Below, piece by piece: positions 1-64,000 of a DNA stretch of 64,000 nt. The notes under the pieces were generated by a model. It ran no database searches. It had not been told where the DNA came from and worked only from the letters and a program-made list of their open reading frames with translations. A program made the position numbers and the translations under genes. The first letter of the stretch is position 1, and every line of letters starts with the position of its first letter. The stretch comes from Spiribacter salilacus (GTDB taxonomy: Bacteria > Pseudomonadota > Gammaproteobacteria > Nitrococcales > Nitrococcaceae), in contig NZ_WJPP01000002.1 in assembly GCF_009649225.1 (NCBI RefSeq), positions 1 through 64,000 on the forward strand, given 5' to 3'.

Positions 1-353
1 TCTGCCTGTCCTGACTCATCCAATGCAGCATCGACTGTTACATTCGAAGCCTGACTGCCGCCGAGGGTTTCATCCTCAGCTACGCGAAGGGTTGGTGTTG
101 TCGTTTCTGCGTCAAGATCGGCAATATCGAGCTCTAGGCTCGATTCTTCTTGGACTTCTGATTGGTCCGCTTTGTACTCAACACGCTCGGCTGGCTGCTC
201 TGGCTCATCGTTGGGAGCCGCTACCGCCGCGGGCGTGAGCAGTGGATCGCCTGATAAGAGCAAACGCTGCTCAAGCGGTTCGATACCAAAATCATCCCGT
301 ATCGCCTTTGCGATGGGATTGAGATTAAGGCCCGCAAATAACCGTTTAAGCAC
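1..353 (-). CDS. N-terminus of LEPR-XLL-type giant surface protein (partial, runs off window)
   Basis: The minus strand is open from a GTG at 353 to the window edge (about 117 codons). Near residues 32-45 it reads GIEPLEQRLLLSGDP, a close variant of the LEPR-x-LLSADP motif that marks the N-terminus of very long repetitive surface or adhesin-like proteins. The residues after it are acidic and rich in Ala, Pro, Thr and Glu, as in such proteins. There is no ATG. GTG at 353 is the first plausible start after an in-frame stop at about 383, and it gives a basic N-terminus (VLKRLFAG). Only the beginning is present, so total length and repeat type are unknown. It lies about 80 bp downstream of, and on the same strand as, a two-component system, a plausible regulator (inference). 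Confidence 0.7.
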   Translation of the reverse strand, partial: MLKRLFAGLNLNPIAKAIRDDFGIEPLEQRLLLSGDPLLTPAAVAAPNDEPEQPAERVEYKADQSEVQEESSLELDIADLDAETTTPTLRVAEDETLGGSQASNVTVDAALDESGQA

Positions 354-387
354 TAAATTACCGCCGTTTAGGCAACTGATTTAGTGC
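350..387. promoter_or_regulatory. Inverted repeat over the surface-protein start, plus spaced direct repeats
   Basis: GCACTAAAT (350-358) and ATTTAGTGC (379-387) form a perfect 9-bp inverted repeat with a 20-nt spacer, and the GTG start codon (351-353) lies inside one arm. ATTACCGCC occurs at 357-365 and again at 390-398, 33 bp apart, about three helical turns. The hairpin could affect translation, and the direct repeats could bind an OmpR-type regulator. Both roles are inferred. Confidence 0.4.
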
Positions 388-433
388 AGATTACCGCCTA
401 GCAAAATCGCCAACTTGCACTACCTTGCAATGC

Positions 434-1123
434 TTAGCGAATCTCAATTGGAAGCGTTAAAACGTAGCCCACAGCGCGCTCGGTTTGTAGGGTTGTCGGA
501 TCAATCCCATGCGCTCGAAATTTGCTGCGTAACCGCGAAATCAAGACCTCTAAATTCTGCTTAGCACGGTCTGACTCATCAAGGTGCAAAATCTCAAGCA
601 GCTGCCAGGTTTCTAGCGTTGAATTCGGCGCTAACGCAAAAGCGTGCAAAACCTGCACCTCTCTTCGGGTCAGGCGCACCATAGTGCCCTCTGGCGTGAG
701 TAGGTGTGTACGCAATGGATCAAGCTGATAAACGCTAGTATCTGTTGCGCTGCCCGAGAGACGCCTAGCCAATGCGCTAAGCGCAAACAGCAGCTCGTTA
801 GCATCAATGGGCTTTGTGAGATAAAGATCAGCACCACCGGCATAACCGCGCAGCTTGTCATCCACCGCATCGCGAACCGTCACCAAAATAATCCCGAGTT
901 CAGGGCACGTTTTCCGCAGCCGAGTGGTGAGCGATAAACCATCTTCTCCGGGCAGGTTTAAATCGATAACCGCAATGTCAAAGCGCTGAGACACTGGGTA
1001 CTCAGCCACCGCCTCAGCACAGTCAACTGCAACCACATGATGCCCAGCAGCCTCAAGCGTTTCGACCAGCACCGCCCGCAGCGCACTATGGTCTTCTACA
1101 ACAAGGATGTTTTGGGTAGCCAT
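434..1123 (-). CDS. Two-component response regulator, receiver plus winged-helix output
   Basis: 229 residues. The N-terminal CheY-like receiver starts NILVVEDH, with the phospho-acceptor Asp in VIDLNLPGEDG and the conserved Lys in LTKP. The C-terminal domain (LTRREVQVL ... LEVLISRLRSKF ... GYVL) is an OmpR/PhoB-like winged helix. The ATG at 1123 (MATQNILVV) was chosen because an upstream TTG has AGAGG only one base away. It overlaps the 3' end of the histidine kinase by 28 bp, so translation is probably coupled. It is clearly paralogous to the regulator at 3019-3732. The nearest downstream gene on this strand is the LEPR-XLL surface protein. Target genes are unknown. Confidence 0.9.
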   Translation of the reverse strand: MATQNILVVEDHSALRAVLVETLEAAGHHVVAVDCAEAVAEYPVSQRFDIAVIDLNLPGEDGLSLTTRLRKTCPELGIILVTVRDAVDDKLRGYAGGADLYLTKPIDANELLFALSALARRLSGSATDTSVYQLDPLRTHLLTPEGTMVRLTRREVQVLHAFALAPNSTLETWQLLEILHLDESDRAKQNLEVLISRLRSKFRAHGIDPTTLQTERAVGYVLTLPIEIR

Positions 1124-2961
1124 AGCTCGAAGCAAACCTCTTTATTTGGAGTTTCTGTGACTTCGCAAACCACATTACCCCCCATTCGACGAACAAAATT
1201 ATGCACGATATAAAGCCCAAGGCCTGAACCACTGACTCGCGACGCATCTCGGCCTCGATAATATTTTTCGAACACACGCGCAGGATCAGGCAACCCAGTT
1301 GCACCGATGTTATTGCAAATGCGCAGCCGAAACCCATCACGCCCCTCAAACATAGACGGCTCAGCAACAAGCCCCACCTGCGATGAATCCTTCGAGTATT
1401 TAATCGCATTGTCCAGCAGATTCGATAAAACAGTGCGTAATAACACCGGATCTGCTTCGATGAGCTCACCGGCAATATCGCCATGCCATGTCACCTTTAC
1501 TTGGTCTTCGGCCTTTAGCGAGGAGATAACCTGATCTAGCACGTCCACAATGAGCTGCGGCTGTGCTGAAACTCTTTCAATGCCCTCTTGAATGCGGCTT
1601 GCTATGGCACAGCGATCGATAATCGCATCCATATCGCTAACTGCACGCTGAGCATACGCTTGCATCGACCTTGAGGGGTTTTCGGCATCCAGTCGCAACC
1701 GAATCAACGACAATGGTGTTCGTAGCTCATGAGTCAGCATACTCATAAACTGCTGTTGCTCATCAGCTCGAGCGCGCTCCCATTGCGCCGTTTGCTCCGC
1801 TTGGCGGATTTCTCGGCGCGCCGCTGCATACGCTTTTTCAAGCCACTGCCTGCGCTGTGCCAGAAGAATCTGAAAGGCCGCCAAACTGCCAAGCAACCCA
1901 ACCTGAAAAGTAGAGAAAAGGGTGTTAGACCCGGGCAAAAAGCCCAGTAAAACCAGACTTGTGATGAGCGCACCCACCAAAGGAACTAGATTGGCAATCA
2001 ATAAAGCAATACTGCCTGTCTGACCCCGAACAATCAGTAACAGACTCCAGCCCGTGCCGATGGACAGCGCCAAAGTGCCCAGCATAACCATGATTTGTGC
2101 CGCTTCAGAATGCAAACCCAAAAATGGCGCTGGAAAAAACACAATGGCCGCCCAAAACACCAATTGAAAAACGCGTAAAACCGGCTTAGGCCCGTTATGC
2201 ATGTCAAATGCATGGATAAGCAGACGAATTAGCGTTGCCGAGACCACATAGGTGCCCGTTGCCACAATAATCCAGGCATACGCTGGATTTTCTGGGAAAA
2301 AGAGTTTTACCGTTAAACCGCTCGTGCCCAAAAAGTGGATAAACATCACCACCAAAAACAACAAGTAAGTACGCTGAAGCGGGTCCTTGATCCATTGCCG
2401 ATGCCACAAGGTATTAATAGCGCCAGCAACAAGCAGCCCCAGATAAATACCAATCAGCAATAGCTCGCTGACGGTTTGCCTCGCAAAATCAACCGGTTGC
2501 CAGACCGTTAAATCAAGAAATGCGCTACTTGGCGTTTGCATCCTCAAATAAAAGGTTTGCGGCTGATCATCTGCAAATTCCACTAAAAAGCTTAAATGCC
2601 GATCAGGAAACGGACGCTGACTTACTGGCACCGTCATGCCGTTTCGCCATTCTATAAAGCCCTTTTCCGTGGGCTGATAGAGAATCAGTGAGCCCAAAAA
2701 GCTGGGTTTACCGACAATATGCAACACCCGCTCGCCAGTCACATCGGCTGGAGGTGCCTGCAGCGTTAACCGCAACCAATGCGGCTTTCGGGAATAGCCG
2801 GCTGAATAGTGGTCATTGAGGGGCTCAAATTGCTCTGCCTGCGCCGGGTCGGCAACCCTCTCGACGGTGGTCTCGGTCGTCACCGGCCCGGTATAAACGG
2901 CAAGCTCTTCAATCGGGTACTGGGTTTGCGCCGCACTCGTACCGGCTAACAGCGCCCACAA
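1096..2961 (-). CDS. 7TMR-DISM sensor histidine kinase
   Basis: About 621 residues. An N-terminal periplasmic 7TMR-DISM extracellular-type domain (about residues 20-150, with HWLRLTL and FYLRMQTPS) is followed by about seven hydrophobic segments (about 165-365), a short coiled coil, a HisKA domain with the H-box MLTHELRTPLSLIR, and an ATPase domain with N-box NLLDNAIKYS and G-box GSGLGLYIVHNF. It should autophosphorylate and donate to one or both flanking regulators. The start is uncertain: TTG at 2961 is used here, but it cuts into the signal peptide. The frame stays open upstream and reads IIKKRWGFILAGGLWALLAG, with AAGGGG just before two ATC codons at 3000 and 2997. That is a better signal peptide and ribosome site but lacks a standard start codon. 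Confidence 0.88.
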   Translation of the reverse strand: MWALLAGTSAAQTQYPIEELAVYTGPVTTETTVERVADPAQAEQFEPLNDHYSAGYSRKPHWLRLTLQAPPADVTGERVLHIVGKPSFLGSLILYQPTEKGFIEWRNGMTVPVSQRPFPDRHLSFLVEFADDQPQTFYLRMQTPSSAFLDLTVWQPVDFARQTVSELLLIGIYLGLLVAGAINTLWHRQWIKDPLQRTYLLFLVVMFIHFLGTSGLTVKLFFPENPAYAWIIVATGTYVVSATLIRLLIHAFDMHNGPKPVLRVFQLVFWAAIVFFPAPFLGLHSEAAQIMVMLGTLALSIGTGWSLLLIVRGQTGSIALLIANLVPLVGALITSLVLLGFLPGSNTLFSTFQVGLLGSLAAFQILLAQRRQWLEKAYAAARREIRQAEQTAQWERARADEQQQFMSMLTHELRTPLSLIRLRLDAENPSRSMQAYAQRAVSDMDAIIDRCAIASRIQEGIERVSAQPQLIVDVLDQVISSLKAEDQVKVTWHGDIAGELIEADPVLLRTVLSNLLDNAIKYSKDSSQVGLVAEPSMFEGRDGFRLRICNNIGATGLPDPARVFEKYYRGRDASRVSGSGLGLYIVHNFVRRMGGNVVCEVTETPNKEVCFELWLPKTSLL

Positions 2962-3018
2962 ACCGCCCGCAAGAATAAAACCCCAGCGTTTTTTGATGAT
3001 GTGGCCCCTTAGTTGTTC

Positions 3019-3732
3019 TTAGTTGCTCTCAACAACTTGTACCGTCAATGTCAGCTGATAGCCAGCATTGCGATGCGCTTTGATCAGCGGTTTGGTTTGA
3101 GAGTGGATAACACTGTCCATCACCTTTTTACGCAAACGGCTTATCGTGTTTTCTAAAGAGCGCCGAGTATTAGCGCGATCCGGAAAGTGTTCTTCAAGCA
3201 GCCCCAAGAGGTCAGCCACCTCCATAAGCCCGGCAGGCTCTAAAGCAAGCGCTCGTAATATGGCCGTTTCCACCGCAGTTAATGCGATCCGCGCATCAAG
3301 TTGGTCATTAAGCAACTCAAACTGGCGAACATCCAATACCCAATGCAGATCAGTACGACCCACATCGCGATTGGCCAGCCGATTGACCGCTGCCAGCAAC
3401 TCACGCGGGTCCGTTGGCTTGGTCAAATAAATGTCTGCACCCGTCATATACCCCTTAACCCGATCGTCAATATGGGTGCGCGCCGTCAGCATAATAATTC
3501 CAATGCCGGGAATACGGTCGCGTAGCTGTTGGGCAATCTCAAACCCACTTTGCCCCGGCAAATTGAGATCAAGAATAGCCAAATCAAGGCTGTGCCCTTT
3601 TAAGACGTCAAAAAGCCCCTCCATACAGTTGGCTTCATGCACCTGGTAGCGATTCGCTTCAAAAAAACAAGCAAGCTCCTCGCGCAGCAGCCGATCATCT
3701 TCAACAATGGCAATTGCTGGATAGTTTTGCAT
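3019..3732 (-). CDS. Two-component response regulator, receiver plus winged-helix output
   Basis: 237 residues. The receiver begins AIAIVEDDR, with the acceptor Asp in AILDLNLPGQSG, Thr in MLTAR and Lys in LTKP. The output domain has the winged-helix pattern (LTAVETAILRAL ... LENTISRLRKKV ... NAGYQLTL). ATG at 3732 is preferred to 3753 because AAGGG lies seven bases upstream and the neighbouring ATPase gene ends at 3734. The kinase frame begins immediately after its TAA stop, so the three genes look like one regulator-kinase-regulator operon. The two regulators share most of their receiver, which suggests duplication and two outputs of one kinase. Confidence 0.9.
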   Translation of the reverse strand: MQNYPAIAIVEDDRLLREELACFFEANRYQVHEANCMEGLFDVLKGHSLDLAILDLNLPGQSGFEIAQQLRDRIPGIGIIMLTARTHIDDRVKGYMTGADIYLTKPTDPRELLAAVNRLANRDVGRTDLHWVLDVRQFELLNDQLDARIALTAVETAILRALALEPAGLMEVADLLGLLEEHFPDRANTRRSLENTISRLRKKVMDSVIHSQTKPLIKAHRNAGYQLTLTVQVVESN

Positions 3733-3733
3733 G

Positions 3734-4918
3734 CTAGCCCTTGCCTGACTCAATTCTTTCCATAAGCCGTGGCAGAGAAATCATTTTCACATCATTACCC
3801 ACAGGAAACTCATCCTCACCACCGTAAAGGATGAATTTGTGTGTTGCACCAACATCATCACAGGTCTGGTTGTAGTGCTTGCCGATTTTAGGGGCAAACC
3901 CATGCTTGATCTCTATGGCCCAGATTTCAGATGACGGCATCTTGAGAACTAGGTCGACTTCTGCGCCCGCAGCGGTTCGATAAAAATAGATTTCTGTGCG
4001 ATTCGGTACGATCGACAGAATATTCTCAACAACAAAGCCTTCCCAGCTCTTGCCCAAAACCGGGTTAGACAGTAACGCATCATAGCTATTAATGCCTAAC
4101 AAGCGGTGCAGAATACCGCTGTCGCGGACATAATACCGAGGTGATTTGACTAATCGCTTTTTGACATTGGCATGCCAAGGATCAAGACGCCTTACCAGCA
4201 AAAGATCTGCCAGAATATCAATGTAATGGCTTACCGCCTTGGCATCGACTTCCAGGTTTGAAGCCAGTTTGGAATAGTTTATGGTCTCACCTTGCAAATG
4301 CGCCATCATCGTCCATAGGCGGCGTAACCTTGCTGCGGGTACACGGAAGCCCATTTGCGGTACGTCGCGCTCAAGATACGTACGAATTAGGTTTTCAAGC
4401 CAGTCCATGGCCACGTCATCAGCTGTGGCCAGATAGCTGTCGGGAAAGCCTCCCCGCAGCCAAAGGGTCTGTCGATCCGCTTGCTTACCATTAATTTCAG
4501 CAACGTTAAGCCCCCCCATCTCGAGATAACTAATCCGACCCGCCAAGCTTTCCGAAGACTGACGCATCAAATCCATGGATGCCGACCCAAGCAGCAAAAA
4601 CTGACCTGCTTTACGCCCCTGTTCCCGATTTTTGTCGATCAGCCCTCTTAGCACGGGGAACAATTCCGGGCTTCGTTGTATTTCATCGAGGATAACCAGC
4701 TTATCGGCATGGGCGCTTAAAAAACTGCTGGGATCGCTGAGCTTAAGCAAATCCTCGGGGGCTTCCAAATCGAGGTAAATTGAGTTGATGTCTTTAGCAA
4801 TGGCTTTTGCAAGTGTCGTTTTGCCTACCTGACGGGCACCAAGCAGTGCGACCGCAGGCACTTGTGCGATCGTTTTTTGAAGTTTTTCTGTAATCAGCCG
4901 CCTTAACATACCTTGCAT
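3734..4918 (-). CDS. AAA_14/DUF4143 family ATPase
   Basis: 394 residues. Walker A is GARQVGKT (residues 27-34) and Walker B is VILDEIQ. A Mrr-like C-terminal region typical of DUF4143 follows (YVRDSGILHRLLG ... GKSWEGFVVENIL ... EVDLVL ... AIEIKHG), whose E-x-D ... E-x-K spacing recalls restriction-like nucleases. These stand-alone ATPases are common in accessory DNA and their role is not established. AGGAG lies 13 bases before the ATG. The stop codon lies one base before the regulator start at 3732, so read-through transcription into the two-component genes is possible. It is divergent from vapBC. Confidence 0.85.
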   Translation of the reverse strand: MQGMLRRLITEKLQKTIAQVPAVALLGARQVGKTTLAKAIAKDINSIYLDLEAPEDLLKLSDPSSFLSAHADKLVILDEIQRSPELFPVLRGLIDKNREQGRKAGQFLLLGSASMDLMRQSSESLAGRISYLEMGGLNVAEINGKQADRQTLWLRGGFPDSYLATADDVAMDWLENLIRTYLERDVPQMGFRVPAARLRRLWTMMAHLQGETINYSKLASNLEVDAKAVSHYIDILADLLLVRRLDPWHANVKKRLVKSPRYYVRDSGILHRLLGINSYDALLSNPVLGKSWEGFVVENILSIVPNRTEIYFYRTAAGAEVDLVLKMPSSEIWAIEIKHGFAPKIGKHYNQTCDDVGATHKFILYGGEDEFPVGNDVKMISLPRLMERIESGKG

Positions 4919-4990
4919 TTTAGGAATTTAACTCCTGATTTACAAGGTATAAAAGCGATCAAACTCAAGTGAATGTTGGTCTAGGCCGTT

Positions 4991-5035
4991 CGGTTGACTA
5001 ACCGAGCTCCTTGGCATAGGCTTTGGCATATGCCA
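4991..5035. promoter_or_regulatory. Palindromes upstream of vapBC (candidate operator)
   Basis: TGGCATATGCCA at 5024-5035 is a perfect 12-bp palindrome 20 bases before the vapB start. CGGTT-GACT-AACCG at 4991-5004 is a second dyad. VapBC complexes normally repress their own promoter through such sites. Function here is inferred from position. Confidence 0.45.
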
Positions 5036-5055
5036 TTTGAATCAAAGGATGCTTA

Positions 5056-5298
5056 ATGACAACTTCAGAACGCCACGTTCGCGTCTTTCGCAACGGCCGC
5101 AATCAGGCCATACGCATCCCTCGCGAGTTTGAGATTGAAGGCGACGAAGCACTCATCCACAAGGAGGGTGACCGTCTAATCGTGGAGCCAATCCGTAAAG
5201 GCAAGCTACTGGCGTTGCTTGCCACCCTACCCCCGTTGGCTGAGCCCTTTCCAAATATAGATGATGACCTACCTCCGGTAGATGACGTGTTGTTGTGA
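5056..5298 (+). CDS. vapB: VapB-like antitoxin (AbrB/MazE fold)
   Basis: 80 residues. The N-terminal swapped-hairpin AbrB-type DNA-binding segment is recognisable (RHVRVFRNGRNQAIRIPREFEIEGDEALIHKEGDRLIVEP). The acidic, proline-rich tail would wrap the toxin. AAGGA lies a good distance before the ATG. Its stop overlaps the toxin start by four bases (GTGA), the usual coupled antitoxin-first arrangement. A 12-bp palindrome lies just upstream and probably mediates autoregulation. Confidence 0.88.
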   Translation: MTTSERHVRVFRNGRNQAIRIPREFEIEGDEALIHKEGDRLIVEPIRKGKLLALLATLPPLAEPFPNIDDDLPPVDDVLL

Positions 5299-5705
5299 GT
5301 CCATCGCTTGTATATTTGCTAGACACTAACACGCTGTCAGATCTGCTCCGCAACCCTCAAGGCGCGGTAGCAACACAGATCACTAAGGCAGGCGAAGGAA
5401 CTATCAGCACCAGCATCATTGTAGCCGCAGAGCTCCGCTATGGTGCGATCAAGTCAAACTCTGTAAAACTAGCGCAACGCATCGACCTGATCCTCTCCGC
5501 AGTGGAAATCTTGCCACTGGAAACACCTACCGACCGTCAGTACGCAGCATTACGTCATCACCTAACAAGTAAGGGATCACTTATCGGGCCAAACGATCTA
5601 CTCATTGCTGCACATGCACTCGCCAGTGACCTTACAGTTGTGACCGCCAATGTTGGGGAATTCTCACGAGTCCCAGGATTAAAAGTAGAGAACTGGCTAC
5701 CGTAA
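5295..5705 (+). CDS. vapC: VapC-like PIN-domain ribonuclease toxin
   Basis: 136 residues, starting at GTG. PIN-domain acidic residues are visible: Asp10 in LLDTNTLSDLL, Glu46 in VAAELRYGA and Asp101 in IGPNDLLIAAHA, and the C-terminal signature VTANVGEFSRVPGL follows. The protein resembles the FitB/VapC group that cleaves RNA, often tRNA. It is translationally coupled to vapB. No disruption is visible, so the pair is probably functional. Confidence 0.9.
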   Translation: MSPSLVYLLDTNTLSDLLRNPQGAVATQITKAGEGTISTSIIVAAELRYGAIKSNSVKLAQRIDLILSAVEILPLETPTDRQYAALRHHLTSKGSLIGPNDLLIAAHALASDLTVVTANVGEFSRVPGLKVENWLP

Positions 5706-5758
5706 CCTTGAAAAGACCTAGCGTTCCTATAGCAAGCCGAACCCTGTTTTATCGTAAG

Positions 5759-5779
5759 GATTTTTAACTTCTGATCATT
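5759..5779. repeat. 21-bp direct repeat, copy 1
   Basis: The 21 bases starting GATTTTTAACTTCTG recur exactly at 9380-9400. This copy overlaps the stop codon of the Fic gene. The pair brackets the Fic, AbiE-remnant and TacAT genes plus the left att copy. Origin unknown; a duplication scar is likely. Confidence 0.6.
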
Positions 5780-6917
5780 TTTCGGGGGAATGACCGTTCG
5801 GTTCAAAGGTCGTCAACTCATACCGGGTTGTTCTGCCGCCACCTGCCAGTGGAGTGATGATACCTTTGGCAACCAAGTCAGAAAGATCACGGCTTGCCGT
5901 TCGATTGGGACACTTGGTGATCATTTCATATTTTTTAGTCGTTATTCCGCCTTCAAAGCCCTTCCGACCTTCAGCGAATACCCGCGATACCATCTTGGCC
6001 TGTCGGGCGTTCAACTGATCGCCAAAGGCTTCATAGAAACGTGTCTTGGCCAGTACAAAATCTACCTCTGCCCTGGCAATGTCTTGTGCCTTGATAACGG
6101 TATCAGCGAAATAATCCAGCCAGCGGTTGACATCCATGCTCCCGCGGCTCGCTTTCTCCAGCTGCAGGTAATAGGATTTTTTATCCGCTTCTATCGCTGT
6201 GGCAAGACAAGCCGAGGTTGGATAGCCGAGCGACTGCGAAAGTGCATGATCAGCAATTGCCCTACCGACTCGCCCATTACCGTCATCGAAGGGGTGAATG
6301 ACCTCGAACCAGAGATGGGCAATACCTGCCCGGGCAATCCCGGTTATAGACTTATTACCGCTCAAAGGACTGGTTTGGTTATACCAGTCGATAAACTTCG
6401 CCATTTCATCAGGCACCTGAATCGCTGTCGGGGCCTCATAGTGAACCTTTTCGTGCCCATAAGGCCCGCTCACTATTTGCATCGGTGAGAGATCGTTGCG
6501 GTATGCGCCTCGCAAGATAGGCGTGTAGCGCTGCTCCGGAACAGCCATGGATTGCCACCTGCCCAACAAATCATGTGCCAGTGGTATTTGCCAGTTCTTG
6601 CGAACGTCAACTAGCAACATCGCGGCCCCCGCCGCCTTCTGATCAGAATTTATGGGTAGCGTATCTGACGTAATTAAAGAGAGTAGCGATGACCTGACCG
6701 ATTCTCTGTCCAGCGCTTCACCCTCAATGGCACTAGTTTTAATGGCTTCGGAAAGCATCAAGTCGATCGTGGCATTCTCTTGAGATGCCATTGGTAGCGC
6801 ATCAAAGCTGCCGGCCAGGCGCTCCGATTTCAGACGGAATTTAAGCTCCCTATCATCGAGCGCGCGCTGGTCGTACCGAAAATCTGGCCAGTCGGGTTGT
6901 TGCCATATCCACGTCAT
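5775..6917 (-). CDS. Fic family protein (adenylyltransferase-like)
   Basis: 380 residues. The Fic active-site motif HPFDDGNGRVGR (208-219) is complete, with the catalytic His and the phosphate-binding loop. TSAIEGE (61-67) matches the (S/T)xxxE(G/N) inhibitory helix placed N-terminal to the Fic core, so this should be a self-inhibited class II-type enzyme. The N-terminus (MTWIWQQPDWPDF) looks like DUF4172, and the C-terminus (GITTKKYEMITKCPNRTASRDLSDLVAKGII) looks like a winged helix. The likely reaction is AMP transfer from ATP to a protein hydroxyl; the target is unknown. It is alone on its strand. Confidence 0.9.
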   Translation of the reverse strand: MTWIWQQPDWPDFRYDQRALDDRELKFRLKSERLAGSFDALPMASQENATIDLMLSEAIKTSAIEGEALDRESVRSSLLSLITSDTLPINSDQKAAGAAMLLVDVRKNWQIPLAHDLLGRWQSMAVPEQRYTPILRGAYRNDLSPMQIVSGPYGHEKVHYEAPTAIQVPDEMAKFIDWYNQTSPLSGNKSITGIARAGIAHLWFEVIHPFDDGNGRVGRAIADHALSQSLGYPTSACLATAIEADKKSYYLQLEKASRGSMDVNRWLDYFADTVIKAQDIARAEVDFVLAKTRFYEAFGDQLNARQAKMVSRVFAEGRKGFEGGITTKKYEMITKCPNRTASRDLSDLVAKGIITPLAGGGRTTRYELTTFEPNGHSPEK

Positions 6918-6981
6918 GGCGCGATGCTAACAATTATTCACGCCATTTTAAAGATATATTTGGCGCGATTATGCATTCTCT

Positions 6982-7046
6982 CCATTTATAACCGGGGGCA
7001 GCTATCGAGTGTCTAGAAAACTGGGTCCGTGCCAATTTGACTTCCC
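6982..7046 (+). repeat. Dispersed repeat, copy R1
   Basis: This 65-bp copy matches R2 (8230-8294) at 59 of 65 positions. The core shared by all copies is GAGTGTCTAG followed by CTGGGTCCGTGCCA. Compare R3, R4 and R5. R1 and R2 are direct repeats flanking the AbiE/ATPase junction. Confidence 0.8.
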
Positions 7047-7099
7047 CTTATTCCGATATTTCGATTCATAGATTCCGTAATTTACGATATTGTATTCGT

Positions 7100-7248
7100 T
7101 ATGAATACAACATCCCTGTTCCCCAGGATACACCCGTGGTATTGCTTGCCGGGCCACGCCAGGCCGGCAAAACAACCCTGGTACGCCAAATCGCCCAACG
7201 GGGATGCATTACTTGACCCTGGATGATGACCTGACACTAAAGCGTTGA
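7100..7248 (+). pseudogene. Remnant of an AAA_14-type ATPase N-terminus
   Basis: A plus-strand frame reads IPVPQDTPVVLLAGPRQAGK, then TTLVRQIAQRG, including Walker A GPRQAGKTT. A one-base frameshift at about 7203 then shifts the frame to MHYLTLDDDLTLK before a stop. The pattern is the N-terminal P-loop region of the same family as the intact ATPase at 3734-4918. The rest is missing, replaced by the truncated AbiEii gene running the opposite way. No convincing start codon is present. It is a degraded, non-functional fragment. Confidence 0.7.
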
Positions 7249-7379
7249 TGAAGATCGTGCTCAAACATGTTGATGGCCGTCCCGCCTTTCAGGGCAAAGC
7301 GGGTTTCCTTTGCCAGCACCGGCAGAATATCCACCAGCAATTGCACCCGATCGCTGTAGCGCTTATCCCAGCTGTTCAT
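7209..7379 (-). pseudogene. Truncated AbiEii/AbiGii-type toxin gene
   Basis: ATG at 7379 begins MNSWDKRYSDRVQLLVDILP and continues to FALKGGTAINMFEHDL, the conserved N-terminus of AbiEii-type nucleotidyltransferase toxins (GG-T-A-x-N is the start of the NTase motif). Homology ends at about 7251, followed by a few unrelated residues and a stop at 7209. A full toxin is about 290 residues, so most of the catalytic domain is gone. It overlaps the end of the AbiEi gene by 17 bp, the normal operon order. Confidence 0.75.
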
Positions 7380-8181
7380 CGAGGTCTCCCGGCAGGGTGA
7401 TCTGATAGCGGGGATGCAAACGGCCACCGGAGACCAGTGATCGTTTACCACGACCGAGGTCCACACCATCGAGCGACAGGTGCGAAAACCAAGCATGCCG
7501 GTGACGTTCGCCCAGGGCGAGAAACAAGCGCTTAGCCTTGATGCTGTGGCATCGTCGCAACAACACCTCAAGCCGCTTTGGCCGCAGCGTGGCCATGCCC
7601 TGCATCAATGCGTCGACCTCATAGACCCCACTGGCATCAGACGCCTCGGCACACAATTCCAGCATGGCCCGCTCCGGTGTTGAACACACTAGCATCCGGC
7701 TCGGCACTGCTTCACGCCGCTCCAGGCCCTGGTTCAGCAACGTCTGATCCGATGTCTCATCGGTAAGGGAAGGCACTGGCAAATCAAAAGGCCCCTTGCC
7801 GCAGTACTCGACACCTTCAACCAACGGCAACTTGCGCACCCACCCGGGCACACGATCCGGCCCGTAGAGGGTGATCACGGCAGCTTCGCCCAAGCGCAGG
7901 TAGTGCTCATGCCCCAACCAGGCCAAGGCAAAGCGCCCGCCGACATGCAGTGACAAACCCTCCATCCATTGCAGCGTCCACACCACACCTTCCCACTGCA
8001 GGGAGCCGCCTTTGCGCATATACACACCACGGGCCGGGGATACCAGCCAGCCGCTATCCACATAACGGACCACTAGGCTGCTGGAATAGCCATGCGCTCT
8101 TAGCCACCGGCTGGAAACCACGCCGGTATCACCGAGCCCAGCCAGTAGATGGTTTAATTTTTTCTCATTTTGATCACTCAT
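7363..8181 (-). CDS. AbiEi-type antitoxin/transcriptional regulator (type IV TA)
   Basis: 272 residues. The N-terminal winged helix (LNHLLAGLGDTGVVSSRWLRAHGYSSSLVVRYVDSGWLVSPARGVYMRKG) is followed by the AbiEi C-terminal domain (ALAWLGHEHYLRLGEAAVITLYGPDRVPGWVRKLP). In AbiE systems this protein represses its promoter and antagonises the AbiEii nucleotidyltransferase. The start at 8181 (MSDQNEKKLNHLL) was chosen from the domain boundary; the frame is open further upstream but that part is not conserved-looking. Its toxin partner is truncated, so the gene is an orphan antitoxin and may persist as a regulator or protect against related toxins (inference). Confidence 0.82.
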   Translation of the reverse strand: MSDQNEKKLNHLLAGLGDTGVVSSRWLRAHGYSSSLVVRYVDSGWLVSPARGVYMRKGGSLQWEGVVWTLQWMEGLSLHVGGRFALAWLGHEHYLRLGEAAVITLYGPDRVPGWVRKLPLVEGVEYCGKGPFDLPVPSLTDETSDQTLLNQGLERREAVPSRMLVCSTPERAMLELCAEASDASGVYEVDALMQGMATLRPKRLEVLLRRCHSIKAKRLFLALGERHRHAWFSHLSLDGVDLGRGKRSLVSGGRLHPRYQITLPGDLDEQLG

Positions 8182-8229
8182 AGTGACTAAAATACGGTTT
8201 TTATAAACCAAAGCCAATACGGTATTCCG

Positions 8230-8294
8230 CCATTTATAACCGGGGGAAGCTATCGAGTGTCTATGGAACTGGGTCCGCACCAATTTGACTTCCC
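8230..8294 (+). repeat. Dispersed repeat, copy R2
   Basis: This direct copy of R1 (59/65 identical) lies between the AbiEi start and the TacAT operator. The bases 8221-8240 at its left edge also recur inverted at 11553-11572 with one mismatch. Confidence 0.8.
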
Positions 8295-8302
8295 GGATGA
8301 AT

Positions 8303-8339
8303 TCCGTAGTATTTTTGTTTGCTACGGATATTTTCCGTA
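8303..8339. promoter_or_regulatory. TCCGTA half-sites upstream of the DUF1778/GNAT pair (candidate operator)
   Basis: TCCGTA occurs at 8303-8308 and 8334-8339, and its reverse complement TACGGA lies between them at 8323-8328. The last two form a dyad with a 5-nt spacer, ending about 20 bases before the antitoxin ATG. Ribbon-helix-helix antitoxins of the TacA type bind such dyads. The role is inferred. Confidence 0.5.
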
Positions 8340-8359
8340 AATAGCATTTGGAGATTAAC

Positions 8360-8647
8360 ATGCCTAAAGTTTTACGCTATGAAATGCAGTGGGATGAAGA
8401 AACTTATGCGCTGGCAGAGCGCGCTGCACGCGCGTCTGGCCTAACCAGCATCAAGGCGTATGTCACGCAATTGGTAAAGCAACATGCGCCCGAGGTATTA
8501 GAAGCCTACAGCAATATTCAACTGACCAACGCCCAGTTTGATGCCTTTTGCGAGGCTTGTGACAACCCGCCAGCACCAACGGCTAAACTCCGTAAGGCGG
8601 CAGAAGCGCTTGACCAAGAGGGCTTCGTGCTGAATGCCAACCGCTGA
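8360..8647 (+). CDS. DUF1778 (TacA-like) ribbon-helix-helix antitoxin
   Basis: 95 residues from ATG 8360, which has GGAG six bases upstream; a TTG at 8348 is less likely. The N-terminal region (MPKVLRYEMQWDEETYALAERAARASGLTSIKAYVTQLV) fits the DUF1778 ribbon-helix-helix. The tail LTNAQFDAFCEACDNPPAP followed by LRKAAEAL is the typical toxin-neutralising part of the family. It overlaps the acetyltransferase gene by 14 bp. Confidence 0.85.
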   Translation: MPKVLRYEMQWDEETYALAERAARASGLTSIKAYVTQLVKQHAPEVLEAYSNIQLTNAQFDAFCEACDNPPAPTAKLRKAAEALDQEGFVLNANR

Positions 8648-9170
8648 GTTTTTGCCACTGGATCCCAGTGCGATCAATGTTCAATCATTCAATTGCGGAA
8701 AGGATGTCATTAACACCTATCTGCGTCGCTACGCGGCAAAGAATATGGCATTGAATCTCAACCGGACCTTTGTTCTGCCCTATATACCCGAAGCCCTTAC
8801 CCCTAAACAGGATTCAGGGAAATCTCATGTGGCTGCTTATTACACTCTGGCCCTTCAGACCCTGATGCGTGAAGAGCTGCCTGATCCATCCCGCCTGCCG
8901 CGATACCCTGTTCCCGTGATCCTGCTCGCTCAACTGGGAATCGACCGACGGTTCCACCGGCAAGGCCTGGGAGCAAAAACGCTGGTTCACGCACTGAGAC
9001 ATGCCTACCAGATTGCCAGCAACCCAAATGGCATACCTGCTCTGGGCATCGTTCTAGACGTACTCGATCAGGAAGCGCTGGCCTTCTATCGATCTTTCGA
9101 CTTTTTTTTACCGTTAACAGACAACCCCATGAAGCTATTCGTGCCCATGGCATCATTGGAGACCCTATAA
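8634..9170 (+). CDS. GNAT-family acetyltransferase toxin (TacT-like)
   Basis: 178 residues. The GNAT core is visible: AAYYTLAL, the acyl-CoA binding segment LLAQLGIDRRFHRQGLGAKT (R-x-x-G-x-G/A type), and ALAFYRSFDFF at the end. TacT-like toxins acetylate the amino group of charged tRNA and so block translation; the genetic linkage with a DUF1778 antitoxin supports that role. The start is the ATG inside the 3' end of the antitoxin. No damage is visible. Confidence 0.88.
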   Translation: MPTAEFLPLDPSAINVQSFNCGKDVINTYLRRYAAKNMALNLNRTFVLPYIPEALTPKQDSGKSHVAAYYTLALQTLMREELPDPSRLPRYPVPVILLAQLGIDRRFHRQGLGAKTLVHALRHAYQIASNPNGIPALGIVLDVLDQEALAFYRSFDFFLPLTDNPMKLFVPMASLETL

Positions 9171-9207
9171 GTACCTATCGCTGCATCCCCGTCCATGAAA
9201 CAACATC

Positions 9208-9223
9208 ATTCCCACTCAATCGT
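9208..9223. repeat. Left attachment-site copy of the guaA island
   Basis: ATTCCCACTCAATCGT is identical to 29446-29461. Read on the minus strand this copy encodes T-I-E-W-E followed by TGA, i.e. the GuaA C-terminus, as expected for an integration site that duplicates the end of guaA. Confidence 0.75.
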
Positions 9224-9379
9224 TGCGCAAAAATATAGTCAATAAATTCAATACTTTGAAAGCTTGTAAAGGTCTTTTGTGTAACATCTGTGCACTAAAA
9301 AATGTCAGGATTTTTCCGCTCAGTTCTTTAACCTTCAAGTAATCAACAGCTTATATTTAGCACCGCGCACGACGTGAAC

Positions 9380-9400
9380 GATTTTTAACTTCTGATCATT
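9380..9400. repeat. 21-bp direct repeat, copy 2
   Basis: Identical to 5759-5779, here in non-coding sequence just inside the island boundary. Confidence 0.6.
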
Positions 9401-9508
9401 CCCCTGCACAATTTTTTCGGCGCCATAGCGGCAGCGATGAAGCAATGCCCTCCAGAACTGCACAGGTTAAGAGTGGGGACCTGTCTCCAACAGAGTTGGA
9501 AGAGCACC

Positions 9509-9552
9509 ACTTTAGAATGCTATTGAGTGTCTAGAGAACTGGGTCCGTACCA
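9509..9552 (+). repeat. Dispersed repeat, copy R3
   Basis: This 44-bp copy matches the reverse complement of R4 (10160-10203) at 40 of 44 positions. With R4 it brackets one secreted-protein gene in head-to-head orientation. Confidence 0.8.
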
Positions 9553-9631
9553 AATACAGCGGGATATGCTTCATAATCGCACATGCCAACTGGCTTACTA
9601 CCGCCGCTTATTATCAAGGATGAAAAAATAG

Positions 9632-10156
9632 ATGAAAGTTGTGATGACCGTTTGCGCGCTCCTTTTCTTTATTAGTCTTCCGATTTATGGGCAGTGGGAG
9701 CACTCAAGAAACATTGATCTAATGACCGATGTGGATACGAGTGAAGCTACCTTACGAGGCAGCCTCATTCGAGGCGATGATGGAATACTTAGGCGGAAGC
9801 ATGAATTTCTTAGAGTACAGTGTCTTCCGTCGGGTAAAGCTAGAGTATTTCTTCAGCTTAGCGGGGAGGTTACTGTTCCTCCTTATAGCTATAATGTTAT
9901 CTACAGAGCGGATGGTGGTCCGATAAGGTCCTTTGGCTCTTGGACACATAAGGACTGGCCTGTTTGTCTCAGAGATCGCTGTCGTCGTCGTCTGCTAGAA
10001 CTCCAACCGACCGTTTCAAGCGCATGGGCCCTAACCCAGATAATGAAGTCGTCTGAGCTTATTATTCGCCTTGAAGACCAACCCGACGCATCTACTGCGG
10101 TATTTCAGGTAAATAAGGGCCGAGATCAGTTGATGCGACTCTCGTGCTTACAGTGA
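9632..10156 (+). CDS. Secreted hypothetical protein inside a repeat-bounded cassette
   Basis: 174 residues with a clear signal peptide (MKVVMTVCALLFFISLPIYG). The mature part is a beta-rich single domain with Cys in RVQCLPSG, CLRDRC and RLSCL, which could form disulfides. The layout, with a C-terminal L-I-I-R ... A-V-F-x-V segment, loosely resembles VasI-like periplasmic proteins, but I do not assign it. AAGGATG lies about 12 bases before the ATG, and the stop codon lies three bases before repeat R4. The gene and its flanking inverted repeats look like one transferable unit. Confidence 0.65.
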   Translation: MKVVMTVCALLFFISLPIYGQWEHSRNIDLMTDVDTSEATLRGSLIRGDDGILRRKHEFLRVQCLPSGKARVFLQLSGEVTVPPYSYNVIYRADGGPIRSFGSWTHKDWPVCLRDRCRRRLLELQPTVSSAWALTQIMKSSELIIRLEDQPDASTAVFQVNKGRDQLMRLSCLQ

Positions 10157-10159
10157 AAC

Positions 10160-10203
10160 TGGTGCGGACCCAGTTCTCTAGACACTCGATAGCTTCCTAA
10201 AGT
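10160..10203 (-). repeat. Dispersed repeat, copy R4 (inverted)
   Basis: This is the inverted partner of R3. AACTGG and CCAGTT at its inner edge form a short dyad around GTCCGCA, so the end can fold back on itself, like REP or MITE ends. Confidence 0.8.
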
Positions 10204-10326
10204 AGTTTTCTTCGGACACGAGTAGCACAGCAGAGGAGACCAAAATTCCGGATAATGCAGCCGTTTTAGAGAAACTGTTTAACCCGTCAGTTTTCTTCTG
10301 AGTCCGCTTGGATTTCGGCATAGGTT

Positions 10327-10686
10327 CTACCTTCCAGCTTGAACCTCACTATTCACATAATAAATCACAAGGTCAGCTCGCGCCTGCGAGTCAGTCACAT
10401 ACACGAGTGTGTCACTTTGTCCCTGAGAATTAGCGACGTACCATACTCCGGGTCTTTTGTTAGCGTGTGTTTGATAGTGAGTAATAAACACTTTTAGATC
10501 AGCTTGGACCTGAGACGATGTTTCATAGACGATTAGATCCGCCTGCACCTCTGAGTTAGTAAAATAGACCTTCCTCGCAGAAGCAGATAGGGAGAAAAAA
10601 AGGAGAAAAAGGCATACCGTGCATGTCAGAGCAATGCGTCCCTTGGAAACTAGCTCCGAATTAAATCTCAAAGACTCGTTGGGCAT
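10327..10686 (-). CDS. Small secreted repeat protein (DUF6150-like)
   Basis: 119 residues from ATG 10686, which has AGGAG six bases upstream. The hydrophobic stretch after a basic N-terminus (about residues 17-38, ending ASARK) is a signal peptide. The mature region is a short repeat, VYFTNSEVQADLIVY, VYETSSQVQADLKVF, VYVTDSQARADLVIY, YYVNSEVQAGR, the pattern of small DUF6150-type proteins (x-V-Y-x-x-x-S-x-x-x-A-D-L). Function is unknown. It is isolated on the minus strand. Confidence 0.65.
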   Translation of the reverse strand: MPNESLRFNSELVSKGRIALTCTVCLFLLFFSLSASARKVYFTNSEVQADLIVYETSSQVQADLKVFITHYQTHANKRPGVWYVANSQGQSDTLVYVTDSQARADLVIYYVNSEVQAGR

Positions 10687-10994
10687 TCTTTGCTCCTCAT
10701 TACTATATAGGTTGACCGAAGGTATTACAGGGAATTTGCTGTGACAACCTTGCTCAAAGCTGACGACCCAGAGATGGCCTAGATAAAACTCAGGGGATAT
10801 CCTTAAGACAAGTAATCTTGCCCACTTGCCGTGGGCACCACAGTAACTTAGTAAACTGGCGGAGAACCACTGCAAAGTGGGCAAGATCAGACGAACATAG
10901 AAATTTGAGCACACAAGTGGCACGCTACTTACGCACAGTACTTAGCATGGTTGAAATTACAGCAAAAGGAATATTTCCATAGGATGGAGCGCTG
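10687..10994. other. Non-coding region with a long inverted repeat
   Basis: No gene is recognised. ATCTTGCCCACTT (10815-10827) and AAGTGGGCAAGAT (10875-10887) are a perfect 13-bp inverted repeat 47 bases apart, and CCCAC-ttgcc-GTGGG (10821-10835) is an alternative inner hairpin. It lies between divergent genes; it could be a structured RNA, a recombination site or a decayed element end. Confidence 0.5.
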
Positions 10995-11243
10995 ATGTGT
11001 AAATCGTTTCGTTTAGTCTCTCTAATACTTTTCCTAGCACTAGTGCCATCAATTGTGTGCGCACAAGATACGTCTGCTCCATTTGCAAACACTAGTGCTG
11101 AAGAAATGATGGATGTCTTTAGCAATGTGTAGTACGAATACACCACCTGCTTCGCATTCTATATGATTTCAAAAGAAGCGTTAGAGCGAGGTGGTAATGT
11201 AAAGAACATAAAGGCTGCAAGTGCGTCTTTATCACATTGGTAA
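10995..11243 (+). pseudogene. Small secreted protein gene interrupted by an in-frame TAG
   Basis: ATG 10995 opens a frame with a clear signal peptide (MCKSFRLVSLILFLALVPSI) and continues to DVFSNV, where TAG stops it at 11130-11132. The same frame resumes immediately as YEYTTCFAFYMISKEALERG and runs to a TAA at 11241-11243. The continuity of sensible protein on both sides suggests one 82-residue gene with a nonsense mutation; the 45-residue N-terminal product could still be made. Family not recognised. Confidence 0.5.
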
Positions 11244-11257
11244 ACGAGGAATAAGAC

Positions 11258-11437
11258 ATGGTCAATCTAGAAAAACTAATCGCGGAACTGTACCCCGACA
11301 TGCCGCAAGAGCAGCGTATCGCCTACGCTAAAATCGCCATCGATGCCTCTAAGACACCAACGATAAGCGATGCGAAAGCTGAGCAGATACGGCAAGCGTA
11401 CAAGAAGCTGCGCGACAAAGGCATCGAAGCCCTTTAA
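11258..11437 (+). CDS. Small hypothetical protein (59 residues)
   Basis: ATG 11258 has AGGA seven bases upstream and opens MVNLEKLIAELYPDMPQEQR, a charged, helical small protein ending in KLRDKGIEAL. It has no signal peptide or membrane segment. It follows the interrupted secreted gene by 14 bases on the same strand, so the two were probably co-transcribed. Function unknown. Confidence 0.5.
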   Translation: MVNLEKLIAELYPDMPQEQRIAYAKIAIDASKTPTISDAKAEQIRQAYKKLRDKGIEAL

Positions 11438-11552
11438 GAGTTATGGATATGGAATCTCCCGAATCACTACACGAAGACAGATCTGTGTGGAGCCCTACCC
11501 AAACTGCCCGTCCATGACTGCCCCTAAAATGGCATTTTTAGTTAAAAACGGC

Positions 11553-11572
11553 GTTATAAATGGGGGAATACC
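11553..11572 (-). repeat. Partial inverted copy of the R1/R2 left flank
   Basis: The reverse complement matches 8221-8240 at 19 of 20 bases (GGTATTCCSCCATTTATAAC). The GAGTGTCTAG core is absent, so this is a fragment of the element. Confidence 0.5.
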
Positions 11573-11648
11573 TGATCGGTGAAGCGGGCAAATTTGTTTT
11601 ACAAAATATGGTTGAAACGTTGAGGTTACTTCTGATGGCGTGGTTTTA

Positions 11649-12068
11649 ATGATTTATTTACGCTCTGTTCTTTGGTCTCTTACCTATCCCATCACTGTTT
11701 TCGCTGGTCAGGCTGTTGGCTATCTTTTAGGCGTTGCCCTCTACTACATATACAACAACATAATGTTTTTGAATCTATCTGAGTTGATAGTAGCGGTAGG
11801 ACCGACACTCGTAGCTGGTCTATTCGCTGGTTGGCTTGCTGGTGTAGTGATCACCAAGTTTGCCGGAGAGATTAGCTTTGCCACGCTAATGGTGTTGCCA
11901 GTGTTGTTAACAGCGTTGGCTCTTGTTGGTAACGTGATAGGTTACACGGGAAATATGAACCTCACTGCGTTATTAGCGGATGGAGGCGCAAACCTTATTA
12001 CTTTAGGCGTTTTCGTGTCAGTGGTGCGCGGACATAAAGGGTTGGTAAGTCACACTAGAAAAAGCTGA
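11649..12068 (+). CDS. Small multi-pass membrane protein, unknown function
   Basis: About 139 residues from ATG 11649 (MIYLRSVLW); a GTG nine bases upstream is an alternative. About four hydrophobic segments span most of the protein (VFAGQAVGYLLGVALYYIY; LVAGLFAGWLAGVVI; LMVLPVLLTALALVGNVIGY; LITLGVFVSVV), with a short basic C-terminal tail. No family is recognised. It stands alone between repeat-rich stretches of the island. Confidence 0.6.
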   Translation: MIYLRSVLWSLTYPITVFAGQAVGYLLGVALYYIYNNIMFLNLSELIVAVGPTLVAGLFAGWLAGVVITKFAGEISFATLMVLPVLLTALALVGNVIGYTGNMNLTALLADGGANLITLGVFVSVVRGHKGLVSHTRKS

Positions 12069-12378
12069 CGAACGAATAAAGCAGGTATACGACACACTCA
12101 ATTGTGCTAACACGTTTTCAGTGTCAGCTGTAGCACACCATTTCGCACACCTCAGATTTGAGCTTGTAGGTTGTTGATTTTCTGAGTAACACGATCATCA
12201 AGTGTTTTCGAAGATAACTACCTTAGGAAGCGATCGAGTGTCTAGGGATCTGGGGTCGCACCAGGGGGATTACCTAAGCAGCCGGCGACAAAAATCTTCT
12301 GTAAGATTAATGGAAAGTGGCGCAAGTACGAGCCTATATTTGCCTTCCGCAAAAGCGCTCATAACTGAGGTTGACACT
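12069..12378. other. Non-coding region with dispersed repeat R5
   Basis: Apart from R5 (12220-12263) nothing coding is supported. It would hold the promoter of the downstream lipoprotein gene. Confidence 0.5.
12220..12263 (+). repeat. Dispersed repeat, copy R5
   Basis: A more diverged copy: ACCTTAGGAAGCGATCGAG, then TGTCTAGGGATCTGGGGTCG, then CACCA. Orientation is as R1-R3. It lies about 115 bp upstream of a lipoprotein gene. Confidence 0.7.
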
Positions 12379-13044
12379 ATGAATAATAAAAAATTTTTGA
12401 TTATTACGGGGCTGTTAGCGCTAATATCGATTGCGATATCTGGTTGCGGAACCGTCGTCCGCTCTGATATATCCGTATTCCATGATTTAGATGCGCGTGC
12501 TAATGAGATTACCTTTGCGTTCGATCCAACAGCGGCGCAGTCAGGCTCATTAGAATATAGAGCATACGCAGATTTGGTGCGCGGGCATCTGACTGAATTA
12601 GGATATGTTGAAGCCGATGCCCAGTCTGATGCTATGTGGGTAATTCAGATGGAATACAAAATTAGTGATGGTGAAGAAAAAGTTGGATCACTACCTATCA
12701 TAGGGCAGACAGGTACTTCCTCATCTACAACGTATGGAACCATAAGCTCAAGCGGCGGCTTCGGGACATATTCTGGCACGACCTACCAAACACCGACCTT
12801 TGGCGTTGTTGGTTCTTTGACGTATTCTGGTACCGTGTATAGCCGTTCTCTACAGTTAAATATTGCTGAGCCACAGACTGTTGGCGGAAATGACACAAAA
12901 GTTTTGCTTGAGGCTACTGTATTCAGCGTAGGCTCGTTTTCTCAGTTAAGCCGGGTAATGCCAGCGATGGTAGAGGCCTTATTCAGAGATTTCCCAGGTG
13001 AGAGCGGTGCAACTCGGACTGAAGCGGTTCGGGTCATAGAATAA
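12379..13044 (+). CDS. DUF4136-like lipoprotein
   Basis: 221 residues from ATG 12379, with AGG about nine bases upstream. The signal sequence ends in a lipobox (SIAISGC), so it should be lipid-anchored. The body (ITFAFDPTAAQSGSLEYRAY, then ADLVRGHLTELGYVEAD, then DAMWVIQMEY) resembles DUF4136 lipoproteins, which have a conserved short-lived domain of unknown role. The middle is Ser/Gly/Thr/Tyr-rich (SSSTTYGTISSSGGFGTYSG). It is followed by a good terminator and stands as a single-gene unit in the island. Confidence 0.7.
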   Translation: MNNKKFLIITGLLALISIAISGCGTVVRSDISVFHDLDARANEITFAFDPTAAQSGSLEYRAYADLVRGHLTELGYVEADAQSDAMWVIQMEYKISDGEEKVGSLPIIGQTGTSSSTTYGTISSSGGFGTYSGTTYQTPTFGVVGSLTYSGTVYSRSLQLNIAEPQTVGGNDTKVLLEATVFSVGSFSQLSRVMPAMVEALFRDFPGESGATRTEAVRVIE

Positions 13045-13067
13045 CTAGAATCCGTTTTTTGTTGTAG

Positions 13068-13102
13068 CGAGGGGTATTGTGCTATGCCTCTCGTTTTCTT
13101 TT
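13068..13102 (+). terminator. Rho-independent terminator after the lipoprotein gene
   Basis: CGAGGGGTAT and ATGCCTCTCG pair over 10 bp (two G-T pairs) around a 6-nt loop, followed by TTTTCTTTT. Confidence 0.75.
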
Positions 13103-13168
13103 GCTCAATCAAATTTCTCCAGCGGTGCTGTCTTAGGGTACGCCCCCCGAAAATGATCGAGGTGATAG

Positions 13169-13312
13169 GTGGAATCTTCAACCCTAGCGAGGACAGGAGC
13201 TTCCACGGGCATCCCTCAGGAGGACTGGGGGATCGACTGGGAGAAAAGCCAGCTGGAGACCAGGGCCATGGAGCAGTTGATTGAGAAAAAGATCAAACAA
13301 CAACTCGAGTAA
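13169..13312 (+). pseudogene. C-terminal gene relic (unrecognised)
   Basis: An open frame directly after two stop codons reads TGIPQEDWGIDWEKSQLETR and ends AMEQLIEKKIKQQLE. It looks like a real charged helical C-terminus without its N-terminal part. No ribosome site precedes it. Family not recognised. The rest of 13045-13653 apart from the terminator and the recombinase upstream repeats holds nothing I can support. Confidence 0.3.
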
Positions 13313-13532
13313 GGCTCCATCTACGCTCCTAAACCCCCAGCCGATTCTCGCTCCGGCAGCGCCTGATGACCAAACAGGTACGTAATCATTACCAACGACG
13401 GATAACGTCGCAAGTTACTCATAAGGGACGCTGGCATCTTGGTGTGTGAGGGCGAGCTGCTGACTGGATGTAATTTGTGCCTCACCTCAATAAGTCGGCT
13501 GCCGAACATACCATCGTCATCATTATTTTTTT

Positions 13533-13641
13533 GGGTATACCTCCACTACTACGTTAAGAAGTTAGGCAAAAGTGTAGCGAAAAGTACGGCATCTTGATCC
13601 AAAATGCTACAGTGTGTTACTATATACCCTAATCGCTACAC
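13533..13641. promoter_or_regulatory. Nested inverted repeats upstream of the serine recombinase (candidate res site/operator)
   Basis: GGGTATA (13533-13539) is inverted at 13623-13629 (TATACCC). GTGTAGCGA (13572-13580) is inverted at 13633-13641 (TCGCTACAC), with a further GCTACA between at 13606. The block ends 12 bases before the recombinase start. Resolvases commonly bind paired subsites next to their own gene, so this may be both promoter and crossover site. Confidence 0.45.
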
Positions 13642-13653
13642 GAAGAGGTTCCC

Positions 13654-14304
13654 ATGTTCGTTAGAGGATATCTCCGAGCTTCCACTATTGATCAAAATGC
13701 AAATCGAGCGCGTCAATCGCTCGAGGATTTCTGTCGGTCAAAAGATAGACCCGTTGCCGCATGGTATGTAGAGAATGCCAGTGGTGCCACACCAGACCGT
13801 CGGGAACTACGGCGTTTGCTAGCGGACGCACAGGTTGGTGATATCCTTTTAGTTGAGGGAATTGATCGTCTTTCTCGCCTTCCACGAGAAGACTGGGACG
13901 CCCTTCGAAATGAGATAGAGTCCAAGGGCTTGCGCGTAGTTGCCATGGACTTACCGACAAGCCACATCGCAATGAATATGGTTAATGGGGAAGATGAATT
14001 CACCGGCCGTATGCTCGACGCTATCAACCGAATGATGCTGGATATGATGGCTGCCATTGCTCGCAAGGATTTTGAAGATCGCCGCCGTCGCCAGGCAGAA
14101 GGTATCCGAAAGGCACAAGATGCTGGAAAATACCAAGGCAGACCGGTGAACGAAAAGCTTCACAAGGATATTCGTGATCTCTTAGGTGTGGGATTATCTG
14201 TGCGGAATATCGCATCAAAGCTCGGATGCAGTACAAGCACTGTTCAAAAAATCCGCCGTACCGTGATACCAATGCCGCAATTTGAGGAGGTTCCAAATGA
14301 ATGA
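13654..14304 (+). CDS. Serine recombinase (resolvase/invertase family)
   Basis: 216 residues. The N-terminal catalytic domain has the nucleophile Ser10 (YLRAST) and the motif LLVEGIDRLSRLPREDW with conserved Arg residues. The long helix carrying FTGRMLDAINRMMLDMMAAI and the GRP signature (YQGRPVNEK) lead to a C-terminal helix-turn-helix (LLGVGLSVRNIASKLGCSTSTVQKI). It would cut and rejoin DNA at paired sites through a 5'-phosphoserine link; dyads upstream are candidate targets. It overlaps the following small membrane protein gene. Confidence 0.92.
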   Translation: MFVRGYLRASTIDQNANRARQSLEDFCRSKDRPVAAWYVENASGATPDRRELRRLLADAQVGDILLVEGIDRLSRLPREDWDALRNEIESKGLRVVAMDLPTSHIAMNMVNGEDEFTGRMLDAINRMMLDMMAAIARKDFEDRRRRQAEGIRKAQDAGKYQGRPVNEKLHKDIRDLLGVGLSVRNIASKLGCSTSTVQKIRRTVIPMPQFEEVPNE

Positions 14305-14587
14305 GTTAGGTTTACTAATCGGTGGAGTCCTTGCATACGGTATTGGGTTTGGGCTGCCGGCATTCGCGATTGTCGCTCTGATACTACATTTTTGTTCGAT
14401 CCAAAAGAACTTCAAAATACACGCCAAAGCATGCGTTACCACATTCGTATTCGTTGGTTTAGTGAACACACTCTTTCCGACTGCCCCAGGAGCAGCGTCA
14501 CTTTTTGTCGCCATAATCATCCCCATCGGCAGCGCCCTTGGGTTTGAATTACTGTTTCGTTCAACTACAAGAAATCAACCACAATAA
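14297..14587 (+). CDS. Small membrane protein coupled to the serine recombinase
   Basis: 96 residues from ATG 14297, with an excellent GAGGAGG six bases upstream; the start lies eight bases inside the recombinase gene. There are three hydrophobic segments (LLIGGVLAYGIGFGLPAFAI; TTFVFVGLVNTLF; AASLFVAIIIPIGSALGFEL). No family recognised. The overlap and strong ribosome site imply co-translation with the recombinase. Confidence 0.6.
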   Translation: MNELGLLIGGVLAYGIGFGLPAFAIVALILHFCSIQKNFKIHAKACVTTFVFVGLVNTLFPTAPGAASLFVAIIIPIGSALGFELLFRSTTRNQPQ

Positions 14588-15094
14588 TCACCAACTTTTT
14601 TAAATTCTTAAGAGCCCTAATTTCCAACGTCCTCGAGAGCATTCGCTCTAAACTCCTTAAGGCATGAAACCTTTCCGTTTCCACTGCTTTGAGAAAATCA
14701 CCGATACCATCACTACCGATCTACACCGGTTGCTAATGCATCATATTTCTAGTCAATCTGACCCAAATTTTCCCTCATTTTCAATCAATTCCAAATATTC
14801 CATAACCTGACGACTTTTCCTAAATATTCAAAATTCAAAAGACTGCAACGACAGTTCTCATATAAAAAATATTAATTTATTCAAATGAACTAAATAACCA
14901 TGCGTGAACATGAATTGTAAAGATTCATGAAAAAGCTGAGATGCCTTCGTAAAGTCGTCTAACCAAAATGGATTCGACTCCCTCAAGGATCCCATCTCCG
15001 CTCACAATCAGGTCACACACGCTGGAGCCGAGAAAATAACACTCGGGAGACTTGGTTATTCTAGTGCCATCATAAAACATAGGAGTTTAGTAAA
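14588..15094. other. AT-rich non-coding region upstream of the HUH-motif gene
   Basis: No gene is seen in about 500 bp. Near its end CCGAG-aaaataaca-CTCGG (15028-15046) and the overlapping AATAAC/GTTATT pair (15035-15040, 15055-15060) can form alternative hairpins about 35 bases before the gene. Such a hairpin next to an HUH protein is where a nick or origin site would be expected (inference). Confidence 0.4.
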
Positions 15095-15610
15095 ATGGTT
15101 AAAAATATAACAATTGATGCAGAAAAGATAATTGAGAAATATAAAAAAGAAATTCAGGAATTCATAATCTCAAGACATCATGATTACATGATCACTCTAA
15201 CATTCAAAGAAGATGTTAATGAAATCACTGCATCCATGATACTTTCGAGATTTATCAAAAGAATGAATGAATGTTATTTTGGTAGAAGATCAAGAAAGAG
15301 CATAGTTGTAACTCCAATATTAGAAAGAAATGCCTTTTATGGAGTGCATTATCATATTCTAATACAAGACCCCCGACCACTAAGTAACAAAAATGGGAAC
15401 AAAGATATAAAGGATATTATTCGAGATAACTGGAATAATTCCTCTCCTATTACTGGTGATGTATATCGAGCTTCAGGGGGTTCTGAAGTATGGTGTGAAG
15501 AGATATATGACCCAAAAGGACTCTCTGAATATCTTACGAAGCAATTTGAATTGTGGACAACGGATTACATTGATTTCAATAACTATACAACGGAATATCG
15601 GAAAAATTAG
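15095..15610 (+). CDS. Small HUH-endonuclease-like (Rep/relaxase-type) protein
   Basis: 171 residues. Three motifs occur in the order and spacing of rolling-circle Rep proteins: motif I YMITLTFK (31-38), motif II HYH in FYGVHYHILI (His85, His87), and motif III Y-x-x-K in LSEYLTKQ (Tyr146, Lys149). The family chemistry is single-strand nicking with a 5'-phosphotyrosine link. The gene is strikingly AT-rich compared with its neighbours, with AGGAG before the ATG. No helicase domain is present, so it would be a minimal nickase. It could be a plasmid, phage or transposon Rep relic that is still intact. No database check was possible. Confidence 0.6.
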   Translation: MVKNITIDAEKIIEKYKKEIQEFIISRHHDYMITLTFKEDVNEITASMILSRFIKRMNECYFGRRSRKSIVVTPILERNAFYGVHYHILIQDPRPLSNKNGNKDIKDIIRDNWNNSSPITGDVYRASGGSEVWCEEIYDPKGLSEYLTKQFELWTTDYIDFNNYTTEYRKN

Positions 15611-15689
15611 ATTTCCTTACTGTATTAAAAGAAATCATATCTAAGAGATGACTTGTAAATTTGCTCCCACTAGTTTGATTGGTTATAAG

Positions 15690-15698
15690 TTATCCACA
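15690..15698 (+). promoter_or_regulatory. DnaA-box match
   Basis: TTATCCACA, a perfect consensus DnaA box, lies between the HUH-motif gene and the Sel1 gene. A single perfect match in a window of this size can occur by chance, so replication relevance is only suggested by the neighbouring gene. Confidence 0.3.
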
Positions 15699-15721
15699 GA
15701 GCTATTGCCAGTGGTTTGTTT

Positions 15722-16633
15722 ATGAGTGAAAGGTTATGTGAACAGTGTTTTGATGCCATTGATCAAAGGGATTGGGCTAAGGCCGGTCATTTTTGTCAAA
15801 TGGCAGCTCAAAGTGGTTCTGCATCTGCAATGTACAACCTTGCACACCTTTATGATGAAGGGTTTGGGGTTGATAAAGACATTCAAGTGGCCACTTTTTG
15901 GTATCAATCTGCAGCAGAACAAGGATTGGACTATGCCCAACATAACCTTGCAATTCGGTTAACCAATGGTATCGGCATTGAGAAAAACCTCAGTAGAGCA
16001 GCAGAATGGTTTGAAAAGGCAGCAAATCAAGGTCTACCTGAGAGTCAACATCAACTGGGTGCCATGTATCTTGATGGCAATGGGGTGGATTTGGATATAA
16101 AAAAAGGCATCCATTGGTACACGGCAGCTGCCAATGCGGGATTCATTGATGCACAGCATGATCTTGGGGTGTTGTATGAAGAAGGCAAACTTGTCCCAAT
16201 CAATATGCGAAAGGCGATGCACTGGTATCTGCAAGCAGCAATACAAGATGATGCTGCCTCCCAATTTAACGTTGGGCTTTTCCATGATGAGGGGTATGTA
16301 GGAGAACCCAATCCACAAATGGCCGTTTACTGGTATACCCGAGCTGCCAATCAGGGATTCGTGTCTGCTCAGTTCAACCTTGCCCTATTGCTAGAAGATG
16401 GACGTGGAGTGGCAGCCAACCCTGCTACCGCAGCACATTGGTACCTAAAGGCTGCAGAAAGAGGACATCATGGTGCTCAGTTGAACCTTGGGATTTTGTT
16501 TTTCAATGGCAAAGGCGTGGCTCGCGATATCGAAAGTGCCCGGCTATGGTTCACTCAAGCGAGTTGGGCTAAGAATCATATTGCAGAGCAGGCGCTAGAC
16601 GCACTAGATCAACTTAGACAACGTTATGGTTAA
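15722..16633 (+). CDS. Cytoplasmic Sel1-repeat protein
   Basis: 303 residues from ATG 15722. It has no signal peptide. After a short N-terminal segment there are about seven Sel1 (TPR-like) repeats with the pattern A-x-x-x-L-G-x-x-Y-x-x-G-x-G-V ... A-x-x-W-Y-x-x-A-A-x-x-G (for example YNLAHLYDEGFGVDKD, HQLGAMYLDGNGVDLD, LNLGILFFNGKGVARD). Such solenoids act as protein-binding scaffolds. The partner is unknown; the neighbour upstream is the HUH-motif protein. A second, secreted Sel1 protein occurs at 25802-26407. Confidence 0.85.
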   Translation: MSERLCEQCFDAIDQRDWAKAGHFCQMAAQSGSASAMYNLAHLYDEGFGVDKDIQVATFWYQSAAEQGLDYAQHNLAIRLTNGIGIEKNLSRAAEWFEKAANQGLPESQHQLGAMYLDGNGVDLDIKKGIHWYTAAANAGFIDAQHDLGVLYEEGKLVPINMRKAMHWYLQAAIQDDAASQFNVGLFHDEGYVGEPNPQMAVYWYTRAANQGFVSAQFNLALLLEDGRGVAANPATAAHWYLKAAERGHHGAQLNLGILFFNGKGVARDIESARLWFTQASWAKNHIAEQALDALDQLRQRYG

Positions 16634-16709
16634 TACACTCTTTTGCGTATGACCAAATAAGGGTCTACCTTGCCCATATCATGGAGATGAAACGGAGGTG
16701 ATAGAGATG

Positions 16710-16741
16710 GTCAGACAATGATATTGCGTAAGTTGTCTGAC
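16710..16741. terminator. Perfect 9-bp hairpin between convergent genes
   Basis: GTCAGACAA (16710-16718) pairs with TTGTCTGAC (16733-16741) around a 14-nt loop, between the ends of two convergent genes. There is no T-run, so intrinsic termination is doubtful; an operator or element end is possible. Confidence 0.35.
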
Positions 16742-16772
16742 ACAACAAATGTGTAAAGTAGTTAAGACACAA

Positions 16773-17255
16773 TCATCGGCAACCACCCAAGGCATTTATA
16801 AGGTTACCATCCCACCCAATGCATACCATTTTGGTATCTTTCAACTGAACACTTGATAAGAGATATTGCCTTGCGACCCCGTCATTAACGGGCATAAAGG
16901 TAACTGACCTAACATTGTCGCAATAGTTTTCCAGGAGACAGGTTTCTAAAGATCTAAAGGAAACATAATAGTCCACGGAATACATCTTTACACTGGCATC
17001 CACTATATGGTCCCAGATTTTGTAGAGGCAAAGGCTAGAGTCTGGCCGTGAAAACCCATGCGCATCCGATATCATTTTCATTTCATCTGCAATCAAATGC
17101 AATAACCGAGGATCTACTTGCCCCTTACATTCCCAGTACCTCGTTCCAGATTCTGAAACAAAATAAGGCGTTTCTCTAGGATTTGTTTCCCAGGGGATTT
17201 CCGCAAATGCATCAACACTTATCAGCCAAATTATTAAAATAGCTAGGTTTTTCAT
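16773..17255 (-). CDS. Secreted hypothetical protein
   Basis: 160 residues from ATG 17255. A signal peptide MKNLAILIIWLISVDAFA precedes the mature protein EIPWETNPRETPYFVSESGT. Cys residues in WECKGQ, SLCLYK, TCLLENYC, VCIG and the final GGCR suggest disulfides and a periplasmic or exported location. Family not recognised. It follows the gene at 17287 by about 30 bp on the same strand, so the two are probably co-transcribed. Confidence 0.6.
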   Translation of the reverse strand: MKNLAILIIWLISVDAFAEIPWETNPRETPYFVSESGTRYWECKGQVDPRLLHLIADEMKMISDAHGFSRPDSSLCLYKIWDHIVDASVKMYSVDYYVSFRSLETCLLENYCDNVRSVTFMPVNDGVARQYLLSSVQLKDTKMVCIGWDGNLINALGGCR

Positions 17256-17286
17256 ATTTAATCCCATGTCGAGCAAGTTTCTATAG

Positions 17287-18039
17287 TCAATAGTGAGGAG
17301 TAAATGGAATTTTGCATATGGTTGCAGCAACGGCAAACCCTTGGGTTCCTATTTCAGGTTTTTGCAAATCTTCCTGCTCACCGCCGATATGCCCAATCTT
17401 GAACCACTTTTCATCACAGTCTACTGTCCAGCTCGATATAGAAAATTGATTTGATAGACTACGTACCATCGCCCACCGAGTACCATCTGCCTTTTCTTGA
17501 ACGTAATCTCTGTACCCATAACGGTTCGCTATTTCAAAATTTGTACCCTTGATGATATACCCATCATTATTTTGCGCATCTTCTCTTAAACGCCTAAAGT
17601 CAACTGGGTAACTATCCCATTCTGAACTATACCGTCTCTCTTGGTTTTTGAAGGTGAAACTTGAATCTTCCAGATATTCCCCAATAATTAGAGTTATGGC
17701 AACAATCAAGCACAAGGACAGCCCCAATATAAGTGGCTTTTTTTGCCAACTGGCATCTCCGACATTATTAGATGAGCTTGCAGAGTCCTCTTCAGATTTC
17801 TGCACCTCCCCTTTGCCATCGACTTGGAGCCTGCTTATTTCGTTCGGCGCTGCACCAACAATCTTACCTGTCTCTTTTGAAAATGATCTTTTCGACGTCA
17901 CAGACACGATGTCTTTTGCATCAACGTCTTTATTTTTATACAAAAATTTAACAATTGCAGCTTTCACGTCTTTAGCAAAGAGACGAGTGGTTCTCTCTAC
18001 GCCGTTTTTGTGAAACGTAATCGTATACCTTATTATCAA
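17287..18039 (-). CDS. Single-pass membrane protein, unknown function
   Basis: 250 residues from a TTG at 18039 with a strong AAGGAAGG six bases upstream. There is a cytoplasmic basic N-terminal domain (about 1-95, MIIRYTITFHKNGVERTTRL), one transmembrane helix (about 101-119, LILGLSLCLIVAITLIIG) and a C-terminal domain of about 130 residues outside the membrane with Cys in VDCDEKW and ATICKI. Family not recognised. It lies between the type I restriction operon and a small secreted protein gene, all reading leftward. Confidence 0.6.
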   Translation of the reverse strand: MIIRYTITFHKNGVERTTRLFAKDVKAAIVKFLYKNKDVDAKDIVSVTSKRSFSKETGKIVGAAPNEISRLQVDGKGEVQKSEEDSASSSNNVGDASWQKKPLILGLSLCLIVAITLIIGEYLEDSSFTFKNQERRYSSEWDSYPVDFRRLREDAQNNDGYIIKGTNFEIANRYGYRDYVQEKADGTRWAMVRSLSNQFSISSWTVDCDEKWFKIGHIGGEQEDLQKPEIGTQGFAVAATICKIPFTPHY

Positions 18040-18142
18040 AGTTCACCTTCCTTGGCAGATGATCTTTAAATTCTTTTTCTTTTTTTGCTCAATTTCTTCG
18101 TTTGAAGATATTCAGCATATGTAACTTAAAGATTATCTGACC

Positions 18143-18898
18143 TCATCCAATCATCGCATTGTTGATCGGACAACGAACATAGCCGAGTCGATGCTGGTTC
18201 GCCTCAAGCCATTCATGTTCCGATGAGAAATTCCCATAGATACTGCGAAGGGTTCTCCAGAATTCAGATGTGTGATTTAGCACATGAAGATGCGCCATTT
18301 CATGAGCTACCACATAAGAAGCAACACGCTTGGGGGCATACACAAGCCTCCAGTCAAGCGAGATTATCCCAGCAGGTGAACAGCTGCCCCACCTGGTTAC
18401 CATTTGGGTAATTCGCAGGCTTTTTGGCGATTTCCCGATTGATTGCTGATACTTACGGCAAAGTCGCCTTGCCTCAGTCATAAATTGTTGGCGCAGATAA
18501 CTTTGTAAACCTAACTCAATAGATTCATCGTGTGTCTGAGGTGATTTATATTGGGGATGGGATACGAGAAACCCATTTCGGTATCGAACTGTGACTTCTT
18601 CCACATCGGATGCTTCAAGTTGCAGACGCGATAGTCTGCCCCAGTACGGTATTTTCGCACCACTCTGAAATCTATAGAGTTTATGACACTCGGAACGCTT
18701 CTCTTCAAGTGAATGATGACTCCGGATAATCCATTTCTTTTTTTGAAGCATCGCCCCGCGTATGTCGTCACCACTTGCATAAATGGGAACCACTACTCGA
18801 AATCCATTCAGATCCATATCGAACCGAATGCGCCGTACTCTGTCACTGCGCACTAGGGTATACGGAATACTTTGGTCGCCAATCACAATCTCACTCAT
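18143..18898 (-). CDS. YgjP/WLM-type metallopeptidase of the hsd operon (DUF45)
   Basis: 251 residues. The zinc site H-E-x-x-H is present in VVAHEMAHLHVLNHTSEFW, with a second-shell His in the same segment, as in YgjP-like (DUF45) proteins. The N-terminal half is beta-rich (VRRIRFDMDLNGFRVVVPI). This family is frequently found at the end of type I restriction operons, but its role there is not established. ATG 18898 overlaps the hsdR stop by eight bases, and a GTG six bases upstream is an alternative start, so it is translationally coupled to hsdR. Confidence 0.85.
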   Translation of the reverse strand: MSEIVIGDQSIPYTLVRSDRVRRIRFDMDLNGFRVVVPIYASGDDIRGAMLQKKKWIIRSHHSLEEKRSECHKLYRFQSGAKIPYWGRLSRLQLEASDVEEVTVRYRNGFLVSHPQYKSPQTHDESIELGLQSYLRQQFMTEARRLCRKYQQSIGKSPKSLRITQMVTRWGSCSPAGIISLDWRLVYAPKRVASYVVAHEMAHLHVLNHTSEFWRTLRSIYGNFSSEHEWLEANQHRLGYVRCPINNAMIG

Positions 18899-21800
18899 AT
18901 TCACCTCGTGAGAAATGCTTGATGGCCATTTCTTCCAATTCCACTGGCAATTCTCTCAACTGAGTGAACCCCAGTTGGTGCGCTGCCTTCCTGACCTGCT
19001 GGCGAAGTTCCTTCCGAAGACCATCCTTGGTCTGCCAAAGCTTGGGCGCCGAGTTCTCATCGCTGTAAATGGCTTCCACAGCCTCAGCAAGGGATTTTTG
19101 GGCATCTGGGGATACTTTGTCACCAGATATCGACTCAATGACCCTCAGAAGGCTGTGTGCTTCAAATGACAGACCTGTTCTTTCGTACGATTGAGACTCT
19201 TCTTCTATCTCTTTGGCAAAAGCCTCGGCTGATTTCAATTTGTCAGCCCAAGAGAGCTGACTGTCATCCATCTTCTCAATCAACTCTTTGAGCTTCTCAC
19301 TGAATTTGGCATATTGATGAAAATTCTCAGCCAATTTGGCTTCGGTGATTTTTCTCAACTCAGTGGTCTTTTTCAAAGCAGCCGATCGTTGGCTGTCTTC
19401 ATCATCCCCCACCTGATCAAAATCATTCCAAAACTCACCATCAATTACAGAACGCAATTTGACGATGGTGGATAAACCGGTGACATGCACATGGTCTTCC
19501 AACATGCTTCGAATCTTCTCGCTGTAATCTCCTGTCTCAAAACTTTCTTTTTTGTCGAAGACTTGTCTGCCATACAACATGAAATTGGCAAACCAACGAA
19601 GGTCTTGGCTCATTTCCAACACAGCGGGATCAGGAGACAGTGCTTCATAGAGGGTCACAAAGTTTCTGACCTTGCGCTGAAATAATATCCACTCATCTTC
19701 TGAGCCAATAGCTTTGACCAGCGCATCATATTCAACCTTGAGATTGCCACCATGGCGCTTGATATCTTTGGTGTATGCCAACAACACCCGATGCGCAGCT
19801 CTGAGTTCATTGCGAAGACTCTCAAGATCTCGCATGGCATTCTGGACATCTTCAGATCGATAACTGGACAAGGCATCCTCGAGATGATGACTGACACCGA
19901 TGTAGTCCACGATCAAGCCATTTTTCTTCTTGGCATCAGCCACTCGGTTGGTTCTGGCGATGGCTTGTAGCAGTGTGTGTTCCTTGAGTGGCTTGTCCAG
20001 ATACATCACACTCTCAGCCGGTGCATCAAAGCCAGTAAGCAACTTGTCACAGACAATCAGGATATGGGGCTTGGCATAACGAGTCTTGAAGTCCTTTTTG
20101 ATCTTATCTTCTGCTTTGTCATCGGCATACCATGCCACCAGATTTTCTCTGACCGCTGATTTGTAATGATCCTCGCTGGGTTTGTCATCTTCCTGAGATC
20201 GACTATAGACACAAGCTGTGTAGGTCTCTGATTCAGACCTTGCCTCAGCCTCACTCATCCCCTCCTTGACTAAATCTTGTGTGATGATCGCATCCAATGC
20301 TTTTTTGTAGAGAACAATGGCTTCTCGATCATAGGCCACCAATTGTGCTTTGAACCCATCTGGCATGGCATAGGACTTGAAGTGGTTCCACAGATCAAAA
20401 GCAATCAACTCCACTCGCTTGGGATGACAAACCAAATCCGCCAATCTGACACCACGCTTTTTGATGATTTCTAGCTGTTCATCACTGGCATCAGCAAACC
20501 ATGTATCAAATAGGCTATCAATCTTGGCTTCATCAATCTGCCATTCTGTTTTTCGACTGGTGTAATAGATTGGAACTGTCGCACCATCTTTGACGGCATC
20601 ATCAATTCCGTATTTATCTAAATAACCCTCACCCACGATCCCAAAGTTCTCATAGGTGTTTTTGTCGTCTTTCCGAATCGGTGTACCTGTGAACCCAAAG
20701 AATGTGGCATTGGGTAAGGTGGCTCGCATATAGGCACCCAAATCCTTCTCTTGGGTACGGTGACACTCATCCACCATCACAATCCAGTTCTCAGAATTGG
20801 GAATGGGATTCTTGGATCCCTCAAACTTGAAGATGGTGCTGATCAACGTTTGACCACTCACCTCAGTGGCCATCTTCTCTCTGAGGTCTCGAATGCTGGC
20901 AATAGGCACAGGATTGGGCAAACGGGTGGCAACAAAGGTCTGAGAGATCTGTTTATCCAAATCTTTCCTATCAGTCAAAACCAATAGGTTTGGATTGGAA
21001 ACCTTGGGGTTTTCAATGGTGCGATGTTGCTTGAGTTTCAAGGCAGCAAACACCATGGTCAGTGACTTACCACTGCCTTGGGTGTGCCAAATCAAGCCTT
21101 TTTTGTGTTTGCCTTCCAATACACGGTCCACCATCTTATTGACGGCCCTGAATTGCTGGTATCGACAAATCTTTTTGATGATGGCACCAGACTCTTGCTC
21201 TCGTTCAAAGACGATAAAGTGAGCAATAATGTCTAACAGTCTGGCGGGTTCCAACAAACACCACAGTCCCTTGTGCAACTCATTGTCAAAATCATCTGGT
21301 CGTGGATAACTGTCTCGCCAATAGCCATAGAACTTGGATGGTGATCCTGTGGTGCCATAAAGCACTGTGGTGCCATCGGTCAGAATATTGAAGGCATTGG
21401 TAAAGAATAGCCTGGGGATGTCTCTTTCGTATTGTTTGATTTGATCAAAGCCTTCCCCATTCTTGTCTTTGAAATTGATGGGAGACTTGGCTTCAATAGC
21501 CACGACAGGAATGCCGTTGATATAAACCACCACATCAGGAATGCGGGACTTCTCAGCCTTGACATACAGCTGATGCGTCACAGCAAAGTGGTTATTGCTT
21601 GGATCATGGAAATCAATCAGTCTCAGGGTCTTTTGGGTGCTTTGACCCTCAACAGTTCTGGAGAATGATCCTCTCAATACATTGAGCCATTCTTCATTAT
21701 CTTCTAGTCGAGAAAGTTCAGAAGCAGCCGCCTCAGCGTCACCGAGGGAAATGTCATTGAGTCTTTGGATGGCTTCAATCAGATGTGGTCGAAAGATGAC

Positions 21801-21923
21801 CTGATTGTCAGCAGATCGAAGTTCATGGTGAGACTCTGGTGGCACAAACTGATACCCCATTGACTGGAGATACTCCAGTGTCGGTTTCTCAGCCAATCGC
21901 CATTCAGCCCCACGACCTTTCAT
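18891..21923 (-). CDS. hsdR: Type I restriction enzyme R subunit
   Basis: 1010 residues. The N-terminal nuclease core has Asp130 and Glu144-x-Lys146 (VVVYINGIPVVAIEAKSP). The SF2 translocase has Walker A in IWHTQGSGKSLTM (about 279-290), DECH at 385-388 (MVDECHRTQ), GFTGTPI and the later motif QAIARTNR. The C-terminus is helical. It moves DNA using ATP and cleaves when the complex stalls. Start ATG 21923 overlaps the hsdS stop by one base (TAATG). It appears intact. Confidence 0.96.
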   Translation of the reverse strand: MKGRGAEWRLAEKPTLEYLQSMGYQFVPPESHHELRSADNQVIFRPHLIEAIQRLNDISLGDAEAAASELSRLEDNEEWLNVLRGSFSRTVEGQSTQKTLRLIDFHDPSNNHFAVTHQLYVKAEKSRIPDVVVYINGIPVVAIEAKSPINFKDKNGEGFDQIKQYERDIPRLFFTNAFNILTDGTTVLYGTTGSPSKFYGYWRDSYPRPDDFDNELHKGLWCLLEPARLLDIIAHFIVFEREQESGAIIKKICRYQQFRAVNKMVDRVLEGKHKKGLIWHTQGSGKSLTMVFAALKLKQHRTIENPKVSNPNLLVLTDRKDLDKQISQTFVATRLPNPVPIASIRDLREKMATEVSGQTLISTIFKFEGSKNPIPNSENWIVMVDECHRTQEKDLGAYMRATLPNATFFGFTGTPIRKDDKNTYENFGIVGEGYLDKYGIDDAVKDGATVPIYYTSRKTEWQIDEAKIDSLFDTWFADASDEQLEIIKKRGVRLADLVCHPKRVELIAFDLWNHFKSYAMPDGFKAQLVAYDREAIVLYKKALDAIITQDLVKEGMSEAEARSESETYTACVYSRSQEDDKPSEDHYKSAVRENLVAWYADDKAEDKIKKDFKTRYAKPHILIVCDKLLTGFDAPAESVMYLDKPLKEHTLLQAIARTNRVADAKKKNGLIVDYIGVSHHLEDALSSYRSEDVQNAMRDLESLRNELRAAHRVLLAYTKDIKRHGGNLKVEYDALVKAIGSEDEWILFQRKVRNFVTLYEALSPDPAVLEMSQDLRWFANFMLYGRQVFDKKESFETGDYSEKIRSMLEDHVHVTGLSTIVKLRSVIDGEFWNDFDQVGDDEDSQRSAALKKTTELRKITEAKLAENFHQYAKFSEKLKELIEKMDDSQLSWADKLKSAEAFAKEIEEESQSYERTGLSFEAHSLLRVIESISGDKVSPDAQKSLAEAVEAIYSDENSAPKLWQTKDGLRKELRQQVRKAAHQLGFTQLRELPVELEEMAIKHFSRGEYE

Positions 21924-23116
21924 TAGACAGTCCTAACCTTCCCCGTAAGTAAGTCATCCATCAGTCCCTTCTTAGTGACTTGGTACTGGTCAATGATTTG
22001 CTTTTGGCTTTGGATGAACACATCAACGCCTGAAAGGATTTCGGCAATTCGTTTTTGTTCACAAAGGGGAGGTATCAACGCCTCAGCTTTTGCTATCGTC
22101 GACTTATTGATTGATGGCAAGCCATTCTGAGACGAGAAAGAGTAAATATTGGTCCTCTCCATGATTCGAAATAGATAGCCTGGCGTAACCACATTGTCGT
22201 TTGCTATCAGTGCCATAACATTGTTATCAATTAGGCTGTCTTTCGTGAGACGACGCTTTTTATTAGTTCTAATGGCCGCACCAATTTTGGGAAAGATTAC
22301 AGCTCCATCGGGATATGGTTTTGCCTTCAATACAGGCAAGTCTGCTTCTGTCACGTAATGATTAGCTACAGACATGAACTGCTCGTTACCAGAAGAATTC
22401 ATGTCACTAACTTTGTAGAACGGGAAATCACCCTCGGTCCTTCCTTGGAACTTTACGGGAAAGCCAACGCCGGCTTTTATTTCACAAAAATCAGCGAACG
22501 GAATCATACGCCAACCCTCAGGAACCTCACCTCGTGCAATGGCTTCACTACCCAAACCACCGGTGAGCAAATCTTCCATCAAACCACGCTTGACACGCTC
22601 AGCCTGATCAATCACAGACTGTGTGGCTTGAATGCTTTCATCAACGCTTGAAAGGATTTCGGCAATGCGTTTTTGTTCGGGGAGTGGTGGCACTGAAATC
22701 AAATGAGTATCCAATTCCCTTTTCTTGATGTGCTGCATCGTCGTGCCGTGAGCCCCTTTCATGAGCTCATCGATTGACAGTAACAAACGATAGAGCAGAA
22801 ATTCTTTATTTATGTCATCAATCGGCTCTACCTTGAAGATATGTTGGTTCAGAACAGCATCATATGCATTCCACATTACAGCGGTTAGTGTTGCACTCCA
22901 GCTGAAGAGCAGATCACCGGAGGTGACTCGATATTTGTCATCAACGGTTCCGGAAAAGCAGTTGTAATCAGAGGAAGGGTCTCTCAATTGAGGAATTCGA
23001 ATGATTGGTAAACCTTGAGATGACCAATCTGACGGCTTGAACGCTTTTCCATTAGTGTAAGTAGCCACCGACGAAAGCCGATTCAATCTCCACCCCTCAG
23101 GAACCTCACTCAACAT
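21923..23116 (-). CDS. hsdS: Type I restriction enzyme S (specificity) subunit
   Basis: 397 residues. Two target-recognition halves each open with EVPEGWR and close with a conserved helical block (PLPEQKRIAEILSSVDESIQ ... KRGLMEDLLTG; PLCEQKRIAEILSGVDVFIQ ... KKGLMDDLLTG). Each half reads one part of a bipartite DNA site. ATG 23116 overlaps the hsdM stop by 11 bases. The conserved blocks are nearly identical in DNA sequence, which allows recombination between recognition domains. Confidence 0.95.
   Translation of the reverse strand: MLSEVPEGWRLNRLSSVATYTNGKAFKPSDWSSQGLPIIRIPQLRDPSSDYNCFSGTVDDKYRVTSGDLLFSWSATLTAVMWNAYDAVLNQHIFKVEPIDDINKEFLLYRLLLSIDELMKGAHGTTMQHIKKRELDTHLISVPPLPEQKRIAEILSSVDESIQATQSVIDQAERVKRGLMEDLLTGGLGSEAIARGEVPEGWRMIPFADFCEIKAGVGFPVKFQGRTEGDFPFYKVSDMNSSGNEQFMSVANHYVTEADLPVLKAKPYPDGAVIFPKIGAAIRTNKKRRLTKDSLIDNNVMALIANDNVVTPGYLFRIMERTNIYSFSSQNGLPSINKSTIAKAEALIPPLCEQKRIAEILSGVDVFIQSQKQIIDQYQVTKKGLMDDLLTGKVRTV
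22021..22677. repeat. Intragenic direct repeats in hsdS
   Basis: The 40 bases at 22021-22060 recur at 22638-22677 with two mismatches, 617 bp apart, at the junction of each recognition domain with its conserved helix. A shorter repeat, CCTCAGGAACCTCAC, marks both domain starts. Confidence 0.8.
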
Positions 23117-24593
23117 AGCCAAGCTCCTGAAGATAGGCAGTCATCTTTTTCTCAGTGGCATCACGTTCAGCCATCAACTCAGTCAGCTTCTGAGCTTCAA
23201 TTGCCACATCAATCTTTTCAGCTTCTTCCCCAAGACTCACATAGCGAGTCACATTCAGATTGAAATCATTGCCCTCAATCTCAGAGACATCAACCAATCG
23301 AGCCAATTTCTCAATATCTTCAAATCCAAGATAGGCATCAGATAGCTTTTCAATGTGCTCATCACGAAGATAGTTCTGTGCTCTACCCTCATCAAATTCC
23401 TCAGCACCATTGACGATCATGATCTTGTTTTTCAGATGTTCAGGCTTGTGCTGATTCAAAAACAGAATGGCAGCAGGAATTGCGGCACCATAGAACAGGT
23501 TGGGACCCAATCCAATCACACCTTCCACCAAATCATTCTCAATAAAGGCTTGTCTGATCTTGCCTTCAGCACCGCCACGGAATAAGACACCATGAGGCAC
23601 AACCACAGCCAATTTCCCATGTTCATTGAGACTGGCCACCATGTGCTGAACAAAAGCCAGATCACCATAGCTGGCAGGAGGAACCCCATAGACATCCCGA
23701 CCATAGGGATCACCATTCTTCCACTGGGTATGACCCCATTCCTTCAAAGAAAATGGTGGATTGGCAATCACACGATCATAGGTCTTGATGGCTTTGCTAC
23801 CTTCACTGACCAAGTGCTTTGGCTCTCTTAACGTGTCACCACGCCGCACATCAGCATCGTCTATATCATGCAGAAAAAGGTTCATCTGGCAGATTGCCCA
23901 GGTGTTTAGATTCCTTTCCTGACCATAGAGACTTAATGAACGAGGATTGAGACCAGCTTGTTCAACCGATCGATAGGACTCAAGCAACATACCGCCACTG
24001 CCACAGGTGGGATCATAGACACTCATGCCTTCTGTGATCTCAAGACATTTGACCATTAGGGTCACAACTTCTTTGGGTGTATAGAACTCCCCACCCCTTG
24101 TGCCACCATCATCAGCAAACTGCTTGATCAAATACTCATAGGCATTACCCAACATGTCAGCATCGACATTGGCATTACTGATCTCATATTTCTCAAAGTG
24201 CTGCAATAGCCTTTCTAGGATCTCATCACTGAAACGTTCTTTGTTATTGAAATCCACACTTTGGAAAATGCCACGTAATTTCATATTGGCATCTTCAACC
24301 GCTTGAAATGCTGAGTTCAAATGCTCACCAATGTTGGTGGTGTGCTTCCTGACATCTTCCCAACGATGACCCTTAGGAAGATCAAACCTATGCTCATCAG
24401 CATCAGCTGCCAAAGATGAGTCCCCATACTCTTTGAGCTTTTGTTCGAACTCTTCTTGCCAGACGTCACTCAGACGCTTGAAAAACAGCAAGCCAAAGAT
24501 GTAGCTCTTATATTCGCCACTATCAATACTGCCTCGGAGGATGTTGGCAGCCCCCCAAAGGTGTTGTTCAAGTTCGTTTAGTGTGATTGCCAT
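23106..24593 (-). CDS. hsdM: Type I restriction enzyme M (methyltransferase) subunit
   Basis: 495 residues from ATG 24593 (MAITLNELEQHLW), with AAGGAA seven bases upstream; the longer open frame lacks conservation. The N-terminal HsdM helical domain is followed by the SAM site DPTCGSGG (194-201) and the N6-adenine catalytic motif NPPF (278-281, VIANPPFSLKEW). Together with HsdS it methylates adenines in the target, protecting the host from HsdR. First gene of the operon. Confidence 0.96.
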   Translation of the reverse strand: MAITLNELEQHLWGAANILRGSIDSGEYKSYIFGLLFFKRLSDVWQEEFEQKLKEYGDSSLAADADEHRFDLPKGHRWEDVRKHTTNIGEHLNSAFQAVEDANMKLRGIFQSVDFNNKERFSDEILERLLQHFEKYEISNANVDADMLGNAYEYLIKQFADDGGTRGGEFYTPKEVVTLMVKCLEITEGMSVYDPTCGSGGMLLESYRSVEQAGLNPRSLSLYGQERNLNTWAICQMNLFLHDIDDADVRRGDTLREPKHLVSEGSKAIKTYDRVIANPPFSLKEWGHTQWKNGDPYGRDVYGVPPASYGDLAFVQHMVASLNEHGKLAVVVPHGVLFRGGAEGKIRQAFIENDLVEGVIGLGPNLFYGAAIPAAILFLNQHKPEHLKNKIMIVNGAEEFDEGRAQNYLRDEHIEKLSDAYLGFEDIEKLARLVDVSEIEGNDFNLNVTRYVSLGEEAEKIDVAIEAQKLTELMAERDATEKKMTAYLQELGYVE

Positions 24594-25007
24594 AAAAATT
24601 TCCTTTTCATCAGGCGACAGGACTGTAGTGCGATGAACACCCAAAATTACCGAAGTCACACTAGTTTACCGCTTATTAAGGCGGCACTACATCAAAGCAC
24701 AGCAGGCCCATCAATGGAGCGCCTTTATCATTATGAGCATTCCAGACCTCACCGACACATTATGTCGCAGACTGTTGTTACTACTGTTTGAAAACGTTGT
24801 AGCTCGCTTGCGATGTCAAGGATTTTAATTGAAAGTGCCCCCATAACTGTATGGATATGACATTGAGCGACATGACTCCAAAACAAAGTGTGACCATGCC
24901 CGCCTGATGCACTTTATTCCTAGCACCGGTCTTAACTCACGAGATTACCTCTGTATGCCAACATCCTGTCTATCAAAGAGTCCGCTGAAAAATAGAGGAA
25001 AAGCCAA
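24594..25007. other. Divergent non-coding region between hsdM and the RSDGFGG-repeat gene
   Basis: It must hold the hsd promoter and that of the repeat protein. CCGC-ttattaag-GCGG at about 24668-24683 is a small dyad. A 31-codon plus-strand frame (MSIPDLTDTLCRRLLLLL) occurs near 24733 but has no convincing ribosome site, so I do not call it a gene. Confidence 0.45.
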
Positions 25008-25355
25008 GTGAAAAAGTTGCTGCTAAGTCTCGCTATTTTGTCGATTTTCACCATTGGTACTGCCCAAGCCCAGAACTGCCGATCAGACGGCTTTGGGGGA
25101 TATAGATGCGATGATGGCACGACTGCCCGCTCTGATGGCTTTGGCGGCTTCCGTTACAACGATGGCTCTTCGTCACGATCAGATGGTTTTGGAGGCTATC
25201 GGCATAGTGATGGCAGTTCATCCCGCTCGGACGGATTTGGTGGCCTACGTCATAGCGATGGCTCCTCATCACGATCCGACGGTTTTGGAGGGTGGCGGAA
25301 CAGCGATGGCACACATTGTCGTTCTGACGGTTTCGGCGGCTTCACTTGTAACTAG
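25008..25355 (+). CDS. Secreted tandem-repeat protein (RSDGFGG repeats)
   Basis: 115 residues starting at GTG 25008, with AGAGGAA eight bases upstream. The signal peptide is VKKLLLSLAILSIFTIGTAQ, cleaved before QNCRSDG. The mature protein is about six copies of a 16-residue unit, RSDGFGGxRxxDGSSS, with Cys in the first and last units that could cap it. The regular 48-bp DNA period can gain or lose units. Function unknown; structural or ion-binding roles are conceivable from the Asp/Gly pattern. Confidence 0.75.
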   Translation: MKKLLLSLAILSIFTIGTAQAQNCRSDGFGGYRCDDGTTARSDGFGGFRYNDGSSSRSDGFGGYRHSDGSSSRSDGFGGLRHSDGSSSRSDGFGGWRNSDGTHCRSDGFGGFTCN

Positions 25356-25396
25356 GGCACTTTAGCCAACCGTACTACCAATGTCCGTAGTCATCT

Positions 25397-25684
25397 CTAC
25401 TCCCTGTGCTCTCTTGCTTTCCGATTACGGACCGTATTGTTGACGTTAAGAGTTATGTTCAAGACTTTATCAACCATGGTCGCCGGATCATCTTTCTTTT
25501 TGCCCTCCGATTTACCACCACCAAGGGCGCGCAAAAATCGCTGCAAAGTAAGACGCTCCGCGGGGCTTAGGATATTTCCGTAATCTTTCAAGCAGTTTCG
25601 AGCCAACATCTGTGCAGTTGCGAGCTCTACGTCAGTAACGTTTGATTTTTTGTTCCCACGAGGGGGTTTTTTTCTTTTAGTCAT
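25397..25684 (-). CDS. Small basic hypothetical protein
   Basis: 95 residues from ATG 25684. It starts MTKRKKPPRGNKKSNVTDVE and is rich in Lys/Arg at both ends, with a helical middle (ERLTLQRFLRALGGGKSEG). The basic ends could bind nucleic acid, but no family is recognised. It is convergent with the tandem-repeat gene. Confidence 0.5.
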   Translation of the reverse strand: MTKRKKPPRGNKKSNVTDVELATAQMLARNCLKDYGNILSPAERLTLQRFLRALGGGKSEGKKKDDPATMVDKVLNITLNVNNTVRNRKAREHRE

Positions 25685-25801
25685 GACTATATTTAGCCGT
25701 ACTGACAACGGGTAAATATTTTTTACCTGCCCATGACTCTGAGGATTTGAAGATCAGTACGGATGTTGACCTGTGTGAGACACATCGAAGAAACTAAAGG
25801 C

Positions 25802-26407
25802 ATGAAAAGGATTATTCGTGCAGTCGTGATGGCTTTATTGCTTGCCCCGGGTATGTTGTGGGCAAATGATTTAACCCAGCAATTCAAAGCTGGCGTAGAG
25901 GCCTATAAAATCCGTGATTACGAGACTGCCTATGAAATATTTTTGCCTTTCGCAGAGGGTGGGCTTGACATAGCGCAATACAACCTTGGTCTCATGTATT
26001 CACATGGCCAAGGGGTCGCGCAAGACTACGCCGAAGCTGCGCGGTGGTACCGGTTAGCCGCTGAGCAAGGTGATGTCGACGCACAACTCAACCTTGGGGT
26101 CTTGTATGTCCAAGGCCAAGGGGTCGCGCAAGACTACGCGGAGGCTGTGCGATGGTATCGGTTAGCCGCTGAGCAAGGTAATGCCAAAGCGCAATACAAC
26201 CTTGGTCGCATGTATGGACTTGGCAACGGTGTGATTCAGGATTATTCAACTGCACATATGTGGTTTAACATTGCCGCGAGCAACGGAAACTCCGATGCCG
26301 TGCATAATAGAGACGTAATTGCAGACCGCATGACCCCCGAAGCCATTGCCGATGCCCAAAGCCGCGCCCGAATCTGCATAGAATCGGATTATCAGGACTG
26401 CGATTAG
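25802..26407 (+). CDS. Secreted Sel1-repeat protein
   Basis: 201 residues from ATG 25802 (MKRIIRAVVMALLLAPGMLW), a signal peptide cleaved near WAND. Three Sel1 repeats follow (YNLGLMYSHGQGVAQDYAEA, LNLGVLYVQGQGVAQDYAEA, YNLGRMYGLGNGVIQDYSTA), the first two almost identical in DNA, indicating recent duplication. The C-terminus contains two Cys (ARICIESDYQDCD). It probably acts as a periplasmic scaffold; the partner is unknown. A strong hairpin terminator follows. Confidence 0.85.
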   Translation: MKRIIRAVVMALLLAPGMLWANDLTQQFKAGVEAYKIRDYETAYEIFLPFAEGGLDIAQYNLGLMYSHGQGVAQDYAEAARWYRLAAEQGDVDAQLNLGVLYVQGQGVAQDYAEAVRWYRLAAEQGNAKAQYNLGRMYGLGNGVIQDYSTAHMWFNIAASNGNSDAVHNRDVIADRMTPEAIADAQSRARICIESDYQDCD

Positions 26408-26717
26408 CCCACCGTGTTGATTTTCCCGCCTATTCGGGAAAAACCATGGTCGCCAGATTGAGTGCATCGAAATTGACTACAGCCGAACCCATTCTGCCTT
26501 CGGATACATCACCCTAGGTGCGTTTGAGGCATAAGTTGCGGCATAATCAGGTGGGGAATCTTGTTAGACAAGATGATTGCTTGCCTACGTCATGGGAGAA
26601 AGAGAAATAATCACGACTGTCATCTGACCCGATCGGGTTCACACCGATAAGAGTGTTCGATATGCCCACATCTCCATACAAGCAAGTTACCCCTGCTCGC
26701 GATAAAGGTGCTCTAGG
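26408..26717. other. Non-coding spacer after the Sel1 gene
   Basis: Apart from the terminator at 26421-26442, I see no gene, RNA or repeat here. It should contain the promoter for the membrane protein at 26718. Confidence 0.5.
26421..26442. terminator. Hairpin terminator after the secreted Sel1 gene
   Basis: TTTTCCCG (26421-26428) pairs perfectly with CGGGAAAA (26435-26442) around CCTATT. It is symmetric with A/T tracts on both sides, so it could work in either direction. Confidence 0.65.
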
Positions 26718-27224
26718 ATGAACACACTCATAGCCATAGGACATATCATTGGCTGCATTACTGTGGTGTTATCGATAAGTGCGGTAGCGGCACTCTTAAC
26801 CATTCGTTTTCAAAACAAGGCGGCAGACAAAGCCTTTTATGAGGTTTGTTTACAGGCTGGAATACCAATAGAAAAGGCTGAGGAACCTGACAACGCGAAC
26901 CATATCCTCAAAGTCCAACTCGACAAATTCAGTCCAGACTATTTCCAAAATCGGTTATCGAACTTCATAGGAGTGCTCGTTACCGTACTTGTAGTAACAC
27001 AAAGTATGGTTTTGCTTGGGGTAACCGGAGTTGTCATATGGAACACAATTACTGACTCCTTAAGCAATGCCAAGTGGATTTGGACACTCTTGCCCCTTCA
27101 ATTGGCATTTATCTTACTCAACCTTTTGATTTACGTGATGACCTCACTTCTTACCGGCCGAACACCAGGGCAAGCCAAATCTGTTCGATCCACACTGCTG
27201 CAGTATGCGCAACAAAACTTATAG
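26718..27224 (+). CDS. Multi-pass membrane protein, unknown function
   Basis: 168 residues. Hydrophobic helices are at about 5-28 (IAIGHIIGCITVVLSISAVA), 82-110 (FIGVLVTVLVVTQSMVLLGV) and 122-146 (WTLLPLQLAFILLNLLIYVM). A cytosolic loop of about 50 residues separates the first two. No family recognised. It precedes two small regulators and the integrase. Confidence 0.6.
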   Translation: MNTLIAIGHIIGCITVVLSISAVAALLTIRFQNKAADKAFYEVCLQAGIPIEKAEEPDNANHILKVQLDKFSPDYFQNRLSNFIGVLVTVLVVTQSMVLLGVTGVVIWNTITDSLSNAKWIWTLLPLQLAFILLNLLIYVMTSLLTGRTPGQAKSVRSTLLQYAQQNL

Positions 27225-27263
27225 GTTGCTTTTCATAGCACCACATTGGACAAATAGTCACCT

Positions 27264-27593
27264 ATGGATAGGAACAACTTTCACAACACCACCCGCGCAG
27301 TTCAGGCACTCAGAGCGGCGTTAGAACCAGGCATACCCTACGGTTCCTCACTATTGCCGCTTGATATATTAATAGCCGTAAGCGTTAAGAAGAATGATGG
27401 TAAATCGTTAACCGTCAGACAGCTGATGGCCACCGTACCGAACTCAGCAACTGGGATTCGTTACAATTTAAATCGACTAGTCGCTGATGGCTGGATTGAG
27501 AGAACCCGATCGGAACAAGACCGGCGCACTGTGTTCCTGATACCCACCGAAAAAACATTGAAGGCATTCGAGGCGATTGCCAATTCCCTTTGA
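27264..27593 (+). CDS. Small winged-helix regulator (MarR-like)
   Basis: 109 residues. A winged helix-turn-helix is visible: KSLTVRQLMATVPNSATGIR, then YNLNRLVADGWIERTRSEQD with the wing RRTVFLIPTEKT, the MarR DNA-binding pattern. It is shorter than typical MarR proteins and lacks most of their dimerisation helices. Near the integrase and a DUF6626-like gene it may control island excision (inference). Confidence 0.7.
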   Translation: MDRNNFHNTTRAVQALRAALEPGIPYGSSLLPLDILIAVSVKKNDGKSLTVRQLMATVPNSATGIRYNLNRLVADGWIERTRSEQDRRTVFLIPTEKTLKAFEAIANSL

Positions 27594-27668
27594 AAAGTGA
27601 GCGCTGTGGGTCATCACCTGTCCACCCACCATTTTTCCAGTTCTGTGACCAATCGGCTAAATAGAATC

Positions 27669-27974
27669 ATGAACAAACATGATCTACTTAACCAAACGTA
27701 CGAACTACTATCACGTCTCAATATCGTGACCAGTGAAAACCAATTTTCTGTAAAATGGCTCGGAAAAACAGAAGGTTACATTCGATCTATGCGAGCTAAA
27801 GGTTCTGAGCCGAGCAAGGAAGCCCTTGCAATATGCGCGCTGCGACTGCAGGCCGCCACAGCAGATCTTTACCCATATTTGGATCCGGACGATCACGGTC
27901 AATTTTTGCGACTTGCGTACCAAATACGGGATGAAGTTTTGGGTAGCGTGGATATTACGATAGTGGAGGACTAA
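27669..27974 (+). CDS. Small protein next to the integrase (DUF6626-like)
   Basis: 101 residues from ATG 27669. The pattern QTYELLSRLNIVTSENQFSV, then KWLGKTEGYIRSMRAKGSEP, resembles small DUF6626-type proteins with a helix-turn-helix-like core; recognition is from memory and unverified. It converges on the integrase gene, overlapping its stop by four bases. Such small proteins beside integrases often serve as excisionase or regulator, but that is not shown here. Confidence 0.55.
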   Translation: MNKHDLLNQTYELLSRLNIVTSENQFSVKWLGKTEGYIRSMRAKGSEPSKEALAICALRLQAATADLYPYLDPDDHGQFLRLAYQIRDEVLGSVDITIVED

Positions 27975-29299
27975 TTGTGCTCAATCAGTATACCGTCATG
28001 CATCACCACGCCCGCAAGTGCGGCATCTTCAACATATTGATCAAAAAGATGGAAATATGTCTTTCTAATTTGTTGCTCACTCGTCCCCGCAATCGCCGAC
28101 AACTGCATGGTGTTGATTTTACCAATATTAATATGACGGGTAATGTAATAATGTCGAAATGAGTACGGCACCAAGGCACCCTGCTTGTTCTGGATACCCA
28201 AATCGTCAAGAAGCTTTTCAAACCCCTTCAAGTAGATACGCCGAGACATTGGTGTATTAGTATTCAGGCGAAAAATCTTTGAAGTGGATTCTGGTTTTGG
28301 AAACTGGCCATCCGTCTCTTCATAACGTCGAAGTTGCGCCATTTTGAGTAAAAGGAAGAAATTCGAGGAATCCAAAAACTTTACCACTCGTGATTTCCGG
28401 ACTTTTGAGGACTCTGCGCGCACCTGCACTCGAGTCAGGGAATGAAATTCTTGGTCTTCCGGATTTGTTACGGATGACCCAGAATCTGGGACAGACCCTG
28501 TAATCACCTTCTCCTCGAGGCTATGGTCTCGCCATTCCATTGCTAGCGCTTCCCCAATACGCAGACCAGTCTCGAGCAGCAGCATAAAAAAACAGGAGGT
28601 CAACAGATCTCCGTACTCGACGCCATTTGTACTCTGCTCCGCTGACTTAATTTTAGCCATCAAATGGGCGCGAATCCGTTGAGCTTGTTCTTCAGTGAAG
28701 GAAGCTCGCCGGACATCCTGATTCTCAAACTCCGCTGCCCGGATTTTGCTCATATTCAGCTTAGCCAAGTGAAATTTGTTCCGTTCGTACAACCATCGGA
28801 CTAACGCATTAAACGAGGCCTGCTCATTACGAATCGTGACCAGAGATGCACCTTGGTCGAGTCGCCAACGCTTGAAAGCCTTGCCGCTATCAAGATGCAA
28901 ATTCCCTAGAGGGGTCTGATCGCCAAGAAATTTTTGCCAATGGGATAAATGGGTTTGGATTGTTCCGAATCGGCCAGCACCTATACCCTCGAGGACGTTG
29001 CCTGTAGCAACTTCTGTGGCTTTATCGTCGAGGTATTCTTTAATCGCTGATGCCACTGTTAAGCGCCGAGAAGGCAGAATCCCATGGTTTTGATATTGCG
29101 AGACAATATCGTAAGCTTTCGCTATCGCAGCATCGCGATCCTGCGTTCCGAGACTTTCTCGTTCGTACCCCCCCTGCCCCTGCACCCGATATCTTAGCCA
29201 CCAAACCTTTCCGCGCAGAAAGATAGTCGCTAACCCCATAATCGTTTGCTGAGTGTCAGTGTTTCTCGGGTTTCGTATTGGTATAAGCATGCCTTGCAA
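27971..29299 (-). CDS. Tyrosine recombinase/integrase of the guaA island
   Basis: About 442 residues. The C-terminal catalytic domain has Arg247 (LLETGLRIGEALAMEW), Arg382 in the R-H-x-x box (PYSFRHYYITRH) and the nucleophile Tyr415 (IRKTYFHLF). The first His of the usual H-x-x-R is Tyr379, and the downstream LGH-type His is replaced (AGTS). It would join the island to the 3' end of guaA, which lies 145 bp away. The start is uncertain: the frame opens at TTG 29299, but ATG 29239 (MGLATIFLRGKVWW) begins the conserved part. Confidence 0.88.
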   Translation of the reverse strand: MQGMLIPIRNPRNTDTQQTIMGLATIFLRGKVWWLRYRVQGQGGYERESLGTQDRDAAIAKAYDIVSQYQNHGILPSRRLTVASAIKEYLDDKATEVATGNVLEGIGAGRFGTIQTHLSHWQKFLGDQTPLGNLHLDSGKAFKRWRLDQGASLVTIRNEQASFNALVRWLYERNKFHLAKLNMSKIRAAEFENQDVRRASFTEEQAQRIRAHLMAKIKSAEQSTNGVEYGDLLTSCFFMLLLETGLRIGEALAMEWRDHSLEEKVITGSVPDSGSSVTNPEDQEFHSLTRVQVRAESSKVRKSRVVKFLDSSNFFLLLKMAQLRRYEETDGQFPKPESTSKIFRLNTNTPMSRRIYLKGFEKLLDDLGIQNKQGALVPYSFRHYYITRHINIGKINTMQLSAIAGTSEQQIRKTYFHLFDQYVEDAALAGVVMHDGILIEHN

Positions 29300-29461
29300 C
29301 TATTGAACTGGAAAAACTCAACTATTGTGCACTTTTTTGTGTAAGTCAAGATTCTGGTTCAATGTTTTCAATAACTTACGAGGTAGCGTGTAACAAATGT
29401 GGAAAATTTTTTTCCAAAAAATCAATGACTTACATTCTAAAAACTATTCCCACTCAATCGT
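29300..29461. other. Integrase-guaA intergenic region with right att copy
   Basis: The right copy of the 16-bp att repeat lies at 29446-29461, covering the last guaA codons. The AT-rich bases between (29300-29443) should carry the integrase promoter and, by analogy, arm-type binding sites; none is identified with confidence. Confidence 0.65.
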
Positions 29462-31021
29462 GGCCGGCGGTTTTCCGGAAATGTCGTAGACGACGCGTGA
29501 GATGCCATCGATTTCGTTGATGATTCGGCGTGAGACTTGATCGAGGAAGGTATGGGGCAGATGCGCCCAGCGGGCGGTCATAAAATCGACCGTTTCAACG
29601 GCGCGCAAGGCAATTACATATTCATAACGCCGGCCATCGCCAGTTACGCCCACGGATTTTACGGGTAGAAAAACCGCAAAGGCTTGGCTGGTTTTTTCAT
29701 ACCAGCCTTCAGCCCGCAGCGCTTCGATAAAAATGGCATCGGCTTGGCGCAGCAAATCGGCGTAGGGCTTATGCACTTCGCCTAAAATGCGTACCCCCAG
29801 GCCAGGCCCAGGAAACGGATGGCGGTTAATCATTTCGGCCGGCAAGCCAAGCTCAAGGCCAATGCGGCGCACTTCGTCTTTAAAGAGCTCGCGCAGTGGC
29901 TCGAGCAGCTTGAGTTTCATGTGCTCAGGCAGCCCGCCCACATTGTGGTGCGATTTTATGACATGGGCCTTACCCGTATTGGCGCCAGCTGATTCAATCA
30001 CATCGGGGTAAATGGTGCCCTGAGCCAGCCACTGCACGTTATCAATTTGGCTGGCTTGCTCGTCAAAAACCTCAATAAATGTGCGGCCAATAATTTTACG
30101 CTTGGCTTCTGGGTCAGCCTCACCCGCCAGCGCGTCGAGAAAACGCGATTCTGCATCTACCCGAATCACACGAATGCCCATGTGCTGGGCGAACGTCTGC
30201 ATCACCTCATTACCTTCGTTCAAGCGCAGCAGCCCGTTGTCCACAAACACGCAGGTCAGCTGATCGCCAATGGCTTTATGCAGCAGCGCGGCAACCACTG
30301 AGGAGTCAACACCACCCGATAGGCCAAGTAAAACGTGCTCATCACCCACCGTATCGCGCACGCGGGTGATTAAATCGTCAATAATATTGCCGGCTGTCCA
30401 CTGCCCGCTGCAGCCGCAGATATCGCGCACAAATCGCTCGAGGACACGCTGCCCCTGGCTGGTATGCGTAACTTCAGGATGAAACTGCAGCCCATAGATG
30501 CCACGTTCATCATCACCAATCCCTGCGATCGGCGCGCTCGGGGTGCTGGCAATCACCTTAAACCCAGCGGGTAGCTCTGCCACATGATCGCCATGGCTCA
30601 TCCACACATCTAAAAGGCCATGCCCCTCGGCATTCACCCGATCATCAATGTCCGTTAGTAGCCGCGAATGCCCGCGTGCGCGCACCTCGGCATAGCCAAA
30701 TTCTTTATGGCTAGATGGCTCTACCCGGCCACCCAGCTGCTGCGCCAGTGCCTGCATGCCATAGCAAATACCTAAAACGGGTACAGCCATGCCCAGCACC
30801 ACATCCGTCACGCGCGGGGCGGCATCAAAGTGAACCGATTCTGGGCCGCCGGAGAGGATGACGCCCTGCGGCGCAAAATCAATGAGCGACTCGGCTGTGG
30901 CATCCCACGGGCGAATCTCGCAATACACGCCCGCCTCACGCACGCGACGGGCAATTAACTGGGTGTATTGCGAACCAAAATCAAGGATTAAAATTCGCTC
31001 ATCATGTAGCTGGCTGGTCAT
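29444..31021 (-). CDS. guaA: GMP synthase (glutamine-hydrolysing)
   Basis: 525 residues, the normal length. The class I amidotransferase domain has the catalytic Cys in [11 protein letters not shown] and the His/Glu in FHPEV. The PP-loop ATP pyrophosphatase motif [15 protein letters not shown] follows, and the C-terminal dimerisation domain ends IEWE. It converts XMP to GMP. It lies four bases downstream of guaB. Its 3' end serves as the integration site of the island; the coding sequence is intact. Confidence 0.98.
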
Positions 31022-31025
31022 TGAT

Positions 31026-32492
31026 TTATTCGCTTCGGTAGTTGGGCGCTTCTTTGGTGATACTCACATCGTGAACATGCCCTTCGCGCACCCCAGAGTT
31101 GGTGATGCGAATAAACTCAGCCTGACCACGGAAATCATCAATAGTTGGCTTGCCGCAGTAGCCCATGCTGGCGCGCAGGCCACCGAGTAGCTGATGCACA
31201 ATCACTTGCATGGCGCCTTTATACGGCACGCGACCTTCAATGCCCTCGGGCACCAGTTTTTCTACTTCGCTGGCGTCTTCTTGGAAATACCGATCGGAGG
31301 AGCCTTGATTGCGCGCCATCGCCCCAATCGAGCCCATGCCGCGATAAGCTTTGTAGCTTCGCCCTTGATACAGCTCCACCTCACCGGGAGCCTCTTCCGT
31401 ACCCGCAAACATGCTGCCGATCATCACGCAATCGGCACCCGCCGCAATGGCTTTGGCGACATCGCCGGAGTAGCGAATACCGCCATCGGCAATTAGCGCC
31501 ACACCTGTGCCGGCTACGCCTTTAGCCGCATTGGCGATAGCGGTGATTTGCGGCACACCTACACCGGCCACCACGCGCGTGGTGCAAATTGAGCCGGGCC
31601 CGATACCCACTTTTACGGCGTCTGCCCCCGCTTCAACCAGCGCGCGCGCCGCTTGCTCGGTGGCAATATTGCCGCCAATGACTTGCACATCTGCGTAATG
31701 CTGCTTAATCCAGCGCACTCGCTCCAGTACACCCCGACTGTGGCCATGCGCGGTATCAACCACCAGCAAATCGACGCCGGCTGAGACTAGCGCTTCAATA
31801 CGCTCATCGGTGCCTTCGCCGGTGCCAACCGCCGCGCCTACACGCAGCCGGCCATCTTCATCTTTGCAAGCATTGGGGAAGTCTTCGGCCTTTTGAATAT
31901 CTTTAACCGTGACCATGCCGCGCAGTTCAAAGTCTTTATTAACGACCAGCAGCTTTTCGATGCGATGTTGATGTAGCTGCGCCAAAATCTCTTCCCGCTC
32001 AGCGCCCTCCTGCACCGTCACCAACCGGTCTTCTGGCGTCATTGCTGCGGTTACGGGCAGTTCAAAGCGGGTTTCAAACCGCAAATCGCGGCTAGTCACA
32101 ATACCGACCAGGCGCTTACCATCTACAACCGGCACACCGGAAATGCCGTTTTGCGCCATGAGCAGCAGCACATCACGAATGCTGGCGGAGGGCGCAACGG
32201 TAATGGGCTCTTTAATCACGCCACTTTCAAATTTCTTAACCTGGCGGACTTCGTGCGCCTGTGCCTCGGCCGTCATGCTTTTATGCACCACACCAATACC
32301 GCCCTGCTCTGCCAACGCAATGGCAAGCCGGGCCTCGGTAACGGTATCCATGGCGGCTGAGAGCAACGGAACATTCAGTGAAATTTCACGGGTGACGCGG
32401 GTTTTTAGGTCTACCTCTCGCGGCAATTTGTCTGAATAACCCGGCAGCAGTAGAACATCATCGAAGGTCAACGCTTCTTGAATGAGTTGCAT
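31026..32492 (-). CDS. guaB: Inosine-5'-monophosphate dehydrogenase
   Basis: 488 residues. The catalytic loop is GPGSICTTR with the nucleophilic Cys. Two CBS domains form the insert (about 95-210), and the flap and dimer regions are complete ([17 protein letters not shown]). It oxidises IMP to XMP with NAD+. It is transcribed with guaA and divergently from xseA, with about 50 bp between. Confidence 0.98.
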
Positions 32493-32543
32493 AGATTTGA
32501 CCTCTTGTTGCCGCGGGTAAGGTTAACCCGCCATTATAGGAGT
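32493..32543. promoter_or_regulatory. Divergent guaBA/xseA promoter region with dyad
   Basis: The 51-bp gap holds a dyad CGGGT-aaggtta-ACCCG at 32514-32530, a plausible operator, and an xseA ribosome site (TAGGAG) at its right end. Confidence 0.5.
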
Positions 32544-33755
32544 ATGAACCACCCGATGCCAAACGAGATCCTTTCGGTCTCACAACTTAACGAGACCGTG
32601 CGCCAATTACTTGACCAAGCGCTCCCGCCGCTGTGGGTTGAGGGCGAAATCTCCAATTTGGCCCGCCCCGCTTCAGGGCATCTTTACTTCAGCTTAAAAG
32701 ATAGTAACGCTCAGGTACGTTGCGCTTTTTTTCGCCATCGCGCCAGCCGTGGCCGCTTTACACCGAACAATGGAGATCAAGTGCGCCTGCGCGCCAAGGT
32801 GGGGCTGTACACCGCACGCGGTGAATATCAGCTGATCGTAGAGCACTTAGAAGCCGCGGGCGATGGCGCCCTGCAGCGCGCCTTTGAAGCACTCCGCGCC
32901 AAACTACAAGCCGAAGGGCTTTTTGATACCGAACACAAGCGGCCACTTCCCTCCCTGCCAAAGCGCATTGGCGTAATCACCTCGGCCACCGGGGCTGCGG
33001 TGCGTGACATTATTAGTGTTTTACAACGGCGCAGCCCAGCCACCGCCGTCTTAATTTATCCCGTTACCGTGCAAGGCGACAGTGCGCCCGACGACATTGT
33101 CAATGCCATTGCGCTTGCCAATCAGCGTGCGGAAACCGATGTGCTGATTGTGGGGCGTGGTGGTGGCTCGCTCGAAGACTTGCAAGCATTTAATGATGAG
33201 CGCGTGGCGCGGGCCATTCATGCCAGCACATTGCCTATTGTGAGTGCCGTTGGGCATGAGGTGGATGTTTCTATTGCTGATTGGGTCGCTGATTACCGCG
33301 CGGCCACCCCTTCAGCCGCCGCAGAAACCCTTTCACCCGATGCCGATGCGCTGGCACAGCAATTCGCGCGACTGGCACATCAGCTCAAAAGCGCCCTGGG
33401 CCGGCGTTTTGCAGATCACCAAACGCGGCTGTCAAATTTGGCGCGGCGGCTTGATGCACAACATCCAGGCCGGCAACTTCAAGAGCGAAGTCAGCGACTA
33501 GACGAACTGGATCAACGGCTTCGGCACGCCATGCAGCAACGCCTTGGGCGGCTTCACGAGCAAATTGGCAATCTTAGCCATCGTCTGCAAACTATCAGCC
33601 CCTTGGCTACATTGCAGCGCGGCTATGCCATTGTGACCGACCCCAGCACGGGTACAATTCTGCGCGAGGCCAGCGCCGCAGAGCCGGGGCAAGATGTGCA
33701 GATACAATTAAGCCAGGGTGAGATCAGCGCACAGGTAAAAAAGGTAAAAACCTGA
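32544..33755 (+). CDS. xseA: Exodeoxyribonuclease VII large subunit
   Basis: 403 residues from ATG 32544. The N-terminal OB fold (LPPLWVEGEISNLARPASGH) leads to the catalytic core with GRGGGSLEDLQAFN, SAVGHEVD and ADYRAATPSAAAE. The C-terminus contains a long coiled coil and ends GEISAQVKKVKT. It degrades single-stranded DNA with the small subunit XseB, which is not in this window. It lacks an obvious operon partner. Confidence 0.96.
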   Translation: MNHPMPNEILSVSQLNETVRQLLDQALPPLWVEGEISNLARPASGHLYFSLKDSNAQVRCAFFRHRASRGRFTPNNGDQVRLRAKVGLYTARGEYQLIVEHLEAAGDGALQRAFEALRAKLQAEGLFDTEHKRPLPSLPKRIGVITSATGAAVRDIISVLQRRSPATAVLIYPVTVQGDSAPDDIVNAIALANQRAETDVLIVGRGGGSLEDLQAFNDERVARAIHASTLPIVSAVGHEVDVSIADWVADYRAATPSAAAETLSPDADALAQQFARLAHQLKSALGRRFADHQTRLSNLARRLDAQHPGRQLQERSQRLDELDQRLRHAMQQRLGRLHEQIGNLSHRLQTISPLATLQRGYAIVTDPSTGTILREASAAEPGQDVQIQLSQGEISAQVKKVKT

Positions 33756-33803
33756 TCCACGCTGGCTTGTTGATTGGGAAGACACAGCGCATCATCTACG
33801 ATT

Positions 33804-36800
33804 ATGAACTTGAATACCGCACTCGCCCGGCATGGGCTCGATTTTACGCGCCTACAAACCCCTGAAGGCCTAGCTGAGCTAGATGCCTTATTTTTGCGAA
33901 CACTCGATACTAGTGATGCCACGCTTAGCGAAGCATTACGTGCGTATCGAAAACGCGATAGCGACCTACCTGGCACCGCCAATAGCGAGCTGTTATTGGC
34001 CATTGCACCGCACCTTGAAGCGTTTATTGGCGATGTTTTTGGTATTCAAGACGCGTTAGATGAGTTGCAGGCACGCATTGTGGCAGACGATGTAGTGATG
34101 GCGTTTAAGCAGGCGTATGTGCAAAAACGCGTTAAAAAACATCGCCAACCCATTGAATCAACCTTTGGCGAGCTAGATGCCGCGGTCAAGGCTGGCCTCG
34201 GCGGTGGCTCACATGGCGAGGATGAAGAGCGCGCGATTGCCGAGCTGGCCATGGCGTTGCTTGACGATGCAGACACCAACGCCGAGGCCATTGAGCTAAT
34301 CACCGCTTGGTGCAAGCTGGCGCGGCAAACGCCCGAAGGGCAGGCCCGCGTGGCCGGCTGGGCCAGCTTTCGGCTACCCGCACGGGTTGACCCACTCAAT
34401 CGCGTTGATACCGAAATTCAGTCTGTTGAGCAGATTGATCGACTTGCCGCACCGGCCAATGCGCAGCGCCACCGCGATGGATTTTCGCTAACCGATGCGC
34501 GGATGGACTCACGCCAAGTGCAAAGCGAGGTGCATTACTGCATTTATTGCCATGATCACGAAGGTGATTTTTGCTCACGTGGGTTTCCTGAGAAAAAAAC
34601 CGAGCCGGGGCTCGGGTTTAAGCAAGACCCACTGGGCGTAACGCTTACCGGTTGCCCGCTAGAAGAAAAAATCTCAGAAATGCATCTGCTGCGGCGCGAA
34701 GGGCTTAACCTAGCCGCGCTGGCAATGGTGATGGTAGACAACCCCATGGTGCCTGCCACCGGACACCGAATTTGCAATGACTGCATGAAAGGCTGCATCT
34801 ACCAAAAACAAGATCCGGTTAATATCCCGCAAATTGAAACCCGCGTGCTCACCGATACGCTTGAGCTGCCCTGGGGCGTTGAGCTTTATCATCTGCTTAC
34901 GCGCTGGAACCCGCTACGGCGCGAGCAATACGTACAGCAGCCCGATAACGGGCGCCGGGTTTTGGTGGCGGGCTTAGGGCCGGCCGGCTTTACAATCGCC
35001 CATCATCTAACCATGACAGGCACCGCCGTAGTGGGTATTGATGGGCTAAAAATCGAGCCCTTGCCCGCCGAGCTGCTGGAGCAGCCCGTGGCGCATTGGG
35101 ATGATTTGGTTGAAGATTTAGATGAGCGAATTTTGCTCGGCTTTGGCGGCGTGGCGGAATACGGGATTACCGTACGTTGGGATAAGAACTTTCTTAAGCT
35201 CATTTATCTTACGCTAGCGCGACGGCATCATTTTCAGGCCTTTGGCGGCGTGCGCCTTGGCGGCACCCTCACCTTAGACGATGCGTGGGAGCTGGGTTTT
35301 GATCATGTAGTCAACGCCACCGGCGCGGGGCTGCCGCGCGTGGTGCCGATGGGTAATAGCCTTGCTCGAGGTATGCGCCAAGCCAGTGATTTCCTGATGG
35401 CGCTGCAGCTAACCGGGGCAGCCAAGGCCTCTAGCCTAGCCAGCCTTCAGGTGCGTTTGCCGGCCGTGGTGATTGGCGGTGGACTCACCGGCATCGATAC
35501 CGCCACCGAAGTACAGGCCTATTACATTAAACAGGTTGAAAAAATCCTAAGCCGGCATGAACAGCTTTGCGAGCGGATTGGTGCAGAGGCCGTCACCCGC
35601 GGCATGAACGAAGAAGACCTAGCCACGCTAGATGAATTCGTTACCCATGGAAAGGCGGTGCGCGCCGAGCGCCTCGCCGCCGCGCGCGATGGCCGCGAGC
35701 CAGACTTCAGTGCCTTATTAAAAAGCTGGGGTGGCGTGACCGTTGCGTATCGCAAGTCGCTGACCGATTCTCCAGCCTATACGCGTAACCACGAAGAAGT
35801 AGCTAAGGCGATGGAAGAAGGCCTGCTTTACGCTGAGGGCCTTGAGCCGGTGCATGCCGAGGTAGATGACTACGCGCATGTCAGCGGCCTAGTGTGCCGA
35901 AATCGCGAAACCGGCGAAACGCAGCGGTTATCAGCGCGTGCCATTTTTATTGCCGCTGGCACCGTGCCCAACACCATTTACGAGCGTGAGCACAGCGGCA
36001 CCTTTGAGCTTGATGGCGATCATTTCCGCCCGCATGAGCTCGTCGACAAAACGCTCACGGCTACCGAGGATGCCGAGCATAGTAAAAAACCGACCTTCGG
36101 CCCCTTTACCTCATACCAGCAGGGTGGCCGTCGCGTGAGCTTTATTGGCGATACCCACCCGGCTTTTCATGGCAGTGTGGTTAAAGCCATTGCCTCGGGC
36201 ATGCGCACCTACCCGTATGTTTTAGCTGCGATGGCGCTGGAGCCCGCAGCCGATACGCGCAGCCATGCCGAGTTTATGACAAGCATAGATGATCTGCTCT
36301 CCGCCCGAGTGGTTGAAGTCAAGCGAGACAACCCCGCCATGATCGAGCTGTGGGTGCGTGCGCCCATGGCTGCACGTAATTTTAAGGCGGGGCAATTTTT
36401 CCGGCTGCAAACGTATGAGTCTTTATCGCCCGTTGTGGCGGGCACCCGCTTGCAGATTCCGGTAATTACCGTGTCTGGTACCGGTGTGCGTAATGACTGT
36501 ATTCGGCTCATGATTTTACAATGGGGTGCAGGGCCTCGCTTGGTCGGCCGCCTACAACCGGGTGATCCGCTGGTCTTAATGGGCCCCACCGGGGCGCCAA
36601 CCGATATGCCGAGCAATCGCACCATCATGGTTGTGGCTGGGCGCTGGGGGGCTGCCGTTATGCTAGATATCGGCGCTGCTTTGCGTGCCGCGGGCAATCG
36701 GGTCCTTTATGTAGCGGCCTTTGGCGCAGCGGCTGATGTGGATCATCAAGATGAGCTGGAGGCCGGTGCTGATCAAATTATTTGGTGTACTGCGCGCGGC

Positions 36801-37286
36801 CCACAAATTAGTGCACGCCGGCCACAAGACATCAGCCTAGAGGCAACGGATATGATCGACGTTGTCCGCCGCTATGCCCATGGCGAGATCGGTCCTGCCA
36901 GTGGCGGCATTCCGCTACACGATGTCGATCGCATTATGGTGATGGGTGGCACGGGCTTACTGCAGGGTTTTCAAGATGCCATAAAGGGCGAGCTCAAGCC
37001 GCTAGTGGCGCCAAATTGCGACGCCTTTGGCACGGTGGGCAGCCCCATGCAGTGCATGTTGCAGGGCGTTTGCGCGCAGTGCTTGCAATGGCAGATCGAT
37101 CCAGTCACAGGCAAGCGGACGCGCGCGGTGTTCTCCTGTGCCGGGCAGGATCAGCCGCTGGATTGTATTGATTTGGAGAATCTGGCCGCACGTCAGCAGC
37201 AAAATCGCTTAAGCGACCGACTTAATGCGCAGTGGTTAGAGCAGGTGTTACTTGAAGCACCGCCGGTGACTAGCTCTCAAGAATAA
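33804..37286 (+). CDS. Large GltD-like/PyrK-like FAD and iron-sulfur oxidoreductase
   Basis: 1160 residues from ATG 33804. A helical N-terminal region of about 250 residues precedes a Cys-rich segment (HYCIYCHDHEGDFC, GCPLEEKISEMH, HRICNDCMKGC) like the Fe-S module before GltD. A dinucleotide fold follows (VLVAGLGPAGFTIAHHL) with a second one (AVVIGGGLTGIDTATEV). From about residue 845 there is a ferredoxin-reductase-like FAD/NAD domain and a PyrK-type [2Fe-2S] segment (CMLQGVCAQCLQW, SCAGQDQPLDC). The module order resembles a fusion of NfnB and NfnA. The reaction and partner are not known. It overlaps the acpS end by 17 bp convergently. Confidence 0.85.
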   Translation: MNLNTALARHGLDFTRLQTPEGLAELDALFLRTLDTSDATLSEALRAYRKRDSDLPGTANSELLLAIAPHLEAFIGDVFGIQDALDELQARIVADDVVMAFKQAYVQKRVKKHRQPIESTFGELDAAVKAGLGGGSHGEDEERAIAELAMALLDDADTNAEAIELITAWCKLARQTPEGQARVAGWASFRLPARVDPLNRVDTEIQSVEQIDRLAAPANAQRHRDGFSLTDARMDSRQVQSEVHYCIYCHDHEGDFCSRGFPEKKTEPGLGFKQDPLGVTLTGCPLEEKISEMHLLRREGLNLAALAMVMVDNPMVPATGHRICNDCMKGCIYQKQDPVNIPQIETRVLTDTLELPWGVELYHLLTRWNPLRREQYVQQPDNGRRVLVAGLGPAGFTIAHHLTMTGTAVVGIDGLKIEPLPAELLEQPVAHWDDLVEDLDERILLGFGGVAEYGITVRWDKNFLKLIYLTLARRHHFQAFGGVRLGGTLTLDDAWELGFDHVVNATGAGLPRVVPMGNSLARGMRQASDFLMALQLTGAAKASSLASLQVRLPAVVIGGGLTGIDTATEVQAYYIKQVEKILSRHEQLCERIGAEAVTRGMNEEDLATLDEFVTHGKAVRAERLAAARDGREPDFSALLKSWGGVTVAYRKSLTDSPAYTRNHEEVAKAMEEGLLYAEGLEPVHAEVDDYAHVSGLVCRNRETGETQRLSARAIFIAAGTVPNTIYEREHSGTFELDGDHFRPHELVDKTLTATEDAEHSKKPTFGPFTSYQQGGRRVSFIGDTHPAFHGSVVKAIASGMRTYPYVLAAMALEPAADTRSHAEFMTSIDDLLSARVVEVKRDNPAMIELWVRAPMAARNFKAGQFFRLQTYESLSPVVAGTRLQIPVITVSGTGVRNDCIRLMILQWGAGPRLVGRLQPGDPLVLMGPTGAPTDMPSNRTIMVVAGRWGAAVMLDIGAALRAAGNRVLYVAAFGAAADVDHQDELEAGADQIIWCTARGPQISARRPQDISLEATDMIDVVRRYAHGEIGPASGGIPLHDVDRIMVMGGTGLLQGFQDAIKGELKPLVAPNCDAFGTVGSPMQCMLQGVCAQCLQWQIDPVTGKRTRAVFSCAGQDQPLDCIDLENLAARQQQNRLSDRLNAQWLEQVLLEAPPVTSSQE

Positions 37287-37650
37287 CCACCGCCATAGCG
37301 TAAGCGCGCTCATCGCTAATGCTTAGGTGTGTACTCGATACGCCCAGCTGCTGTGCGCGTATGGCAGCTGGGCCACTGAGCACCAGCTTAGGCGCACCGG
37401 CATCATCATGGGCCACAATCAGGTCATGAAAGCTTGCCTGCGCGCCAATGCCACAGCCCAGTGCCTTAGCAGCGGCTTCTTTGGCGGCAAACCGGCGTGC
37501 TAGCAGCGCTGCCGGCTGAGCCGCACTAGCCAACGCGGGGTATTCCTGCTGGCTCAGCAGCCGCTTAGCAAACCGCTCACCATGCGCGGCGTAGATTTGC
37601 TGCATCCGCGCAATCTCTACCACATCTGTGCCGAGCCCTAGAATACTCAA
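37270..37650 (-). CDS. acpS: Holo-[acyl-carrier-protein] synthase
   Basis: 126 residues. The Mg-binding motif [10 protein letters not shown] appears as [14 protein letters not shown], and [15 protein letters not shown] carries the conserved Glu and Lys. It transfers 4'-phosphopantetheine from CoA to apo-ACP. The start overlaps the pdxJ stop by four bases, the usual pdxJ-acpS pairing. Confidence 0.96.
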
Positions 37651-38396
37651 TGGCGCGCATCCTGAATCAATCGCTTCATCTCACGCACGGCTGCTTCAAA
37701 TCCAGTAAATACGGCCCGCGCCACAATGCTATGCCCAATATTGAGCTCGGTGACTTCGCGCAGCGCAGCAATTGGCGCCACATTATGATAATGCAGACCA
37801 TGACCTGCATTAATCTGCAGGCCCAACGAATGCCCCAGCACGGCGGCATCATGAATGCGCTGAAATTCTGCATGAATTGTCGTATCCGTACCCGCTTCAG
37901 CAAACTGCCCGGTATGCAGCTCAACCACCTGTGCCCCCGCTGCCACAGCGGCATGTAGTTGATCAGGCTCTGGGTCAATAAATAAAGACACCCGAATACC
38001 GGCTTGTTGAAGTTCGGTCGTTGCTTCAGTAATGCGCGATAGCTGCCCGGCCACATCAAGCCCGCCCTCGGTGGTGAGCTCTTCACGGCGCTCAGGCACC
38101 AAGCAACAATCCGTTGGCTGGATGCGCTTAGCAATATCGATCATCTCGCCGGTTACCGCCATTTCAAAATTCATTCGCGTTTGTAATGCCTCTGCCAAAC
38201 GCGCCACATCTTGATCATTAATGTGCCGACGGTCTTCGCGCAGATGCACCGTAATTACATCGGCTCCGGCTTGCTCGGCAATTAATGCGGCCAGCACCGG
38301 ATCGGGGTAACGCGTGCCGCGCGCCTGCCGTAATCCCGCAACATGATCGACGTTCACGCCAAGCAGCGGCTCTAAACAGCCTTGATGATGCGCCAT
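37647..38396 (-). CDS. pdxJ: Pyridoxine 5'-phosphate synthase
   Basis: 249 residues. [30 protein letters not shown] and [13 protein letters not shown] are signature segments of the PdxJ TIM barrel, which makes pyridoxine phosphate from deoxyxylulose 5-phosphate and aminoacetone phosphate. It sits between recO and acpS in one leftward operon. Confidence 0.97.
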
Positions 38397-38398
38397 GT

Positions 38399-39109
38399 TT
38401 AAAAAGCTCCTTTCTCTGGAAAGCGGGCATACAGCTCGCGTGTTTTCAGTGGCTTTGAGCCTAAATGCGGCTGTAGCGCGGCGCGCATCAACGCTCGGCT
38501 TGCGCGCGCCACCTCAGCCGTCATTAAAGGTTGCGCTAATCCAATCAGGGTTGCTCCAACAACCACTAGCCCGGCCGCGGTAGCGTTGGCGACGGGTTCA
38601 GCGCCGCGCTCTGGGTCGTAACGATACCACTGCGCTGGCTTTAATAAAGCCCCGCCAAGGTCATGCGTTAAAGGCAGGCCATAGCCCAACATCTGTAGCA
38701 AATCACGCTCAAAAGTGCGCAGGGCAACCGCCTCATCAAAATCGGGCATCGTCAAACGCTCTAAGGCAGTTAAATACGCTTCGAATAAACCCGGGTACGG
38801 ATCGTGCCTTGCCAGCAAACGCAGCAGCAGCTCGTTGAGATAGAAACCGCTAATTAATGGGCGGCCATGCAACGCCAACGGCTGACCTGCTGGCTCTACC
38901 TGGCGCAGCGTGCCTAGCTCACCGCGTAGGCGCCAATCTAAGGCCACCGGTCGAAAGGGTTGTAATAAGGCGGCTGTTGGCGAGCGTTGCCGTCGCACGC
39001 CGCGGGCCACTAAGCCGAGCCGGCCATGGCTGCGTGTTAAAATTTCAAGCAATAAGCTTGTATTGCGATAAGCCCGGGTATGTAGAACAAACGCCGGCTC
39101 AAGCGACAT
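38399..39109 (-). CDS. recO: DNA repair protein RecO
   Basis: 236 residues. The N-terminal OB fold ([20 protein letters not shown]) and the helical C-terminus with [17 protein letters not shown] and [11 protein letters not shown] fit RecO, which loads RecA at SSB-coated gaps with RecR. No zinc-finger Cys are visible, as in many gammaproteobacterial RecO. ATG overlaps the era stop by one base. Confidence 0.95.
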
Positions 39110-40011
39110 TAATCCGCATATCCTAACGATTGCAGGATGCGCGCATCATCTGACCAGCCTTCTCTGACTTTCACCCAAAGCTTAAGGTAAACCCGACCGC
39201 CAAACACACGCTCCATTTCGTGCCTTGCATCGGTGCCAATCTGTTTAGCTCGACTACCGCCTTCACCAATCATAATTTGCCGCTGGCCACGTCGCTCCAC
39301 CCAAATAATAGCGGCAATCCGGCGCAGTTGCCCCTCTTGCTCAAAGGCCTCGATCTCTACCGTGCTGGCATACGGCAGCTCGTCACCCAGTGCTAAGGTG
39401 AGCTGCTCGCGCACAAGCTCTGCGGCCATAAATCGCTCGCTTCGGTCAGTAATCTGATCTTGCGGAAACAGCGGGGGAGATTGCGGCAGCTGCTCAAGAA
39501 TAGCCGCTTCTAGGGCCGCTAGGTTATCCGCTTTTAGAGCAGAGATTGGCACAATTGCCGCAAAGTCATAGCGCTTGCTCAGCCGTTCAATTTCTGGGAG
39601 CAGCTGATTTTTATCACGCACTCGATCAACCTTGTTGACCGCCAGAATCACGGGGCTACGCACCGCGTTAAGCCGGCGTAACACCAAATCTTCGCCTTCA
39701 CCCCAACGCCCCGATTCAACCAGCATCACCACCACATCAACATCGGCAAGCGCGCTGCCCGCAGCATCGTTCAGGTAGCGGTTCATTGCGGTTTTGCCGC
39801 TGTCATGAATACCCGGCGTATCAACGTAAATGATTTGTGCATCCTTACGCTGATGGATGCCCTGAATGCGATGGCGCGTTGTTTGCGGTTTACGCGTAAC
39901 AATAGAGACTTTTTGCTCTAATAAGGCATTGAGCAAGGTTGACTTGCCAACGTTAGGCCGGCCGACCAACGCCACAAAACCCGCCTTAAACCCTTCTGGA
40001 ACCTCACTCAT
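39109..40011 (-). CDS. era: GTPase Era
   Basis: 300 residues. The G1 motif is GRPNVGKSTLLN, G3 is DTPGIH and G4 is NKVD. The C-terminal KH domain (ERRGQRQIMIGEGGSRAKQI) binds the 3' end of 16S rRNA. It acts in 30S subunit maturation. It overlaps rnc by four bases (ATGA). Confidence 0.98.
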   Translation of the reverse strand: MSEVPEGFKAGFVALVGRPNVGKSTLLNALLEQKVSIVTRKPQTTRHRIQGIHQRKDAQIIYVDTPGIHDSGKTAMNRYLNDAAGSALADVDVVVMLVESGRWGEGEDLVLRRLNAVRSPVILAVNKVDRVRDKNQLLPEIERLSKRYDFAAIVPISALKADNLAALEAAILEQLPQSPPLFPQDQITDRSERFMAAELVREQLTLALGDELPYASTVEIEAFEQEGQLRRIAAIIWVERRGQRQIMIGEGGSRAKQIGTDARHEMERVFGGRVYLKLWVKVREGWSDDARILQSLGYAD

Positions 40012-40736
40012 TTATCAGACTCCGTGGCAGGGTCATCAATACCCAGCTTAAATAATAAATCGGCAGCAGCGGCCTGCTCGCCAGCACGACGGCTGCCTGC
40101 GCTACCCGCGCCGACCAATGTAATCGTCTCAACCCGGCAAGACACGGTAAACACCTGCTCATGCGCACGGCCGGCAATATCGTCTACCTGGTATTCAGGC
40201 AACGGTAATTGACGGCTTTGAAGATATTCTTGAAGACGCGTTTTGGGGTCTTTTTTTGCTTTCATCTTCGGCAAATCAGCAAAATGCTGGGCATACAGCC
40301 GTTGAATCATATCTTGGCAGGCATCAAAACCGCCATCCAAATAAACCGCACCTAAAACCGCCTCAAGCGTATCGGCAAGGATAGAATCTCGCCGATGACC
40401 GCCGCTTTTTAGCTCTCCACCACCTAGCTCAACGTAATCGCCAAGCTCAATGCTCCGCGCGATGCCCGCTAGGGCTGATTTGTTCACTAAAGCGGCCCGT
40501 AACCGACTAAGATCGCCCTCCTGAAGATCAGGGCGACGATGGTAGAGCTCTGCGGCAACCACAAAGTTCAAAATACCATCGCCCAAGAACTCTAGGCGCT
40601 CGTTGTTTTCGTCAGAGACACTGCGATGCGTTAGCGCTTGAGCGAGCAAACGCGCATCATTAAAAGACCACCCAAGCCGCTTGCTGAGTGTCTCAATCAA
40701 TTCGCTGGCCAAGCCGCCCCCAATTGATGCCGCCAT
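40008..40736 (-). CDS. rnc: Ribonuclease III
   Basis: 242 residues. The catalytic signature NERLEFLGDGIL and the second acidic motif DTLEAVLGAVYLD are present. The C-terminal double-strand RNA-binding domain starts DPKTRLQEYLQSR. It processes rRNA and structured mRNA. The ATG at 40736 overlaps lepB by 44 bases; a TTG at 40712 would give a shorter overlap. Confidence 0.97.
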   Translation of the reverse strand: MAASIGGGLASELIETLSKRLGWSFNDARLLAQALTHRSVSDENNERLEFLGDGILNFVVAAELYHRRPDLQEGDLSRLRAALVNKSALAGIARSIELGDYVELGGGELKSGGHRRDSILADTLEAVLGAVYLDGGFDACQDMIQRLYAQHFADLPKMKAKKDPKTRLQEYLQSRQLPLPEYQVDDIAGRAHEQVFTVSCRVETITLVGAGSAGSRRAGEQAAAADLLFKLGIDDPATESDK

Positions 40737-41427
40737 TCCAGCTCATCCAAATAAAGAACGCCTCACCCACAAAGTGATCACGCTGCACCGGGCCCCAAAA
40801 GCGACTGTCGCTACTGCGATCGCGGTTATCTCCCATCACAAAATAATGATCGGCCGGCACTTCAAAGGAAAACTCGCGCCCGCCTCTTTCATCAAAAACC
40901 AACAATTGATGCGAGATTTCACCAATCTGCTCCTCACGTAGCAGAAACTCAGGATCGCCTTGCCAGCGACCTAATGCTTTGGTTGGCACCGGCTCGCCAT
41001 TAATTGAAAGCTGCTTGTTGCGGTAGACGAGCTCATCGCCTGGCAGACCGACAACACGCTTAATGTAGTCCTGAGACGGATCAACGGGATAACGAAACAC
41101 GGCTACATCACCACGCTCAGGATTACCCATTGGAACAATTAACTGCCGCCCCACCGGCAGACGCAGCCCATAGCCAAACTTATTAACGACAATAAAATCG
41201 CCCGCCTCTAGGGTGGGCATCATCGAGCCAGAAGGAATTCTGAAAGGCTCGATAATAAATGAACGAATCACAAGAACCGCCAGGATCACGGGAAACACGG
41301 AGCGGGAGAAATCAACCCACCATGACATCCCTCCGGTATAGCCCCGACGGCGGCGTCGCTTATCAAATGCCCAAGTCACACCGGTAAGCAGCGTTACCAA
41401 CACCAGTACTGCTTCAAAGTTAATCAT
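40693..41427 (-). CDS. lepB: Signal peptidase I
   Basis: 244 residues. One N-terminal transmembrane helix is followed by a second near VFPVILAVLVIRSFI. The catalytic Ser is in IPSGSMMPTL and the catalytic Lys in YIKRVVGLPGD, with the box GDNRDRSSDSR. It removes signal peptides in the inner membrane. It overlaps the lepA stop by one base. Confidence 0.97.
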   Translation of the reverse strand: MINFEAVLVLVTLLTGVTWAFDKRRRRRGYTGGMSWWVDFSRSVFPVILAVLVIRSFIIEPFRIPSGSMMPTLEAGDFIVVNKFGYGLRLPVGRQLIVPMGNPERGDVAVFRYPVDPSQDYIKRVVGLPGDELVYRNKQLSINGEPVPTKALGRWQGDPEFLLREEQIGEISHQLLVFDERGGREFSFEVPADHYFVMGDNRDRSSDSRFWGPVQRDHFVGEAFFIWMSWNGGINWGRLGQRID

Positions 41428-43226
41428 TAGCGATTATCCACCTGCAGTACGGCCAAAAAAGCATCCTGTGGAATTTCTACACGCCCAACCTGTTTCATTC
41501 GGCGCTTGCCCTCTTTTTGTTTTTCTAACAATTTTTTCTTACGCGTAATATCGCCACCATAGCATTTTGCCGTTACGTTCTTACGCAAGGCCTTCACCGT
41601 TGAGCGGGCGATAATTTTCGAGCCAATCGATGCCTGAATTGCCACCTCAAACATCTGCCGCGGGATAATTTCTTTTAACCGCTCGGTTAGCTCGCGCCCT
41701 CGCGACTCTGCCTGATCGCGATGCACAATAACCGACAGGGCATCTACACGATCGCCATTCACTAAAATATCGAGTTTGACTAAGCGCTCGGCTTGAAAAC
41801 GGCGAAATTCATAATCGAAGGAGGCATAGCCCCGACTCGCTGATTTCAGACGATCAAAGAAATCTAGCACCACCTCACCCATTGGCATTTCATATTCAAG
41901 CGAAATCTGATTACCCACGTACTGCATGCCCTTTTGGGTACCCCGCTTATCTTCGCAGAGTTTAATGACTGCCCCTACATGCTCTTGCGGCACCAAAATG
42001 CTGGCATGAATAATGGGTTCTCTAATTTCTTGCACCGAGTTAGGTGGCGGCAGCTGAGAGGGATTATGGATTTGCAAAACCTGGCCGTCTTTATCTAATA
42101 CCTCATGCACAACGGTGGGCGCCGTGGTTATTAGGTCTAGGCCATACTCGCGCTCTAGCCGCTCTTGGATAATTTCCATGTGCAGCATGCCCAAAAAACC
42201 AATCCGAAACCCAAACCCTAGGGCTTCGGAATTTTCTGGCTCATAGTGCAATGACGCATCATTCAAACGCAGCTTGCCAAGCGCGTCTCTAAATGACTCG
42301 TAGTCATCTGCGCTGATGGGGAAAACGCCCGCAAATACCCGCGGCTGCACCACCTTAAAGCCAGGCAGCGGTTGTTCTGCAGGCTTTTTTGCATGCGTGA
42401 GCGTATCGCCCACAGGCGCGCCATCAATATCTTTAATACCGGCTACAACATAACCGACACGCCCAGCCGAGAGCGCATCTCGCGGTGTGCGAGTGGGTGT
42501 AAACACACCGAGATCGTCAACCTGAAACTCCCGACCTGTTGACATCACGCGAATGCGATCGCCCTTATTCAAAACGCCATCAAACACCCGCACCAAACAG
42601 ACAACGCCCAGGTAATTATCGAACCATGAGTCAATAATCAGGGCTTTTAGCGGTGCAGACTCCTCGCCAGCGGGCGGCGGGATTTTAGCAACAATGGCTT
42701 CTAATAGATCATCTACGCCCAAGCCGGTTTTTGCGCTAATTGACTGAACATCAGCGCCATCTAGGCCGATAATCTCTTCAATTTGCTGAATCACCTGCTC
42801 GGGTTCTGCGGAGGGCAAATCAATTTTGTTGAGCACAGGAATGACTTCTAGCCCTTGATCGACCGCGGTGTAGCAGTTAGCTACGCTCTGAGCTTCGACC
42901 CCCTGCGAGGCATCCACCAACAGCAATGCGCCTTCACAGGCGTACAAAGAACGGCTGACTTCGTAAGAGAAATCAACATGCCCAGGCGTATCAATAAAGT
43001 TTAACTGGTAGGTTTGCCCATCTTTTGCCACGTAATCTAACGTAACGCTTTGAGCTTTAATCGTAATGCCACGCTCGCGCTCGATATCCATCGAGTCGAG
43101 CACCTGTTCGGCCATTTTGCGGCCAGACAAGGCGCCCGACCGATCGATTAGCCGATCAGCGAGCGTGGATTTTCCATGATCGATATGCGCGATGATGGAG
43201 AAATTGCGAATGTGAGTGATATCCAA
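41427..43226 (-). CDS. lepA: Elongation factor 4 (LepA)
   Basis: 599 residues when started at TTG 43226 ([20 protein letters not shown]), the standard length; a TTG at 43247 would add seven atypical residues. The G motifs are [17 protein letters not shown] and NKIDLPSAE. The C-terminal domain ends [16 protein letters not shown]-like ([18 protein letters not shown]). It back-translocates or remodels stalled ribosomes. It is followed directly by lepB. Confidence 0.97.
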
Positions 43227-43283
43227 AACCCAAGACCGCCGAAGCAAAGACCCTTATTGTACCGCGCACCCACGGGATTGTCG

Positions 43284-44705
43284 TTACGGTATACGTAGCG
43301 CTAGAAACCGCGGAGTCCCATTACGTAAAACCAACAGCGGAATACTCCGCCCCGAGCTCACGGAGTCTAATACCTCGCGCAGTGCTGAAATGCTCTCAAT
43401 CTCTTGGCGGTTGATACGTGTAATGACATCACCCGGCATCAGCCCTGCCTCGCGCGCAGGTTCTCCGCTGACATCGCTCACCAGCACGCCGGCGGCATCT
43501 TCATTAAGCCCGAGAGCCTCACGCGCATCTTGGTTCAACGGCTCAACCGTCATACCTAACGAGGCGAACTCTCCCCGATCTCGCTGTTGTTCCTGCGCCC
43601 CTCCGGGAGCTCGGGCCGTCAGATCTTCTGGTAGCTGCTCAAGCACCACTTCAATGACCTGCTCTTCGCCACTGCGCATCACAACCACAGGCACACGATC
43701 ACCGACCGGTGCACGGCCAACAATGGCCGGCAGCGCACCTGAGTTGGGCACATCAACGCCATTAAATTCAACAATCACATCACCCGGCTCGAAATCAGCA
43801 GCCGCAGCGGGGCTATCGGGCAGAATTTGCGCTACTAACGCCCCTTCTGGCCGATCCATCCCAAATGACTCTGCCAACTCACGCGTAACATCCTGAATCA
43901 CCACACCTAACCAAGCGCGGCTTACTACACCGCCCGCTTTTAGCTGATCGGCAACATCCATTGCCAGTTCAATGGGAATGGCAAACGAAATGCCCTGAAA
44001 CCCGCCGGAGCGGCTATAGATATGCGAGTTTATACCCACCACTTCGCCATCTAAATTAAACAGCGGGCCACCCGAGTTACCCGGATTAATCGCCACATCG
44101 GTTTGCAAGAACGGCACGTAACTTTCGGTGGGCAGGTTTCGGCCCTTGGCGCTGATGATGCCCGCCGTTACGGAGTATTCAAAGCCAAACGGCGCACCAA
44201 TGGCTAGCACCCATTCACCCACTTTAAGGTCTGAGGAGGAGCCAATGGATACCGTGGGCAGATCTTCTCCTTCCACCTTAAGCAGTGCTAAATCACTACG
44301 CTTGTCTGCCCCAACCAGTTCGGCAACTAGCTGACGACGATCGTTGAGTCGCACGATAATTTCTGTGGCGCCTTCCACCACATGATTGTTAGTTAAAATG
44401 TAGCCATCGTCTGAGACGATAAACCCTGAGCCCAGCGACTGAGAATCAAAGCGCGGGCCTGGTGGTGGGGTGTTTTCATCAAGAAACCGGTCCATAAAAT
44501 CCCGAAAAGGATGACCTTCGGGCAGGTCTGGCATATCTGGTACCTGTTCACTAGCGGCCATTTCCTGCGAGGTACTGATGTTAACAACCGCAGGGCTATT
44601 GCGATCTACCAGATCGACAAAATCAGGCAACTGCGCTGACGCAACCCCGACCGACAGAAACAACAGAACAAACACTACAAAATAACGCTGAATGACCGTT
44701 CTCAT
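43284..44705 (-). CDS. mucD: Do-family periplasmic serine protease (MucD/DegP-like)
   Basis: 473 residues with a signal peptide (MRTVIQRYFVVFVLLFLSVG). The catalytic triad is visible: His in LTNNHVV, Asp in SDLALLK and Ser in GNSGGP. Two PDZ domains follow (ELAESFGMDRPEGALVAQIL; DAREALGLNEDAAGVLVSDV). It degrades misfolded envelope proteins and, in the RpoE circuit, limits sigma activation. It overlaps the mucB end by one base. Confidence 0.96.
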   Translation of the reverse strand: MRTVIQRYFVVFVLLFLSVGVASAQLPDFVDLVDRNSPAVVNISTSQEMAASEQVPDMPDLPEGHPFRDFMDRFLDENTPPPGPRFDSQSLGSGFIVSDDGYILTNNHVVEGATEIIVRLNDRRQLVAELVGADKRSDLALLKVEGEDLPTVSIGSSSDLKVGEWVLAIGAPFGFEYSVTAGIISAKGRNLPTESYVPFLQTDVAINPGNSGGPLFNLDGEVVGINSHIYSRSGGFQGISFAIPIELAMDVADQLKAGGVVSRAWLGVVIQDVTRELAESFGMDRPEGALVAQILPDSPAAAADFEPGDVIVEFNGVDVPNSGALPAIVGRAPVGDRVPVVVMRSGEEQVIEVVLEQLPEDLTARAPGGAQEQQRDRGEFASLGMTVEPLNQDAREALGLNEDAAGVLVSDVSGEPAREAGLMPGDVITRINRQEIESISALREVLDSVSSGRSIPLLVLRNGTPRFLALRIP

Positions 44706-45688
44706 TAATTTTCTCCTCGATTAAGTGCATAGGCGAGTGCTTCTACCGTTGCCGCAGGCACCTCTCCCACCGCTATCACTCGATATCCTGCAATATCTCT
44801 TCCAAACGCACTGAGCGCGCCAACTTTTGAGGCCCCGTCTAGGCCATCACGTTCGTCTGCCGCCTCGATATAGACCGACACCGCAGTCAGCCCATCAGAA
44901 AACAACAAATGCCGTACCGCCGCATCATGCCCCGGCAGCATTTGCATGCGATCCATTTCTAACTCAAACCCGGGCGGTAACTCACCGATTTCCCAACGCG
45001 CAGATACCCCCTCGGGCGGTTGTGCAGCGTCGCTCTGCCCCCCAGGGTGCGTAAGCCAAGTAAAACCCTCGCCGCTTAATGATGGGGCAAGATCTTGTGG
45101 GTTAATGCTGTCCTGCAATTTAAAGTCGAGCATCATAATGCGCTCGATTACTTGGCTCTGGTTATCTCTTAATTCCGCGCCGAGCAACAACCCGGTTTGC
45201 TCATCAAACCAAAGCTCATAACCATATCGATAGGAATCGGCCGGTTGTAAGGCCACCCCGACCACCGAGCGATCTGCAATGCGATCTGGGCCTAAAAGGA
45301 CTAATCCATAATGCGGGAGTAATCGATCGACATCGGTTGGAATCCGATCGCCAATCGAGGCCTGAATTTGGCGCTGATCAACCACTAGCGGCTGATCGTC
45401 GGCGAAAATACAGGTCACACGACCATCACTGCGTAAAATCTCTTTCGGATCGCCAGACAAAGAGACAATACGCTGCTGAATTCCATCGGCGGTATCACCG
45501 GCATGCCAAATACGCAGTGTTTGTATTTGGCTATCATGCTGGTAGATAAAATCGCCAATAAAGCTATGCTCGGTACGTGCTTTAGCAGCCCGCTCTACCC
45601 AATCTCGCGCCTGATGATCTTGCGCTTGCGCGCCGGCAACGGCGAATAAGCAAAACACCAGACAACCGAGTGTATGTACCCTACTCAC
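44705..45688 (-). CDS. mucB: Periplasmic RpoE-pathway regulator (RseB/MucB-like)
   Basis: 327 residues with a signal peptide (VHTLGCLVFCLFAVAGAQAQ). The MucB/RseB N-terminal fold (ARTEHSFIGDFIYQHDSQIQ ... GYELWFDEQTGLLLGAELRD) and C-terminal domain are recognisable. It binds the anti-sigma factor and blocks its cleavage until lipid or porin signals release it. It overlaps mucA by four bases. Confidence 0.92.
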   Translation of the reverse strand: MSRVHTLGCLVFCLFAVAGAQAQDHQARDWVERAAKARTEHSFIGDFIYQHDSQIQTLRIWHAGDTADGIQQRIVSLSGDPKEILRSDGRVTCIFADDQPLVVDQRQIQASIGDRIPTDVDRLLPHYGLVLLGPDRIADRSVVGVALQPADSYRYGYELWFDEQTGLLLGAELRDNQSQVIERIMMLDFKLQDSINPQDLAPSLSGEGFTWLTHPGGQSDAAQPPEGVSARWEIGELPPGFELEMDRMQMLPGHDAAVRHLLFSDGLTAVSVYIEAADERDGLDGASKVGALSAFGRDIAGYRVIAVGEVPAATVEALAYALNRGEN

Positions 45689-46266
45689 TCGCCGTCGTAC
45701 CCTACAATTCGCGCATATTGCAGCGTACCGCCAAGCTGGCCTGACGCAGCATGCTCGCTATGATTAATAAAATACGGCGACAAGCGTTGTCGCACATCCG
45801 CATTGCCCGTAGCACCCACTACGCTGGCCCGCGGATTAGCCGCTGGGCTGACGGGTAATGTGGGCGAGAGCATGGGTGGCGGCGCGCTCGCCACACTCGG
45901 CGTTGTGGGCGCGGTTGGGCCAAGCCCGGTAACGGGCCACACGGCAACCAGCCCCAGCGCCACACTGGCAGCGATCGCTAAACCGGCTATGGGTTGAAAT
46001 AAAGGAGAGAGGCGAAAGCGCCGCTCGGGAGCGTTCGGTGTTGAATGAGCCGCTTCATCAGCCAGCGCTGTTTTTACCCGATCAGCTATGCTGCTGGCCC
46101 CCGCCACACGCTCACGGTGCAGCGCGGCTTTTATTTCATGCAATTGAATCAGGTGTGCTCGTGCCTGGGGGTTAGCGGCAAGATGACGCCACAAAAACCG
46201 TTGTTCGTCTGCATTGAGCTCACCATCAACGTACGCTGAGATCTGCTCGTGTTGTTTGCCAGCCAT
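45685..46266 (-). CDS. mucA: Anti-sigma-E factor (RseA/MucA-like)
   Basis: 193 residues. The N-terminal sigma-binding domain (EQISAYVDGELNADEQRFL), a single transmembrane helix near residues 93-111 (IAGLAIAASVALGLVAVWPV), then a Pro/Ala/Ser-rich periplasmic part. It holds RpoE inactive at the membrane. It overlaps the rpoE stop by one base. Confidence 0.93.
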   Translation of the reverse strand: MAGKQHEQISAYVDGELNADEQRFLWRHLAANPQARAHLIQLHEIKAALHRERVAGASSIADRVKTALADEAAHSTPNAPERRFRLSPLFQPIAGLAIAASVALGLVAVWPVTGLGPTAPTTPSVASAPPPMLSPTLPVSPAANPRASVVGATGNADVRQRLSPYFINHSEHAASGQLGGTLQYARIVGYDGE

Positions 46267-46853
46267 TAGTTGTCAGTCTCCACCAAAAGCGGGCGAAGCC
46301 GCTTATCAATCGACTCACGAGCACGAAAAATTCGTGACCGCACGGTTCCTATTGGACAATCCATTGCCGTGGCAATTTCGTCGTAAGACATTCCTTCGAA
46401 CTCTCTTAACGTAATTGCTGTTCGTAAATCTTCAGGCAGCGCCTCGATTGCACTGATGACGACTGCCTCTACCTGGTCGCGGTGCGCAAGCGCTTCTGGC
46501 GACTCGTGATCCTTTAGACGCGATTCGATGTCATATCGTTCCGCATCTTGTGCATCAATATCACTATCCGGTGGACGGCGGCCTTGTGAGACCAAATAAT
46601 TTTTTGCGGTATTGATGCCAATACGGTACAGCCAGGTATAAAAACTGCTGTCTCCGCGAAAGTTTGGCAGGGCACGGTAGGCCTTAATAAACGCTTCCTG
46701 CGAGATATCTAGCGCTTCGGCATGATCATGGACATAACGCGACACAAGCTTAACCAGCTTGTGCTGATATTTAATCACCAACAGATCAAATGCATGCTTA
46801 TCGCCTGCCTGCACGCGTTTGACGAGTTCCCTATCCGCCTCTGCGGTGCTCAT
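46266..46853 (-). CDS. rpoE: RNA polymerase sigma factor RpoE/AlgU
   Basis: 195 residues from ATG 46853 (MSTAEADRELVKRVQAGDKH). Region 2 is AFDLLVIKYQHKLVKLVSRY with YVHDHAEALDISQEAF. Region 4 is LPEDLRTAITLREFEGMSYDEIA with MDCPIGTVRSRIFRAR. An upstream in-frame ATG exists but lies outside the conserved protein. It directs envelope-stress genes and is likely self-regulated from a promoter within or before ygfX; none was identified. Confidence 0.97.
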   Translation of the reverse strand: MSTAEADRELVKRVQAGDKHAFDLLVIKYQHKLVKLVSRYVHDHAEALDISQEAFIKAYRALPNFRGDSSFYTWLYRIGINTAKNYLVSQGRRPPDSDIDAQDAERYDIESRLKDHESPEALAHRDQVEAVVISAIEALPEDLRTAITLREFEGMSYDEIATAMDCPIGTVRSRIFRARESIDKRLRPLLVETDN

Positions 46854-46878
46854 GTTTTCTCCAATACCAGCCAGCCTA

Positions 46879-47283
46879 TTAGCGTAGCAGACACCGACGC
46901 AGACGACGATGCGATTCTTGCCCACTACCCTCCGGCATGATGAGTAAGCCTGAGCGATGCCACCCCGAGCGGGTGCTGAGAATAATCAGCCAAGACAAAA
47001 CGACGCGATCAACCACCTGACCACTTACCCACTTACCATCACCCCGGCGCATGCGCAGACGATGATTATGGTTAATCACGCCGCCCACAATAGCCCCAGG
47101 CGAGCCGGGCCAATGCCGAAAAAGCCCGTGCAAAACAAAAACCCACCCCAACAACATAAAGGGATGGGCCAAGGGCGCGAGCAGCGCAACACCCGTTACG
47201 ATGGATAAATAAATCTTGACGCGGCGAGCGCGCCCCACTCTAAAGACCAGAGGCGGCGCGTACTCTTGTGACGATATCGACAA
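46879..47283 (-). CDS. ygfX: YgfX-like membrane protein (SdhE partner)
   Basis: About 134 residues from TTG 47283; an ATG at 47325 would overlap sdhE by 86 bp. Two membrane helices (VKIYLSIVTGVALLAPLAHP; MLLGWVFVLHGLF) and a soluble C-terminus ending HRRLRRCLLR fit the YgfX/CptA family, encoded with SdhE in many gammaproteobacteria. It was described as a toxin in one model and as a membrane partner in others. It overlaps sdhE by about 44 bases. Confidence 0.75.
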   Translation of the reverse strand: MSISSQEYAPPLVFRVGRARRVKIYLSIVTGVALLAPLAHPFMLLGWVFVLHGLFRHWPGSPGAIVGGVINHNHRLRMRRGDGKWVSGQVVDRVVLSWLIILSTRSGWHRSGLLIMPEGSGQESHRRLRRCLLR

Positions 47284-47491
47284 GCTGAGGCTCCGTTGGC
47301 AGATGACCGCTGAGTAACCAATCAATCAGGTCATCATCTTCGCAAGCCAGCAATTGCTCAAAGGCCGCCCGGCCCTCGGTATCAAGTGCCTGATAGCCGT
47401 TGCTATCCGCATCTAAAAAACGACCGAGCAGTCGATCCAGCTCGGTCGTACCACGCCGGCAGCGCCAGCGCAGACGTGACAGTTCACTCAC
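47240..47491 (-). CDS. sdhE: Succinate dehydrogenase flavinylation factor SdhE
   Basis: 83 residues. The family signature is RLRWRCRRGTTELDRLLGRF, with the R-G-x-x-E-x-D-x-L pattern, and FEQLLACEDDDLIDWLLSGH follows. SdhE promotes covalent FAD attachment to SdhA. It lies 18 bp downstream of sdhB, in the same direction, so synthesis is linked to complex II. Confidence 0.95.
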   Translation of the reverse strand: MSELSRLRWRCRRGTTELDRLLGRFLDADSNGYQALDTEGRAAFEQLLACEDDDLIDWLLSGHLPTEPQLVDIVTRVRAASGL

Positions 47492-47509
47492 AACAAGCCT
47501 GCTTATCGC

Positions 47510-48289
47510 CTACTGACGTGCCACCATTAGCTGCTTAATCTCAGCAATAGCCTTTGCCGGGTTTAATCCCTTAGGGCATGCCGAGGCACAGTTCATGATG
47601 GTATGGCAACGATAAAGCTTAAAGGCATCGTCTAAGTCATCAAGACGCTCGCCCGTTGATTCATCCCGACTATCTGCAATCCAGCGATAGGCCTGCAGCA
47701 GCACGGCTGGGCCTAGGTAGCGGTCAGGATTCCACCAATAGCTTGGGCAGGAGGTTTGGCAGCAAGCACATAAAATGCACTCGTACAGACCATCGAGCTC
47801 GCTTCGGTCTTCAGGGCTCTGCAGTCGCTCGTGATCTGGCGGCGCGGGGGTTTGTGCGCGCAGCCACGGCTTAATGGACGCGTACTGCGCATAAAAATGC
47901 GTCATATCCGGCACAAGATCTTTCACCACCCGCATGGATGGCAGCGGGTAGATGCGCACATCGCCCTTAATATCATCGATGGCCATGGTACAAGCCAGCG
48001 TATTACGTCCATCGATATTCATTGCGCAAGATCCGCAAATACCCTCACGGCAAGACCGCCGGAAGGTGAGCGTTGGATCGATTTCGTTTTTAATTTTTAT
48101 GAGCGCATCCAGCACCATTGGGCCGCAGGTATCCAAATCAACCTCATAGGTGTCTAGACGCGGGTTTTGACCGCCATCAGGATCCCAACGGTAGACTTTA
48201 AACAGCCGTGTGTTGCTGGTGCCACCCGGTGCCGGATGATGCTCACCCGGCTGAATCCGGGAATTGGGAGGAAGGACAAACTTCGCCAT
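47510..48289 (-). CDS. sdhB: Succinate dehydrogenase iron-sulfur subunit
   Basis: 259 residues. [2Fe-2S] ligands are in [15 protein letters not shown], and the [4Fe-4S] and [3Fe-4S] ligands in [16 protein letters not shown] and [15 protein letters not shown]. It passes electrons from SdhA to ubiquinone at SdhCD. It follows sdhA by 17 bases. Confidence 0.98.
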
Positions 48290-48306
48290 TACTTCATACT
48301 CCTCGT

Positions 48307-50094
48307 TCAGTACACACGCTTTTTAGGTGGAATCACTTCCATCTCATCGCTAAGCGTTGTCATATGCACCGGGCGGTAATCCAATTGCACGGCATTATCG
48401 GCTTGCAACCACGACACCGTATGCTTCATCCATTTCTCGTCGTCGCGCTCGCTAAAGTCTTCACGGGCATGCGCACCGCGACTTTCCTGACGATTCAAAG
48501 CCGAGTCCATACTCACAACCGCATTACCTAGCAGGTTTTCAAGCTCTAGCGTCTCAATCAGGTCGGTATTCCAGATGAGCGAGCGATCGGCCACCTTCAC
48601 ATCGGCAAGGCGCCCCGCAATTTCATGCATTTTCTGACTGCCCTGCTCCAGCGTTTCTGCGGTCCGGAACACCGCCGAGTACTCCTGCATTGTCGCCTGC
48701 ATGGCATCTCGAATGCTGGCCGTTGAATGCTCACCCTCTGCATGCCGCAACCGATCGAGCCGAGACAAGGCATAATCGGCACTATCTGCCGGCAATGGCC
48801 GATGCGAGCCAAGCTCGCTAACCACCTCAGCCGCGCGAATAGCCGCTGCACGACCAAACACCACCAAATCAAGCAACGAGTTAGAGCCCAGTCGGTTGGC
48901 ACCATGCACCGAGATGCAGCCTGCCTCACCGATGGCCATCAGGCCTGGTACAACGGCATCAGGATCACCGTCACGTGGTGCCACAACCTCAGCACGGTAG
49001 TTGGTTGGAATGCCGCCCATGTTGTAGTGAACCGTGGGCAATACCGGAATTGGCGCTTTAGTTACATCGACACCCGCAAAGATACGAGCGGTTTCTGCAA
49101 TACCCGGTAGGCGCTGATTGATAACCTCAGGCCCTAAGTGCTCAAGGTGCAGATGAATGTGATCTTTGTTGGGGCCTACCCCGCGGCCTTCGCGAATCTC
49201 AATTGTCATTGAGCGAGAGACCACATCGCGCGAGGCAAGATCTTTGGCGTTGGGCGCGTAGCGCTCCATAAAACGCTCACCCTCAGAATTGGTGAGATAG
49301 CCGCCTTCACCCCGCACACCCTCGGTAATCAGGCAGCCTGCGCCATAAACCCCCGTTGGGTGGAACTGGGTGAACTCCATATCTTGCAACGGCAAACCCG
49401 CCCGCAAGACCATTCCACCACCATCACCCGTGCAAGTGTGCGCAGACGTACAAGAGAACCAGGCCCGTCCATAACCCCCGGTGGCCAACACCACCAAATG
49501 GGCACGGAAACGATGAATCTTTCCGGTGGCCAACTCAAGAGCAATGACGCCCCGGCAAGCGCCGTTTTCCATAATCAGATCGAGCGCAAAATATTCGATA
49601 TAAAACTCAGCTTGATGCGCCAGTGACTGCTGATAAAGGGTATGCAAAATGGCATGCCCGGTTCGATCAGCCGCGGCACAGGTGCGCTGGGCTGTACCCT
49701 CGCCAAAATGCGTTGTCATACCGCCAAATGGGCGCTGATAAATTTTGCCGGCTTCAGTCCGAGAAAACGGCACGCCGTAGTGCTCAAGCTCGATGATGGC
49801 GGGGATGGCTTCGCGACACATATATTCGATTGCATCCTGATCGCCCAACCAATCAGAGCCTTTGATTGTGTCGTAAGCATGCCAGCGCCAGTCATCTTCA
49901 CCCATGTTACCGAGGGCTGCGCTAATGCCGCCCTGTGCCGCCACGGTGTGACTGCGCGTTGGAAAAACCTTAGTGATGCACGCCGTTTTTAGGCCTTTTT
50001 CAGCCATCCCAAAGGTGGCACGTAAACCGGCACCGCCCGCGCCGACAACCACCACATCGTAGGTGTGATCGATAATTTCGTAATCGGTGGTCAT
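48307..50094 (-). CDS. sdhA: Succinate dehydrogenase flavoprotein subunit
   Basis: 595 residues from ATG 50094 ([20 protein letters not shown]); GGAGG lies seven bases upstream. The dinucleotide fold [13 protein letters not shown], the FAD-linking His in [10 protein letters not shown], and the active-site segment [20 protein letters not shown] are present. It oxidises succinate to fumarate. Confidence 0.98.
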
Positions 50095-50098
50095 GGCA

Positions 50099-50479
50099 TT
50101 AGCCTCCGAGGGCAATAGTCAGCACAGAAAAAATAGCAAACCCGGCAAGAAAGGCTGCAACAAACCGCAACCCAAAAACCAGACCCATGCGCACGCCTTT
50201 GTGGGGCACATAGTCTTCTAGGGCAACCTGTAGACCTAGCGCGCCGTGATAAAACAAAACGCCGAAGGCTAAAATCAGCATAACCGCGTTAATTGGGCTG
50301 CTAATCCATGCCGCGGCCTGTGCATAATCGGCGCCGGAGTTAACTGCTAGCCCAATCACCAACCAAAGCATTAGCGGCAACATGGCCACTGCACTAACCC
50401 GCTGTGCCCACCAATGGGCGCGCCCGTGATGTGAGGCGCCTAGGCCGCGCGCCTGCTTTAATGGAGTACGAAATTGCAT
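50099..50479 (-). CDS. sdhD: Succinate dehydrogenase membrane anchor subunit D
   Basis: 126 residues from ATG 50479, with AAGGAG seven bases upstream. Three transmembrane helices are visible ([59 protein letters not shown]). [14 protein letters not shown] supplies the haem/quinone-site region. It is translated with sdhC and sdhA. Confidence 0.93.
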
Positions 50480-50490
50480 GCCTTGGCTCC

Positions 50491-50871
50491 TTAAATCAGC
50501 ACAATCAGCCACGTGATGAGGGTTAACGCAACCGCGCCAGCAATCACAGCCTGCCCCGTCCGTTGCGCTACGGCTAAATCAAACCCATAGCCCGCATCCC
50601 AAAACAGATGCCGCACCCCATTGCAGAGGTGATAAAACAGAATAAAGGTCCATACGAACATTAATAGCCTTACCGGCACGCTGCCCAAAAGCGCGCTGGC
50701 TGCCGCGTAGCGCTCTGCGCCTGCTGCCACAGCAGCCACCCAGTAGACCAGCACCAGAGAACCGGCCGCTAACAAAGCGCCAGAGATTCGATGACTGATG
50801 GATGTGATTGCGGTAAAGGGCAATCGGTAGACTTGTAAATGCGGCGATAGCGGCCGATTATCGATGCTCAT
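50491..50871 (-). CDS. sdhC: Succinate dehydrogenase cytochrome b556 subunit C
   Basis: 126 residues. The start RPLSPHLQVYRLPFTAITSI, with SISHRISGALLAAG and the haem His region FYHLCNGVRHLFWDAGYG, is characteristic of SdhC. Three transmembrane helices anchor the enzyme and bind quinone. First gene of sdhCDAB. Confidence 0.97.
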   Translation of the reverse strand: MSIDNRPLSPHLQVYRLPFTAITSISHRISGALLAAGSLVLVYWVAAVAAGAERYAAASALLGSVPVRLLMFVWTFILFYHLCNGVRHLFWDAGYGFDLAVAQRTGQAVIAGAVALTLITWLIVLI

Positions 50872-50977
50872 CTGGTTGCTCTCCAGGCAGACTAACGGCG
50901 TTTGGAACCTCTATAAGGTACGCTTTGCTGGCACTCAGCGCAACAATGCCGCGATGCAACAATCACTGACCTCGACG

Positions 50978-51136
50978 TCAGAAATCGGTGCAGCGCCCAT
51001 TGCTCTCCCAATCTCCATAACGTGTTGGCTCAGGGCCGGGCGCTCCACCGTACTCTTTAGGCATCGGCTTAGGCGCTTGCTCTTTGGCTGAATCAGCAGC
51101 AGGCTCTGGGGCTTGTTCCTTGCGCTCATCACTCAT
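50978..51136 (-). CDS. DUF1674/SdhAF4-like succinate dehydrogenase assembly factor
   Basis: 52 residues from ATG 51136. The C-terminus KEYGGAPGPEPTRYGDWESN, then GRCTDF, is the DUF1674 signature (GGxxGPEPTRYGDWExxGRxxDF) of SDH assembly factor 4, which binds flavinylated SdhA. The N-terminal half is Ala/Pro/Glu-rich and disordered-looking. It lies about 105 bp upstream of sdhC on the same strand, so both known assembly-factor types flank the sdh operon. Confidence 0.85.
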   Translation of the reverse strand: MSDERKEQAPEPAADSAKEQAPKPMPKEYGGAPGPEPTRYGDWESNGRCTDF

Positions 51137-51204
51137 TAGCTGCCTCCGTACTATCGACAATTTTGTTACCTTGTCATTATCGCATATTTGTTTAGGAGTC
51201 AGAC

Positions 51205-52185
51205 ATGTCTCAGGCAGAACCCCTTCTCCCCGTAGCACCCTTGCTACAGGCCGCTGAAACCGGCGGTATCGTGGCGCCGCTCACGCATTTAGGCGTTTTA
51301 CATGTAGCGGGGGACGATGCCATTGAGTTTTTACAAAACCAGCTCACCCAATCCGTTAAAGATCTGCCGGATAATCAAAGCTGCATCGCCGCTTGGTGTA
51401 ACGCGAAAGGACGCACGCGGGCACTCTTTCGAGTTGTTCACAGTGACACCGGCATTCTTTTAATCGGTAATGCGGCAGTCCTTAAGGCCATCCAACCCAA
51501 ACTACAAATGTTCATACTCCGAGCGCAGGTTGCCCTTACCAATCTGTCTGATGACGAGTCATTACTCGGTCTGGCCGGCCCTGCCGCTGAGACTTTACTG
51601 ACCGAAATAGCGGGCACGCTTCCCACAACATCAGGCGAAGTCAGCCGCGCGGGTGATCTACACATTATTGCGCTGCCCAGCGCTACGGGGTTGCGGTACT
51701 TATTACTGGCTCCCCAAGCAGAGGCCAGCGCTTTGCAGGCTCGCCTAATGGAGGCCCTAACGCCGGCTGACGATGCTTTTTGGCAACTCTTAGAGATTCA
51801 GGCTGGCATTCCGGATGTGGTGCCAGAGACCATGGAACAGTTCATCCCCACCATGATGAACCTAGAGCCACTAGGCGGCATTAGCTACCAAAAGGGTTGT
51901 TATCCTGGCCAAGAGGTGGTTGCCCGAATGCATTACCTTGGGCGCTTGAAACGCCGTCTTTACCGCCTAGAGATGGCGGGCGACCCACCCGCGCCTGGCG
52001 CTAAAATTTTAGATGCCAATGGGGGTGAGGCTGGCAGCGTTGTCATTGCCGCTGCCGCCGCCGATGGCAATGCCGAGCTTTTGGCCGTATTAAAAATTGA
52101 CGCCGCCGAAGCCGGGGGGCTGACCGTTGATGAACTTAACTTAACCCTGCTTAATCTGCCTTATCAGCCGCCTGAGGCCGCATAG
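51205..52185 (+). CDS. ygfZ: YgfZ/CAF17-type folate-binding iron-sulfur protein
   Basis: 326 residues with AGGAG six bases upstream. The hallmark K-G-C-Y-x-G-Q-E occurs as [19 protein letters not shown]. It resembles the aminomethyl-transferase fold. It helps maintain Fe-S enzymes in a folate-dependent way. It is divergent from the sdh cluster and overlaps lysS by 35 bp tail to tail. Confidence 0.95.
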
Positions 52186-53662
52186 CCGGAAATAGCAATA
52201 CATCGCGAATAGACGGCGCATCGGTCAGTAACATGACCAACCGATCAATACCGATCCCCTCGCCCACGGCGGGGGGCATGCCATATTCCAACGCTCGAAT
52301 ATAATCGGCATCGTAGTGCATCGCTTCGGCATCGCCGGCGGCTTTTTCCTCGGCCTGTTGCTGAAAGCGGCGCGCCTGATCTTCGGCATCATTTAGTTCT
52401 GAAAAGCCATTGGCAATCTCACGACCAGCCACAATCAACTCAAACCGCTCGGTCACGCTCGGGTCATCATCACGGGGGCGCGCAAGCGGCGATACCTCGG
52501 TTGGATAATCGGTCACAAATGTTGGCTGGCGCAGCTCGCCCTCAGCCGTTTTCTCAAAAATCTCTAATAAAAGCTTGCCAACCCCCCAATGCGGCTGAGT
52601 GGGCACACCCAGCGCATCTAGGCGCAACCGCAAAGCCTCTGGCGAGCTGAGCTGCCCTTTTAGTTCAGGATTTTGCGCAACTACCGCTTCGGCCACGGTT
52701 ACCCGCGCAAAGTCTGAGCCAAAATCAATGGATTCACCTTGATAGGTGATTGACTCGGTGCCGAGCACATCGCGTGCTAAGCCACGCAACAAATCTTCGG
52801 TTAAGTCCATTGCTACGCGGTAATCTGAGTAGGCCTCATAGAACTCGAGCATGGTGAATTCGGGATTGTGCCGCGTAGAGACGCCTTCGTTACGGAAATT
52901 ACGATTAATCTCATACACCTTCTCAAACCCGCCCACCAAAAGGCGCTTAAGATAGAGCTCGGGGGCTACGCGCAGGTAAAGATCGCGCTCTAGTGCATTA
53001 TGATGCGTGACAAATGGCCGTGCCGTAGCGCCACCGGGAATGGGCTGCATCATTGGGGTTTCCACCTCCAAATAGCCCTTGGCGTGAAAATACTCACGAA
53101 TGTAGCGCACGATATGGCTGCGCGTATAAAACGCCTCACGCACCGTTGGGTTGGTCATTAAGTCTAAATACCGTTGGCGATAGCGCACTTCAGTATCTTC
53201 TAAGCCATGGTATTTATCCGGCAGCGGCCGCAGTGATTTGGTGAGCAGGCGCAAGCTGTCACAGTGCACAGACAGCTCGCCGGTTTGGGTACGCATCAGC
53301 AGGCCGGTTGCACCCACAATGTCGCCGGCATCCCACCCTTTAAACGATTGATAAACGCCTTCAGGCAGATCATCTCGCCGCACAAACAGCTGGATATCGC
53401 CAGACATATCTCGCAGCGTGGCAAAGCTCGCCTTGCCCATCACACGCTTTAAAATGAGCCGCCCAGCAATCTGCACAGGGATGGCCGCGGCTTGCAGCGC
53501 CTCAGCATCATGCTCAGCGTAGTTACGCTGTAGGTCAGCTGCTAAATGCGTGCGGCCAAAATCATTTGGAAATGCGGCCCCGCTGTTACGCCACTCGCCA
53601 AGCTTACGCCGCCGCTCGGCAATCAGACGATGCTCTTCGTGTTGTTGATCTTTTTCTGCCAT
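52151..53662 (-). CDS. lysS: Lysyl-tRNA synthetase (class II)
   Basis: 503 residues. The OB anticodon-binding domain ([20 protein letters not shown]) is followed by class II motifs: motif 2 ([20 protein letters not shown]) and motif 3 ([15 protein letters not shown]). EFYEAYSDY and the C-terminal region fit LysS. It charges tRNA-Lys. It follows prfB by 14 bases, as in many gammaproteobacteria. Confidence 0.97.
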
Positions 53663-53676
53663 CGCCTTGTTGCTCC

Positions 53677-54775
53677 CTACAATCCTGCTTTTAAGCTGGC
53701 TTCGATAAATGGGTCGAGGTTGCCATCAAGCACCCCTTGTGTGTTACCCACCTCAACGCCCGTGCGTAAGTCTTTAATTCGGCTTTGATCCAACACATAC
53801 GAGCGGATCTGGCTGCCCCAACCGATATCGGCCTTGGTATCTTCGATCTCAGCGGCCTGCGCACGCTGCCGATCCATTTCGCGCTCATAAAGCTTTGCCC
53901 GCAGCTGACTCATCGCCGTTGCCCGGTTTTTATGCTGAGAGCGATCATTTTGGCACTGCACCACCACGCCTGAGGGTAAATGCGTAATCCGCACAGCAGA
54001 CTCGGTGCGGTTAACGTGCTGCCCGCCGGCGCCACTCGCTCGATACACATCCACTCGCAAATCCGATGGATCAATCTCAATATCCACTTTATCGTCCAGC
54101 TCTGGTGCCACAAACACGGCTGCAAATGAGGTGTGCCGACGATTGCCTGAATCAAATGGTGATTTTCGAACTAGCCGATGGACACCCGTCTCGGTGCGTA
54201 GCCAGCCAAACGCATATTCGCCATTGACCTTAATGGTGGCGCTTTTTATACCGGCCTGCTCACCAGCGGAGAGTTCAATAATTTCGCTGCTAAAGCCCTT
54301 ATCTTCAATCCAGCGCAAATACATTCGCAGCAGCATTTCCGCCCAATCTTGGGCCTCGGTGCCGCCGGATCCTGCCTGAATGTCTACAAAGGCATTGTTG
54401 GCATCCATCTCGCCTGAGAACATACGGCGGAATTCAAGATCAGCAATCACCTTTTCGTGACCCGCCAGGTCATCGCCCACCACCGCTATCGTTTCTTCAT
54501 CGTCTTCTTCGCGCGCCATCTCAAGCAGCTCTTCGGCATCATTCAGCCCGCTGGCTAGGTCGTTCAGACGATTAACAACCCGCTCCAGCGCCGCTCGCTC
54601 CTTATTGAGTGCTTGCGCCCGGTCTGGATCATTCCAAACTTCTGGAGATTCAAGCTCTCGGCTCACTTCCTCTAAGCGCTCTGCCTGAGTTGCCAGGTCA
54701 AAGATACCCCCTCAGGGCGTCATGACGTCCTTTAAGGTCGGCCAGTTGATTCACCAATGCATTGGTATCGAGCAC
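53677..54775 (-). CDS. prfB: Peptide chain release factor 2 with programmed +1 frameshift
   Basis: 365 residues when assembled. The first frame starts at GTG 54775 with AGGAA five bases upstream, runs 25 codons ([20 protein letters not shown]) and reaches AGG GGG TAT CTT TGA, the classic site with an internal Shine-Dalgarno and in-frame TGA at 54698-54700. A +1 shift at CTT continues [23 protein letters not shown] in RKSPFDSG reads the stop codon and GGQ in [12 protein letters not shown] triggers hydrolysis. RF2 thus controls its own synthesis through its own TGA. Confidence 0.97.
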
Positions 54776-54793
54776 AATTTTCCTCTTTTTGTC

Positions 54794-57700
54794 TTACCGC
54801 ACTTCAGCCCATGCCTGGGCTAAGCGCTTTTCTGATACACGCGTTTGGGTGCCAAGTTCTTGGGCAAATATGGACACCCGATACTCTTCGATCATCCAAC
54901 GAACCACCGTCAGGGCCGGGTCTTTAACCCCTTTGCGCTGATGCCGCTCAAGCGTCTCCCGCAGCCGCTTTTGATGCGGCAAAATCTGGGCTAAACCTGC
55001 CTGCTCACGAGATGGGTCACGCTGCAAACGCTCAATTCGACGCTCCATCCCCCTCAAATAGCGAGGCAACTCAGCCAGCTGCTCCACGGGTGTTGTTAGC
55101 AAGAAACCCGAATAAACCAAACCTTCAAGCTGCTCCGCCAAATCCCGATAGCTATCAACCAAACCCAGCGGAATATTTCCCTTTAGGTGTCGTTGCACGG
55201 TCACATGGCGCTGCAGGATACCAGAGACAAGCTCGCTAAGCCGCTCTCCTTCAACAATAATCTGCTCACGCCCTTGTTCACAGCAGCGGACAAACGCGGC
55301 CTGATCACGCGGAACCTCGTTGGCTAGAAACACCCGATCAAACGTGGCGGCGCAAAGCTCCTCAGTGGTGACTTGCAGGTGCCTCAATCCGCCCATCTCA
55401 CGACGCAACAGCCGCGCCTGCTGGGCAAATTTCTTCATCAACAAAGTGCGCACGCCCACCCGATGAGCGGCTTCAGCACGCTGCGGGCTATCCAGCAAAC
55501 GCAATGCTAGGCCCGATTTTTCCGCACATAGTGCCGGATAGCCCAGCAATTCGGCACCTCCCTGAGTAAAGGGCATTTGATCTGGCAGGCTGCCAAAATC
55601 CCAATCGGTAATATCGGTGCGTTCAAAGCCAACCTCTTCAGTGGCTCGAAAATCTTTACCAGCCCGCGCGCCCCATTGCTGCTGAAGCGCAGCAAGATCG
55701 CGGCCTGCCTCCAGCACCTTACCCTTGGCATCCACCACCAAAAACCGCATGGTTAGATGGCTCGGTATGCTCAGCTCATCCCATACATCGGCGGGCAGAT
55801 CAATTCCCGTCATTCGTCTTAGTTCACGCCGCACCGCATCCTCTAAAGAGCCGCAACGATCGGGCAAGGCCTCTAGCACAGCAGCCGCAAACTCGGGCAC
55901 TGGCACAAAATGCCGCCGCAGCCGCTTGGGCAAGGCACGAATGAGCGTCATGACCTTCTCGGCTAATAAACCGGGCACAAGCCACTCAAAAACATCTGGT
56001 TCGAGCGCATTGAGCCCAGCCACGGGTACACGCACGGTCACTCCATCCGCATCGTCACCAGGCTCAAAGACATAGCTCAACGGCAATTGCAGACTGCCCG
56101 CCTTAAGGGTGTCAGGAAAGTCCTCAACCACCGTATGATCGGTGGCCGCGATAAGCTGAGATTTTGAAAATTTTAGAGCTTGTTCGTTGCCACCGCGCTT
56201 GAGCCACCGGGCAAGGCTTGGGGCATCGACTACCTCGTCTGGCAGAGCGGCATCGTACAATGCAGCCAGCTGCTCGGCATCCAGCAGCAGATCACGACGG
56301 CGGGCTTTTGCCTCCGCCTTTTCTAAGGCGGCCTGCAAGTCACGATTATGTTGCAAAAAAGCGGGCCAAGGCTCTGGATATTGGCCCAGCAAGCCATCCT
56401 GAATAAAAATATCTCTCGCCGCTGTTGGTGAAACCCGAGCGTAATCAATCTTTCGTCCATTAACTACGGGCAAGCCATACAAGGTCATATCGACGCGGCC
56501 AAACACCTTGCCGCTATGCGAATCCCAAAAGGGGCTGTGGTAATGCGCCTTAAGCAAGTGCTTGGCAACAGGCTCTATCCACTCTGGGCGAACCTCGGCA
56601 ACTAAACGGGCAAATACCCGGCTTGTTTCGACCAGCTCTGCGGCCACAATCCAGCGCGGCTTGCGTTTAGCCAATCCAGACCCCGGGTGAATCGCCAATT
56701 TTAAATCGCGTGCGCCGCGATACACATCATCCTCTTCACGCAACGCAACCGCATTTAGTAAACCCGTTAGCAATGCGCGATGAATCGCAACCCGGTCTGC
56801 CGGTTCGGCGTTTTCACTCAACCCCATTTCTTTGGACAGACCGCGCAATTGGCCGTGCACCTCCTGCCATTCCCGCAGTCGCGCTGGAGAGAGAAAATGC
56901 TCACGACACCACGCTTCATACGGCTTTCTTTTTAACTCCTTGGCCGTGGCCTTCATCGCCGCCCATAAATTGAGCAGGCTGACAAAATCAGAGCGTTTGT
57001 CTTGCCACTTAGCATGCGCGGCATCCGCAGCCTCTTGATGATCCAGCGGTCGGTCTCTTGGATCTTGTACCGACAAGGCGGCGGCCAGCACCAATAATTC
57101 GCTCAATGCCCCTTCAGAGGCACCGGCAAGCAACATCCGCCCAATTCGCGGGTCAATCGGCAAACGGGCCAGTTTTTTTCCTAAAGCGGTGAGATGATGG
57201 GCGCTATCCAAAGCCTCTAATGCTTCCAGCAGTCTTAAGCCATCGCGCACCAAACGCGGATCGGGCGCTTCAACAAATGGAAATTCGTCAATGTCGCCTA
57301 AGCGCAAATGCTTCATCTGCAGAATCACAGAGGCAAGGTTAGTGCGCAGGATTTCAGGCTCGGTAAACGCCAGACGCTCGGCAAAGTCTGATTGCTCATA
57401 TAGCCGAATACACACACCGGGGCCTTCTCGCCCACACCGCCCCGAGCGCTGCTGAGCGCTTGCCTGAGAGACAGGCTCGATGGGAAGACGCTGAATGCGG
57501 GTGCGAAAACTGTAACGGCTGATCCGCGCTAACCCGCTATCCACCACATATCGAATGCCGGGTACGGTTAACGAGGTTTCTGCAACGTTGGTTGCCAGCA
57601 CAATCCGCCGACCACGATGCGGCGCGAAAACCCGCTGCTGCTCAGCGACTGATAGACGTCCAAACAGCGGCACAACCTCGGTATGCGGTGGATGCTGCTT

Positions 57701-58399
57701 GCGCAGCGCATCGGTGCATTGCCGAATCTCTCGCTCACCCGGCAAGAAAACTAAGATATCGCCGGGGCCGCAGCGGGCTAACTCATCCACCGCGTCGATT
57801 ACCCCATCGCGTAAGTTTGTCGGGGGGCGATAGCGCACTTCAACCGGCCATGTGCGCCCAGATACTTCAATAATCGGTGCCTGATTAAAATGCGCTGAAA
57901 ACCGCTGTGGATCGATGGTGGCTGAGGTAATAATCACCCGCAAATCAGGGCGCGCAGGCAGCAGGCGTTTTAGATAACCCAACAGAAAATCAATATTTAA
58001 GCTGCGCTCATGCGCTTCATCAATAATCAGGGTGTCGTACTGCTTTAGCTGTGGGTCATGCGACGTTTCGGCCAACAACATGCCATCGGTTAGCAGCTTA
58101 ATTCGGGTTTGTTGACTTGTCTGATCGCTAAAGCGAACACGGTAGCCAACCAGTTGGCCTAACGGGCTGCCGGTTTCCTCCGCAATGCGGGTTGCCAGCG
58201 CGCGGGCAGCAATACGCCGTGGCTGCGTGTGCCCGATTATGCCATCAACGCCACGCCCAATTGCCCGCATCAACTGCGGCAATTGCGTGCTTTTCCCTGA
58301 GCCCGTTTCACCGCAAACAACCACCACCTGATGCGTGGCAACCGCCTCCTGAATGGCCTCGGCCTGCTCGAGAATCGGAAGCATTTGCCGATCAGTCAT
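54794..58399 (-). CDS. hrpA: ATP-dependent RNA helicase HrpA
   Basis: 1201 residues from ATG 58399. DEAH-box motifs are Walker A GETGSGKST, DEAHERS, SATID and QRSGRCGREGPG, followed by OB/HA2 (DUF3418-like) C-terminal regions. It unwinds RNA and resolves stalled ribosomes. A longer start (58474) would overlap the preceding gene by 83 bp; 58399 gives an eight-base overlap (ATGACTGA). The N-terminal extension of about 80 residues in the E. coli protein is missing, so the start should be read with care. Confidence 0.93.
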   Translation of the reverse strand: MTDRQMLPILEQAEAIQEAVATHQVVVVCGETGSGKSTQLPQLMRAIGRGVDGIIGHTQPRRIAARALATRIAEETGSPLGQLVGYRVRFSDQTSQQTRIKLLTDGMLLAETSHDPQLKQYDTLIIDEAHERSLNIDFLLGYLKRLLPARPDLRVIITSATIDPQRFSAHFNQAPIIEVSGRTWPVEVRYRPPTNLRDGVIDAVDELARCGPGDILVFLPGEREIRQCTDALRKQHPPHTEVVPLFGRLSVAEQQRVFAPHRGRRIVLATNVAETSLTVPGIRYVVDSGLARISRYSFRTRIQRLPIEPVSQASAQQRSGRCGREGPGVCIRLYEQSDFAERLAFTEPEILRTNLASVILQMKHLRLGDIDEFPFVEAPDPRLVRDGLRLLEALEALDSAHHLTALGKKLARLPIDPRIGRMLLAGASEGALSELLVLAAALSVQDPRDRPLDHQEAADAAHAKWQDKRSDFVSLLNLWAAMKATAKELKRKPYEAWCREHFLSPARLREWQEVHGQLRGLSKEMGLSENAEPADRVAIHRALLTGLLNAVALREEDDVYRGARDLKLAIHPGSGLAKRKPRWIVAAELVETSRVFARLVAEVRPEWIEPVAKHLLKAHYHSPFWDSHSGKVFGRVDMTLYGLPVVNGRKIDYARVSPTAARDIFIQDGLLGQYPEPWPAFLQHNRDLQAALEKAEAKARRRDLLLDAEQLAALYDAALPDEVVDAPSLARWLKRGGNEQALKFSKSQLIAATDHTVVEDFPDTLKAGSLQLPLSYVFEPGDDADGVTVRVPVAGLNALEPDVFEWLVPGLLAEKVMTLIRALPKRLRRHFVPVPEFAAAVLEALPDRCGSLEDAVRRELRRMTGIDLPADVWDELSIPSHLTMRFLVVDAKGKVLEAGRDLAALQQQWGARAGKDFRATEEVGFERTDITDWDFGSLPDQMPFTQGGAELLGYPALCAEKSGLALRLLDSPQRAEAAHRVGVRTLLMKKFAQQARLLRREMGGLRHLQVTTEELCAATFDRVFLANEVPRDQAAFVRCCEQGREQIIVEGERLSELVSGILQRHVTVQRHLKGNIPLGLVDSYRDLAEQLEGLVYSGFLLTTPVEQLAELPRYLRGMERRIERLQRDPSREQAGLAQILPHQKRLRETLERHQRKGVKDPALTVVRWMIEEYRVSIFAQELGTQTRVSEKRLAQAWAEVR

Positions 58400-58946
58400 T
58401 CGCGCGTGGGCGATGCGCCCGATAACTCCGTTTGGGGAAGTGTTTGGCTTCGACCTGCCAGTTCTGTTCATCACAGGTTAAAACAAGACAGCTTGGACCA
58501 CCCTGAGTGCGTGTTCTACCAGCAGCACCCGGGTTAAGTAACCATGGATCCTCATCGCACGAGAGTTTTTGGCGATGACTATGACCATAAACCACTGCAC
58601 GATAGTCGGCATACTGCCGTCGATAGCGCCGATGTCGCTGCTCGACCGTACCGCCATCGTCTCCATGAACGACTTTCAGCCGCCCCCCTGGCAAATCAAC
58701 ACTGGCCTCTGCAGCTAAATTTGCCAAGATATCTTGTTCATTTTCAGGCCAATGAGCGGCGTCGTCGTTATTGCCACGAATCGCAACAACCTCTTGCCGT
58801 GGGTTTAATGCAAATAAAATATCCGCTCCGCCCACATCGCCTGCATGAATGGCAATGTCACACTCACCCACCACCTCAGCCACGCGTGGATCAAGGAAAC
58901 CATGGGTATCGGCAAGCAATGCCACTTTTAACGGTGTTTTAGTCAT
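58392..58946 (-). CDS. Metallophosphoesterase (YfcE/MJ0936-like)
   Basis: 184 residues. Metal-binding motifs DTHG, HAGDVGG, RGNND, VVHGD and YGHSHRQ match YfcE-type calcineurin-like phosphodiesterases, which hydrolyse phosphodiesters; the physiological substrate is unknown. It sits between thrH and hrpA, overlapping hrpA by eight bases. Confidence 0.88.
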   Translation of the reverse strand: MTKTPLKVALLADTHGFLDPRVAEVVGECDIAIHAGDVGGADILFALNPRQEVVAIRGNNDDAAHWPENEQDILANLAAEASVDLPGGRLKVVHGDDGGTVEQRHRRYRRQYADYRAVVYGHSHRQKLSCDEDPWLLNPGAAGRTRTQGGPSCLVLTCDEQNWQVEAKHFPKRSYRAHRPRAND

Positions 58947-59542
58947 TAGGCGTGCTCAATGGCCTGCGCAAGCGCGTCGTAGCTGTCGCACTGGGTGAAT
59001 TGAGGAAATTCAGCCACCACATTATCAGGCGCATTAAACAAAAACCCGGCGTGCGCGGCGTCGAGCATATTGGTGTCGTTGTATGAATCACCCGCAGCAA
59101 CCACCTCAAAATTGAGTTGGCGGAATGCGTTGACGGCAGCGCGTTTATGATCCGGCATCCGCAAATGATAGGCGCTAATTTGCCCCGTTGGCTCTACCTG
59201 GAGGCCATGACAAAACAACGTGGGCCACCCGAGCTGACGCATTAATGGGCGGGCAAACTCACGAAATGTGTCTGATAAAATCACTAATTGATATTTCGCA
59301 CGAAGCGCTTCTAAAAAGGCTTTGGCACCTGGCAGTGGCGTCATTTCACTAATCACAGCCTCGATATCAGGCAGCCCGAGTTTATGCCGATCAAGCTCCG
59401 CTAAGCGCATCGCCATAAGCTCATCGTAATCAGCAATATCACGCGTTGTGGCACGCAGCGCTTCAATGCCGGTTCGATGGGCAAAATCGATCCAGATTTC
59501 CGGGACTAAGACGCCTTCAAGATCTAGGCAGACAAGTTTCAC
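58946..59542 (-). CDS. thrH: ThrH-type bifunctional phosphoserine phosphatase/homoserine phosphotransferase
   Basis: 198 residues. LVCLDLEGVLVPEIWIDFA holds the HAD motif I Asp residues, LSDTFREF motif II, and AAGDSYNDTNML motif III, closely matching ThrH. ThrH is active on phosphoserine and can move its phosphate to homoserine. It abuts the phosphoesterase gene (one-base overlap). Confidence 0.92.
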   Translation of the reverse strand: MKLVCLDLEGVLVPEIWIDFAHRTGIEALRATTRDIADYDELMAMRLAELDRHKLGLPDIEAVISEMTPLPGAKAFLEALRAKYQLVILSDTFREFARPLMRQLGWPTLFCHGLQVEPTGQISAYHLRMPDHKRAAVNAFRQLNFEVVAAGDSYNDTNMLDAAHAGFLFNAPDNVVAEFPQFTQCDSYDALAQAIEHA

Positions 59543-59699
59543 AAATCAACTCCAGCACAGTTGCAGGGGAAGCGGACACTACGAGGTTTCTGCCAAGGCT
59601 GCAAGATTTAACCTCATTGAACCTTCGTGACATTACCGCGCTCTAATGGCACATTAATGAACAGAATCTCAACCTAATGGTTATCTGCGGAGGATATCG
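59543..59699. promoter_or_regulatory. Divergent promoter region between thrH and yccA
   Basis: A 157-bp gap between divergent genes. The yccA ribosome site GGAGG lies six bases before the ATG at 59700. I see no clear operator. Confidence 0.5.
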
Positions 59700-60386
59700 A
59701 TGGATCAGAACACACGGGTAGCCCCCTCAGCACGCTCCACTAGTGCTGCAAGCTCGGTCCTTTCAACCAATAAGGTACTGCGCAACACCTATGCGTTACT
59801 TTCTCTAACGCTTTTATTCAGCGCACTAATGGCAGGCTTTGCCATGGTTACCCAGGCACCACCACTAAACTGGATGGTTGTACTGGTTGGCTACTTTGGC
59901 TTGCTCTTCACCACTTTTGCGCTACGCAATAGTGCATGGGGTATTCTCAGCGTTTTTGCCTTAACAGGCTTTATGGGATTTACCCTCGGCCCAATTCTAA
60001 GCTTCTACATCGGCGCATTTTCTAACGGCGCAGAGCTAGTGATGATGGCCCTTGGTGGTACCGGCGTAATGTTTTTAGGGCTGTCTGCTTATGCGTTAAC
60101 CACCCAAAAAGACTTCAGCTTTTTACGCGGCTTTTTGCTAGCAGGTATTTTGGTTGCGTTTGTAGGCGCTATCGTTGCGATTGTGTTTTCCATTCCAGCC
60201 CTCTCGCTTGCCATGAGCGCTGCATTCGTGGTGCTAATGAGCGCGCTGATTCTCTACCAGACCTCAGAGATCATTAACGGGGGCGAGACGAACTACATCA
60301 TGGCAACCATTACGCTGTATGTATCGATCTATAACCTGTTCACCAGCTTGCTGCATCTGCTGGCAGCTTTTTCTGGAGAGCGCTAA
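59700..60386 (+). CDS. yccA: Bax inhibitor-1 family membrane protein (YccA-like)
   Basis: 228 residues with about seven transmembrane helices after a soluble N-terminus. The BI-1/YccA pattern (LRNTYALLSLTLLFSALMAG, then GFTLGPILSFYIGAFSNGAE, ending YVSIYNLFTSLLHLLAAFSG) is clear. YccA modulates FtsH proteolysis in E. coli; the same role is plausible. Its stop overlaps a strong hairpin before cysB. Confidence 0.92.
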   Translation: MDQNTRVAPSARSTSAASSVLSTNKVLRNTYALLSLTLLFSALMAGFAMVTQAPPLNWMVVLVGYFGLLFTTFALRNSAWGILSVFALTGFMGFTLGPILSFYIGAFSNGAELVMMALGGTGVMFLGLSAYALTTQKDFSFLRGFLLAGILVAFVGAIVAIVFSIPALSLAMSAAFVVLMSALILYQTSEIINGGETNYIMATITLYVSIYNLFTSLLHLLAAFSGER

Positions 60387-60396
60387 GGCGCTCTCC
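60375..60396 (+). terminator. Strong hairpin between yccA and cysB
   Basis: GGAGAGCGC (60375-60383) and GCGCTCTCC (60388-60396) pair perfectly over 9 bp around TAAG, which includes the yccA stop. No T-run follows, so it may stabilise the mRNA end or attenuate rather than terminate. Confidence 0.5.
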
Positions 60397-60414
60397 CTCC
60401 CTCTACCCGCCTGA

Positions 60415-61377
60415 ATGAAATTATCCCAACTGCGCTACATCGTCGAAGTCAATCGACGGGGGCTGAGCGTCTCTGCCGCCGCCGATGCACTATTTACCTC
60501 GCAGCCCGGCGTAAGCAAGCAAATTCGCTTGCTTGAAGAAGAGCTCGGCGTACAGATCTTTGAGCGCAGCGGCAAACACTTCACTCAGCTAACACCGGCC
60601 GGCCGAGAAATTATGGCGGTGGCCGAAAAAATCTTAGGGGAAACCCGCGATATTGCGGCAATCGCCGAGGAACACTCTGACGAGCGTCGTGGCAGCCTTT
60701 CTATTGCAACCACGCATACACAAGCACGCCATGCTTTGCCCCAGGCCGTATCCTCTTTTCGTAAACGCTACCCGGCTGTGACCTTGCATTTTCATCAGGG
60801 TACACCGGTACAAATTGCAGAAATGGCAACCTCTGGCGAAGTAGACTTTGCCATCGCCACCGAGGCGCTCGGCCTTTATGAAGATTTGGTGATGCTGCCC
60901 TGTTATCGCTGGAATCGCAGTATTGTTGTGCCAGAGGGGCATGCTTTATGCCAGGTCAAGCCGCTCACACTAGAGGCAATTGCCGACTACCCGATTGTCA
61001 CCTATGTCTTTGGATTTACCGGCCGCTCTAAGCTAGATGAGGCGTTCGCAAAAGTTGGCTTGCAGCCCGATGTCGTATTTACTGCGACCGACTCAGAGGT
61101 TATTAAAACCTACGTTCAGCTTGGTCTGGGCGTTGGCATTATGGCCAGCATGGCATTTGAGGCTGAGCGTGATCATGGCCTCGTTGCACTCGATGCCAGC
61201 CATTTGTTTGAACCCAGCACGACAGGCATCGCATTCCGTCGAGGCGCGTTTTTACGCGGCTACATGCTCGATTTTATCCAAACGTTTGCCTCGCATTTAA
61301 CCCCAGCGGTGGTTGAACAAGGCATAGCCGCCCAGTCAGATGAAGAACGTCAGGCGCTGTTTAAGCTGCTAGACTAG
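60415..61377 (+). CDS. cysB: CysB-type LysR-family transcriptional regulator
   Basis: 320 residues. The N-terminal LysR helix-turn-helix (VSAAADALFTSQPGVSKQIR) and effector domain with the CysB-specific THTQARHALP and VYPFGTGRS-like (VFGFTGRSKL) segments fit CysB, the activator of sulfate assimilation. It overlaps the recR end by nine bases tail to tail. I see no cys structural genes nearby. Confidence 0.88.
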   Translation: MKLSQLRYIVEVNRRGLSVSAAADALFTSQPGVSKQIRLLEEELGVQIFERSGKHFTQLTPAGREIMAVAEKILGETRDIAAIAEEHSDERRGSLSIATTHTQARHALPQAVSSFRKRYPAVTLHFHQGTPVQIAEMATSGEVDFAIATEALGLYEDLVMLPCYRWNRSIVVPEGHALCQVKPLTLEAIADYPIVTYVFGFTGRSKLDEAFAKVGLQPDVVFTATDSEVIKTYVQLGLGVGIMASMAFEAERDHGLVALDASHLFEPSTTGIAFRRGAFLRGYMLDFIQTFASHLTPAVVEQGIAAQSDEERQALFKLLD

Positions 61378-61968
61378 AGGCATGCGCCCCGCAAAAGCGT
61401 GCGACAGTGTGCCGCTATCAACAAACTCCAAGTCACCTCCCAACGGCACACCGTGTGCAATACGCGACACGGATAATTGCGCTTCGCGCGCCATTGAGGC
61501 GACGTAGTGCGCCGTTGCCTCTCCCTCTACCGTGGGATTGATGGCAAGAATCACTTCCTGCACTTCGCCCGCCACAAAACGGGCCTCAAGCCGATCTAAT
61601 CCCAGTTCAGCAGGCCCAATCCCATCCAGCGGCGATAAGCGACCTTGGAGAACAAAGTACAGGCCCTGAAAGTCTGTGGCTTCCTCAATCATCTGCACAT
61701 CTGAGGGGTTTTCAACGACACAAAGGACAGACCGGTCACGCCGCTCGCTATCGCACAGTGCACATATTGCCGTTTCGCTTAGGCTTCGGCATTGCTGACA
61801 TTCACCAACTTCGGCAATTGCCGTCAGCAGGGCATCCGCTAGTCGGCTTGCCCCTTCACGGTCTCTTTGCAGCAAGGTGTATGTCATGCGTTGGGCAGAC
61901 TTAGGGCCGACGCCAGGCAAGCACCGAAAAGCCTCCATCAACTGTTGAACACGTCGAGAACCGCTCAT
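61369..61968 (-). CDS. recR: Recombination protein RecR
   Basis: 199 residues. A helix-hairpin-helix (LPGVGPKSAQRM), a four-Cys zinc finger (CQQCRSLSETAICALC) and a Toprim domain (VLCVVENPSDVQMIE) occur in order. With RecO and RecF it loads RecA at gaps. It ends the dnaX-ybaB-recR operon. Confidence 0.97.
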   Translation of the reverse strand: MSGSRRVQQLMEAFRCLPGVGPKSAQRMTYTLLQRDREGASRLADALLTAIAEVGECQQCRSLSETAICALCDSERRDRSVLCVVENPSDVQMIEEATDFQGLYFVLQGRLSPLDGIGPAELGLDRLEARFVAGEVQEVILAINPTVEGEATAHYVASMAREAQLSVSRIAHGVPLGGDLEFVDSGTLSHAFAGRMPLV

Positions 61969-61977
61969 CGTCAGCGC

Positions 61978-62298
61978 CTAAAACGGCATCTTCATGCCGG
62001 CAGGCAAGTTCAAACCTTCCGTTAGCCCGGCCATACGCTCCTGAGTTGTCTTTTCAAGGCGTTGAGCCGCGTCGTTAAACGCCGCCGCCACTAGATCTTC
62101 AACCATTTCGCGATCGTCATACACCGTTTCATCAATGGTCACGCGGCGAATTTCATGTCGCCCCGTCATCACCACCGAAACCATACCGCCACCGGCCTGC
62201 CCAGTGACTTCCATTTCTGCAAGCTCAGTCTGCACGCGCTGCATTTCCTCTTGCATGCGCTGCGCCTGCTTCATCATGTTACCCAGTCCACCTTTCAT
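61978..62298 (-). CDS. ybaB: YbaB/EbfC nucleoid-associated protein
   Basis: 106 residues. The helical dimer [20 protein letters not shown] and the core [20 protein letters not shown] are typical. It binds DNA and is almost always encoded between dnaX and recR, as here (gaps of 12 and 9 bases). Confidence 0.96.
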
Positions 62299-62310
62299 CG
62301 CTGATCTCCT

Positions 62311-63894
62311 TTAGAGCTGATTGTCATCTGACTGCTGTGGTCGAATCGAATCAGGAATAATTTCTGCATCGAATGTTTTACGCAGGGCTGCAACGGTTGG
62401 ATCCTTTTCAATGGCTTCAACCGCCGCTGCTTCACGCTCGGCCAGTGTACGTTCTGCGGCCGCCGCCGGTGTCTCTGCCTTCGGCTTCCCCACTTGTAAA
62501 TCGAGTTTAACCGGTTCTCCGAAATGCGCTGATAGTGCTTCGGTTAGCCGAGTTATGGCCGCCTCTGCTAGCAAATGATCATGCCCTGGCTCAATGCGCA
62601 GCGTGACCTTACCCGCCTCACGCCCCACCCAATCACAATGGTTGACTAACGCCCGCGCTATTCCGCTAACCGGCAATGCCGCAGCAAGGGCGTGCCAGTC
62701 AGTGTCTGCCGGGGGCGCAGGCTTTGGCTCGGGCTTTGGCGCCGGTGCCGCGGGCTTTGGCGCAGGCTTTGGCTCGGGCTTTGACGCCGGTGCCGCGGGC
62801 GTGGGTGAGGGTGCAGGCGCTGCGGCCTCGGCAGGCGTAAATGCCAACATACGCAGTAACGTCATCTCAAATCCAACGAATGGATCCGGGGCCATAGACA
62901 AATCATGCCGACCATGCAGCGCAATTTGGTAATACAGCTGAATGGTTTCTGGCGAGAGCTGCTCGGCTAGTTTAGCCTGCCATTCATCACCACCACCCAC
63001 CACTTGGTGAAGTGTTAACGCATGAAAAATTGCCTGCAAATCTGCCAGTGCACTTGCATAGTTAGGGCTGCGCTCTGCAAGCTGCTTTGCACAGTCTAAA
63101 AGCGCAGGCCCATCATTAACCGCCAAATGCTCAACTAAGGTTTTAATCAGTGTTTTATCGACACTACCGAGCATTTCCTGCACATCGGCTGCGTTAAGCA
63201 CACCGTTGCCATACGCCACGGCCTGATCCGTCAAACTTAACGCATCGCGCATACTGCCATCGGCAGCCACCGCAATTTGCTCCAGCGCTTCGGTATCAGC
63301 AGTAATTCCCTCGGCCTGTGCGATGGTTTGTAATTGGTTTGCAATAAGCGCTGGGGATAGTGGCTTAAGATTAAACTGCAAACAGCGCGACAAAACGGTA
63401 ACCGGCAGTTTTTGAGGATCGGTGGTGGCAAGCAAGAACTTGACGTGCTCAGGTGGCTCTTCCAGCGTTTTTAACAGCGCATTGAAGCTGTGGCTGGAGA
63501 GCATATGCACCTCGTCGATCAAATAGATTTTGTATCGACCGCGGCTGGGGGCATATTGAACGTTATCCAACAAATCTCGCGTGTCTTCGACTTTGGTCCG
63601 CGAAGCGGCATCAACTTCAATCAAATCGACAAAACGGCCAGCGTCAATGTCTTGACAGGCAGCGCACTGCCCGCAAGGCTCAGCGGTTACGCCTGCCGCT
63701 TCGCAGTTAAGACATTTCGCCAAAATCCGCGCCACGGTTGTCTTTCCCACGCCTCTTGTTCCCGTAAACAAATACGCGTGGTGCAGCCGATCTGCAGCAA
63801 GGCCATTCGCTAGTGCACGTAGCACATGACTCTGGCCAACCATTTGGGCAAAATTGTGAGGGCGCCATTTTCGGGCCAATACCTGATAGGTCAT
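62311..63894 (-). CDS. dnaX: DNA polymerase III subunits tau and gamma
   Basis: 527 residues from ATG 63894 (MTYQVLARKWRPHNFAQMVG). Walker A is GTRGVGKTT, the zinc finger CLNCEAAGVTAEPCGQCAAC and the Walker B DEVHMLS. A long Pro/Ala/Lys linker (about 380-420) precedes the tau-specific C-terminus. It loads the sliding clamp. No A-rich slippery heptamer of the E. coli kind is visible, so a short gamma product may be absent or made otherwise. Confidence 0.96.
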   Translation of the reverse strand: MTYQVLARKWRPHNFAQMVGQSHVLRALANGLAADRLHHAYLFTGTRGVGKTTVARILAKCLNCEAAGVTAEPCGQCAACQDIDAGRFVDLIEVDAASRTKVEDTRDLLDNVQYAPSRGRYKIYLIDEVHMLSSHSFNALLKTLEEPPEHVKFLLATTDPQKLPVTVLSRCLQFNLKPLSPALIANQLQTIAQAEGITADTEALEQIAVAADGSMRDALSLTDQAVAYGNGVLNAADVQEMLGSVDKTLIKTLVEHLAVNDGPALLDCAKQLAERSPNYASALADLQAIFHALTLHQVVGGGDEWQAKLAEQLSPETIQLYYQIALHGRHDLSMAPDPFVGFEMTLLRMLAFTPAEAAAPAPSPTPAAPASKPEPKPAPKPAAPAPKPEPKPAPPADTDWHALAAALPVSGIARALVNHCDWVGREAGKVTLRIEPGHDHLLAEAAITRLTEALSAHFGEPVKLDLQVGKPKAETPAAAAERTLAEREAAAVEAIEKDPTVAALRKTFDAEIIPDSIRPQQSDDNQL

Positions 63895-63912
63895 ACGTGC
63901 AGTATAAGGAAA

Positions 63913-64000
63913 GGCGGAAGCGCCAGCCACACCCCGGCGCCCGAGTCCACCGCTGCCGCTGCTCCCTTCCGGGCCTGACGGGGTTCACGGTCTGTCGTCG
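63913..64000 (-). ncRNA. ffs: 4.5S signal recognition particle RNA (3' part, partial)
   Basis: The minus strand reads CCGTGAACCCCGTCAGGCCC then GGAAGGGAGCAGC, matching the conserved apical loop and Ffh-binding region of bacterial SRP RNA (consensus GUCAGG-CCGGAAGGAAGCAGC). It continues into a GC-rich 3' arm ending near 63913. The 5' arm lies beyond the window. Location upstream of dnaX is usual in proteobacteria. Confidence 0.88.

Follow-up and report, generated by a model that had tools for sequence, protein, structure and literature searches.

The window analyzed here, a stretch of 64,000 nt, contains an ORF at positions 15095 to 15610 of the forward strand which starts with ATG and encodes a putative HUH endonuclease of 171 aa. 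A Shine-Dalgarno-like AGGAG motif was found ahead of it on the same strand (positions 15081 to 15085). The gene is located inside a 20-kb island which is integrated at guaA and carries an integrase and type I restriction-modification genes.

The GC content of the gene is 31.8%, while the island has 45.1% and the region between 30 and 60 kb has 54.9%. It is the lowest-GC stretch of 516 bp in the entire window, and thus as AT-rich relative to its surroundings as the original prediction had stated. The homologous genes of the related loci are mostly AT-rich as well (34–41% GC compared to 45–62% for their own loci), with the exception of L009, in which the HUH gene has a GC content of 55%. Since AT-richness is a habit of the HUH family, it is by itself no mark of a recent arrival in this genome.

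Sequence and predicted fold of the HUH protein

For the protein, a motif I of the sequence YMITLTFK, an HYH at residues 85 to 87 and a Y146-x-x-K149 had been proposed. All of these were found at the named residues in the translation of the ORF, with TLTF of motif I at residues 34 to 37 and Tyr146 as the predicted catalytic tyrosine. In the Pfam search, REP_ORF2-G2P (PF23343) was the sole family matched at an E-value of up to 1 (E = 7.3e-6). The score of 26.6 bits is slightly below the curated cutoff of 27.8 bits for this family, which was passed by three relatives (L005, L141 and L142). In a second line of profile matches, PHROG 3419 ("rolling circle DNA replication initiation") was found for the window protein and was matched by five of eight members, with a best E-value of 7e-7. 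The NCBIfam profiles gave no match to the window protein. Profiles of Y1_Tnp, IS91 transposases and Inovirus Gp2 were likewise not matched in Pfam at E up to 1, nor were relaxase profiles in Pfam and NCBIfam at the same threshold.

The alignment comprised eight members with 25–33% identity to the window protein. The residues T34, L35, F53, F62, G63, S66, K68, E77, H85, H87, W113, I137, Y146 and K149 were found to be invariant in all eight, so that the two histidines, the tyrosine and the lysine of the predicted motifs are conserved in the homologues. The profile matches and the catalytic residues kept across diverged homologues support the proposed HUH/Rep assignment. Judging from its sequence, the gene product is best explained as a REP_ORF2-G2P-type HUH endonuclease of minimal size with a single catalytic tyrosine.

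Structure prediction was less informative. The models were built from one or two sequences and were too weak for an assignment of the fold (pLDDT 58, pTM 0.54), with strands at TLTF and HYH and a helix carrying Tyr146 that follows a strand, in the order of HUH folds. Named viral fold matches were mostly replication proteins, including one ORF2/G2P protein, with E-values of 0.004 or worse. The matches in the PDB were AAV Rep and IS608-type transposases mixed with unrelated ferredoxin-like folds; the transposases of ISHp608 and ISDra2 were among the fold matches. In these lists no single HUH family was clearly ahead, and HUH proteins were not separated from other ferredoxin-like folds. A sequence search of solved structures yielded nothing useful.

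Sequences flanking the gene

An alignment of the DNA before the gene across the loci revealed a shared sequence which had not been expected. Eight of the 10 loci have the heptamer CTTGGTT on the sense strand, at most 400 nt upstream of the gene. In dinucleotide shuffles it occurred in 0.28 loci on average and in 3 at most, and no 7-mer with at least three G/C was common to more than 5 loci in the shuffled sets. Of the two loci lacking it, L139 has the near-match CTTGGCT, and the most distant of the set, L009, has no match. In the window, the heptamer is part of the candidate nick site CTTGGTTATTCTAGTG (positions 15051 to 15066, + strand), which is the only exact copy of the site pattern in the whole genome. 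This conserved short sequence is probably where the enzyme cuts.

In L004 and L005, and in no other relatives, CTTGGTT runs on into an intact TTTAATAGTG, at the place where the window has TTATTCTAGTG. The sequence of these two loci equals the f1 sequence TTCTTTAATAGTGG and matches ten bases of the f1 origin TTCTTTAATAGTGGACTC exactly. Within the f1 nick-site core, the cut made by M13 protein 2 lies between TT and AA (PMC11765958).

A second box, AACGCnnnnGGCGATT, is located ahead of CTTGGTT in most relatives. The distance between the two boxes ranges between 36 and 84 nt; it is 66 to 84 nt in most relatives and 36 nt in L142, whose box reads AACACATAAGGTGACT, with changes in both arms of the small inverted repeat it contains. 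In the window, this box could not be recognized by sequence. From the similar distance to the candidate nick site (74 nt), the diverged sequence at positions 14976 to 14992 (+ strand) is tentatively proposed as its counterpart. The paired boxes are absent in nine more distant HUH relatives, and a general sequence bias is therefore an unlikely cause. When viral contigs were scanned for CTTGGTTTAATAGTG and for the two-box pattern, no locus encoding a relative was found, so short patterns alone fail to find the module.

The original prediction also described overlapping hairpins just before the gene. A hairpin with the stem CCGAG/CTCGG and the 9-nt loop AAAATAACA is present at positions 15028 to 15046 of the forward strand and ends 4 nt short of the candidate nick site, so that its place was well chosen; as a structural signal it is weak in this one sequence. 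For the window by itself, a strong hairpin signal was rejected, since regional folding is not above chance (z = −0.4 to −1.1); for the 32 nt directly before CTTGG a p-value of 0.04 was obtained. A hairpin with an unrelated stem ends 0–1 nt before CTTGG in L004, in L005 and at one of the sites of L006 (L006a), and only this adjacency of the conserved site to hairpins in homologues gives weight to the hairpin of the window. Significant hairpins were found at 4 of 10 sites at most. The combined support (Fisher p = 0.006, for a region picked after the data were seen) is modest because the other loci are without a good hairpin.

Downstream of the gene, a perfect DnaA box TTATCCACA is located at positions 15690 to 15698, as predicted. 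It is the only one in the window, where 0.48 are expected by chance, and the looser pattern TTWTNCACA occurs four times compared to 5.3 expected. No DnaA box was found at the same place in any relative, and on the basis of the expected counts and this absence the box was rejected as a part of the system. The Sel1 gene behind the HUH gene, which had been considered as a possible part of the element, was not seen next to the HUH gene in any of the relatives, and its membership is thus unsupported.

The guaA island and the islands of the relatives

The island of the window is flanked by a direct repeat of the guaA 3′-end. The left att repeat ATTCCCACTCAATCGT (16 bp, positions 9208 to 9223, + strand) marks the island boundary, and the right att repeat (16 bp, positions 29446 to 29461, + strand) is located at the 3′-end of guaA. 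Beside guaA, a tyrosine integrase (PF00589) is encoded on the reverse strand (positions 27971 to 29299), which together with the repeat identifies a genomic island at this gene. The cargo comprises type I restriction-modification genes, a serine resolvase, DUF genes and the Sel1 gene, and no Rfam family was found in the island. The serine resolvase (positions 13654 to 14304, + strand) shares 62% identity with a resolvase located directly ahead of the L143 HUH pseudogene and is, by this similarity, a probable neighbor from the same element type.

For an empty-site comparison, guaA was located in 12 related genomes, in none of which the left flank could be aligned beside it. In another genome of the genus, a second guaA 3′-end which is 97% identical to that of the window was found (L175; G005:C1:1252574-1252771), about 12 kb from the guaA gene of that genome. 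Because of this second 3′-end, a guaA island probably moved between the two species.

Homologues of the HUH protein are rare. The sampled genomes of the genus other than that of the window contained none; two were found in the order and one weak match in the sample of the phylum, and several occur in the Halomonas family; the wider sample of the order contained a set of distant HUH proteins. No convincing relative was detected in 50,697 phage and 72,556 plasmid records, and protein searches of viral contigs yielded none.

In the relatives, the gene was found in different islands. An integrase and an XRE gene adjoin it in L004, L005, L006 and L141, and the integrase of the window differs from those beside the HUH genes of the relatives. 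L140 is located by a tRNA-Leu gene, L142 by a tmRNA gene and L009 by a tRNA-Ser gene. Neighbors of antiphage type are Gabija in L140, a type II retron-like pair in L139 and PARIS AriAB in L009, and in L143 a HerA-type ATPase is among the neighbors. The HUH gene is broken by stops or an IS66-type insertion in 2 of 10 relatives (L140 and L143).

In L006 (3543-12525) and L141 (3660-9520), the XRE, integrase and HUH genes lie inside a flagellin gene, between an intact copy and a remnant missing the first codons, with CCAGCGCCAAGGAYGATGC or a sequence close to it at the junction. Since an intact flagellin gene is found on one side and a 5′-truncated one on the other, integration at this site is suggested to replace the larger part of the flagellin sequence. 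An element of this kind is inserted in the MSHA pilin cluster in L004 (6434-10973) and L005 (5238-12355), between two pilin genes with a common 5′ coding part, which suggests that integration swaps a surface protein here. The integrase of L005 is interrupted by an ISL3-like transposase gene.

L006 also contains an extra HUH copy (7108-7632), which is interrupted by one stop, has an upstream site of its own and is located ahead of the intact copy; it is either a tandem duplication or a successive insertion. A transposase-like HTH gene is located divergently across the upstream site in L006 (6475-6987), L139 (6056-6505), L142 (7981-8373) and L143 (5391-5858) and may be a partner of the HUH gene. 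No recognizable counterpart was found upstream of the window gene.

Proposed role and comparison with known systems

A nickase with its own conserved target, which is found repeatedly in integrative islands, is best explained as a module which replicates or processes the DNA of the island after excision. The target of the HUH protein would be the region of about 120 bp before the gene. The protein would bind this region and melt the hairpin, and Tyr146, in a presumably metal-dependent reaction, would cut the top strand at CTTGGTT and remain attached to the 5′-end; rolling-circle replication would be primed by the free 3′-end. Given the location of the gene in islands integrating through tyrosine recombinases, its most likely use would be to multiply or process the circular form of the island after excision, before helper-aided spread or reintegration. 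That the nickase acts at the predicted site (positions 15051 to 15066) is, in our view, highly probable, whereas we would give a role in replication of the excised island about an even chance; the statement as a whole, an island nickase acting on its own upstream origin, is rather more probable than the replication step taken separately.

A single-strand nickase from a plasmid or phage origin captured by the island, as originally proposed, comes close with respect to the nickase. The origin of the gene is seen differently, since relatives occur in chromosomal islands and no convincing phage or plasmid relative was detected: it appears as a recurrent module of integrative islands and not as a one-off capture. 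The phage and plasmid records contained no relative in which the module drives replication.

The protein could alternatively act as transposase in a small transposon of the single-strand type (IS91/ISCR- or IS200/IS605-like), with the hairpin and CTTGGTT as the element end and defence genes gathered by one-ended transposition. An AT-rich gene beside different cargo each time would fit such an element, as would the two tandem copies of site plus gene in L006 and the ISHp608 and ISDra2 matches, but the fold matches do not discriminate, and the Yx2K spacing with TLTF in motif I is Rep-like. The HUH gene is present as a single copy in its own genome, with one exact site and no second element end found, and neither a Y1 transposase nor an IS91 family was matched at E up to 1, which makes a transposase unlikely. 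It is, in our opinion, improbable too that the gene is a relic of a filamentous phage or rolling-circle plasmid which was once captured and that it has no current function in the island: the base composition strongly unlike that of the island, the two broken relatives and the broken extra copy in L006 would be expected of a relic, but the gene and site of the window are intact, the catalytic residues are kept across 25–35% identity together with the upstream site, and no phage or plasmid source was found. HUH relaxases are commonly encoded beside oriT in integrative and mobilisable elements, and the gene and its site are located in integrative islands, but a mobilization relaxase acting on the upstream region as oriT, with transfer of the excised island by a helper conjugation system, is similarly improbable given a protein of 171 aa with no second domain, profile matches to replication initiators and to no relaxase family in Pfam or NCBIfam, and no convincing relative in the plasmid collection.

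The reading as an island nickase bears on the long-standing question of how chromosomal islands which carry neither conjugation nor phage genes are copied and spread. In the present case, the enzyme is very small and comes together with a predicted cut site of 16 bases, and the same pair recurs across islands differing in integrase and defence cargo. A more tentative and rather doubtful extension is that a minimal-HUH clade, together with a two-box origin of its own upstream of the gene, acts as replication module in antiphage-carrying integrative islands with guaA, flagellin, pilin, tRNA and tmRNA targets; these would form a new class, probably satellites, that multiplies by rolling circle after excision.

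The window protein is similar to the REP_ORF2-G2P (PF23343)/PHROG 3419 proteins, including the gene II initiators of the f1/M13 type, in motif order and profile matches, and the f1/M13 cut-site core TTTAATAGTG is also found upstream of the gene in the two relatives mentioned above. Protein II of f1 has a length of about 400 aa and is thus longer than the single-domain window protein of 171 aa. The 5′ part of the f1 site is GTTC, compared to CTTGG in the sites described here, and the f1/M13 gene is part of a phage genome, whereas the genes of the window type are located in integrated islands with integrases. Among guaA-integrated islands, that of the window is typical in its 16-bp repeat at the guaA 3′-end and the adjacent tyrosine integrase and may differ by the HUH gene with its own upstream site.

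In Pseudomonas, inovirus Gp2-like proteins have been listed as probable core components of islands which are integrated at tmRNA and carry defence genes (PMC12595487). As here, a Gp2-type protein recurs there with a tyrosine integrase, HTH genes and defence systems, and the island of L142 is located at a tmRNA gene as well. The window protein differs in matching PF23343 and no Inovirus Gp2 profile, and its island is integrated at guaA; for the Pseudomonas islands, the part of the study available describes no target site. The wider idea is not new; what the window adds is a smaller, distinct family together with a specific sequence predicted as its target.
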